Source: Sphingomonas bacterium
GTDB lineage: Bacteria > Pseudomonadota > Alphaproteobacteria > Sphingomonadales > Sphingomonadaceae
NCBI RefSeq assembly: GCF_028292965.1
Contig: NZ_JAQGLG010000122.1
Location: 1-42,963 of the forward strand
Direction of reading: 5' to 3'
DNA: 42,963 nt
This document shows positions 1 to 42,963 of the stretch, piece by piece (the first letter of the stretch is position 1; every line of letters begins with the position of its first letter). The notes beneath the pieces are model-generated. The model was not told where the DNA came from. It saw only the letters and a list, made by a program, of their open reading frames with translations, and did no database searches. A program made the translations under genes and the position numbers.

Positions 1-624
1 TTCATAGGCTTCCGCCGGCACGCCGAACGTCATGCGCAGGAAGTTGCCGGTGTAGGACAGGCTGTTGTCGGGATAGAGGAAGGGCTGACCGACCGAATAT
101 TTATAGGCCATGGCGGCGATCGTCGGCATCTTGGCGATCAGGCGGTGGCTGGCGATCATGCGCTGATGCGGATCGGTGATGTCGGCCGAGTCGTGATAGA
201 AAGCCGACAGCGCGCCGACCACGCCGCACATCACCGCCATCGGGTGCGCGTCTCGCCGGAAACCGCGATAAAAGGTCGCCAGCTGCTCGTGCAGCATGGT
301 GTGGCGAGTGATGGTGTAGGTGAAATTGTCGAGCTCGGGTGCGCTCGGCAGCTCGCCGTTGAGCAGCAGGTAGCAGACTTCCATGAAGCTCGACTGCTCG
401 GCCAGCTGGCCGATCGGATAGCCGCGATGGAGCAGCACACCCTCATCGCCATCGATATAGGTCAGCGCCGATTCGCAGCTCGCCGTGGAGGTGAAGCCGG
501 GATCGTAGGTGAACATGCCGCTGTCGGCATAGAGCTTGCGGATGTCGATGACGTCGGGGCCGACGCTGCCCGACAGGACCTTATAGTCGTGATTGCCGAG
601 TTTGATCGAGGGAGTGTCGGTCAT
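1..624 (-). CDS. gltA: Citrate synthase, N-terminal part (cut by window edge)
   Basis: This is the N-terminal 208 residues of citrate synthase, which condenses acetyl-CoA and oxaloacetate in the cytoplasmic TCA cycle. The protein starts [19 protein letters not shown] at an ATG at 624-622. It contains the conserved bacterial type II segments [20 protein letters not shown] and [16 protein letters not shown], and reads [15 protein letters not shown] at the window edge. The catalytic histidines and aspartate lie in the missing C-terminal half. It lies 25 bp downstream of gltX on the same strand, so the two may be cotranscribed. The family assignment is certain; completeness cannot be judged. Confidence 0.96.
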
Positions 625-649
625 CGCGCGTGCCCTTCCTTCTAATTCG

Positions 650-2089
650 TCATGCGGCCATCCGGTCGGCGATTCGTCCCAGGCTCTCGTCGCGCCCGAG
701 CAGGTCGAGCACGTCGAAGATGCCGGGAGACGTCCGGCGACCGGTCAGCGCCGCGCGCAGCGGTTGCGCGACCTGGCCAAGTTTGACCGCCGCTTTTTCC
801 GCAACGCGGCGAACCGCATCTTCCAAAACCCCCGTATCCCAGCTTTCGACCGCGTCAAGCTCGGCGTGCACAAGCGCGAGTAACCCTGGTGCATCCCCGG
901 CGAGGAGCGGGGCCGCGTCTTCGTCGATTGGCAGTGGGCGCGCGGCGAACAGGAAGTCGGTGCCCTTGGCCAGGTCGACGAGATTGGCGGCGCGCGGCTT
1001 GAGCGAGATCATGCTGCGACGCAACAGATCGCGTTGATCCGGGGACGGCGTGAAGTCGAGTCGCGCGGTCACCAGATCGGCGAGGCGCGCATCGTCGGCC
1101 TCGCGGATATAATGGCCGTTGAGGTTCTCGAGCTTCTTCATGTCGAAGCGCGATGGCGAACGGCCGACGCCGTCGAGATCGAACCACTCGGTCGCCTGTG
1201 CGCGGCTGATGATCTCGTCGTCGCCATGGCCCCAGCCGAGACGGAGCAGGTAATTGGCCACCGCCTCGGGCAGCAGGCCGAGCTCGTCTCGATAGACGTC
1301 GACCGCCACCGCGTTCTTGCGCTTCGACATCTTGGTGCCGTCGGCGTTGAAGATCAGCGGGATATGGGCATAGATCGGCTCGGCCCAACCCATGGCGCGA
1401 TAGATCGGCAACTGGCGGAAGGCGTTGTTGAGATGGTCGTCGCCGCGGATGACATGCGTCACGCCCATGTCGTGATCGTCGACCACCACCGCCAGCATAT
1501 AGGTCGGGTTGCCGTCGGAGCGCAGCAGCACGAGATCGTCGATCTCGGCGTTCTGCACGGTCACTTCGCCCTGGACGAGATCATGGATCGTCGTCGCGCC
1601 TTCGGTCGGCGCCTTCAGCCGCACGACGAAGGGTTTGCCTTCCTCGTCGAGAAGCTTGTCGCGCCAGGGCGAGCGGATGCGCAGCGGCTTCTTTGCCGCT
1701 TCCGCCTCGGCACGCATCGCGGCGAGTTCTTCCTGCGTCAGGTAGCAGCGATAGGCAGCGCCGGCTTCGACCATCGCATGCGCGACCTCGGCATGGCGCG
1801 CGGCACGCTCGAACTGGAACACCGTGTCGCCGTCCCAGTCGAGATCGAGCCAGCGCATGCCGTCGAGGATCGCGCCGATCGCGGCCCCGGTCGATCGGGC
1901 GCGATCGGTGTCTTCGATCCGCAGCAGGAACTTGCCGCCATGGTGGCGGGCGAACAACAGGTTGAACAGCGCGGTGCGCGCGCCGCCGATGTGCAGAAAG
2001 CCGGTCGGTGATGGCGCGAAACGCGTCACCACTGCCGGAGTGTCGGGCGCGCCTGAATCGGCGGCCGCAGTATCAGACCTTGCGCCCAA
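650..2089 (-). CDS. gltX: Glutamyl-tRNA synthetase
   Basis: This class I aminoacyl-tRNA synthetase charges tRNA-Glu. The HIGH-type motif ([13 protein letters not shown]) is near residues 31-43 and the KMSKS loop (GTKMSKRKN) is in the middle, followed by a helical anticodon-binding C-terminus. At 479 aa the length is normal. No ATG is in frame upstream. The best start is TTG at 2089, with GGGAG at 2099-2103 on the minus strand about 9 nt before it. A GTG at about codon 20 (just before [10 protein letters not shown]) would give a start closer to typical family members and is the main alternative. It is divergent from comEC, with only 30 bp between the two starts. Confidence 0.96.
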
Positions 2090-2119
2090 ACGCGCATGCT
2101 CCCAGAAAAATGAATTTCA

Positions 2120-4336
2120 ATGGCCAGTTCAGCCGCCGATGCCGCTAGCACAGCACCCTCGCGGCTACAAATGGGCCGCTTCGCGCGCGATGCAAGGCGT
2201 CTGCGCGACGGATTGGAGCTATGGCTCGAGGCGGAGCGTGACCAGCTGGTGCTGTGGCTGCCGGTGGCGCTGGGCGCCGGGATCACCGCCTGGTTTCTTC
2301 TTCCCATGGCGCATCAGTGGCGCAGCGCGATCCTCGCCTTGGTTGCCATCGCCCTCATCGCGCTGGCGATCGGGCGAGGTGGCCGCGCCGGCCGCGCCAT
2401 CGCGATCGGCGCGCTGGCCGCGGCGGCAGGGCTGGCACTGATCTGGTGGCGCGCGGAGGCGCATGCCGCGCCGGTGCTCGCCGGGCCGACCATCGTCACC
2501 TTCGAGGCGCGGGTCGAGCGGGTCGAACCCCTGCCGCCACGTCAGCTGGTGCGCGTCAGGCTCGCGCCGCTCCGCGTCGTCTCGGTGCCCGAGAGGCGGC
2601 AGTTCGACGATCGCCGGGGGCGTTATGGCAAGCGCGATCGCGCGCGCCGGGCCCCACAGGTGCTGCCGACCTTGCCGCCGCATCTGCGTGTCAACATCGC
2701 CGATGGCGATGTGCCGGCCGGTCTAAACGTGGGCGCGACGATACGACTCGGCGCGCGGCTGATGCCGCCGCCGACGCCGGCTGTGCCCGGTGCCTATGAC
2801 TACTCGGCCGTGGCGTGGTTCGACGGGATCGGCGGCACGGGTCGCGGCTTCGCGCCCGTCACGATCGTGGCGCCCGCCGCTGCGCCGGAGGCGACCCTGC
2901 GTCAACGCCTGTCGCGCCATATCCAGGTGAGCGCGCCGGGTGGCGCAGGCGCGATCGCCGCGGCGCTTGCAACCGGCGATCAGGGCGCCATTCCGCAGGA
3001 CGATGCCGACGCGATGCGGAAATCGGGGCTGGCGCATCTGCTGTCGGTCAGCGGCCTGCACATCACCGCGGTGGTCATCGCGGCAATGTTCCTCGTTACG
3101 CGGCTGCTCGCGTTGAGCCCGTGGATGGCCCTGCGCTTCCGCCTGCCGTTGATCGCTGCCGGCGCAGGCGCCCTGGCGGCGATCGGTTACACCATCCTCA
3201 CCGGCGCCGAGGTGCCGACCTTGCGCTCCTGCGTCGCGGCGCTGCTGGTGCTTGTGGCACTGATGCTGGGGCGCGAGGCGATCACCTTGCGACTGGTCGC
3301 GGCCGGCGCGCTCATCGTGCTGCTGGTCTATCCCGAGTCGGTCGCCGGACCGAGCTTCCAACTGTCCTTCGCCGCCGTTGCCGCGATCGTCGCCTTGCAC
3401 GAGCACCCGCGCGTGCGCGGCTGGTTCCTGAAGCGGGAGGAGGGCCGCTTGCGCAAGATTGGGCGCGAACTCGGCTCGCTGTTGCTCACCGGTGTGGTGG
3501 TGGAACTGGCGCTGCTGCCGATCTCGCTGTTCCATTTTCACAAGGCCGGCGTGTACGGCGCGGTGGCCAATATCATCGCCATCCCGTTGACGACGTTCGT
3601 CACCATGCCGCTGGAAGCGCTGGCGTTGCTGTTCGACACGGTCGGTGCCGGCGCGCCCTTCTGGTGGCTGACGGCGCGTTCGCTGGATCTGCTGCTGTGG
3701 ATTGCGCATGGCGCGGCCAGCCTGCCTGGATCGAGCGCGGCGTTACCGTCCATGCCGGCGGGCGCCTTCGGCCTAATGGTGACCGGTGGTCTGTGGATCG
3801 GATTGTGGCGTACGCGCTGGCGGCGGCTCGGCGCGATCCCCTTCGCGGTCGGCGCGATCTGGGCACTGCTTACGCCCGCGCCCGACCTGCTGGTGACGGG
3901 CGACGGCCGACATGTCGCGGTTCGCACCGCCGATGGCGGCCTCGCGCTGCTGCGCGACCGCACCGGCGATTACGTTTCCGGTATGATGAGCGAGAATAGC
4001 GGCGCCGATGGTGAGCCGATGCTGTTGTCAGACCAACCCGACGCACGCTGCAGCCGCGACCTGTGCCTCGCCGAGCGTGAGGCAGGCGGGCGGCGCTGGC
4101 GCATCCTCTCGACGCGCAGCACCTACCTCGTGCCTGTCGACCAGCTGATCGCCGCCTGCGCGACGGCCGATATCGTGATCAGCGAGCGCCAATTGCCGCG
4201 CGGCTGCAAACCGCGCTGGCTACGCCTCGACCGCGCCACGCTGGCGCGCACCGGCGGTGTGGCGATTGCCTTGTCGAACGGATCGATCCGCACGGTTCGA
4301 TCGGGTCCGACCGATCATCCATGGCAAAAGCACTGA
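2120..4336 (+). CDS. comEC: ComEC/Rec2-family DNA-uptake channel protein
   Basis: Predicted inner-membrane channel of the ComEC/Rec2 family, which in competent bacteria passes single-stranded DNA into the cytoplasm. N-terminal hydrophobic segments (residues about 40-115) are followed by a periplasmic region rich in basic residues (DUF4131-like), then the multi-spanning Competence domain with the family signature SGLAHLLSVSGLHITAV at about residues 300-316. The C-terminus (about 590-738) keeps only a short, poorly conserved remnant where some members carry a metallo-beta-lactamase-like domain. That layout is usual in alphaproteobacteria. Whether this organism is naturally competent cannot be judged here. 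The gene is followed closely by an oxygenase gene. Confidence 0.9.
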   Translation: MASSAADAASTAPSRLQMGRFARDARRLRDGLELWLEAERDQLVLWLPVALGAGITAWFLLPMAHQWRSAILALVAIALIALAIGRGGRAGRAIAIGALAAAAGLALIWWRAEAHAAPVLAGPTIVTFEARVERVEPLPPRQLVRVRLAPLRVVSVPERRQFDDRRGRYGKRDRARRAPQVLPTLPPHLRVNIADGDVPAGLNVGATIRLGARLMPPPTPAVPGAYDYSAVAWFDGIGGTGRGFAPVTIVAPAAAPEATLRQRLSRHIQVSAPGGAGAIAAALATGDQGAIPQDDADAMRKSGLAHLLSVSGLHITAVVIAAMFLVTRLLALSPWMALRFRLPLIAAGAGALAAIGYTILTGAEVPTLRSCVAALLVLVALMLGREAITLRLVAAGALIVLLVYPESVAGPSFQLSFAAVAAIVALHEHPRVRGWFLKREEGRLRKIGRELGSLLLTGVVVELALLPISLFHFHKAGVYGAVANIIAIPLTTFVTMPLEALALLFDTVGAGAPFWWLTARSLDLLLWIAHGAASLPGSSAALPSMPAGAFGLMVTGGLWIGLWRTRWRRLGAIPFAVGAIWALLTPAPDLLVTGDGRHVAVRTADGGLALLRDRTGDYVSGMMSENSGADGEPMLLSDQPDARCSRDLCLAEREAGGRRWRILSTRSTYLVPVDQLIAACATADIVISERQLPRGCKPRWLRLDRATLARTGGVAIALSNGSIRTVRSGPTDHPWQKH

Positions 4337-4373
4337 CGGCCAGTGGCCGCAACAGGTTGCCAGTCGGCGAACC

Positions 4374-5024
4374 ATGGGCGACAAGGTGGCGATGGCTGCC
4401 GGAGCATCACCACTGGACCGCGTCGCGCCGTTCGTCGTCCACGATGATTTCCTGCCGGCGGAGGAACATCGTGCATTGCTCGATTGGACGCTCGAGCAAG
4501 AGCTGGATTTTCGCCCCTCGCATCTCGGCACCGGTGCCGTTGATGCGGCGATCCGCTCGTCGGGGCGATTGCCGGCTCATCACGATCAACCGTGGAAGGA
4601 GCGCTTCGCCTCGCGGATTCGCACATTGTTGCCTGAACTGATCGAAGGCCTCGCCATTCAGCCATTGGCCTGCAAGGCGATCGAACTGGAGTTGGCACGG
4701 CACAATGACGGCGATTTCTATCGTCGCCATATCGACACCGCGCTCAAGAGCGAGCGCCGCGCCGGCACGCGGACGATCAGCGCGGTCTACTATTTCCACG
4801 CCGAGCCGCAGGGCTTTTCTGGTGGCGCGCTACGGCTCCACGCCTTTTCGCGCCGCGACGGAAATGATCGGTTCAGCGATATCGTGCCGGTGCAGAACCG
4901 GCTCGTCGCTTTCCCGTCATGGGCGCCTCATCAAGTCATGCCGATCAGGTGCCCGTCAGGCCGGTTCGAGGACTCGCGTTTCTCGATCAATTGCTGGGTT
5001 CACCGCACCCCGCCGGATCAATAA
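4374..5024 (+). CDS. 2-oxoglutarate/Fe(II)-dependent oxygenase (prolyl-hydroxylase-like)
   Basis: Predicted cytoplasmic dioxygenase with the double-stranded beta-helix of the prolyl 4-hydroxylase superfamily. The iron site is visible as HxD in [13 protein letters not shown] and the distal His in [12 protein letters not shown]; the Arg of RFSINCWVH would bind 2-oxoglutarate. The typical strand [12 protein letters not shown] and the GGALRLH segment lie between them. The substrate is unknown. ATG 4374 gives 216 aa. A second ATG at 4392 has a better ribosome-binding site (AAGGTGG just upstream) and may be the real start; ORF space further upstream overlaps comEC and lacks family similarity. The 3' end overlaps the convergent lexA by 7 bp. 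Confidence 0.85.
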
Positions 5025-5689
5025 CGCCGCAACAGCCCCGACAGCTTGCCCTGCACGCGCACCTGCTCGGGGCGGTAACGCTGTGCGTCATAGGCGCGGT
5101 TGGCCGGATCGAGCCGGATCATCGCGCCTTCGTGGCGGAAATATTTGAGCGTTGCCTCGCTGTCTTCGATCAGCGCGACCACGATGTCACCGTCGCGCGC
5201 CGTGTCGGCGCGGCGGATCAGCGCATAATCGCCATCGAGAATGCCGGCCTCGACCATCGAGTCGCCGGAAACCTCGAGCGCATAATGCTCGCCGCTGCCG
5301 AGCAAGGCGGCGGGCACTGCGAGCATCGTGCTGCTCTCGAACGCCTCGATCGGCACACCGGCGGCGATGCGGCCGTGCAGCGGGATCTCGATCACGTCAT
5401 TGGCCGGCTGGGGCAGGTTGCGGATATTGGCCGGTGTCGGTGCCGCCGTCGTGGTCTTGCGCGGCGGCTCGGCGCGCTCCGGCATGCGCAGCACTTCAAG
5501 CGCGCGGGCGCGGTTGGGCAGGCGGCGGAGAAACTTGCGTTCTTCCAGGGCACTGATCAGGCGGTGAACGCCCGACTTGGATTTGAGATCGAGCGCCTCC
5601 TTCATCTCCTCGAACGAGGGCGAGACGCCGCTCTCCTCCAGACGGTCATGGATGAAGCAGATCAGTTCATGCTGCTTGCGGGTTAGCAT
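5018..5689 (-). CDS. lexA: SOS repressor LexA
   Basis: LexA represses the SOS regulon and cleaves itself when RecA filaments form. The winged-helix DNA-binding domain covers residues 1-65 ([13 protein letters not shown], with the recognition helix around [15 protein letters not shown]). The S24 protease domain follows, with the Ala110-Gly111 cleavage bond in HGRIAAGVP, catalytic Ser144 in SGDSM and Lys182 in EATLKYF. The length of 223 aa is typical of alphaproteobacteria. ATG 5689 is preferred over a longer reading because GGAGG lies about 8 nt upstream and the family begins MLTRKQ. An operator-like box lies 18 bp before the start. The gene is downstream of moeA on the same strand. Confidence 0.97.
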
Positions 5690-5706
5690 CCGGCAATCCT
5701 CCGTCG

Positions 5707-5721
5707 GAACAGACGAGGAAC
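5707..5721 (-). promoter_or_regulatory. LexA operator (SOS box)
   Basis: GAAC-N7-GAAC is seen on the plus strand (GAAC at 5707-5710 and 5718-5721), equivalent to GTTC-N7-GTTC on the lexA strand. This is the direct-repeat operator known for alphaproteobacterial LexA. It sits just upstream of the lexA ribosome-binding site, which implies autoregulation. No second copy was seen upstream of any other gene in the window. Confidence 0.85.
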
Positions 5722-5746
5722 GTTTATGCAATGTTCCGCGCGCTTG

Positions 5747-6940
5747 TCAAGCGATGGGAAGTATTTCGATCTCATCGCCGGGTGCGGCGGCGGGCGCGTG
5801 CGGCTCGCGAACGATCAGGCAGTCGGCCCGGGCGAGGGTGCGCAGCATCGAACTGTCCTGGATCGCGGCGGCAAACACCCGGCCGTCGCGTGTCGCGGCG
5901 CGGAGATAATCGGTGCGGTGGTCATTGGCCTTGAGCGGTTCGCCGAGGATCGCGCTGCGCGTCGGCGGCAGGGGATCGGCGGCGCCCGACAGCGCGGCGA
6001 TCAGCGGCTTGAGGAACAGGGTCGCGGTCATGAAGGCCGAGACGGGGTTGCCGGGCAGGCCGAGCACGACCGCATCGCCGAGGCCGCCGGCCATCATGGG
6101 TTTGCCGGGACGCAGCGCGATGCGCCAGAAATCCAGGCTGCCCCCGGCGGCGAGCAGCGCCGGGCGCACCAGGTCGTGATCGCCAACCGAGGCACCGCCG
6201 GTGGTCACGAGGATGTCGGCGCGGACCGCGGCGAAGGCGTCGCGCAGCGTGTCGAGCCGGTCGGGCAGGGTGCCGAGATCGACCACCTCGACCGGCCAGT
6301 CGGCGAGCATCGCGGCGAGCATCGCGCCATTCGACTCGGGCAACTGATCGTCGCGCAAGGGCATGCCCGGTCGCACCAGTTCATCGCCGGTTCCGGCGAC
6401 CGCGACGACGACGCGGCGGCGCACGGGCAGTGTGGCATGCCCGCCGATCGCCGCGAGTGCGAGTCGCGCGGGCGTGATACGCACGCCGGCGGCAATCAGC
6501 ACGTCGCCCCGGTGGAAATCGAGCCCGTATGGGCGAACATTGCCGCCTTCGTGTCTCGGCCCTTCGCCGGTCAGGCGGACCTCGTCGCCTAAGGCTTCCG
6601 CCTCTTCCTGCACCAGCACACTGTCGGCGCCATCCGGCAGCGGGGCGCCGGTGAAGATACGCGCCGTCTCCCGCGCGCCGAGCGCGCCGGCAAAGGCGCG
6701 GCCGGCGGCGCTTTCGCCGATCAGGTGGAAGGGGCCGGGCAGGTCGGCGAAGCGGATCGCATAGCCATCCATCGCCGACAGCTCTGCGGCCGGCTGGGTG
6801 CGCAACGCGACCACATCCTCCGCGGCCCAGCGACCGACCGATTGGGCGAGCGGTACGATCTCGATGGGCATCGATGGTCCCAGCGCGAACAGCCGCGTTT
6901 GCGCTTCGGCGACCGGGATGAGGGCGGGGGCGGTGCTCAC
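5747..6940 (-). CDS. moeA: Molybdopterin molybdenumtransferase MoeA
   Basis: MoeA inserts molybdate into adenylylated molybdopterin in the last steps of molybdenum-cofactor synthesis. The protein has the N-terminal MoeA segment with SAMDGYAIR near residue 55, the MoCF/MogA-like fold with VTTGGASVGDHDLV at about 243-256, and LGLPGNPVSAF near 295, then a small beta-barrel C-terminal domain. The 397 aa length is normal. The start is a GTG at 6940. moaC, from the same pathway, lies about 1 kb away on the same strand but is separated by a plus-strand gene and an RNA-like intergenic region. moeA may run into lexA, which has its own operator. Confidence 0.95.
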   Translation of the reverse strand: MSTAPALIPVAEAQTRLFALGPSMPIEIVPLAQSVGRWAAEDVVALRTQPAAELSAMDGYAIRFADLPGPFHLIGESAAGRAFAGALGARETARIFTGAPLPDGADSVLVQEEAEALGDEVRLTGEGPRHEGGNVRPYGLDFHRGDVLIAAGVRITPARLALAAIGGHATLPVRRRVVVAVAGTGDELVRPGMPLRDDQLPESNGAMLAAMLADWPVEVVDLGTLPDRLDTLRDAFAAVRADILVTTGGASVGDHDLVRPALLAAGGSLDFWRIALRPGKPMMAGGLGDAVVLGLPGNPVSAFMTATLFLKPLIAALSGAADPLPPTRSAILGEPLKANDHRTDYLRAATRDGRVFAAAIQDSSMLRTLARADCLIVREPHAPAAAPGDEIEILPIA

Positions 6941-7023
6941 GCCGCGTTCCCTATAACGCGTCGCGCCCGGCGGCTAGGCGTTCGCGCGGTGAAGGCGTAT
7001 TCCCGCGCGCGGGGAGGCCGATC

Positions 7024-7671
7024 ATGTTCAAGCCGCTGCTCGCCACATTGATGTTGTTGATCGCCGCCGCACCGGCCGATCCGGCGCATCCCGCCGCGTT
7101 GGTTGGCGAATATGACGGCCACCAGATGGAAATGGCCGCCGGATTGGAACTCAAGGCGGATGGCCGTTTCCAATATGGCCTGTCCTATGGTGCGCTCGAC
7201 GAAGAAGCGGAAGGCAACTGGATGGCTGATCAGGGATCGGTGGTGCTGACCAGCGACCATGTCACGCCGCCGCGCTTCACCCCGGTCGAGCAGAAGGCCG
7301 GGCCGGCGCAGGAGCTGCGCATCGCGATCGATGTGCCGCACGGCATGAATCCGCAATATTTCAATGCGGTCGTCATCTTCGCTGACGGCCATGCGGTACA
7401 GGAGCAGCTGAGCGAGGACGAGAAGGTGATCCCGCTGGCGAACGGCGCGATGCCGACGCGGGTTATGATCGTGCTGTCGATCTTCGATCTTCATGGCGAC
7501 TGGGTCGCGATCGACCTCGCAAAGGGCAACCGGCTGCGCTTCGGTTTCGAGGCCAATGATCTCGGCAAGGTCGATTTCCACGGTGCCGTGCTGAAAGACG
7601 AGGGCGGCGTGTTGTTGCTCGATCGTCATGGCCGCACGATCAGCTTCCGTCGCGTACACCGTCAGGGCTGA
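7024..7671 (+). CDS. Uncharacterised exported protein
   Basis: I do not recognise a named family. The 215-aa protein begins with a signal peptide (MFKPLLATLMLLIAAAPADP, probable cleavage near residue 18-22) and is then mostly beta-strand-like. Alternating hydrophobic and charged stretches such as GEYDGHQMEMAAGLELKADGRFQYGLSYG suggest a lipocalin-like or small barrel fold in the periplasm. Only two cysteine-free regions and no catalytic motif stand out. GGGAGG lies 7 nt before ATG 7024, so the start is well supported. It is divergent from moeA. Codon use matches its neighbours. Confidence 0.8.
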   Translation: MFKPLLATLMLLIAAAPADPAHPAALVGEYDGHQMEMAAGLELKADGRFQYGLSYGALDEEAEGNWMADQGSVVLTSDHVTPPRFTPVEQKAGPAQELRIAIDVPHGMNPQYFNAVVIFADGHAVQEQLSEDEKVIPLANGAMPTRVMIVLSIFDLHGDWVAIDLAKGNRLRFGFEANDLGKVDFHGAVLKDEGGVLLLDRHGRTISFRRVHRQG

Positions 7672-7738
7672 TCGGTGGATCGGCATGGTCGGCGAATTTT
7701 GCGGGGTGACGCGAAAATCATCGGCGTTTTTTTGCGAT

Positions 7739-7766
7739 TTTTTGCCGAATTTATTCCTGCTATATC
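7739..7766 (+). promoter_or_regulatory. Promoter-like AT-rich block
   Basis: TATATC (7761-7766) resembles a -10 hexamer. A poor -35 (TTTTTG, 7739-7744) lies 16 bp upstream inside the most AT-rich stretch of the neighbourhood. It would drive transcription into the folded region that follows. The match to consensus is weak. Confidence 0.3.
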
Positions 7767-7767
7767 A

Positions 7768-7976
7768 GTTCCTTGCCGGTCGCCTCCCCTGCTCCGAAGA
7801 GCAGGGGAGAAATATACGGCGAGTAGGGGAGAATATGTCTGACGGCAGGGCTACACCGCCCCCCGCACCAGGGAAGCGCTTCTATTCGATTCAACGATGC
7901 GAAAGAGCTGGTGTGTGTCGGGTTTTAACCCGAAGCACGGCCTACAATGCGCCCATCCCGCAAAGATTGAATCGAG
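7768..7976 (+). ncRNA. Candidate structured RNA of unknown class
   Basis: Visible helices are CTCCCCTGCTC (7784-7794) with GAGCAGGGGAG (7799-7809) around a CGAA loop; CACCAG (7866-7871) with CTGGTG (7908-7913); a self-complementary CGGGTTTTAACCCG (about 7919-7932); and TCGATTCAA (7886-7894) with TTGAATCGA (7967-7975). A second segment, GAGTAGGGGAG (7821-7831), can replace 7799-7809 as partner of 7784-7794 with only one G-U pair. I do not recognise 6S RNA, tmRNA, SRP RNA or RNase P RNA. The strand is inferred from the promoter-like block. It could instead be the 3' untranslated region of moaC on the minus strand, or a decayed repeat. Confidence 0.35.
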
Positions 7977-8444
7977 TCAGGCGCGCCAGTCGCCCGATTT
8001 CCCGCCGGTCTTGCTGACGAGGCGCACGCCGCCGATGGTCATGGCTTTGTCGACCGCCTTGGCCATGTCGTAAATCGTCAGCAGCGCGACCGAGACGGCG
8101 GTCATCGCTTCCATCTCGACGCCGGTCTTGCCCTCGGTCGAGGCGGTCGCGGTGGCGGTGATGCCGGTGTCGTCAAAGGCGAAATCCACCGCCACGCGAT
8201 TGAGCGGCAGCGGGTGGCAGAGCGGGATCAGTTCGGCGGTTTTCTTCGCCGCCATGATGCCGGCAATGCGCGCCACGGCGAGCACGTCGCCCTTGGCCGC
8301 CGCGCCGTCGCGGATCGCGGTCAGCGCAGCCGGTGACATTGCAATATGGCCGGTCGCGACCGCCTCGCGCAGCGTCACCGCCTTGCCCGAAACATCGACC
8401 ATGCGGGCCGCGCCGGCCGCATCGAGATGGGTGAGGTCGCTCAT
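7977..8444 (-). CDS. moaC: Cyclic pyranopterin monophosphate synthase MoaC
   Basis: With MoaA, MoaC converts GTP to cyclic pyranopterin monophosphate, the first intermediate of molybdenum-cofactor synthesis. The 155-aa protein shows the family segments [30 protein letters not shown] and [12 protein letters not shown] 8444 is preferred because it overlaps the trpC stop as ATGA and the product begins MSDLTHLD like its relatives. A longer upstream reading lies inside trpC. It is the last gene of trpG-trpD-trpC-moaC, so it is probably translationally coupled to tryptophan synthesis genes although its pathway is unrelated. Confidence 0.96.
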
Positions 8445-9226
8445 CCGACCATCGCCCGCGTCGCTGCCTCGACGTCCGCCTGGCGCATCAACGCCTCGCC
8501 GATCAGGAAGCAATGCACACCGTGCCTCGCCATCTCGTCGAGGTCGGCGCGCGTCATCAGCCCGCTCTCGGCGACGAAGGTGCAATCGGCCGGCGCCTTG
8601 CCGATCAGCTCGTAGGTGCGCGCGAAATCGACGGTGAAGTCACGCAGGTCGCGATTGTTGACGCCGATCAGCCGCGATTTGAGCTTCATCGCGCGCTCCA
8701 TTTCATGCTCGTCATGCACCTCGACCAGCACGTCCATCCCGCAATCCATGGCGCTGGCCTCGATCTCGGCAAGCAGCCCGTCGTCGAGCGCGGCCATGAT
8801 CAGCAAGATCGCGTCGGCGCCGAGCGCGCGCGACTCGGGTACCTGCCATGGATCGACCATGAAATCCTTGCGCAGCACCGGCAGGTCGCACGCCTCGCGC
8901 GCGGCGGTGAGATAGTCGTCGGCGCCCTGGAACCAGCGCTCGTCGGTCAATACCGAGAGGCATGCGGCGCCACCGGCCTGATAGGCGCGGGCATGCGCCG
9001 GTGGATCGAAATCGGCGCGGATCAGCCCTTTGGAGGGGCTCGCCTTCTTGATCTCGGCGACCAGCGCATGGCCGGTCGCGGCCTTGGCGTCGAGCGCGGC
9101 GCGGAAGCCGCGTGGCGGCGTCTGGACGTGGATGCGCGCGTCGATCTGGCTCAGCGGGATCGTCGCCTTACGCGCGGCGACGTCGGCGCGCTTGGTTTCC
9201 AGGATGCGGTCGAGGATGTTGCTCAT
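8441..9226 (-). CDS. trpC: Indole-3-glycerol phosphate synthase
   Basis: This TIM-barrel enzyme forms indole-3-glycerol phosphate from CdRP in tryptophan synthesis. Diagnostic motifs are [12 protein letters not shown] (catalytic Lys), [25 protein letters not shown] and [12 protein letters not shown]. It is 261 aa and monofunctional, with no TrpF part. It overlaps trpD upstream and moaC downstream by 4 bp each (ATGA), a sign of coupled translation. Confidence 0.97.
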
Positions 9227-10218
9227 GAATAAGCGATCCAGCGGTCGAGCAGCGCGTTGGCCGCGCTGCTGTCCAGGGCTGCGGCGGCCTTTTCGGCGCC
9301 ATCGGTGAGGGTGTCGGCGGTGCCGGCGACGACCAACGCCGCGGCGGCGTTGAGCAGCACGGCATCGCGATAGGCGCCGCGTTCGCCGAGCAGCAGGCGG
9401 CGGAGTGCGGCGGCGTTGTAATAGGGATCCCCACCATGGAGCGCCGCGATCGGGTGGCGGGGCAGGCGGGCATCCTCGGGCGCAATATGGTCGGGCAGGG
9501 CGACCGCACCGATGCTGACCGCGATGCTCGGGCCTGCGCCGGACAACTCGTCGAGCCCTTCTTCGCCGGATACGATCAGCCCGGCCTCGGTGCCGAGCTG
9601 GCGCAGCGCCTCGGCATAGACCGGAGCGTAATCGGGACGGGCGATGCCGATCAACTGGCGCGTGACATGCGCCGGGTTGGCCAGCGGGCCCATCAGGTTG
9701 AAGATCGTGCGCTTGCCGATCTGGCGGCGGATCGGGGTGATGCGCTTCATCGCCGGATGATGATTGGCGGCGAACAGGAAGCAGATGCCGATATCGTTGA
9801 GGCTCGCCTCGGCCTTGGCCCCGGCACGCTCCATGTCGAGGCCGAGCGCCTCCAGCGTATCGGCCGCGCCGGCCTTGGACGAGGCCGCGCGATTGCCGTG
9901 CTTGGCGACGGGCACACCGCAGGCGGCGACCACCATCGCCACCGCGGTGGAGACGTTGAGCGTGTGGTGTCCGTCTCCGCCGGTGCCGCAGACGTCAATT
10001 GCGCCGGCGGGGGCGTCGATCGGGATCAGCCTGGCGCGCAGCCCGCGCGCGGCCTCGGCGATCTCGATCGCGGTCTCGCCGCGGTCGGACAGGCCGATGA
10101 GGAAGTCGGCGATCGCTTCTTCCGAGGTCTTCGCATCGAGAATGTCGGCAAAGGCCTGGGCCGCGTTTTCGCGCGACAAGGGGCTCGACGGGTCGGGTAG
10201 TGACGTAGTGCCGGTCAC
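9223..10218 (-). CDS. trpD: Anthranilate phosphoribosyltransferase
   Basis: TrpD transfers phosphoribose from PRPP to anthranilate. The PRPP-binding [17 protein letters not shown] segment (residues about 75-91) and [21 protein letters not shown] are intact, and [10 protein letters not shown] follows. The length of 331 aa is normal. Both ends overlap neighbouring trp genes by 4 bp (ATGA). Confidence 0.97.
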
Positions 10219-10814
10219 ACGAGCACCCGGTTCGCCAAGGCGGTCAACTTCTGTCCGGTCAGTTTGAGGAAATTGCCGAGCAGTTTGTGGCCATGCTCGG
10301 TGGCGATGCTTTCCGGGTGGAACTGCACGCCATGAATCGGCAGCGTCGCGTGGCGGAAACCCATTACCGACCCGTCATCGGCGGTGGCGTTGACGATCAG
10401 TTCGGCGGGAATGTCGTCGACGATCAGCGAGTGATAGCGCGTCGCGGTGAATGGCGATGGCACATCCGCGAACACGCCGCTGCCGTCATGGGTGATCGGC
10501 GAGGTCTTGCCGTGCATCAGCCCGCCGCGCACCACGCGGCCGCCGAAATGCTGTCCGATCGACTGATGGCCGAGGCATACGCCGAGCAGCGGCTTTCCCG
10601 CTTCGGCACAGGCGGCGACCAGATCGAGGCTGATCCCGGCCTCGTTCGGCGTGCACGGGCCGGGCGAGATGAGGAAACCTAGCGCGTTGCTGCCCAGCGC
10701 GTCGGCGGCGCTGATCTCGTCGTTGCGCACCACTTTCACCTCGGCGCCCAGCTCCATCAGATAATGGACCAGGTTCCAGGTGAAGCTGTCGTAATTGTCG
10801 ATGACGAGGATCAT
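10215..10814 (-). CDS. trpG: Anthranilate synthase glutamine amidotransferase subunit
   Basis: TrpG supplies ammonia from glutamine to TrpE. The class I glutamine amidotransferase triad is visible: Cys80 in GVCLGHQ, and His166 and Glu168 in QFHPES. The oxyanion strand ISPGPCTP is also present. The product is 199 aa. ATG 10814 ([12 protein letters not shown]) matches the family; a longer in-frame reading to 10877 adds 21 unrelated residues. It is the first gene of trpG-trpD-trpC-moaC. Its partner trpE lies 0.7 kb upstream behind an opposite-strand gene. I saw no Trp-rich leader peptide in the 150 bp upstream. Confidence 0.96.
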
Positions 10815-10964
10815 GCGCAGCGCCGCTAAAGGTTTTGCGCGGACTCGACAATCACCCCGCGCATCACCACTTGCCAATCGTTACGCAATCGCACCGCGAT
10901 GATATCTTGTTCAGCGTGGAGCAAGGCGGCGGAACGGACGTTATAGCGGCAAGGAGTTCACCCG

Positions 10965-11426
10965 ATGTCCCGTATTCTCGTCGCCCTGGCATTGCTGGCG
11001 CTGCCCGGTGCCGCGCTCGCGCAGAGCAATGCGGCGCCTGCCGCACCCACCGCGACCGCCGGTCAGCAACAGGCCGAATCGGGCCAGCCGCCCAAGCGCA
11101 TCCGCGATATCTCGCTCGCCGCGGGCCAGCCTTGCCCGGCGGCGGCGGCAGACGAGGTGGTCGTGTGCCATGCCCTCGACGATCCGTATCGCATCCCCAA
11201 GCCGCTGCGCGACCAGCATGTGATCGCGCCGCAGAACCAGAGCTGGGTCAACCGTGCGGCGACGATGGACGAGGTCGGGCGCAAGGCCGGTGGCCTTCCC
11301 GATACCTGCTCGCCGGTTGGTTCGGGCGGGGCGACGGGCTGCACCGCGCAGATGTTGCGCCAGTGGACCGCCGAGCAACGCGCCAAGCGCAATGGCCAGC
11401 CGATCGACGATTCGGGTCAGCCGTAA
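10965..11426 (+). CDS. Uncharacterised small exported protein
   Basis: This is a 153-aa protein with a clear signal peptide (MSRILVALALLALPGAALAQ, cut after AQ or ALA). An Ala/Pro/Gln-rich linker follows, then a conserved-looking core with four cysteines: QPCPAAAADEVVVCHALDDPYRIPKPLR, then PDTCSP and TGCTAQML, which suggests two disulfides in the periplasm. AAGGAG lies 8 nt before the ATG. Similar short proteins occur in sphingomonads, but I know of no function. It sits between trpE and trpG on the opposite strand and splits the trp genes. Confidence 0.8.
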   Translation: MSRILVALALLALPGAALAQSNAAPAAPTATAGQQQAESGQPPKRIRDISLAAGQPCPAAAADEVVVCHALDDPYRIPKPLRDQHVIAPQNQSWVNRAATMDEVGRKAGGLPDTCSPVGSGGATGCTAQMLRQWTAEQRAKRNGQPIDDSGQP

Positions 11427-11436
11427 ATTAACCGGG

Positions 11437-11518
11437 CCCCTGCGGAAGCAGGAGCAGACCCACAAGCGACGCGTTCCGCAATGCTGGACTCCTGCTTCCG
11501 CAGGAGCACGGGCTTTTT
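11437..11518 (+). terminator. Paired-hairpin repeat ending in a T-run
   Basis: A 16-nt inverted repeat (11439-11454 with 11489-11504; arm CCTGCGGAAGCAGGAG) surrounds a 34-bp spacer. Each arm also folds on itself around a GGAA or TTCC tetraloop (CCCCTGC/GCAGGAG with one mismatch on the left; CTCCTGC/GCAGGAG perfect on the right). CGGGC and T5 (11514-11518) follow. The T-run overlaps the trpE stop codon on the other strand, so this may terminate the plus-strand gene just before it meets trpE. It belongs to the paired-hairpin repeats also seen at 15.9 and 35.4 kb. Confidence 0.7.
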
Positions 11519-13082
11519 ATTGGCCGAAACCGGCCTCCCCTGCGCGCCGCACCGCCTCGCGCGCGGCGGCTAAGAGCGCCCCCGCCTTGGCTTCGCATTC
11601 GCGCTGCTCATAGGTCGGGTCGCTGTCGGCGACGATGCCGGCGCCGGCCTGGACGTGCATGATGCCGTCCTTGACCACCGCCGTACGCAGCACGATGCAT
11701 GAATCCATCGATCCGTCGGGCGAGAAATAGCCGACACCGCCGGCATAGGCGCCGCGCACCTCGCCCTCCAGCTCGGCGATCACCTCGCAGGCGCGGACCT
11801 TGGGCGCGCCCGAGACCGTGCCGGCGGGGAAGCCGGCGAACAGCGCGTCGAGCGCATCATGCTTCGCGTCGAGCCGGCCGATGACGTTCGACACGATGTG
11901 CATGACATGGCTGTAGAATTCGGTGGTGTAGCTCGCCGTGACCTGCACGCTGCCGGCTTCGGCGACGCGGCCGACATCGTTGCGGCCCAGATCGAGCAGC
12001 ATGAGATGTTCGGCGCGCTCCTTGGGGTCGGCGAGCAGGCTCAGGCGGTTGGTCTCGTCCTCGGCCGCCGTCTTGCCACGCGGCCGGGTGCCGGCGATCG
12101 GCCGGATCGTCACCTCGCCGTCGCGCACGCGGACGAGGATTTCCGGGCTCGATCCGGTCAGGGTGAAGCCGGGCAGATCGAGATGATAGAGGAACGGCGA
12201 AGGGTTGATGCGGCGCAGTGCGCGGTACAGCTCGAATGGCGGCAGCACGAAGGGCACGGTGAAGCGCTGCGCCAGCACGACCTGGAAGATGTCGCCGGCG
12301 ACGATATATTCCTTGGCGCGCGCGACCATCTCGCCATAGCGCCCGGCAGCCAGGGTCGGGGTCAGTGCGACGTCGGCACCGTCTTCGCTGCGCACCGGCG
12401 GCGGCAGGCCGGCGCTGGCCAGTTTCGCGGCGACCGCGTCGATCCGCTCGACCGCATCGGCGACGATGGCGTCGGGCGTGCGGGTCGCATCGGGCCAGAC
12501 CGGCGCGACGAGGAAAAGTTCGTCGGCGAGGCGATCGAAGATCAGCACCACCGTCGGCCGCACGAACATCATGTCGGGCAGGCCCAGCGCGTCCTTTTCC
12601 GGGCGCGGCAGACGCTCGACCAGGCCGATCGTCTCATAGCCGAAATAGCCGACCAGGCAGGCCAAAGCGCGCGGGAGTTCCGCCGGCACGTCCATGCGGC
12701 ACGACGCGACCAGCGTGCGCAACGCGCCGAGCGTGGGCTGTTCGCATGCTGCGAAAGCCGCACGGTCGGTCAGCCAGTGCGGGTTGATCGCGGCGTCATT
12801 GCCCTGCGCGCGGAATACCAGATCGGGGGCGAGCCCGATCAGGCTGTGGCGCCCGCGCGTTTCGCCGCCCTCGACCGATTCGAGCAGGAAATCGCCGCGT
12901 CCCGGCTCGATCAGCTTCAGCGCGGCGGCGACCGGAGTCTCGGTGTCGGCGATCTGCCGACGCCAGACCAGAGCGGGCCGCCCGCCCGCAAGCGCGGCGG
13001 CGGCGTCCGCGCGGCCGTCTTGCGGATCAGGGCTGATCGGGGCTCGCCTGGCCGGACAAGGTGGCGCGAAGTGCGGCCACAT
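11517..13082 (-). CDS. trpE: Anthranilate synthase large subunit
   Basis: TrpE makes anthranilate from chorismate using ammonia delivered by TrpG. Chorismate-enzyme motifs are present: PIAGTRPRGKT, LLDLGRNDVGRVAEAGSV, YSHVMHIVSNVIG and AGFPAGTVSGAPKVRACEVI. The N-terminal regulatory part contains LLESVEGGETRGRHSLIG. The start is uncertain. ATG 13082 overlaps ppiD by 56 bp and adds about 35 residues that do not look like TrpE, but no in-frame ATG, GTG or TTG is seen closer to the conserved region (ALAGGRPALVWRR). A rare start (ATC or CTG) near the ppiD stop is possible. It is probably cotranscribed with ppiD. Confidence 0.94.
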   Translation of the reverse strand: MWPHFAPPCPARRAPISPDPQDGRADAAAALAGGRPALVWRRQIADTETPVAAALKLIEPGRGDFLLESVEGGETRGRHSLIGLAPDLVFRAQGNDAAINPHWLTDRAAFAACEQPTLGALRTLVASCRMDVPAELPRALACLVGYFGYETIGLVERLPRPEKDALGLPDMMFVRPTVVLIFDRLADELFLVAPVWPDATRTPDAIVADAVERIDAVAAKLASAGLPPPVRSEDGADVALTPTLAAGRYGEMVARAKEYIVAGDIFQVVLAQRFTVPFVLPPFELYRALRRINPSPFLYHLDLPGFTLTGSSPEILVRVRDGEVTIRPIAGTRPRGKTAAEDETNRLSLLADPKERAEHLMLLDLGRNDVGRVAEAGSVQVTASYTTEFYSHVMHIVSNVIGRLDAKHDALDALFAGFPAGTVSGAPKVRACEVIAELEGEVRGAYAGGVGYFSPDGSMDSCIVLRTAVVKDGIMHVQAGAGIVADSDPTYEQRECEAKAGALLAAAREAVRRAGEAGFGQ

Positions 13083-14994
13083 TCTTGTCGTTCTTCGTCA
13101 CGCCGACCGCGGCGCGCACTGCCTTGGCGAATTGCTCGACATATTCGCGGCCCATCGTCGACGAGAGATCGCTGCGAATACCATTAATCACGCCGGGGCG
13201 GCTGGTTGCGTCGCCGGGCGTGATCTTGCTCACCCACAGGATGATATAGGCGGCGTGATCGGGCGTCTCCATCACCTTGGCGGTGCGCTCGTTCATCTTG
13301 AACATCTGCACCAGCGGCGGCGGCGGGGGTGGAGCATTGGGGCGCTGGATCAACTGCGCGCGCGCCGCCGATACGGTTTGCGCCGGCTTCAGTGTCAGCC
13401 CGGTCGCGCTCAGCGCCTGGGCGAAGGGGACGCCCTTGGCCAGCTGTGCCGACACGGCGTCGGCGATCTTGCGTGCCTCGCGCAGATTGCGATCGGCGAT
13501 GAAATCCTTGACCAAGGCGTCGTGCATCTGCGCCATCGGGCGCGGCGCGGCGGCGACGATCTTGTCGATCGCGATCAGCGCGAAGCTGCCGTCCTGACCA
13601 ACCGGTGCCATTTGCGGGCCCTCGGCCGGGTCCATGCCGAATGCGGCTTGCGTGATCGGCACCAGCTTGGGGTCGGGCTGTGCCTTGGCGTCATCCGGGT
13701 TGGCGCCGGTGGCGAGCAGCGGCGCCGTGGTGATCGGGGTGAGTTTGTAGCGGGCGACGACGTCGCCGAAGCTCGCCTTGCCGCTGATCGCGTCGTCGAT
13801 CGCGTCGTGGAGCTTGCCCATCGCGACCTGCGTCTTGGTGGCGGCGATCGCTTTGACGATGTCCGGCCGTGCCTGTTCAAGCGACTTGCCGGCGACCTGG
13901 GTGATCGCCTCGACACGCGCTACGGCATAGCCGAGCGGCGTGCGCACCGGCCCGACGATACCGCCTTTGGCGGCACCGAAGGCCGCGTCCGCCAGCGCGG
14001 CGGAGCCCTGCGCCGCGTAACCGGCCTTCTCGACATCCTTGATCGTCGCGGCGGACAGGCCGACGCCCTGTGCCGCCGCCTCGAGCGATGTGCCGCTCTT
14101 CACCTTGGCGGCCAGCGCGCTCGCGGCGGCCTGATCGGTGACGACCACCTGCACCAGGGTGCGCTTCTCGGTCGGCAGATAACGCGCGCGATCAGCATTA
14201 TAGGTCGCGGCGATTTCCTGCTCGGTCGGCGTCGCCTCGGCCTTGACCTGCTCCGGCGCGATGATCGCGTAACGCACGGCGCGGCGCTCGGGCACGACAT
14301 AGCGCGTGGTGTTGCGCTTGTAGAAATCGGCCAGCTCGGTGTCGGTGGGCGCCGGGCCGGCGCGCATCGCGCTGGCCGGGATCAGCCCGATCTGCCCGTC
14401 GCGCCGTTCGAGCAGCAGCGAGGCATAGGGCAGCGCCAGTCTGCCCGGCACCTGCGAGGCGCTGATCGTCGGGATGACGAGCTGCTTGGCCAGCGCACCC
14501 TGCGTCACCTGGCGCGTCAGCTGCGCCAAGGTGGTGCGGGTGGTGGCGAGATACTGGTCGAAGGTGCGCTGGTTGAACTTGCCGCTGGCGTCCTGGAAAC
14601 CCGGGCTCGCCTTGATCAGGCTCTGCACATAGGCGTCGCTGACGGCCATTTTCTGCTGCGCGGCGAACTGCTCCAGCGCGAGACCGTCGACCAGCTGGTC
14701 ATAGGTCTGGTCCATGCCGCCGGCGGTGACGTACTGCGCCAGCGTCAGACTCGGCTGCTGCTGGCGATAATTGTCGTAATCGCTTTCGATCTTGGCGCGC
14801 AGTTCGGCGCTGCCGACGCGGTATTTGCCGACGGTGGCGACATCATCCCTGCTTGCGGCGCTGCCGCCGTCAAGGCCCGCGCCGTTGAAGATGCCGCTCC
14901 CGCCCAGGCCGAGCAGCGCGAACCCGAACAATGCCAGGAAGCTGATGGTCAAGCCGACCTTCGAATTGATCAAACGGCGGAGAAGGCTGATCAT
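13027..14994 (-). CDS. ppiD: Membrane-anchored peptidyl-prolyl isomerase (PpiD-type)
   Basis: Predicted periplasmic folding factor held in the inner membrane. One transmembrane helix is near the N-terminus (residues 14-36, VGLTISFLALFGFALLGLGG). A SurA/PpiD-like helical chaperone region follows (about 40-190), then a parvulin-type PPIase region around 270-400 (RTLVQVVVTDQAAASALA; GYAVARVEAI) and a second partial repeat up to about 510. A proline run (APPPPPPLVQ) and a helical C-terminus end the protein. At 655 aa it is the size of alphaproteobacterial PpiD. It is encoded directly before trpE. Confidence 0.9.
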   Translation of the reverse strand: MISLLRRLINSKVGLTISFLALFGFALLGLGGSGIFNGAGLDGGSAASRDDVATVGKYRVGSAELRAKIESDYDNYRQQQPSLTLAQYVTAGGMDQTYDQLVDGLALEQFAAQQKMAVSDAYVQSLIKASPGFQDASGKFNQRTFDQYLATTRTTLAQLTRQVTQGALAKQLVIPTISASQVPGRLALPYASLLLERRDGQIGLIPASAMRAGPAPTDTELADFYKRNTTRYVVPERRAVRYAIIAPEQVKAEATPTEQEIAATYNADRARYLPTEKRTLVQVVVTDQAAASALAAKVKSGTSLEAAAQGVGLSAATIKDVEKAGYAAQGSAALADAAFGAAKGGIVGPVRTPLGYAVARVEAITQVAGKSLEQARPDIVKAIAATKTQVAMGKLHDAIDDAISGKASFGDVVARYKLTPITTAPLLATGANPDDAKAQPDPKLVPITQAAFGMDPAEGPQMAPVGQDGSFALIAIDKIVAAAPRPMAQMHDALVKDFIADRNLREARKIADAVSAQLAKGVPFAQALSATGLTLKPAQTVSAARAQLIQRPNAPPPPPPLVQMFKMNERTAKVMETPDHAAYIILWVSKITPGDATSRPGVINGIRSDLSSTMGREYVEQFAKAVRAAVGVTKNDKNVAALRATLSGQASPDQP

Positions 14995-15125
14995 GGTGGA
15001 GCAGGGCCGATCTATGCGTAAAAACGAAACACGAAGGCGTCGCTTTACGGACAGGTGACGGCCGCTTCAAGCTTGTGCGCACGCTCACTCGCGCTAAGCG
15101 AACCTGGAACCGATCGGGGGAACGC

Positions 15126-15860
15126 ATGCGACGCAAGCTGGTGGCCGGAAACTGGAAGATGAACGGCGATCTCGCCGCACTGGCCGAACTCGACGGCATC
15201 GCCGCCGCGGCGGCTGCGCATCCCGGCGTCGATGTGGCCATCGCGGTGCCGGCAACGCTGATCGCGCCGGCAGCAGCGCGTGCGCCGACGCTCGCGATCG
15301 GTGCCGAGGACGTCCATTCGGCCGACAAGGGTGCGCATACCGGCTGTATCTCCGCACCGATGATCGGGGAGGCGGGCGCACGCTTCTCGATCGTCGGCCA
15401 TAGCGAGCGCCGTGCCGACAATGGCGAGACCGACGCCGATGTGAAGGCCAAGGCCGAGGCACTGCGGCGGCATGGCCTGTCGGCGATCCTGTGCGTTGGT
15501 GAGACGCTGGCCGAGCGTGACGCGGGCCGGGCGATCGAGGTGGTGACGGCGCAGCTAACGGGTTCGTTGCCCGAGGGAGCGGCGGCGTCGTGGCTGTCGA
15601 TCGCCTATGAGCCGGTATGGGCGATCGGTACCGGGCGCACACCGACCGTTGTGGATGTCGCGGACATGCACGGCGCGATTCGGGCGAAGTTGCGGGAACT
15701 GATCGGTGACGATGCCGAGGCGATGCGGTTGCTTTACGGCGGGTCGGTCACGGCCGACAATGCGGGCGAATTGCTCGAAGCGGGCGATGTCGATGGCGCG
15801 CTGGTTGGCGGTGCCAGCCTGACGGCGGCGAAGTTCGTGCCGATTATCGCGGCTGCCTAA
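15126..15860 (+). CDS. tpiA: Triose-phosphate isomerase
   Basis: This glycolytic enzyme interconverts dihydroxyacetone phosphate and glyceraldehyde 3-phosphate. Lys11 (AGNWKMNG), His92 (IVGHSERR) and Glu162 (AYEPVWAIGTG) form the active site, and the phosphate-binding GGSV lies near the end. The 244 aa length is normal. ATG 15126 (MRRKLVAGNW) is chosen because GGGGGA precedes it and the family starts there; 17 extra codons are open upstream. It is divergent from ppiD. Confidence 0.98.
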   Translation: MRRKLVAGNWKMNGDLAALAELDGIAAAAAAHPGVDVAIAVPATLIAPAAARAPTLAIGAEDVHSADKGAHTGCISAPMIGEAGARFSIVGHSERRADNGETDADVKAKAEALRRHGLSAILCVGETLAERDAGRAIEVVTAQLTGSLPEGAAASWLSIAYEPVWAIGTGRTPTVVDVADMHGAIRAKLRELIGDDAEAMRLLYGGSVTADNAGELLEAGDVDGALVGGASLTAAKFVPIIAAA

Positions 15861-15868
15861 TCTACCAT

Positions 15869-15957
15869 CCACCCCGGCGCAGGCCGGGGCCCAGGTGGGA
15901 AAGCTCTGGTTTAATCGAGAAGTCACACCAACTGGGCCCCGGCCTGCGCCGGGGTGG
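15869..15957. repeat. Paired-hairpin intergenic repeat, 26-bp arms
   Basis: The perfect 26-nt inverted arms lie at 15869-15894 and 15932-15957 around a 37-bp spacer. Each arm contains its own hairpin, CCCCGGC with GCCGGGG around a 4-nt loop. It fills most of the gap between tpiA and the convergent aminopeptidase gene and could act as a bidirectional terminator, although no T-run follows. The two-hairpin layout is the same as at 11.4 and 35.4 kb, but the arm sequences differ. Confidence 0.9.
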
Positions 15958-15980
15958 TGGAGGGGAGAAGAGCGCGGCCG

Positions 15981-17372
15981 CTAACCCCCGTAACGCGCCT
16001 TCAACACCGCCCATGTCGCCCTCAGCCCCAGCGCCTCGCCGCCCTTGGGTCGCCCCGGCTTGGCCGATGTCCGCCACGCGAACGTATCGAAATGCACCCA
16101 GGGCGTATTCTCCGGCACGAAGCGACGCAGGAACAGTGCCGCGGTCACCGCGCCGGCATAGCCACCATCGGGCGCGTTGACCAAATCGGCGACGTCGGAG
16201 GCGAACATCTCGTCATAACCGTCCCACAAGGGCAGCCGCCACAACGGGTCGCCCACCGCCGTGCCCGCCGCCAGCAACTCCTCGGCGAGGTCATCGTCAT
16301 TGGCGAAGGTCGCCGGCAGATCGGGGCCGAGCGCGACGCGCGCAGCGCCGGTCAGCGTAGCGAAGTCGATGATCAGCGCCGGCTTGTCCTCACCCGCCCG
16401 GGTGATCGTGTCGCCGAGGATTAGCCTCCCTTCGGCATCGGTATTGGTGTTCTCGACCGTCAGGCCCTTGCGCGTCGCGAGCACGTCGCCGGGGCGGAAG
16501 GCGTTGCCGGCGATGCTGTTCTCGACCGCCGGGATCAGCAGGTGCAGCCGCACCTTCAAGCGCCCGGCCATGACCAGTCCGGCCAGCGCCAGCGCGTGCG
16601 CCGCGCCACCCATGTCCTTCTTCATCAGCCGCATGCCGGCCGAAGGCTTGATGTCGAGACCGCCCGAATCGAAACACACGCCCTTGCCGATGATCGCCAC
16701 GCGCGGATGCGCCGGGTTGCCCCATTCGAGCTCGATCAGCCGCGGCTCACGGCCCTTGGCCGCGGCCTGGCCGACGGCGAGAATCATCGGATAGCCCTTG
16801 GCCAGCGCGTCGCCCTTGGTCACACCGAAGATCGCGCCATGCGTCTTGGCCAGCGCCGCGGCTTCGGCCTCCAGTTCGGCCGGGCCGAGATCGGCGGCGG
16901 CGGTGTTGACCAGGTCGCGTACCTTGGCGGTGGCCTCGGCGATGCGGGTGATCTCCTCGATCCGCGCCGGTTCGCCGGTCAGCAGCACGCGCGGCCCGGT
17001 AGGCTTGTCGTCCTTGCGGTAGCGTTCGAAACGATATTGCGCCAGCAGCCAGCCGAGCATCGCCGCGCCGGGCTCGCCCTCGGCAAGGCGATAGGTGCCT
17101 TCAGGCAGTTGATCGCCGAGCGAGGCGATGCGCCACGGCGAGCTCGCCGCCTCATTGCACACCAGCAGCATCGACCATTCATCGGCCTTGTCGCCGGGCA
17201 GCACAGCACGGTTGCCCGCCTTGCCGGTCAGCCGGTGCGCGGCAACGGCGGTGCGCACGCGCGGTGGCTGGGTGCCGAGCCATTTCTCCCAGGCATCCGG
17301 ATGGACGACATGGATCAGCCGCGCGGGCTGGCCGCGATCGGCCTTGAGCAATCCTGCGAAACGATCCGCCAT
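15981..17372 (-). CDS. M17 leucyl aminopeptidase family protein
   Basis: This cytosolic di-metal aminopeptidase removes N-terminal residues from peptides. The M17 signature NTDAEGR is at residues 310-316, and the metal/bicarbonate site IGKGVCFDSGGLDIKPSAGM at about 228-247 (Lys230, Asp235), with KKDMGGAA after it. The N-terminal macro-like domain covers residues 1-150. The 463 aa length is slightly shorter than PepA and typical of the alphaproteobacterial branch. Its ATG overlaps the stop of the upstream serine hydrolase gene (TGATG), so the two are probably coupled. Confidence 0.94.
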   Translation of the reverse strand: MADRFAGLLKADRGQPARLIHVVHPDAWEKWLGTQPPRVRTAVAAHRLTGKAGNRAVLPGDKADEWSMLLVCNEAASSPWRIASLGDQLPEGTYRLAEGEPGAAMLGWLLAQYRFERYRKDDKPTGPRVLLTGEPARIEEITRIAEATAKVRDLVNTAAADLGPAELEAEAAALAKTHGAIFGVTKGDALAKGYPMILAVGQAAAKGREPRLIELEWGNPAHPRVAIIGKGVCFDSGGLDIKPSAGMRLMKKDMGGAAHALALAGLVMAGRLKVRLHLLIPAVENSIAGNAFRPGDVLATRKGLTVENTNTDAEGRLILGDTITRAGEDKPALIIDFATLTGAARVALGPDLPATFANDDDLAEELLAAGTAVGDPLWRLPLWDGYDEMFASDVADLVNAPDGGYAGAVTAALFLRRFVPENTPWVHFDTFAWRTSAKPGRPKGGEALGLRATWAVLKARYGG

Positions 17373-18772
17373 CAGTTTGCCGGCGAGATCAGGAATTGCT
17401 CGAACCGGCCATGGTCGCCTGGCTCGAGGAAAGTGCTGAGGATCAAGGTCTTGTCCTTGTAGACGAGGCGATAGCTGCGCAGCACGAAACCGCCGCGCAG
17501 GCGCAACGGGCCTGCCTGGGTGAAACTCTCCGGCGTGCCGAGCGGGGCAAGGCTCGCCTTGAAGTCGGCGATTGCCACGGGCGTGAAGTAGAAATTGGCG
17601 TCGTCGGTCAATTCCGCGCGGTCGATCTGGCCGGCGCGTAGCAGGTCGAACAGCGCGCGTGCCCGCGTCCCCGCCGCGAGATCGGCGGCATTGGCCGGGG
17701 CCGGGGGCAGCAGCGCCTTGGACAGCTTGGTCGCGATGTCCGAGGCGGCACCGGCCGACCAGGTGTTGGTCAGCACGACGAACGCCGCCTTGTCGTCGGG
17801 GAAGACGAGATTTTCGGAAATGAAACCGACCGCCTCGCCGCTATGTTCGATCATCTTGCGGCCGTCCTGCGACCCGATGAACACGCCTAGCCCGTAGCGC
17901 GAGTTGCTGCCGTCGCTCAGCCTGATCGGCGTTTCCTGGGCCTGCCAGTCGGCCGGTGCCAGAATCGTGCGGTCGATCCGCGCGATATCCCATTTGGCGA
18001 GATCGCTGGCGCTCATCGACAATTCGCCAGCGGCGAACAGCCAGCCATTTGCGGCGGGCGGCTCGACCCGGAGCGGGCCGAGCGCATGGCGACCATAGCC
18101 TTGCGGGAAGTTCGGGCCGGTCGCGAGATCCTGATCATAGGCGGTCATACCCAGCGGCTTGAAGATGCGGCGCTGGAGGAAGGCGAGCAGCGGTTCGCCG
18201 GCCACTTTCTCGACGATCATGCCAGCAACGACATAGCCAGTGTTGGAATATTGCCACTGCGTGCCGGGCGCGAAGTCGAGCGGCTTCTTGGCCCAACGAT
18301 CGACGATGCCCTGTGGCGTGACCGGCGTGGCCATCGCCTTGAAGCTGTAATCCTGCGGCCAGTAATCCTGCAGTCCAGACGTGTGGCTGAGCAACTGGCG
18401 GATGGTGATATGGTCGCCCTCGGTGATGCCGGGGATATATTTCGACACCACATCGTCGAGGCTCAATTTGCCGTCCTCGGCCAGCAGCAGCACCGCCGCG
18501 CCGGCGAACTGCTTGGAGATCGAGGCGATCTGGTAGGGCAAAGTGGGCGATGCGACCGGCATCGTCTCCGACGCCTTGCCATAAGCGTGCGCGAACACGA
18601 TCCGCCCGCCGCGCACCACCGCGATCGAGGCGGAAGGGGTGCCGGTGGCGGACAGTTGCGACGTGACGATCTTGTCGACCTGCGCCCGTTCGGCGGCGGT
18701 CAGATCCTGCGCGGCGACGGGCACGGCGAACAACAGGGTGGCGGCAACGGCAAAAGAGCGGAACGGACGCAT
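17372..18772 (-). CDS. Exported serine hydrolase of the beta-lactamase/class C family
   Basis: Predicted periplasmic penicillin-binding-protein-like hydrolase. The signal peptide MRPFRSFAVAATLLFAVPVAA is followed by SxxK at Ser84-Lys87 (IASISKQFAG), then ITIRQLLSHTSGLQDYW, then YSN at 175-177 (WQYSNTGYVV), and HSG near residue 315 in place of KTG. A C-terminal extra domain (about 360-466) has beta-rich sequence ending near DHGRFEQF. The substrate is unknown; relatives include D-aminopeptidases and esterases. It is coupled to the downstream aminopeptidase, which suggests that both handle peptides, an inference only. Confidence 0.9.
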   Translation of the reverse strand: MRPFRSFAVAATLLFAVPVAAQDLTAAERAQVDKIVTSQLSATGTPSASIAVVRGGRIVFAHAYGKASETMPVASPTLPYQIASISKQFAGAAVLLLAEDGKLSLDDVVSKYIPGITEGDHITIRQLLSHTSGLQDYWPQDYSFKAMATPVTPQGIVDRWAKKPLDFAPGTQWQYSNTGYVVAGMIVEKVAGEPLLAFLQRRIFKPLGMTAYDQDLATGPNFPQGYGRHALGPLRVEPPAANGWLFAAGELSMSASDLAKWDIARIDRTILAPADWQAQETPIRLSDGSNSRYGLGVFIGSQDGRKMIEHSGEAVGFISENLVFPDDKAAFVVLTNTWSAGAASDIATKLSKALLPPAPANAADLAAGTRARALFDLLRAGQIDRAELTDDANFYFTPVAIADFKASLAPLGTPESFTQAGPLRLRGGFVLRSYRLVYKDKTLILSTFLEPGDHGRFEQFLISPAN

Positions 18773-18899
18773 CGAAATCCTCGGGCAGCGACGACAGTGG
18801 AGCGATCCTTACAGAATGGCGCGCGGCGCGCCAGATGCGGCGACGCATGGCTTTTCGCAAGCGACCCGCTAGGCTCTCGCCCAACAGGGGAGGCGCGAC

Positions 18900-19697
18900 A
18901 TGACGCAGGCAATCACGACGCGGAGCGTGCTCATCGCGCTGGCGCTGACGGCGCTCTCCGCGCTGGGCGTCGTCACCCTGCTTTCCGCACTCGGGCCGAA
19001 CTGGGCTACCTATGCGCCGGCCACCTGTACCGCGACGCACTGCTTCTGCGAGATACCGCGGATTGGCGCGCTGGTGCTGCAGCCGGCAGACAGCTGGTCG
19101 TCTTATGGTTATGCCTTTGTCGGTTTCCTGATGATCGTGCTGGCCGGCCGGCGCGACTGGGCATCGGCGATGCCGCCGCTCGCCGCACGGACCTTCGGGC
19201 TGACCGCGATCACCGTCGGGCTCGGTTCGGTGCTGATGCACGCCACGCTAACCCTATGGGGGCAGTTCTTCGATGTGCTCGGCATGTATCTGGTCGGCTC
19301 ATTCCTGCTGGTGCGCGCTCTGGCGCGGTGGCGGCGCATCCCGGATGGTCGCGCGATCGTGATTTACGCCCTGTTATGCGCCGCGCTGGTCGCGCTGTTG
19401 ATCCTCATGCCTGAAGTGCGGCGCTGGCTGTTCGCCGTGCTGCTGATCCTCGCCATCATGGTCGAGCTGATTTTCGCGCGTCCACTGCGCCCCGGCGCGC
19501 GGATCGGTTTCTATCTTGGCGGGATACTCGCCAAGGCGGTGGCGTTCACGATCTGGATCCTCGATCAGAAAGGCGTGGTCTGTGCGCCGCACAGCCTTTG
19601 GCAGGGCCATGCGGTGTGGCATCTGCTCGGTGCGACGTCACTGTGGCTGTCGTTCAGCTATTATCGCAGCGAGCGAGCGGCAGGTGTTGCGGCCTGA
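18900..19697 (+). CDS. Ceramidase-family (CREST) membrane protein
   Basis: This is a 265-aa seven-helix membrane protein resembling alkaline ceramidases. The CREST-superfamily metal site is recognisable: Ser110 and His114 (SVLMHATLTLWGQ), Asp125 (FFDVLGMY), and His237-x3-His241 (WQGHAVWHLLGA). A cysteine-containing loop, CTATHCFCEIPR, follows the first helix. Family members hydrolyse the amide bond of ceramides, and sphingomonads make sphingolipids, so a role in ceramide turnover is reasonable but unproven. GGGGAGG precedes the start by a few bases. The 3' end overlaps the convergent gene by 37 bp. Confidence 0.85.
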   Translation: MTQAITTRSVLIALALTALSALGVVTLLSALGPNWATYAPATCTATHCFCEIPRIGALVLQPADSWSSYGYAFVGFLMIVLAGRRDWASAMPPLAARTFGLTAITVGLGSVLMHATLTLWGQFFDVLGMYLVGSFLLVRALARWRRIPDGRAIVIYALLCAALVALLILMPEVRRWLFAVLLILAIMVELIFARPLRPGARIGFYLGGILAKAVAFTIWILDQKGVVCAPHSLWQGHAVWHLLGATSLWLSFSYYRSERAAGVAA

Positions 19698-20695
19698 GGG
19701 CGCGCCGGCGGAGACGCCGCGACGGGTAGCGCCGGCGGAGCGGCCGGGGCGGTGCCGCAGATCGTCATCGCCCGGTCGATCATCGCCGTCAGCCGCCCCT
19801 GCGCATCGGCCAGACCAGCGGTATCCGAGCCGCGCTCGCGGGTCTCGAAATTGATATAGGTAAGCCGGTGGTCGAGCGCATAGTTCGACAGCGACCCGTC
19901 GCTGCTCGAGACCTGCTCTGTGATGAGATTGAAATCGGCCGCCATCAATGACCGGACGCAAAACGCCGCGCGCCAATCGCCGCCCACGGTAAACGGAACC
20001 AGGGCGAGTGTATCCTCGTCGTCGAACGGCCAACCCTTCTTCAACGAGGGATGCGGAATGTAGCGCGCCGTGCACAGCCGGATCGAAATGTCGCCGCTGC
20101 CGCCGAGGCCGGCGATCGGGCACAGCGAAATGCCCTGCGCGAAGCCCGGCGAATTGGTGTGCAGCGCGACGATCAAGCGTGGTGGCGTGCCGAGATCGGC
20201 CAGCATCCTTTCGGCGTAAAGCGGGATGGCGTCATAGAAGTGGCGATTGGGGTCGACCGACGCGCCGCGGGCCGCATCATAATTCATGCGCCCCGCCCGG
20301 TCGTCGATCGCCATAGCGATGCCGCCATAGCGGCGTAGCGCGATCAGGGCCGCGCCGAAGGTGGCATTCTCATTATCATGCGGCAGCACCCATAACGGGC
20401 CATCGCGATGCTGCTCATTGACGATGCGCCAGACGCTCCAGTTGATTTCGCCATCGCTGAAGACCAGCCGCCGCACCGACATTCCGGCCCACTCTTTGGG
20501 GTCGCGGTGCCGCGCGAAATCCTCGTCGTCGATCGTCAGCGGGTCGATCACCTCGCTCCAGGCCGGAGGCACGATGTACAAGGCGGGAGCGGCGGATGAC
20601 GGTGGCGTCGTGGGCGTCGTTTGCGCGGCCAAGGCACACGGCTGGAGCATAAGCGCCAGTGCAATCGAAACGTTGGCGATGGAGGCGCTGCGCAT
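19661..20695 (-). CDS. Exported protein with M14/AstE-like metal-site motifs
   Basis: This is a 344-aa exported protein (signal peptide MRSASIANVSIALALMLQPCALAA). It has HxxE at His106-Glu109 (VLPHDNENATFGAA), a conserved RRYGG, and His179 in LIVALHTNSPGF, with a glutamate in INFETRERG near residue 290. HxxE, a later His and a C-terminal Glu are the arrangement of zinc carboxypeptidase/succinylglutamate-desuccinylase hydrolases, so I suggest a zinc amidohydrolase. This is inferred from motifs only. A proline/alanine-rich tail ends the protein. The 3' end overlaps the ceramidase gene by 37 bp. No close named family is recognised. Confidence 0.75.
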   Translation of the reverse strand: MRSASIANVSIALALMLQPCALAAQTTPTTPPSSAAPALYIVPPAWSEVIDPLTIDDEDFARHRDPKEWAGMSVRRLVFSDGEINWSVWRIVNEQHRDGPLWVLPHDNENATFGAALIALRRYGGIAMAIDDRAGRMNYDAARGASVDPNRHFYDAIPLYAERMLADLGTPPRLIVALHTNSPGFAQGISLCPIAGLGGSGDISIRLCTARYIPHPSLKKGWPFDDEDTLALVPFTVGGDWRAAFCVRSLMAADFNLITEQVSSSDGSLSNYALDHRLTYINFETRERGSDTAGLADAQGRLTAMIDRAMTICGTAPAAPPALPVAASPPARPQAATPAARSLR

Positions 20696-20754
20696 GCGGG
20701 AGACGTTAAGCTAATTGTGCGGCGCAGCAATTGGTCAAAAACGTCATCCTTCGC

Positions 20755-22086
20755 TCAGGCCGGGACAGGCACCCCAAACAGGTCGTGCTCGTCGGCATCC
20801 TCGATCGTGACGGGAACGATGTCGCCCACCTTCAGGTTCCCGGCATCGCGCAGATGCACCTCGCCGTCGATCTCGGGCGCGTCGGCCTGTGAGCGGCCGG
20901 TCGCGCCATCCTCATCGACGACATCGATGATCACGTCCAGCGTGCGACCGATCTTGGCCTGGAGCTTGGCGGCGGATATTGCCGCGGTCTTCTCCATGAT
21001 GCGCGCGTAACGCTCTTCCTTGATTTCTTCCGGCACCTGGTCGGGCAGGGCATTGGCCGAGGCACCTTCGACGGGCTCGAAGCGGAACGCACCGACACGG
21101 TCGAGTTGCGCCTCGTCGAGCCAGTCGAGCAGGTACTGGAAATCGGCCTCGGTCTCGCCCGGGAAACCTACGACGAAGGTCGAGCGGATCGTGATGTCCG
21201 GCGCGATCTCGCGCCATTTGCGGATGCGCTCGAGCACCTTGGCCTCGTTGGCCGGGCGCTTCATCGCACGCAGCACATTGGGCGCGGCGTGCTGGAAGGG
21301 GATGTCGAGATAGGGCAGCACCAGCCCCTCGGCCATCAGGGGAATGACCTGGTCGACATGTGGGTAGGGGTAGACATAGTGCAGCCGCACCCAGGGCGCG
21401 ATCTTGCCGAGTTCGCGCGACAGGTCGGTCATGTGCGCGCGCACCTCGCCGCCATGCCAGGGGCGCGGCTGGTGCCGGATATCGACGCCGTAAGCCGAGG
21501 TGTCCTGGCTGATCACCAGCAATTCCTTGGTGCCGGCCGTGACCAGTTTCTCGGCCTCGCGCAGGATCGCGTCGGGACGCCGGCTGACGAGATCGCCGCG
21601 CAGTGACGGGATGATGCAGAAGGCGCAGCGATGGTTGCAGCCTTCTGAGATCTTCAGATAGCTGTAATGGCGCGGGGTCAGCTTTAGCCCGGCATCGGGC
21701 ACCAGGTTGAGGAAGGCGGAAGGCGGCATCGGTGCCGCGTCGTGCACCGCGCCGACCACTTCCTCATATTGATGCGCGCCGGTCACCGCGAGCACGCCCG
21801 GGAAGCGTGCGCGGATGACTTCCGCTTCCTTGCCCATGCAGCCGGTGACGATCACGCGGCCATTCTCGGCAATCGCCTCGCCGATCGCTTCCAGGCTCTC
21901 CTCCTTGGCGGAATCGAGAAAGCCGCAGGTGTTGACTAGCACGACATCGGCGCCGGCATAGTCGGCCGACATCTGATAGCCGTCGGAACGCAGCTTGGTC
22001 AGGATGCGCTCGCTGTCGACCAGATTCTTGGGACAGCCGAGCGAAACCATGCCGACGCGCGGCGGGGAGGGGAGGACGGTAGCCAT
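20755..22086 (-). CDS. rimO: Ribosomal protein uS12 methylthiotransferase RimO
   Basis: This radical-SAM enzyme adds a methylthio group to the conserved Asp of ribosomal protein S12. The N-terminal domain has its three cluster cysteines ([27 protein letters not shown]). The radical-SAM CxxxCxxC is in [17 protein letters not shown], and a C-terminal TRAM domain ends the protein. The 443 aa from ATG 22086 ([18 protein letters not shown]) match the family. The frame stays open about 200 codons further upstream, but that part is not RimO-like and runs opposite the next gene. Confidence 0.96.
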
Positions 22087-22176
22087 GGGAAGCCGCCCAC
22101 ATAGTGATTTTCGGCGCGATTGAACAGGGGCGGCGCGCGGCATAACATGGCGGCACCGTAACGACAGGGGGAGAGG

Positions 22177-22587
22177 ATGATGGGAACGCAGATTCACTGG
22201 CTGGCGATACTGGTTGCCGCGGTCGCGGGATTCGCCGTTGGCGGCGTATGGTACGGGCCGCTGCTGGGCAAGGCCTGGATGGCGGAGCGCGGCGTGACGC
22301 CGGAGTCGGCCAAGGACGGCTTCAACATGCCGCTCGTCTTCGGCACCACCTTCGTGCTCAATCTGGTAGCCGCGTTCGTGCTCGATCATGTCTTCGGCAC
22401 CTATGGCCATCCGGCGATGGGTCTGGCCGTAATGATCGCGGGCGGCGTCGCGCTGGGGTTCATCGCAACGTCGATCGGCGTGAACTATTTGTTCTCGCGG
22501 ATGAGCCTGAAGCTGTTCCTGATCGATGCCGGTTATTGGCTGGTGATCTACTGCGTCATGGGTGCGATCCTGGCGGCCTTGTCCTGA
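22177..22587 (+). CDS. DUF1761-family small membrane protein
   Basis: This is a 136-aa protein with four predicted transmembrane helices. The opening [28 protein letters not shown] is characteristic of DUF1761, and [20 protein letters not shown] and [15 protein letters not shown] follow. Function unknown. GGGGGAGAGG is directly upstream; of the two adjacent ATGs (22177 and 22180) the second has the better spacing. It is divergent from rimO and about 20 bp before the DOMON-like gene. Confidence 0.85.
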
Positions 22588-22606
22588 GCTTGGCGGGAGG
22601 ACTGAC

Positions 22607-23155
22607 GTGATCGAATTGTCGCTCCTCCCGCATCCGGATTTGCCGAGCGTCGCCGTCAATGCGATTCGTGTGACGGCCGAGCGGATCACTGCCGACAGCC
22701 TGACCCTGCGCTATGTCGTTACCGGCTCCATCGCCGACATCGCCTGGCCGGCGCCCGCGGTGCGCACTTTCACCGACGAGCTTTGGCGCCATAGCTGCCT
22801 GGAAGCGTTCATAGCCCGCGAAGGCGGCATCGGCTATCGTGAGATCAACCTGGCACCGTCGGGTGCCTGGGCCGCCTATGCGTTCGATGGATATCGCGCC
22901 GGGATGCGTCGTGCCGATATCGCGACGCCGGCCGGATTCGCGTGGCGGGAGGGGGACAGCACCGCCGAATTGACCGCCACGCTGGCCATTCCCGCTTTTG
23001 CCGACGATCCGCTTTGGCGCCTTGGCCTGACCGCCGTGATCGAGGAAAAGTCCGGCACCAAATCCTATTGGGCACTCGCCCATGCGCCCGGCCAACCCGA
23101 TTTCCACAACGCGGATTGCTTTACCGCGCGGCTCGCGGCACCTGAGCGGGCATGA
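22607..23155 (+). CDS. DOMON-like domain protein
   Basis: This is a 182-aa protein starting at GTG 22607 ([10 protein letters not shown] follows), with GGGAGG 6 nt before it; a longer open frame upstream overlaps the previous gene and is unlikely. The segments [29 protein letters not shown] and [21 protein letters not shown] are those of DOMON-like proteins common in sphingomonads, a beta-sandwich fold related to carbohydrate- or haem-binding domains. There is no signal peptide. It overlaps the NamZ-like gene as ATGA, so the two are probably coupled. Confidence 0.82.
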
Positions 23156-24351
23156 AATTCGGTATCGATCGCCTGCTCGCCGACCCCGATCTGCGCAAAC
23201 CGCTCGCCGGCAAGCGCGTTGCCTTGCTCGCGCACCCCGCCTCGGTCACCGCAGACCTGACGCATTCGCTCGACGCGCTGGTGGCGTGCGGCGACATGAA
23301 GATCAGCGCGGCGTTTGGCCCGCAGCACGGGCTGCGCGGCGATCTGCAGGACAATATGATGGAGTCGCCCGACTTCACCGACCCGACCTATGGCATCCCG
23401 GTGTTCAGCCTGTACGGCGAGGTGCGCCGCCCGACCGGCCAGTCGATGGGCACCTTCGATACCATTCTGATCGACCTGCAGGATGTCGGCTGCCGGATCT
23501 ACACCTTCGTCACGACCCTGCTCTATGTGCTGGAAGCGGCCGCTGAACACGGCAAGGCGGTATGGGTGCTCGATCGCCCCAACCCCGCCGGCCGGCCGAT
23601 TGAAGGGCTGACGCTGTTGCCGGGCTGGGAGAGTTTCGTCGGCGCCGGCCCGATGCCGATGCGCCACGGCCTGACGCTCGGCGAACTCGGCCACTGGTTC
23701 ATCGAGCACTTCAAGCTCGACGTCGACTACCGCGTCATCGCGATGGAAGGCTGGGAACCCGATGCGGCGCCCGGCCATGGCTGGCCGGCCGAACGCGTGT
23801 GGATCAACCCCAGCCCCAACGCCGCCAATATCAACATGGCGCGCGCCTATGCCGGCACGGTGATGCTGGAAGGCACCAATCTGTCCGAAGGCCGCGGCAC
23901 CACCCGCTCGCTGGAATTGTTCGGCGCGCCCGATATTGACGCGCGTGCGGTGATCGCCGAAATGCGCCGCATCGCGCCCGAATGGCTGACTGGCTGCACG
24001 CTGCGCGACATCTGGTTCGAGCCGACCTTCCACAAGCATGCCAAAACCCTGTGCAACGGCGTCTTCATCCATGCCGAGGGCGGGGCCTATGATCACGCCG
24101 CGTTCCGTCCGTGGCGGCTTCAGGCGCTCGGCTTCAAGGCAATCCGCGCGCTCTATCCCGACTATGATCTGTGGCGCGACTTTCCGTACGAATATGAATT
24201 CGACAAGCTCGCGATCGATGTGATCAATGGCGGGCCCGGCTTGCGCACCTGGGTCGACGATGCGGGCGCCGTGCCCGCAGACCTCGATGCGGCGACGCTG
24301 CCGAACGAGGCCGCCTGGGCCGACGCGCGACGCGCGCACCTCCTGTACTGA
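23152..24351 (+). CDS. NamZ-like exo-beta-N-acetylmuramidase (DUF1343)
   Basis: This is a 399-aa protein of the DUF1343/GH171 family, whose characterised member NamZ removes N-acetylmuramic acid from peptidoglycan fragments. Family segments seen include LLAHPASVT, FGPQHGLRGDLQDNM, DLQDVGCRIYTFVTTL, VLDRPNPAGRPIEG, RHGLTLGELG, NPSPNAANINMARAYAGTVMLEGTN and SEGRGTTRSLELFG. There is no obvious signal peptide, suggesting cytoplasmic muropeptide recycling here. The ATG overlaps the upstream stop (ATGA). A TPR/hydroxylase gene follows after 8 bp. Confidence 0.92.
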   Translation: MKFGIDRLLADPDLRKPLAGKRVALLAHPASVTADLTHSLDALVACGDMKISAAFGPQHGLRGDLQDNMMESPDFTDPTYGIPVFSLYGEVRRPTGQSMGTFDTILIDLQDVGCRIYTFVTTLLYVLEAAAEHGKAVWVLDRPNPAGRPIEGLTLLPGWESFVGAGPMPMRHGLTLGELGHWFIEHFKLDVDYRVIAMEGWEPDAAPGHGWPAERVWINPSPNAANINMARAYAGTVMLEGTNLSEGRGTTRSLELFGAPDIDARAVIAEMRRIAPEWLTGCTLRDIWFEPTFHKHAKTLCNGVFIHAEGGAYDHAAFRPWRLQALGFKAIRALYPDYDLWRDFPYEYEFDKLAIDVINGGPGLRTWVDDAGAVPADLDAATLPNEAAWADARRAHLLY

Positions 24352-24359
24352 GGCAAGCA

Positions 24360-25527
24360 ATGACCACCGCGCCCGCTGAAGTGGAATCCTGGGTCCGTCA
24401 GGGCGCGGCTGCGCTGCAGGCGGGGCGGTCGAAAGATGCGCGTGCGCTGTTGGAGCGCGTCGTCGCCACCGGTCGCAGCAATGTCCAGGTCTGGATGCTG
24501 CTCGCTCTGGCCTGCCGACAGATGGGTGATGGCGCTGCGCACAACCGGTCAGTGGATGAGGCCTTGCGTCTCGATGCGGGCAATATCTTCGCATTGATCT
24601 GGAAGGGCGACAGCCTCGCCGCCGCGCGTGACGAGCAAGGTGCCACCAGTTTCTACGAGCGCGCCCTGCGCCTTGCCAATGGCCTGCAGGTGCCGCCTGA
24701 CCTCGCGGCGGAACTCGAGCGCGCCTCCGCCGCGATAAAGGCGTCGACCGACCGCTACGGCACGCATCTCGAAAGCTTCCTGACCTCGCACGGGCTTGCC
24801 GCAGGGCACGCGCAGTCCGCGCTTCCAGGAAGCGATCGATATCCTGTCGGGCGGCAAGCGCATTTTTCATCAGCAGCCGAGTGTCTTCTATTTCCCGCAG
24901 CTGCCGCAGCGGCAATATTACGAACGCGAAGAATTCGACTGGATCCCCGCGCTTGAGGCGCAGACCGATGCGATTCGGGGCGAACTGGATGGCTTGCTGG
25001 AAACGCGCGAGGCTTTTCGCCCCTATCTGGTCAATCCGGCCGGCCGGCCACGGGTCGAGTTTCACGGCCTCAACGACAATCCCGACTGGAGCACGCTCTA
25101 TCTGTGGGAAAATGGCGAGCCGGTCAGCGAGCATATCGCGCGCTGCCCGACCACCTTCGACGCCATCCGCCACACGCCGTTATGCGACATCGCGCCGCGC
25201 GCCCCGACCATCATGTTCTCGCTGCTGCGCGGCGGCGCACGTATTCCGGCACATACTGGCATGATCAACGCCCGGCTGATCTGCCATCTGCCGCTGATAG
25301 TGCCGCCCGGCTGCGGCTTCCGCGTCGGCAACGAGGTGCGCGAATGGGAGGTCGGCAAGCTGGTGATCTTCGACGACACGATCGAACATGAGGCGTGGAA
25401 CGACAGCGACGAGGACCGCGTCGTGCTGATCTTCGACGTATGGCGCCCGGAACTAAGCGAGGCGGACCGGGTCGCGGTGCAGACGGTGTTCGCGGGGATC
25501 GATGCCTATGCGGCGAACCCGGCTTAG
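24360..25527 (+). pseudogene. TPR plus aspartyl/asparaginyl beta-hydroxylase, frameshifted
   Basis: One gene appears broken into two frames. The first frame (24360 to about 24806) encodes tetratricopeptide-like helices (VESWVRQGAAALQAGRSKDARALLERVV) and reaches LESFLTSHGLAAG. The second frame continues TRSPRFQEAIDILSGGKRIF and carries the oxygenase domain to 25527. That domain has a metal His in IPAHTGMINARLICHLPL, a second in FDDTIEHEAWNDSDEDRV, and the terminal LIFDVWRPEL. Removing one G from GGG at 24804-24806 restores a continuous protein. This is either a real one-base insertion or a sequencing error. The oxygenase frame alone could start at TTG 24796, but no good ribosome-binding site is seen. 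Confidence 0.8.
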
Positions 25528-26702
25528 CGCTTCCGCGTCAGTTCCCGCATCGCATCATCCAGCCCGCTGAGCGACAACGGGTACATGCGATCGTTCACCA
25601 GCTCGCGGATGATCTTCACTGACTGCGAATAACCCCATTGCTGTTCGGGCACCGGGTTGAGCCACACCGCCGCCGGATAGGTCGTAGTCATGCGGTGTAG
25701 CCACACGGCGCCCGATTCCTCGTTGAAATGCTCGACCGAGCCGCCGGGATGGGTGATCTCGTACGGGCTCATCGAGGCATCGCCGACGAAAACCAGCTTA
25801 TAGTCATGGCCGAACTTGTGCAGCACGTCCCACATCGGCGTGCGCTCGGCGAAGCGACGGCGATTGTCCTTCCACACGCCCTCATAAGGACAATTGTGGA
25901 AGTAGAAGAATTCGAGATTCTTGAACTCGGATGTAGCCGCCGAGAACAGCTCCTCGCACAGCTTGACGAAGGGATCCATCGACCCGCCGACATCGAGGAA
26001 CAGCAGCAATTTCACCGCATTGTGTCGCTCGGGACGCATCACCACGTCGAGCCAGCCTTGTCGGGCGGTGCCGTCGATCGTCGCGTCGATATCGAGTTCG
26101 TCGGCGGCGCCCTCGCGCGCGAACCGGCGCAGCCGGCGCAGCGCGATCTTGATGTTGCGGGTGCCGAGTTCCTTGGTGTTGTCGAGATTGCGGAACTCGC
26201 GCTGATCCCACACTTTCAGCGCGCGCTTGTGCTTGCTCTCGCCGCCGATCCGCACGCCCTCGGGGTTATAGCCCGAATTGCCGTACGGGCTGGTCCCGCC
26301 GGTGCCGACCCATTTGTTGCCACCCTGGTGGCGCCCCTGCTGCTCGTCGAGCCGCTTCTGCAGCGTCTCCATGATCTCTTCCCACGAGCCGAGCGACTTG
26401 ATCGCTTCCATCTCCTCCGGCGTCAGGAACTTCCCCGCCACGGCGCGCAGCCAGTCCGCGGGCACGTCGGCACCCTGCGTGCCGAAGGTCGTGGCGATGC
26501 CCTTGAAGACCTTGGCGAACACCTGATCGAAGCGGTCGAGCAGGCCCTCATCCTTCACATAGACCGCACGCGACAGATAATAGAAATCTTCCGGCGTGCG
26601 CTCGATTACGTCGTGATCGAGCGCCTCGAGCAGGATGAGATGCTCCTTGAGACTCGCCGGAATGCCCGCCGCGCGCAATTCGTCGAGGAAGTTCAGAAAC
26701 AT
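25524..26702 (-). CDS. VWA-domain protein, CoxE-like partner of MoxR ATPases
   Basis: This is a 392-aa cytoplasmic protein. The N-terminal 200 residues (FLDELRAAGIPASLKEHLIL, KVWDQREFRNLDNTKELGTR) match CoxE-like proteins. The C-terminal von Willebrand A domain has a MIDAS metal site in FLDVGGSMDPF (about residue 231) and VFVGDASMSPYEI. Such proteins work with MoxR AAA+ ATPases in assembling or maturing other complexes. The matching MoxR gene lies 2.7 kb away on the same strand (29365-30222) with three genes between. The 3' end overlaps the convergent hydroxylase gene by 4 bp. Confidence 0.88.
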   Translation of the reverse strand: MFLNFLDELRAAGIPASLKEHLILLEALDHDVIERTPEDFYYLSRAVYVKDEGLLDRFDQVFAKVFKGIATTFGTQGADVPADWLRAVAGKFLTPEEMEAIKSLGSWEEIMETLQKRLDEQQGRHQGGNKWVGTGGTSPYGNSGYNPEGVRIGGESKHKRALKVWDQREFRNLDNTKELGTRNIKIALRRLRRFAREGAADELDIDATIDGTARQGWLDVVMRPERHNAVKLLLFLDVGGSMDPFVKLCEELFSAATSEFKNLEFFYFHNCPYEGVWKDNRRRFAERTPMWDVLHKFGHDYKLVFVGDASMSPYEITHPGGSVEHFNEESGAVWLHRMTTTYPAAVWLNPVPEQQWGYSQSVKIIRELVNDRMYPLSLSGLDDAMRELTRKR

Positions 26703-26911
26703 AGCGCGGTCACTTCTTCATCAGGCTCGGCTCGAGATGCGTGTGCTATCGTCTTCTGCTCGCGCTGTCACGGACAGGCGGGCAGCAACACTGCCTCGAC
26801 GCGACACATATACCCGCACCTTGTGCGCTTTTATCCAATCATGTCAGCGCCAAGAGGCGTATAAGGCCATTTCGGACCTTGTCCGACGTAGAAGCAGCAA
26901 CGGGGGTTGTC

Positions 26912-27259
26912 ATGAAGATGAAGTTTGTCGGCCTTGGGGTGGTCGCCTTTTCAGCTCTGTTCCTCGCCAGCGGTGCCGAGGCGCAGTGTCGCGACGGCAA
27001 GAACCGCCGGATCAAGATTATCAACGACACGACTTTTTCGATGCGTGAGCTTTATGGCTCGAACGTCGGCGCGGATTCCTGACAGGAAGACGTGCTCGGC
27101 CGAAAGGTGTTGGGCCCGGGCCAGACCGTCACGGTCAATTTCGACGACGGCACCTGCTATTGCAGCTTCGACCTGAAGGCGGTGTTCTCGGACGATACTT
27201 CGACGATCCGTCGCAGCTTCAATGTGTGCAGTGAGACGGCCTGGCGCATTCACGAGTGA
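26912..27259 (+). pseudogene. Small exported protein interrupted by an in-frame TGA
   Basis: From ATG 26912 the frame gives a signal peptide (MKMKFVGLGVVAFSALFLASGAEA) and then CRDGKNRRIKIINDTTFSMR, LYGSNVGADS. It stops at TGA 27080-27082 and reads on in the same frame as QEDVLGRKVLGPGQTVTVNF, DDGTCYCSFDLKAVFSDDT and NVCSETAWRIHE to TGA 27257. The continuous coding character across the stop, with four cysteines and a good terminator after the second stop, indicates a recent nonsense change, probably TGG (Trp) to TGA. Related small secreted proteins exist in sphingomonads; their function is unknown to me. A sequencing error is the alternative. Confidence 0.75.
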
Positions 27260-27270
27260 AGCAAAGTTCC

Positions 27271-27296
27271 GCCCGACCGGGAGCGGACGGGCTTTT
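27271..27296 (+). terminator. Rho-independent terminator
   Basis: GCCCG (27271-27275) pairs with CGGGC (27288-27292), and CCG with CGG inside across an A-A mismatch around a 4-nt loop; T4 follows. It is placed directly after the second stop of the broken small exported gene. Confidence 0.75.
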
Positions 27297-27299
27297 CAT

Positions 27300-27869
27300 T
27301 CACCGTACATAGGCGTCGATCAACGCGCCGACATAATCTGGATCGCGTCCGGTCAGCTCGGGCGCGATCTTCGCGCGTGCCTGGGTACGCGTCACCGGTG
27401 TGCCGTAGATGAAACCATAGACCGGGTAGGTGGTGCTGCCGAGCCCGTCCATGTCGCGATACCACACCCTGACCGCGCTCCAGTCGCCGTCGGCCGACAT
27501 ATCGGTCAGCGTCACGTCCTGCTCGGCATGGCCGCGCTCGCCGTCGATCCGCGACCAGTTGGCATGGGTCACCATCACCACGCGCGAGGTGACCACGCGG
27601 CTGATTACCGCGACATGGCCGAGCGGCAGGCGTGCGCTGCGTGCAAACACGATCACCGCGCCGACCCTCGGCTCATAGCCGCGGCGATAATGGCCCTCGG
27701 CCTGGTCCCACCAGGTCCAGGCATCGCCATAGATCTGGATGCCCGACGCGGCACGCGCGAACGGCACGCACTCGCCGACATAATCGAGCAGCGATGTTGC
27801 CTGGGCTGGCGCGGTTGCCAGTGCAAGCGCGGCAAGGGCGATGGAAAGACGCGGATACACAACACGCAT
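27300..27869 (-). CDS. Exported CHAP-domain protein
   Basis: Predicted periplasmic cysteine amidase or peptidase acting on peptidoglycan. After a signal peptide (MRVVYPRLSIALAALALATAPAQA), the CHAP domain shows its Cys in YVGECVPFARAASG, the WTWWDQAEGHYRRG segment, RVGAVIVFAR, His in LPLGHVAVISRVV and Asn in VTHANWSR. The length is 189 aa with no extra domain. The substrate is unknown. It lies between two plus-strand genes and is monocistronic. Confidence 0.9.
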   Translation of the reverse strand: MRVVYPRLSIALAALALATAPAQATSLLDYVGECVPFARAASGIQIYGDAWTWWDQAEGHYRRGYEPRVGAVIVFARSARLPLGHVAVISRVVTSRVVMVTHANWSRIDGERGHAEQDVTLTDMSADGDWSAVRVWYRDMDGLGSTTYPVYGFIYGTPVTRTQARAKIAPELTGRDPDYVGALIDAYVR

Positions 27870-27956
27870 GCTGGCGCGGTAGCGTGCGAGGCGTGACCGC
27901 GCCGTTGCCCGCCGCGGTTAATCCGTTGGAAACCAAGCTGCTGTAACGCCTGCGTT

Positions 27957-29357
27957 ATGAAGATGAGTCCCGTTGCCGCGGTGGACGCGCACTATGTCGA
28001 CGCCGCCGCACGGCAGTCGGGTGAACTCGCGATCGGCTGCACCGATGCCGCCGGCCAGATTCGCGCCGTTGCCGACAGCATTGCCGGCCAGACCGCAGTG
28101 CTCGAGGAACTCCGCACCGTCCTCGCTGCGCTCGAGGAAGATCAGCGCCAGGTTGCTCATGCGACTTCCGAGGCGCGCGCGCTATCCGAAAACGCCCGCC
28201 GTCGGCTCGACTCGAGCGGCGCGACGATCGCGGTGTCGATTGCCGAATTCGTCGAACTGACCGCATTGGTCGCGCGGCTCGGCACCAAGATCACCAGTTT
28301 TGCCGGCGCGATGACCCAGGTTCGTCGCACCACCCAGACGATCGACGACATCGCCCGCACCACCAAGATGCTCGCGCTGAATGCGGCAATCGAGGCGCAG
28401 CGCGCCGGTGATGCGGGCCGATCCTTCGCGGTGGTGGCCGACGAGATCAAGAAGCTGTCGCGTGACACCCAGGCCGCGACCGACGAGATCAGCATGACCG
28501 TCTCGCTGCTGTCCGACGAGGCCGAGGCGTTCGCCGAGGAAGTCGGCATCGGCGTCGAGCGCGGGCGTGACGCCGAACGCGGTTTCACCGTTGCCACGGA
28601 TACCTTCGCCGAGGTCACCCGGCTGGTGCAGGATGTCGACCGCCAGGCGGACGATATCGCACGCTCGACCAGCCTGATCCATGACGGTGTGTGCCGGCTG
28701 GGTGACGAACTCGACGGCTTCTCCAACGCCGCCCAGGCCAATAGCGGGCGGCTCGGCGACGCTCACGACCGCATGGTCTCGCTCGAGGCGCAGGCACATG
28801 GCGTGCTCGATACGTTGGTCCATTCCGGGCTGGAAACTGCCGATCGCGCTTTTGTCGATGCGGCGATCGGCTGGCGGGATAAGGTCATGGCACTGACGGA
28901 AACCGCGCTGGCAAATGGCAAGCTGGACGAGGCCGCGCTGTTCGACACGCAGTACCGCCCCATTGCCGGTTCGAACCCGCCGCGTTTCGACACCGCGCTC
29001 AACAGCTTCGCCGATGCTGCGTGGCGCCCGCTGCTCGACCAGATCATCGGCTCGCTGCCCGGCATCGTGTCGACCGCGGCGACCGACCTCAACGGTTATT
29101 TGCCGACGCACACCACCCAGTATAGCCGCACCCCGATCGGTGACCCGGTCCATGATGCCGCCTATTGCCGCAACCGCCGCATCTTCTCCGACGCGACCGA
29201 CGCCATTGCCAAGAAAAGCACCAAGCCGTTCCACATCGCAGTGTTCCGCCGCGACCGCGACGATGGTGGCTACACGGTTGTACGCAACGTCTATGTCCCG
29301 ATGATCATTCGCGGCCGGCGCTGGGGCGATCTGGAAATCGCCTACAGCATCGACTGA
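27957..29357 (+). CDS. Soluble methyl-accepting chemotaxis-type receptor
   Basis: This is a 466-aa protein with no transmembrane helix. The MCP signalling hairpin is at about residues 130-165 ([20 protein letters not shown], then [19 protein letters not shown]), flanked by long coiled coils. The C-terminal 170 residues form a separate domain ([37 protein letters not shown] segments, [13 protein letters not shown] and [20 protein letters not shown]) that looks like a Cache/PAS-type sensor. So the sensor is at the C-terminus and the receptor is cytoplasmic. The ligand is unknown. The start is weakly marked; an ATG two codons later is possible. No che genes are nearby. Confidence 0.88.
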
Positions 29358-29364
29358 AGGCGGC

Positions 29365-30222
29365 TCAGGGCCGCTGGTTACCCTGCCGCTTGGCCATGAA
29401 GGCCAGCCGCTCGAACAGCATCACGTCCTGCTCGTTCTTGAGCAGCGCGCCGTGCAGCGGCGGGATCGCCTTGGTCGGGTCGCGGTTCTGGAGCACTTCC
29501 AGCGGCATGTCCTCGTGCAGCAGCAGCTTTAGCCAGTCGAGCAACTCGCTGGTCGATGGCTTCTTCTTCAGGCCCGGCACCTCGCGCACGTCATAGAAGA
29601 TATCCATCGCCTTGTTGACGAGGATCTTCTGGATGCCGGGGAAGTGCACGTCGACGATCGCCTGCATCGTGTCCCGGTCGGGAAACTTGATATAGTGGAA
29701 GAAACAGCGGCGCAGGAACGCGTCGGGCAGTTCCTTCTCGTTGTTCGAGGTGATCACCACGATCGGCCGCTCCGCCGCGCGCACCGTCTCCTTGGTCTCG
29801 TAGACATGGAATTCCATGCGATCGAGCTCCTGGAGCAGGTCGTTGGGGAACTCGATATCGGCCTTGTCGATCTCGTCGATCAGCAGCACCGGCACTTCGG
29901 GGGCGGTGAACGCCTCCCACAATTTGCCGCGGCGGATGTAGTTGGAGATGTCGTGCACGCGCGCGTCGCCGAGCTGTCCGTCGCGCAACCGCGCCACCGC
30001 GTCATATTCGTACAGGCCCTGCTGCGCCTTTGTGGTCGACTTGACGTTCCATTCGATCAACGGCGCGTTCACCGCCTTGGCGATCTCATAGGCCAGCACG
30101 GTCTTGCCCGTGCCGGGCTCGCCCTTGACGAGGAGCGGGCGGCGCAAGGTCACGGCAGCGTTGACCGCGACCTTCAGATCGTCGGTCGCGACATAGCTTT
30201 GCGTGCCCTCGAAGCGCTTCAT
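29365..30222 (-). CDS. MoxR-family AAA+ ATPase
   Basis: This is a 285-aa ATPase with Walker A GEPGTGKT (residues about 36-43), Walker B VLLIDEIDKAD, sensor 1 VITSNNEKELPDAFLRRCFF and the arginine finger within it. MoxR ATPases act with VWA-domain partners as chaperone-like remodelling pairs. The likely partner is the CoxE-like gene at 25524-26702, separated here by a broken gene, a CHAP protein and a chemoreceptor. It ends 7 bp from the convergent chemoreceptor gene. Confidence 0.93.
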   Translation of the reverse strand: MKRFEGTQSYVATDDLKVAVNAAVTLRRPLLVKGEPGTGKTVLAYEIAKAVNAPLIEWNVKSTTKAQQGLYEYDAVARLRDGQLGDARVHDISNYIRRGKLWEAFTAPEVPVLLIDEIDKADIEFPNDLLQELDRMEFHVYETKETVRAAERPIVVITSNNEKELPDAFLRRCFFHYIKFPDRDTMQAIVDVHFPGIQKILVNKAMDIFYDVREVPGLKKKPSTSELLDWLKLLLHEDMPLEVLQNRDPTKAIPPLHGALLKNEQDVMLFERLAFMAKRQGNQRP

Positions 30223-30392
30223 CCCGTGAAATCCCGTTTCATTTGAAAATCGGATTTGGGGATAGAGGGATTATGTCGGCCTGTGCAAGCGCCGGTTGCC
30301 GCTTCCGTCGGGCAAGATGTTACGGTTTTGCCGTTCACGACTGTCTTAACAGCATAGGCGCGCAAACGGCGTCACCGGGGAGGGGCCTTGAT

Positions 30393-31481
30393 ATGCAGGC
30401 GGGTGCTTGTCGTGCATGCGTCGCCAGACACCGTCCGTCGATGCGGCGGATCGCAAAGCCGGTCGGCCTTTTCGTCGGCGCGCTGTCGATGGCGCTTGGG
30501 GTCGCGACCATGCCTGTCGCCGCCCGCGCGGAGTCGGGTGAGCCGCTCCGGCTCGTCCGCACGATCCCCTTGCCCGATCTGAACGGCCGTATCGACCACC
30601 TTTCGGTCGATGTGAAAGGCCGACGCATTTTCCTCGCCGCGCTGGAGAAGAACACGGTCGAGGTGGTCGATCTCGAGGCCGGCGCGGTGGTGCGCAGCCT
30701 GACGGGGTTCGCGAAACCCCAGGGCGTCTTCTATCTCGATACGATCGGCAGGCTGTTCGTCGCCAGCGGCAAGGACGGTGCGATCAGGGCCTTCGATGGC
30801 CGCGCCCTGCGCCCGACGCTTATGGCCAAGGTTTCGCTGGGTGCCGACGCGATCGGCTACGACCCGAAAAGGAACGAGATCTATATCGGCTCGGGCGGTG
30901 GCGACGCCGGCGCGGTGCGCGGCGATCTGACGATCTTCGACGCGGCCAGCCTGCGCCAGGTCGCGGCACTCTCCACGGACGCGCACGCCGGCGGCAGCGT
31001 GGCGCAAGCGCGCGGCAAACGCGTGTTCGTGCTGGTGCCGGAAAAGGGCGAGGTGGTGGTGTTGGATCGCGACACTCACGGCATCCTTGCGACATGGGCG
31101 GTGCCGGGCATCGAAAAAGACGTCGCGCTCGCGCTCGATGAGAAGAACCACCGGCTGTTCCTCGGCGTGCGCACGCCCGCCAGCATCGTCGTGCTGAACA
31201 GCGACACCGGCGCGACGGTCGCCAGCATTGCCACGGCGGCGACGCTGGATGGGCTGTCGTTCGACGCCGCGACACGGCGAATCTACACGACCGGGGGCGA
31301 GGGTTTCCTCGACGTCACCCAGCAGATCGACGCCGATCATTACCGGCAGGTGGCACATATCCCGACCGGCCCGGTCGCGCGGACCTCGCTGTTCGTGCCG
31401 GCATGGAAGCAACTGTTCGTCGCCGTGCCGCGCGACAAGGACCGGGGCGCGGAGTTGCGCGTGTTCCAGGTCATGCCCTGA
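30393..31481 (+). CDS. Exported YncE-like beta-propeller protein (copy 1)
   Basis: Predicted exported 362-aa protein. A long positively charged n-region and hydrophobic core (VGLFVGALSMALGVATMPVA) end near ARA. Repeated beta-propeller blades follow, such as GRIDHLSVDVKGRRIFLAAL, NTVEVVDLEAGAVV, KPQGVFYLDTIGRLFVASG and TRRIYTTGGEGFLDV, the pattern of YncE/cytochrome d1-like seven-bladed propellers. ATG 30393 is chosen because GGGGAGGGG precedes it; ATG 30441 (MRRIAKPVG) is the alternative. Binding partner unknown. A paralogue follows after 31 bp. Confidence 0.85.
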   Translation: MQAGACRACVARHRPSMRRIAKPVGLFVGALSMALGVATMPVAARAESGEPLRLVRTIPLPDLNGRIDHLSVDVKGRRIFLAALEKNTVEVVDLEAGAVVRSLTGFAKPQGVFYLDTIGRLFVASGKDGAIRAFDGRALRPTLMAKVSLGADAIGYDPKRNEIYIGSGGGDAGAVRGDLTIFDAASLRQVAALSTDAHAGGSVAQARGKRVFVLVPEKGEVVVLDRDTHGILATWAVPGIEKDVALALDEKNHRLFLGVRTPASIVVLNSDTGATVASIATAATLDGLSFDAATRRIYTTGGEGFLDVTQQIDADHYRQVAHIPTGPVARTSLFVPAWKQLFVAVPRDKDRGAELRVFQVMP

Positions 31482-31512
31482 TTTCCATCACCTGACGGAC
31501 GGAGACATCGGA

Positions 31513-32553
31513 ATGAAATTCATCATCAAGAAGCCGGCCCGCTCGCTCATCACGGCGATCCTCGTCACCGGCGCCATCGCGATTCTCGGCTCGGCCGGGC
31601 CGGCGCAGGAACGCGAGGCGCCGCCGCTGCGGCTGGTGCAGGAAATCCCGCTGTCAGGCGTGCAGGGCCGGCTCGACCATTTCACGATCGACCCGAAGCG
31701 CAAACGGGTGATTTTTTCCGGCCTCGGCAATGACAGCGTGCAGGTGGTCGACGCCTTTGCCGGGCGGCAGATCCGCCAGATCGACGGCCTCTCGCAACCC
31801 CAAGGCACCCTTTATGTGCCCGAGACCGACACGCTCTACGTCGCCAACGCCGCGGATGGCCATGTCAACATCTACAACGGCACGACCTTCGTGCTGATCA
31901 GGCAGATCGATTTCGGCACGGGGTCCGATCCCGACAATCTGCGCTACGATGCGGCGGCGAAGAGGGTCTATCTCGGTTATGGCGAAGGCGCGATCGGCGC
32001 GATCGATGCCGCCACCAACGCCCGTATCGGCACTGACTTCAAGTTCGAGGGCCATCCGGAAGGATTCCAGCTCGAAAGGAATGGCTCCCATATCTTCGTC
32101 AACATCGCCGACGGCAAAGTGGTCAGGGTCATCGACCGCCGGACCGGCAAGATGGTCGATTGGACGCTGCCGGCGGGCCACGCCGCCAACTTCCCGATGG
32201 TGCTCGACGAGGCCAATCGGCGGGTGATCATCGGCACGCGCAAGCCGTCGCGCATCACCGTCCTCAATATGGACAGCGGCGCGATCGTCGCCAGCCTGCC
32301 CTGCACCGGCGACATGGACGACATCTTCTTCGATGCCGATCGCAAGCGCATCTACGTCGCCGGCGGCGAGGGTTATATCAGTGTCTTCCAGCAGACCGAC
32401 GCGGATCACTACAAGGATATGGGCAAGATCGCGAGCGCGCTCGGTGCACGCACCGGTGTCTGGTATGTGGCGCGCGATCGTCTCTATGTCGCGGCACCGT
32501 CGGCGGGCGGACTCGGCGCACGTCTGCTGGTGTTTGAAGCGCAGTCGGACTGA
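31513..32553 (+). CDS. Exported YncE-like beta-propeller protein (copy 2)
   Basis: This 346-aa paralogue of the upstream gene has a signal peptide (RSLITAILVTGAIAILGSAG) and the same blade order: LRLVQEIPLSGVQGRLDHF, NDSVQVVDAFAGRQI, QPQGTLYVPETDTLYVAN, RVYLGYGEGAIGAID and RKRIYVAGGEGYISVFQQTD. The pair arose by tandem duplication and has since diverged considerably. GGAGA precedes the ATG. Probably cotranscribed with copy 1. Function not known. Confidence 0.87.
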   Translation: MKFIIKKPARSLITAILVTGAIAILGSAGPAQEREAPPLRLVQEIPLSGVQGRLDHFTIDPKRKRVIFSGLGNDSVQVVDAFAGRQIRQIDGLSQPQGTLYVPETDTLYVANAADGHVNIYNGTTFVLIRQIDFGTGSDPDNLRYDAAAKRVYLGYGEGAIGAIDAATNARIGTDFKFEGHPEGFQLERNGSHIFVNIADGKVVRVIDRRTGKMVDWTLPAGHAANFPMVLDEANRRVIIGTRKPSRITVLNMDSGAIVASLPCTGDMDDIFFDADRKRIYVAGGEGYISVFQQTDADHYKDMGKIASALGARTGVWYVARDRLYVAAPSAGGLGARLLVFEAQSD

Positions 32554-32567
32554 CGTCTACGCGCTTC

Positions 32568-33248
32568 TCAGTGCCGGTCGCGTGCGCTGGCACGCGCCTC
32601 GAGCAAATCCCACAGGCCGCGGTGCTGCGCGAAGACCTGCTGCGCGCCGAACGCCATGGCGCGCTGCAGCGCAGACGAATCGGACAGCGCGGCAACGATC
32701 GTCGCCACCTCGATTTCGTCGGGCAACGCCATCGTCGGAGCGGTCACGCCGAAACGCGCTGCGGCGACATCCATTGCGTCGCGAAACGCGTACCAGTCGA
32801 TCACCAGCGCGATCGCCGCGCCCGTCGCGCAGCCAGCGCGATCGGAATGGGCGAGCATATCGAAGGCATGGCGCTGTGCGACCAGCGCGGCATCGGTCTC
32901 GGCCTGGCCCGGCGTCGAGGGCAGGGGCCCCGCAGCGGCGGTCAGCGTGGCGAGATAGGCGCGCTCGGCGGCAAAGCCGTCGGTGGCGATCGCGATCCAC
33001 ACCGGCACGACGCCGTTCGCGCCCGGGGCTTCACTGCGGTGCCGCGTCGCCTCGTCGAACAGATCGGTGGTGCGTCCATGCACCGCGCAGATCGCATGGA
33101 CCGCGTCGGCCAGGTCACGCTGCGCCGCGCCATTGCGCGACAGGCGCACGAGATGGGGATGGCCCGCGCTGCCATCGGAGGCGGCCAGCGAGGCGATAAC
33201 GTCCCACCCTCCGCCAATGCCGCGCAACTGAGTCGATTCGAAAGCCAT
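32568..33248 (-). CDS. Uncharacterised cytoplasmic protein
   Basis: This is a 226-aa, mostly helical, alanine-rich protein without signal peptide or membrane segment. Features visible are RGIGGGWDVIASLAASDGSA, FDEATRHRSEAPGANGVVPV, and C-terminal helices around GAAIALVIDWYAFRDAMDVAA. A conserved His/Arg-rich middle (AQRHAFDMLAHSDRAGCATG) might be a site, but no known motif was recognised. It looks like a sphingomonad-restricted hypothetical. It is convergent with the second propeller gene, 14 bp apart. Confidence 0.75.
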   Translation of the reverse strand: MAFESTQLRGIGGGWDVIASLAASDGSAGHPHLVRLSRNGAAQRDLADAVHAICAVHGRTTDLFDEATRHRSEAPGANGVVPVWIAIATDGFAAERAYLATLTAAAGPLPSTPGQAETDAALVAQRHAFDMLAHSDRAGCATGAAIALVIDWYAFRDAMDVAAARFGVTAPTMALPDEIEVATIVAALSDSSALQRAMAFGAQQVFAQHRGLWDLLEARASARDRH

Positions 33249-33639
33249 CTATCCCCGACACCCCGAGCGAGCGACGCGAGAATTCGCGCGCACGATCGTT
33301 TCGCCGCAAGGAATATACCGAAGCGCGTAAAGACGTGGTGTAGAGGCAGTTAAGCCTGTCTAAACTTCCGCCGGTGCCTCCGCGTAACCGAACCCGGCGG
33401 CACGCTCGGGTTACATCCATTTCGGATTGATGATTGGCACGATGGTAACAGAGCCGGTGGTAACAGCGGCCTGCACATCGCGCCGCCCATCGGCGCGGGG
33501 CAATCCGGAGCCCCGGCGAACGGCTGGTCCCTTTTCGCCGGGGTTTCTTTTCCTCACATCCTGCCGATCGACGAACGGCCCGTCCCTTGCCGGGCACCAT
33601 GCCTTCCCATAGCATCGCCGCAAAACAGGGGCGGATGCG
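33249..33639. other. 391-bp intergenic region with orphan terminator
   Basis: No convincing coding region is seen. Short inverted repeats lie at 33384-33389/33409-33414 (GTAACC/GGTTAC), overlapping 33391-33396/33407-33412 (AACCCG/CGGGTT). A strong hairpin terminator (33511-33553) lies about 90 bp before the peptidase start, preceded by competing stems. See the separate terminator entry. Confidence 0.7.
33511..33553 (+). terminator. Strong terminator upstream of the M28 peptidase gene (attenuator-like)
   Basis: CCCCGGCGAA (33511-33520) pairs perfectly with TTCGCCGGGG (33534-33543) around a 13-nt loop and is followed by TTTCTTTTCC. It ends no plus-strand gene. Upstream, CGCGCCG (33479-33485) pairs with CGGCGCG (33491-33497). 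GGGGC (33497-33501) can pair with GCCCC (33510-33514), which would break both the first stem and the terminator. This is the 1:2 / 2:3 / 3:4 layout of an attenuator. A frame starting at ATG 33430 begins MIGTMVTEPVVTAACTSRR but has no stop before the terminator, so a leader peptide is doubtful. Confidence 0.6.
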
Positions 33640-35346
33640 ATGAACAGATATTGGGGCCTGCTGGCTGCCATTGCCGGGGCGATCATCCTGGCGATCATCG
33701 CAACGACTCCGCCCGCGCCGGCGCCGGCGACCGCAGCGGCGGCCGACTTTTCGGCAACGCGCGCCATGGTCGACGACCGCATCATCGCCCGCGCTCCGCA
33801 TCCGACCGGCAGCCCCGCCGATGCCGAGGTTCGCAGCTATCTGGTCGCACGCCTCCGGGCGATGGGGCTGGAAACATCCACGTCCGGCGGGACGATGAGC
33901 TCTAAAGCGGTGGAACGCCTTGATCTCTGGCGCGGGCATCCCGCGTCGCCGCCGCCCCTGACCAACGTGGTCGGCATCCTGCCGGGAAAAGACAGGTCGC
34001 TGCCGGCGGTGTTGCTGATGGCGCATCATGACAGCGTGTGGGGCTCGCCCGGTGCGGCCGACGACGGCGCCGGCGTGGCCTCAGCGCTGGAGACGATCCG
34101 CGCGATCAAGACGGCTGGCCAGCCGCCGCGCGACCTGATGGTGTTGTTCAGCGACGGCGAGGAACTCGGGCTGGAAGGCGCCAAGGCATTCTTTGCGAAT
34201 GATCCGCGCCGCACCCATGTCGGCGTGATCGTCAATATGGAGACGCGCGGCGGCGGCGGGCGCGCCTCGATGTTCGAAACCGGCAGCGACAATGGCGCGA
34301 TGACGACGCTGTTCGGGCAAGCCGTGCACCGTCCCGTCAGCACCTCGCTCAGCGTGTTCATCTACAAAAAGCTACCCAATTCCACTGATTATACCGTGGC
34401 GAAGGAACTCGGTTATCCGGGTTTCAACTTCGCCTTTATCGGCCGGCCGAGCCAATATCATTCCCCGAGCGCGACGCCCGACGCGCTCGATCAGGGCGCG
34501 GTGCAGGATATGGGGCGCCAGGTGCTCGACCTCACGCGCGCGCTGCTCGCCGCGCCGGCCTTGCCGGGCAAGGCGCCTGACCGCGTGTTCTTCGACGTGT
34601 TCGGCCTGTTCTTCGTCAGCTACGCGGCTTGGGTTGGCTGGATGCTGCTCGCAGTCGGCGCCATCGGTTATGGCGCGGCGACGTTCGACCGAGGACGGCT
34701 TGGCGATATCGGGCGCGGCGTCGCCATGACCTTGGCGCTGTTTGTCGGCGCGGGGTTGTTGCTGTTCGCGGTCAATTTCGTCTCGGGCGGATATGGCAGG
34801 GTCAATTATTACGACCGCCTCGCCGCCATTCCACGGCTCGAGGTCCAGGCGCTGTTGCTGTGCCTGGCGGCGGCGGCTTTGGTCTGGGGCCTGATCGCGG
34901 CTGCGCGGTCTGCCAGCGCCGGATTGACGGCCGGGATGGCGGTGCCGTTGCTCCTGCTCGGGCTGTTCGCGCAGGCGACGGCACCGACCGCCGCCTTCCC
35001 GATCATCGTCCCGCTATTTCTCGGCGGCGTGGCAATGGCGATCTGGCGCTTCTTCGGCGATCGCGTCGGCGTCGTGGCGAGCGTAATCGCGGCGATGCTG
35101 GGCGTCGGCTACATGATCGCGCTCAGCTGGCAGCTGATCCAGGCGGTAGGACCGGTCACGCCGATGGTCGTCGCGCTGCCGCTGGCGCTGGCGGCGGTGC
35201 TGGCCGCGCCGCTGGTACCGGCCATCGCGCGGGGCAGGGCCCTAAAGGCAGCGGGCTTGCTCGTCGTGCTTGCTCTGGCGATTGCGCTGTGGGTGCGGCT
35301 CGACGCGCTCGCGCCCAGCGTCGCGGTTTATAGTAGCGATCACTGA
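33640..35346 (+). CDS. M28-family metallopeptidase with C-terminal membrane domain
   Basis: This is a 568-aa protein. An N-terminal signal anchor (LLAAIAGAIILAIIATTPP) is followed by a co-catalytic zinc aminopeptidase domain. Ligands visible are AHHDSVWGSPGAADDGAGVA (about residues 127-146), Glu-Glu in FSDGEELGLEGAKAF (about 170) and YHSPSATPD (about 272). From about residue 325 the chain is a membrane domain of about eight helices. This layout recalls eukaryotic ER/vacuolar M28 proteins (Fxna/Pff1 type), with the peptidase facing the periplasm. Substrate unknown. It is preceded by an attenuator-like region and followed by a paired-hairpin repeat. Confidence 0.9.
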   Translation: MNRYWGLLAAIAGAIILAIIATTPPAPAPATAAAADFSATRAMVDDRIIARAPHPTGSPADAEVRSYLVARLRAMGLETSTSGGTMSSKAVERLDLWRGHPASPPPLTNVVGILPGKDRSLPAVLLMAHHDSVWGSPGAADDGAGVASALETIRAIKTAGQPPRDLMVLFSDGEELGLEGAKAFFANDPRRTHVGVIVNMETRGGGGRASMFETGSDNGAMTTLFGQAVHRPVSTSLSVFIYKKLPNSTDYTVAKELGYPGFNFAFIGRPSQYHSPSATPDALDQGAVQDMGRQVLDLTRALLAAPALPGKAPDRVFFDVFGLFFVSYAAWVGWMLLAVGAIGYGAATFDRGRLGDIGRGVAMTLALFVGAGLLLFAVNFVSGGYGRVNYYDRLAAIPRLEVQALLLCLAAAALVWGLIAAARSASAGLTAGMAVPLLLLGLFAQATAPTAAFPIIVPLFLGGVAMAIWRFFGDRVGVVASVIAAMLGVGYMIALSWQLIQAVGPVTPMVVALPLALAAVLAAPLVPAIARGRALKAAGLLVVLALAIALWVRLDALAPSVAVYSSDH

Positions 35347-35353
35347 TCACCCC

Positions 35354-35449
35354 CGTCACCCCGGACTTGTTCCGGGGTCCACGGCGCCGCGAATCAACGG
35401 CTTGTATGTTTTGCGGAACGGTGGATGCCGGAACAAGTCCGGCATGACG
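35354..35449. repeat. Paired-hairpin intergenic repeat with compensatory differences
   Basis: Inverted arms lie at 35354-35382 and 35421-35449 around a 38-bp spacer. Left hairpin: ACCCCGGA (35358-35365) with TCCGGGGT (35371-35378). Right hairpin: ATGCCGGA (35425-35432) with TCCGGCAT (35438-35445). The arms differ at two base pairs, and both sides of each pair have changed, so both hairpins stay perfect. It lies between the M28 gene and the rpoD terminator. Confidence 0.9.
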
Positions 35450-35470
35450 ATGTGGGTTTAACTGCTTATG

Positions 35471-35507
35471 AAAAAGGGCCGCGACGGCATCCCGTCACGG
35501 CCCTTTT
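35471..35507. terminator. Bidirectional terminator after rpoD
   Basis: GGGCCGCGACGG (35476-35487) pairs with CCGTCACGGCCC (35492-35503) around CATC, with one mismatched or wobble position. A5 precedes and T4 follows, so a T-run ends the transcript in either direction. It is placed 20 bp after the rpoD stop on the minus strand and also serves the converging plus-strand peptidase side. Confidence 0.9.
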
Positions 35508-35527
35508 CGAATCGTCCGAACCCGACC

Positions 35528-37560
<2,033 letters not shown>

Positions 37561-37561
<1 letters not shown>

Positions 37562-39435
37562 CAACTGCCCTCGGTACCTAATGCCTTGGCGTCTTCGTTC
37601 GACTGCACCAGATTTGCAAGTCGCACGTCGAGTGCCTGTTGTTCCCTCACCAGCGACATTTGCCGCTCGAATGCTTCATCCGAGTAATTCGTGCCCAGTT
37701 CGGCCGTTGCAGCGGCCAATAGGGCATCAACCTCGGGACGCGCCACAAGGATGTGGATCGCCTCGTCCAGATCGGCACGAACTTGCTCCGCGTCCGCCCC
37801 TTTCGGGGCTAACGATGACCGATCCGCGCGAAGCAGATCCGTCGCAATGTCGTCGAAACCGGATGTCCCCAATATGGTAACGAGTCGCTCGCTATCAAGC
37901 GCTCTATCTTTCAGGGCGACATTCACCAGCGCCTCGAACAGTTGTCCGAGCACCGCATCGGCCTTTTGCAACGCGCCCAGCACCTCGACATGCCGGGCGA
38001 TTTCGACCGGATGACGGATCAATCCGGCCAGCACGGCCTTGCCCAGCACCCGGTCGATGCCGCCCGCGCGAATGCCCTGCGCGGCCGGATGATGGCCGCC
38101 GGCCGGGGCAGGGGGCGCCCATTTGCCAGTGCCGCGGCGCGGCATATTCTGCTGGCGCGGTGCCTGTTGCTCGCGCTTGGGCGAAAAGTGTTTGTAGGCG
38201 CGGTCGCGAAAATCACTGTTATATTCCTGCCGGACATTCGGATCGGTGATCGTCGCCGCTAGGTCGTTCAGCCGCTGCTTCAGCCCGGCCTTCTGCTCCG
38301 GCGTGTCGAGCGGCTCGGCCGCCTTTTCATGTTCCCACAACCGCGAAACCAGGGATTCGGGCTTGGCCAGCAAGGCTTCGAACGCCTGAGCCCCCTTGGT
38401 ACGGACCAGGTCGTCGGGATCCTGTCCGGCGGGAAGGGTTACGAACGACAGGCTGCGCCCATGCCCAAGCAGCGGCAGCGCGCGCTGCGCGGCACGGATC
38501 GCCGCCTTCTGTCCGGCGCTGTCGCCGTCGAAACACAGGATCGGTACATCGACCAGCCGCCACAGTCGCTCCAGCTGCATTTCGGTCAGCGCGGTGCCAA
38601 GCGGCGCGACCGTTTCGCCGAACCCGGCCTGGGCCAGCGCGATGACGTCCATATAACCTTCGACCACCAGCACCCGGCCCGACTTGCGGCTCGCCGGCGC
38701 GGCGCGATCGAGATTGTAGAGGCTGCGCCCCTTGTCGAACAGCGGGGTCTCGGGCGAGTTGAGATATTTCGGCTCGCCCTCGCCAATCACCCGCCCGCCG
38801 AACGCGATGGTCCGCCCACGCGGGTCGCGGATCGGGATCATCAGCCGCCCGCGGAACCGGTCATAGGGCTCCTTGTCGTCGACCTTGATCAGCATCCCCG
38901 CCTCGATCAGCAGCGGATCGCCATATTCCTTGAGTGCGGTCTTGAGCTTGCCGCGCGAATCGGGCGCGAAGCCGAGCGAAAAGGCCTTGGCCGTCTCCGC
39001 CTTGATCCCGCGCTTCTCCAGCACCGCGCGTGCCTCGGCGCCCGCGATCCCGTTCAACTGCTCGGTGAACCAGGCAGCAGCATCGGCGCACGCCTCATGC
39101 AGCCCCTTGGCCCGCTCGGCCTTCTCGGCCGATCGCGGGTCGAGCGCCGGCATCTCCATGCCGGCGGCCTGCACCAGCTCCTTCACCGCATCGATGAAAG
39201 GGAGCCCGCGCTGATCGGTCATCCAGCGGATCGCGTCGCCATGCGCCCCGCAGCCGAAGCAATGGTAAAAGGCCTTGTCGTCGTTGACGTAGAAGCTCGG
39301 TGACTTCTCGTTGTGAAACGGACAACAAGCGCGCCACTCCCGCCCGGCCTTTTGCAGCTTGGTCGTGCGCCCGATCAGCGACGACAGCAGCGTGCGCGAG
39401 CGGAGTTCGTCGAGGAACTGGGGAGTAAGCGCCAT
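37561..39435 (-). CDS. dnaG: DNA primase
   Basis: Primase makes RNA primers at replication forks. The N-terminal CHC2 zinc finger is visible ([13 protein letters not shown] ... [13 protein letters not shown], residues about 36-68). The Toprim catalytic core contains [17 protein letters not shown] and [15 protein letters not shown], and the C-terminal DnaB-binding helical region ends at 624 aa. The ATG at 39435 overlaps the stop of the upstream DUF559 frame (TGATG) and the 3' end overlaps rpoD the same way, so the macromolecular-synthesis operon stays translationally linked across the inserted cassette. Confidence 0.98.
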
Positions 39436-39926
39436 CAGCCCCCTCCCGTCGCGCGGTCAGGCGCACTTCTGCTCCCCCTCCCGCTTGCGGGAGGGGGCTG
39501 GGGGGTGGGCGCCCGGCCAGCGTCACCCGCAACGTTAAGAATAGTCTCCAACACCCCAGCCATATTGCTCGTCAGATCATTATTCCAGAAGCGCAGAACC
39601 CGATAACCGGCCGCCTCAAGTGCGCATGTCCGCGCCGCATCACAGGCCGCTGCTTCGACATGCTGGCTACCATCCAACTCAACGATCAATCGCGCGGAAC
39701 GACAGGCAAAATCACCAAAATATCCCGCCACGGGCAATTGCCGCGTAAACTTCAGCCCGCCCAGCCGCGATCCCTTCAACTCCAACCAAAGGCGCTCTTC
39801 CGCCTCAGTGGGTTCGTTGCGCAGGTCACGCGCTCTCGCCGTCGGCCGCCCCAGCCGAAACCGGGCGCCCACCCCTCGGTCCCCTCCCGCTTGCGGGAGG
39901 GGAGGAAGAAGGGGCTCCTTCTCCAT
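39435..39926 (-). CDS. DUF559-domain (Vsr-like) predicted endonuclease
   Basis: The core (about residues 30-125) is a DUF559 domain of the PD-(D/E)XK/Vsr-like nuclease group: LRNEPTEAEERLWLELKGSR, FTRQLPVAGYFGDFACRSAR (catalytic Asp), LIVELDGSQH (E-x-D) and AAGYRVLRFWNNDL. Both ends of the frame are translated palindromic repeat: PPLPQAGGDRGVGARF at the start and APTPQPPPASGRGS near the end. ATG 39926 follows the gatB/yqeY stop with no gap; GTG 39872, inside the inverted repeat, may be the true start. The stop overlaps the dnaG ATG. Biological role unknown; its link to the flanking repeats suggests a part in their movement or a domesticated remnant. Confidence 0.82.
   Translation of the reverse strand: MEKEPLLPPLPQAGGDRGVGARFRLGRPTARARDLRNEPTEAEERLWLELKGSRLGGLKFTRQLPVAGYFGDFACRSARLIVELDGSQHVEAAACDAARTCALEAAGYRVLRFWNNDLTSNMAGVLETILNVAGDAGRAPTPQPPPASGRGSRSAPDRATGGG
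39474..39900 (-). mobile_element. Palindrome-bounded DUF559 cassette
   Basis: The left palindrome is CCCCCTCCCGC-TT-GCGGGAGGGGG (39474-39497). The right is CCCCTCCCGC-TT-GCGGGAGGGG as read on the plus strand (39881-39902). Inside them, exact 15-nt inverted repeats (GGGGTGGGCGCCCGG at 39502-39516; its complement at 39861-39875) enclose the nuclease gene. Nearly the whole 491-bp space between gatB/yqeY and dnaG is this unit. No clear target-site duplication was seen. Its two ends match the ends of the element in carA. The end coordinate is approximate by a few bases. Confidence 0.65.
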
Positions 39927-40379
39927 TTACGAAAGCGCCGCCTTCACCAGCCCGCTCGCCTTGCTCATATCCAGGCTCTGCGCATGCCGTGCCTTAAGCT
40001 CGGCCATCACCCGGCCCATATCCTTCATGCCGCCAGCGCCGAGCTCAACCTTGATCGCCTCGATCGCTGCCTTCGTCTCGTCCTCGCTCATCTGCGTGGG
40101 CAAAAACCGCTCGATCACCGACACCTCGGCCAACTCGGCATCGGCCAGTTCCTGCCGCCCGCCCTTCACGAACATCTCGACCGATTCGCGCCGCTGCTTG
40201 ACCATTTTCTGCAGCACCTCGACGACGAGCGTATCGTCATCAGCCGGCGACGACCCGGTCCGCGCCTCGATGTCGCGATTCTTGATCGAGCTCTGCACGA
40301 GGCGCAGCGTGGCGGTGGTCGCCTTGTCGCCGCCCTTCATCGCGCTGATGAGTGCGTCCTTGATGTCGTCGCGAATCAT
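39927..40379 (-). CDS. GatB/YqeY-domain protein
   Basis: This is a 150-aa helical protein of the YqeY family, homologous to the tRNA-interacting tail of GatB and thought to bind tRNA or assist amidotransferases. Segments: MIRDDIKDALISAMKGGDKA, RDIEARTGSSPADDDTLVVE, VIERFLPTQMSEDETKAAIE and DMGRVMAELKARHAQ. ATG 40379 matches the family; eight more codons are open upstream. It is first in the minus-strand block leading to dnaG and rpoD and divergent from carA, with 133 bp between. Confidence 0.93.
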   Translation of the reverse strand: MIRDDIKDALISAMKGGDKATTATLRLVQSSIKNRDIEARTGSSPADDDTLVVEVLQKMVKQRRESVEMFVKGGRQELADAELAEVSVIERFLPTQMSEDETKAAIEAIKVELGAGGMKDMGRVMAELKARHAQSLDMSKASGLVKAALS

Positions 40380-40512
40380 GTCCGGTCCTTTACGGTAATC
40401 CACAGCACTAGCCCGACCGCCGGCCCTTTAACAGATTGACGCAACCGGCCCGCGTCTCTAGCGACCGCCGCTTAGCGACATCGTAAACAAACCGACGGAG
40501 TGCCCGCCCGCA

Positions 40513-41790
40513 ATGGCCGACGCCAAGCCCTATCCCGTGCCCGAAGGCGCCACTGGCGTTCTCGTCCTCGCCAGCGGTGAGGTCGTATGGGGCCGTGGTT
40601 TCGGCGCCGAGGGTGAGGCGGTAGGCGAGGTGTGCTTCCACACCGCGATGACGGGTTACCAGGAGATCATGACCGACCCGAGCTTTGCCGGGCAGATCAT
40701 CACCTTCACCTTCCCACATATCGGCAATGTCGGCGCCAACCCCGACGACGTCGAGGCCGACGATCCCCATGCGCTCGGCATGATCGTGCGCGAGGACGTC
40801 ACCGATCCCTCAAGCTTCCGCTCGACCGAGCGGCTCGACGCGTGGATGAAGCGCCACACGCGCATCGGCCTCGCCGGCATCGACACCCGCGCGCTGACGA
40901 AGAAGATCCGCACCGGCGGCGCTCCCAATGGCGTCATCGCGCACTCCGCGACCGGCGATTTCGACATCCCCGCGCTGCTCGAAAAAGCCCGCGCCTGGCC
41001 CGGCCTCGAAGGCATGGACCTCGCGATCGAGGTCACCACCGAGACGCATTACGGCTGGGCCGGCGGCGTCTGGCGGCTGGGCTTCGGTTATGACGAAACT
41101 TCTTCTTCCCCCCTCCCGCAAGCGGGAGGGGCCGGGGGTGGGCACCTGACCTCCCCAAGCGGTACCGCCAGCGGTGAGCGCGAGCCCACCCCCAACCCCT
41201 CCCGCAAGCGGGAGGGGAGCGAAGACAGGCCCCACGTCGTCGCCATCGACTATGGCTCCAAACGCAACATCTTTCGCAACCTCGTCGCCGCCGGCGCCAA
41301 GGTCTCCGTCGTCCCCGCCAACGCCACCTACGACCAGGTCATGGCCCTGAAGCCCGACGGCATCTTCCTGTCCAATGGCCCCGGCGACCCCGCCGCGACC
41401 GGCGAATATGCCGTCCCGGTGATCCAGCAACTGCTTGCCACGGGAAAACCGCTGTTCGGCATCTGCCTCGGCCATCAGTTGCTCGGCCTCGCGGTCGGCG
41501 GCACCACGACCAAGATGTTCCAGGGCCATCGCGGCGCCAACCACCCGGTCAAGCGCCTGTCCGACGGCGTGGTCGAGATCACCAGCATGAACCACGGCTT
41601 CGCGGTCGAACGCGACAGCCTCCCAGCGACCGCACGCGAGACGCATGTCTCACTGTTCGACGGCAGCAACGCCGGGCTGGAACTGACCGACCGGCCGGCG
41701 TTCAGTGTGCAATATCACCCCGAGGCGAGCCCGGGTCCACAGGACAGCCTTTATCTGTTCGAGAAGTTCGTGGGCGGACTTCGCGCATGA
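40513..41790 (+). CDS. carA: Carbamoyl-phosphate synthase small subunit, with in-frame repeat insert
   Basis: CarA hydrolyses glutamine and passes ammonia to CarB for carbamoyl phosphate, used in pyrimidine and arginine synthesis. The N-terminal domain (residues 1-190, e.g. CFHTAMTGYQEIMTDPSFAG) and the glutamine amidotransferase domain (from HVVAIDYGSKRNIF, residue 241) are intact. Cys318 (GICLGHQ), His402 and Glu404 (QYHPEA) form the triad. Residues about 200-235 are a translated palindromic element; without these 36 residues the length would be 389 aa, the usual size. The insert falls in the linker between domains, so activity is plausible. The stop overlaps the next gene (ATGA). Confidence 0.96.
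   Translation: MADAKPYPVPEGATGVLVLASGEVVWGRGFGAEGEAVGEVCFHTAMTGYQEIMTDPSFAGQIITFTFPHIGNVGANPDDVEADDPHALGMIVREDVTDPSSFRSTERLDAWMKRHTRIGLAGIDTRALTKKIRTGGAPNGVIAHSATGDFDIPALLEKARAWPGLEGMDLAIEVTTETHYGWAGGVWRLGFGYDETSSSPLPQAGGAGGGHLTSPSGTASGEREPTPNPSRKREGSEDRPHVVAIDYGSKRNIFRNLVAAGAKVSVVPANATYDQVMALKPDGIFLSNGPGDPAATGEYAVPVIQQLLATGKPLFGICLGHQLLGLAVGGTTTKMFQGHRGANHPVKRLSDGVVEITSMNHGFAVERDSLPATARETHVSLFDGSNAGLELTDRPAFSVQYHPEASPGPQDSLYLFEKFVGGLRA
41110..41217 (+). repeat. Palindromic repeat element inserted in frame within carA
   Basis: Two palindromes, CCCCTCCCGC-AA-GCGGGAGGGG, lie at 41110-41131 and 41196-41217. Inside them are inverted GGGGTGGGC (41135-41143) and GCCCACCCC (41184-41192), around about 40 bp that include GCGGTACCGC. 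Total length is 108 bp, exactly 36 codons. It begins at a codon boundary (codon 200) and has no stop in the carA frame. It reads PLPQAGGAGGGHLTSPSG then TASGEREPTPNPSRKREG. It is the same element type as the DUF559 cassette, in the opposite orientation and lacking the gene. Confidence 0.9.
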
Positions 41791-42242
41791 ACATCTACGC
41801 TTTTGCCTCTCGCAGCCGTACCAATATCTGGGCGGGCATCGGACGTGGTTTGTGGGCTGTGAGCCACTCGCCCCATCCGAGTACAAATAAGGGCAGGGCG
41901 ACGAAGGCCGCTAAAATGCCCATCGGTTCGTTCGGCCTAATCTACTGCAGCGAAAATCAGACCTATAACACACCATTCGTGGTGTTGGGGGCGGTGCATC
42001 CCACGTTGGTAATCGCGGACGTTTGGCCAGAGCCTTGGATTCTTCCGTTTGAAATTAGAGCGTTAGGTAACCCCAGTCGCGCAGTGAGGCGCGAGGAGAT
42101 GTATGATCTGCTGCCCAGTCTCAAGGCCGGCCCATCGCTGAGTGTTGATGATCTTCTTGAGATAAAAGGTGTGCAGGCTTTCAATGCATCGACAATCACG
42201 GAGGCCGACTGGGCCGCATTATTCGAGGCTCTAGTTATCTAA
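41787..42242 (+). CDS. EVE/PUA-like small protein nested between carA and carB
   Basis: This is a 151-aa protein with no signal peptide. The part [38 protein letters not shown] resembles EVE/YTH-like PUA-fold domains, which bind modified bases in nucleic acid; this is a weak, motif-level suggestion. A helical C-terminus ([17 protein letters not shown]) follows. Base composition and codons (ATA, TTA, CTA, AAT, ATT) are clearly less GC-rich than neighbours, a sign of transfer. The start overlaps the carA stop (ATGA) and the stop overlaps the carB start (TAATG), so it is translated as part of the operon. Confidence 0.72.
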
Positions 42243-42963
42243 TGCCCAAACGCACCGACATCACCTCGATCCTCGTCATCGGCGCCGGCCCGATCGTCAT
42301 CGGCCAGGCGTGCGAGTTCGATTATTCGGGCACGCAGGCGATCAAGGCCCTGAAGGAAGAGGGTTATCGCATCGTCCTGGTCAATTCGAACCCGGCGACG
42401 ATCATGACCGATCCCGATCTCGCCGACGCGACCTATATCGAGCCGATCACGCCCGAAGTGGTGGCGAAGATCATCGAGAAGGAGCGCCCCGATGCGGTGC
42501 TGCCGACGATGGGCGGACAGACCGCGCTCAACACGGCGCTGGCGTTGTTCAACGACGGCACGCTGGAGAAGTACGGCGTGCAGATGATCGGCGCCGATGC
42601 CGAGGCGATCGACAAAGCCGAGGACCGGCTCAAGTTCAAGGATGCGATGACGAAGATCGGGCTCGAATCCGCCCGCTCCGCGATCGCCCATACCGTCGAA
42701 GAGGCGCTGGAAGGGCTGTCACGCACCGGTCTGCCGGCGATCATCCGCCCCAGCTTCACCCTGGGCGGCACCGGCGGCGGCATCGCCTATAATCGCGAGG
42801 AGTTCATCGAGATCGTCCGCAAGGGCCTCGACGCCTCGCCGACCAGCGAAGTGTTGATCGAGGAGTCGCTGCTCGGCTGGAAGGAATATGAGATGGAGGT
42901 GGTCCGCGACCGTGCGGACAATGCCATTATCATCTGCTCGATCGAGAATATCGATCCGATGGG
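42242..42963 (+). CDS. carB: Carbamoyl-phosphate synthase large subunit, N-terminal part
   Basis: These are the first 240 residues of CarB, cut by the window edge. The start [20 protein letters not shown] and the ATP-grasp segments [65 protein letters not shown] and [16 protein letters not shown] are all family-specific. The ATG overlaps the TAA of the EVE-like gene (TAATG). In most relatives carB directly follows carA or a transcription elongation factor gene; here the intervening gene is unusual. Confidence 0.97.

Follow-up and report, generated by a model that had tools for sequence, protein, structure and literature searches.

The small subunit of carbamoyl-phosphate synthase of a Sphingomonas bacterium is encoded by a carA gene in which a pair of DNA palindromes lies in frame between the regions for the two protein domains. 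This locus raises the question of how a palindromic repeat enters a conserved gene, which enzyme spreads it, and whether the resulting peptide serves the host protein. The window, i.e., the whole stretch of DNA that was analysed, comprises 42,963 nucleotides (assembly GCF_028292965.1, contig NZ_JAQGLG010000122.1, positions 1 to 42,963 of the forward strand). The features of the carA locus are as follows.

40513..41790, + strand: carA, carbamoyl-phosphate synthase small subunit, 425 aa, PF00988 and PF00117, host gene of the insert
41110..41217, no strand: core of the palindromic element, class T1, 108 bp, 36 residues, in frame from codon 200
41110..41131, no strand: first 22-nt palindrome of the carA element
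41196..41217, no strand: second 22-nt palindrome of the carA element
41099..41109, no strand: outer pyrimidine-rich arm (GA-rich on the other strand), common to other copies and likely part of the repeat
41218..41225, no strand: outer GA-rich arm on the 3' side, common to other copies and likely part of the repeat

The two palindromes are identical copies of 22 nt (CCCCTCCCGC-AA-GCGGGAGGGG); together with the DNA between them, they form an inverted pair of 54/54 nt that is 76% complementary. RNA of 128 nt around the pair has a folding energy of -90.7 kcal/mol (z -8.6), and 0 of 200 shuffles was as good. Position 41110 is the first base of carA codon 200, and no stop codon occurs inside the element (425-aa ORF), so the coordinates and the ORF confirm the preliminary description, which had placed a 108-bp palindrome pair without a stop in frame in carA. 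Its further claim that both domains and the catalytic triad are intact was borne out as well: the Pfam domains, CPSase small chain (residues 17-142) and GATase (residues 244-420), flank the insert, and C318, H402, and E404, which we take to be the active-site residues, are invariant in 49 aligned CarA proteins. The extent of 108 bp is right for the core pair and probably a little short for the full unit. The flanks of other copies in the same genome (64 flanks, 32 pairs) have GA-rich outer arms in common, which fade after approximately 11 nt; hence, the repeat unit is probably slightly longer than 108 bp. On the inner side of the palindromes, a GGGGGTGGGC-like motif is common to the copies of this genome.

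The linker of this CarA has 48 residues, compared with 11 in 12 short-linker CarA proteins (+37), and the position of the element corresponds to near residue 185 of Escherichia coli CarA. Modelled with AlphaFold2, the protein resembles CarA of E. coli in structure (1cs0_B, E 8.8e-45). Residues 197-236 form the longest stretch of the model with pLDDT below 50, which fits the expectation for a disordered linker. The insert is predicted to be translated, as deduced from the reading frame, and the model predicts its peptide to be a disordered interdomain linker. Downstream, a 151-aa ORF (41787-42242, + strand) overlaps the carA stop codon, ends at the start of carB, and separates the two genes; it had no Pfam match.

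A BLAST search with the carA element gave 80 matches on both strands of its own genome, from which 34 pairs and 4 single palindromes were recovered after identical sequences had been merged. The exact core CCTCCCGCNNGCGGGAGG has 57 matches here, as against 0 for the reversed pattern, and is present in 198/295 genomes of the genus; the carA palindrome is therefore not a chance occurrence. The carA insert is one copy of a palindromic repeat that is widespread in Sphingomonas. Element length shows no bias to multiples of three among the 34 pairs (remainders 0, 1, and 2 in 14, 9, and 11). ORFs spanning copies numbered 48, and 20 of them, from 17 loci, were examined by Pfam. RNase R alone has a single domain running across the element (RNB 17-373, element approximately 155-191). 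In this survey of ORFs spanning copies, the in-frame cases were RNase R and carA.

The carA linker was then compared across the genus, with every fourth new genome as the sample (68 genomes, 67 with a carA match); its status was read from fetched DNA or, failing that, from the distance between two match segments. A palindromic repeat lies in the linker of 16/67 genes, in five kinds, and 51/67 have none. The 16 inserts comprise T1 in a first frame (6, one of them frame-broken), T1 in a second frame (2), a single T1 palindrome (1, frame-broken), T2 (1), T3 (4), T4 (1), and another repeat present as three copies in tandem (1). Thus, one of the five kinds, T1, occurs in two reading frames, and each of the second-frame inserts encloses a further palindromic repeat. 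A set of 40 relatives included 24 from the same genus, of which seven (L048-L054) have a repeat in the linker and 16 (L055-L070) have none; one of the 24 had no carA match. Rows L092 and L098-L100 were left out of the linker table. Presence and absence, several sequence kinds, and more than one reading frame are therefore found at one site. The preliminary description had suggested inspecting CarA of relatives, and relatives with an insert and relatives lacking one at exactly this linker were indeed found.

Linkers longer than 15 aa were found in 109 and the 11-aa form in 12 of 121 CarA proteins, a sample biased to the query (120 listed among 7942 matches, plus P0011). In a tree of 158 CarA proteins, built with the linker excluded and with P0073 left out because it had no linker match, the linker kind changes at least 38 times when forks below 95 SH-aLRT are collapsed. 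Collapsing forks below 90 gives at least 48 changes (20 shuffles: mean 69.8, minimum 63). At 95, 16 changes are left once the CCCTCCC-type kinds are lumped and T3 is joined with T4. These are changes on a single gene tree, in which new insertion, gene transfer, and repeat replacement look alike.

Several linkers carry further peculiarities. In L245 (G145), the three tandem copies are of an unrelated repeat with the peptide SSQRKLGSQA or close to it. The 16-aa linker EDESPSRTAGGEKKPH of L247 (G077) reads like a shrunken T1 remnant and was counted as repeat-free. P0055 is a CarA of 470 aa with two T2-type elements in tandem in the linker. A second palindromic repeat is nested inside a T1 palindrome, with the frame kept, in L220 and L225 (carA), L183 (rnr), and P0092 (CarA); in L220 and L183, the nested repeat has ends like GAGTTTnGGG ... 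CCCnAAACTGG.

The reading frame is kept in 14/16 sampled inserts and broken in the assembled sequence of G113 and G237. In these two (L243 and L244, respectively), the break lies inside the element, and relatives have intact copies. Hairpins are prone to assembly errors, and such breaks inside the element would fit an annotation or assembly artefact, in which the segment is absent from the real gene or untranslated. We regard this as extremely improbable, since the same kinds of insert recur at this position across many independent assemblies, some of them single-contig, and the frame is kept in all but those two inserts.

Other proteins are entered in the same manner. The rnr site holds T1, a T2-like repeat, T3, T4, or another palindrome in 6/10 aligned species (L176 and L180 were left out of the twelve loci). 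A search for T1 peptides in conserved proteins, also suggested in the preliminary description, returned matches in GlyS, PccA, GspE, RsmI, Uup, and others. The first-frame peptide occurs in CarA, GlyS, GspE, RsmI, Uup, PccA, and a DUF418 protein (14/235 candidates), and the second-frame peptide in CarA, GlyS, PccA, Val/Ile-tRNA synthetase, DnaE, GlyQ, LigA, and others (67/142 candidates). T1 is found in both frames at the glyS site after VEEGIV and at the pccA site after LVRYE. Two GlyS proteins (P0009 and P0010) have two in-frame T1 insertions each, at different sites.

Whether the inserted peptide does anything for CarA was approached through its sequence evolution. For the linker, pN/pS ranges from 0.49-1.16, as against 0.00-0.09 for the remainder of CarA (6 pairs from 4 genomes, approximately 42 synonymous sites; L050, L077, L217, and L218, which have one linker form in common and no length change). 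The linker thus changes at a near-neutral rate with its frame held; selection on carA is the simplest reason for the frame being kept, and the peptide itself drifts. The repeat itself is not adapted to be open in all frames: 130/204 frames of the 34 pairs of this genome are open, against a shuffled mean of 133, and the spacer alone has 133/204 open frames against 147 in shuffles, i.e., fewer than expected. The frame is open because the repeat is GC-rich and not because it is adapted to code. Alternatively, the long linker might have been selected for a function in CarA, where a pause in translation or a flexible spacer between the domains would help folding or regulation; insertion has recurred at the domain boundary in many species, the hairpin is very stable, and all linker repeat kinds are palindromic. 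We consider this improbable, given that 51/67 sampled carA genes lack a repeat, that the sequence is near neutral in the one lineage tested, and that the rnr site lies inside the RNB domain and not at a domain boundary. Most likely, CarA tolerates the insert as a passenger, and its translation would give a disordered linker between the domains.

A candidate for the enzyme that spreads the repeat lies upstream of carA in the same window, where the remaining T1 palindromes enclose a gene.

39475..39902, no strand: longer relative of the carA element, 428 bp, a DUF559 gene enclosed by two T1 palindromes, located between yqeY and dnaG
39475..39496, no strand: first terminal T1 palindrome of the DUF559-bearing element
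39881..39902, no strand: second terminal T1 palindrome of the DUF559-bearing element
39435..39926, - strand: 163-aa ORF with a DUF559 domain at 39534-39842, predicted EDxHD/Vsr-like fold
39927..40403, - strand: yqeY, PF09424, neighbour for the empty-site comparison
37561..39435, - strand: dnaG, identified by Pfam, neighbour for the empty-site comparison

The DUF559 domain is a match to PF04480 (E 1.3e-37), and both ends of the 163-aa ORF run through the T1 palindromes. The interpretation in the preliminary description was thus supported in part: it had overlooked this gene between the remaining palindromes, as well as the several repeat kinds and the more than one reading frame in the carA linker.

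The yqeY-dnaG intergenic site was compared in 46 loci, 43 of them distinct (identical pairs L058/L082, L080/L227, and L081/L219). The site is empty, with 4 nt only, in five loci (L055, L086, L223, L229, and L239) and holds DUF559 in 26/46 loci, or 25/43 distinct ones; a DUF559 match was present in 27/46 loci, and that of L239 is located elsewhere in the locus. The DUF559 proteins at this site share 44-75% identity with the window's own. In L084, the site holds a T1 pair of approximately 244 bp and gave no match to DUF559; a single palindrome is found in each of L053, L054, and L088, and the remaining loci hold other sequence. This one site therefore occurs empty, with a short element, and with a DUF559-bearing one. 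Comparison of the filled and empty sites, which are between species only and too diverged to read a target-site duplication, identified none. In L081/L219, L222, and L235, the gap is approximately 500 bp, with no match to the window DUF559 domain; T3/T4-like repeats lie at one end, and a different element may sit there.

The DUF559 product is predicted to be an endonuclease with an EDxHD/Vsr-like fold. Its model (pLDDT 81.7) matches 3hrl (E 2.4e-8) and the catalytic domain of I-Bth0305I (3r3p, E 2.2e-4) and, weakly, Vsr (1cw0, E 0.027); by profile, it matches 3hrl (E 7.8e-37) and 3r3p (E 0.0055). R8, E15, Q35, D44, E55, G58, H61, and D68 are conserved in 80/80 domains and D57 in 79/80. PADLOC gave no match for the protein. 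The literature places a DUF559 gene in the EDxHD homing family (PMC9403480), describes EDxHD proteins as homing endonucleases (PMC3943268), and reports that Caulobacter VsrA, a DUF559-domain protein, is required for the DNA-damage response in a methyltransferase mutant (PMC12907096).

The association of DUF559 with palindromes extends through the genus and beyond. A PF04480 match was found in 273/295 genus genomes. Seventy DUF559 loci were chosen non-randomly (the 30 best Pfam scores, one per genome, and 40 picked from the rest of the listing, 20 of these from genomes with at most two T1 cores). Among them, 69/70 show, no farther than 160 bp from the domain, a hairpin whose stem is at least 8, and 52/70 have one on both sides; the background elsewhere in these loci is 0.066 per 160 bp. 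Such a hairpin accompanies 10/10 DUF559 genes of the window's own genome, five of them on both sides. The window copy alone of these ten is T1-flanked, and L333 is of an unlike kind. In an overlapping set, drawn from carA loci, a hairpin lies within 260 bp of 27/29 DUF559 matches (exceptions L228 and L239), and outside the genus but within the class, 27/29 DUF559 loci have a hairpin, 12 of them on both sides. In genomes with no or almost no T1, DUF559 is flanked mostly by other palindrome classes (CCTCTCCC..., CCCTCCCC...).

Palindrome class is both physically and phylogenetically coupled to DUF559 lineage. The two flanks agree in class in 47/49 loci. On the DUF559 tree, class changes twice, the minimum for three classes, against a mean of 29.9 and a minimum of 24 in 200 shuffles; this tree has 80 rows, 70 of them labelled, with related copies that are not independent and few columns. 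Inner ends are likewise common to the short T1 form and its DUF559-bearing counterpart: GGG[TA]GGGC occurs at 41/59 T1-DUF559 ends and 64/68 short-form ends, and at 0/53 and 0/20 ends of two other palindrome classes. Every genome with 50 or more cores has DUF559 (47/47).

DUF559 might also be a passenger or site-specific invader of pre-existing repeats, with the palindromes as its target or terminators, and the repeats would then be spread by another enzyme or by host replication and recombination. The numbers in the window's own genome fit such a reading, since its short copies far exceed the DUF559-bearing T1 copies (34 short pairs and a single T1-flanked DUF559 gene among 10), and so do the genomes that have the core and no DUF559: 7/22 DUF559-less genomes hold it, two of them with more than one copy (6, and 21 in G242; G006 and G280 were counted among the 22 by elimination). 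Relatives of the fold are, moreover, known as homing endonucleases (PMC3943268). An invader, however, should meet different palindrome classes, whereas class tracks DUF559 lineage with the minimum number of changes and both flanks are of the same class in all but two loci; for these reasons, we hold this reading to be unlikely, while still giving it some weight.

DUF559 cannot account for the whole carA hotspot, because T3, T4, and the L245 repeat showed no link to DUF559 in the data examined. No T2-flanked DUF559 was seen in the loci examined. Local hopping from a DUF559 copy beside carA was also considered and is unsupported where the class of that copy differs from the linker kind: the DUF559 beside carA is T1-flanked although the linker holds T2 (L048, L049, and L215) or T3 (L052, L221, and L224).

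RAYT transposases are the known partners of REP repeats, and the partner gene matches its repeats. REPINs of Pseudomonas and enterobacteria are moved by such RAYT (Y1/HUH) transposases, and the repeat studied here could be another of this kind: it has the same architecture, an inverted palindrome pair of approximately 100 bp in tens of copies, and its own genome has two Y1 matches. Y1 is weakly associated with the core (29/33 genomes as against 169/262; Fisher p 0.006, uncorrected for kinship). Yet a Y1 match was found in only 33/295 genus genomes, and 44/47 genomes with 50 or more cores are without Y1 (3/47 with). No T1-T4 palindrome was found in 31 Y1 loci (of the 49 matches listed) with flanks of up to 1.5 kb, whereas the same T1-T4 patterns found the expected repeat in 10/10 control loci. 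Neither GTAG nor CGTC occurs on either strand of the 108 bp. With Y1 rare and the 31 loci free of T1-T4 palindromes, RAYT was rejected as the mobiliser for most genomes, and as a general explanation it is very improbable. In one Y1 locus of the window's own genome (L001, C143), the frames around the Y1 gene repeat LISIMSP near the ends, possibly as inverted repeats; no T1-T4 palindromes were found in this locus.

We therefore favour, as the likely explanation, mobilisation of the Sphingomonas palindromic repeat by DUF559, with the carA copy a tolerated passenger linker. DUF559 would recognise or cut at palindromes, or at hairpins formed by them, and the element would be copied into the break so made. 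Most insertions within genes would be lost, and the survivors would be those that keep the frame, bring no stop, and lie in a loop or linker. The structure of the palindrome-DUF559 element is established by comparison, and its enzymology is a prediction from sequence. A wider proposal, to which we give an even chance, is that DUF559 proteins mobilise a large undescribed class of palindrome-DUF559-palindrome elements in Alphaproteobacteria, which shed non-autonomous pairs into intergenic regions and fixed loops (CarA, RNase R, GlyS, and propionyl-CoA carboxylase). Spread of the repeat with the help of a predicted endonuclease would open a new route by which repeats come to lie in proteins. The tight coupling of class to lineage names a specific, testable enzyme for repeats that have no known transposase; it also suggests what DUF559, a common domain whose function is unknown, may do. 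As a natural experiment, the carA hotspot bears on the passage of selfish DNA into protein, with several kinds, more than one frame, and insert-free relatives for comparison.

E. litoralis and S. alaskensis are sphingomonads. PMC3733652 describes Rickettsia palindromic elements (RPEs) as palindromic repeats that sit in frame within conserved genes. It also reports GTAG and CGTC REPs that are in frame in many genes, intragenic REPs in E. litoralis and S. alaskensis, including tRNA synthetases, and REPs at about the same recB site in two Xanthomonas species. The preliminary description had likened the carA insert to RPEs and had known of no described equivalent. The analogy holds for appearance, as both are in-frame translatable palindromic repeats inside conserved ORFs, and the claim of no equivalent was only partly right in view of the in-frame REPs, sphingomonad tRNA synthetases included, in that source (PMC3733652). 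The likeness to RPEs is one of description; they belong to another order, whereas here several repeat kinds occur at the same protein sites and the Sphingomonas repeat has an endonuclease gene as its probable partner. The carA insert is thus a well-supported case of known protein-coding palindromic repeats, with unusual recurrence at fixed sites.

CGTC REPs resemble the present repeat in being alphaproteobacterial palindrome pairs, some of them within genes. They are described without transposase association in Alphaproteobacteria, with a stem of 8-9 and a loop of 4-5, in Table 1 of PMC3733652. T1, in contrast, has a stem of 10 bp, a loop of 2 nt, and no CGTC tag; the carA-linker kinds T3 and T4 may belong to the CGTC REPs. 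The available part of PMC12306157 contains no occurrence of Sphingomonas, endonuclease, or transposase. No published link between DUF559 and palindromic repeats was found in the literature searched, mostly outside subscription journals. The new element of the finding is DUF559 as the probable partner gene.

The carA element resembles MITEs, which are non-autonomous derivatives, in its terminal inverted repeats and in having a longer, gene-bearing counterpart with matching ends (the DUF559 form). EDxHD homing endonucleases (I-Bth0305I) and Vsr are like DUF559 in predicted fold and in the conserved E, D, H, and D, but DUF559 is a free-standing small gene between palindromes, and its endonuclease activity is predicted. 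To our knowledge, the EDxHD/Vsr-type fold is not known to mobilise REP-like repeats. GTAG REPs and the REPIN/RAYT system resemble the present case in their inverted palindrome pairs and in a partner gene beside or between the same palindromes. They differ in that GTAG is lacking on both strands of 41110-41217 and 41099-41225, and in that the partner is DUF559, with no Y1 gene beside or between the repeats in the loci examined. If the proposed role is true, DUF559 would serve these repeats as RAYT serves REPINs, the nuclease fold being an unrelated one.
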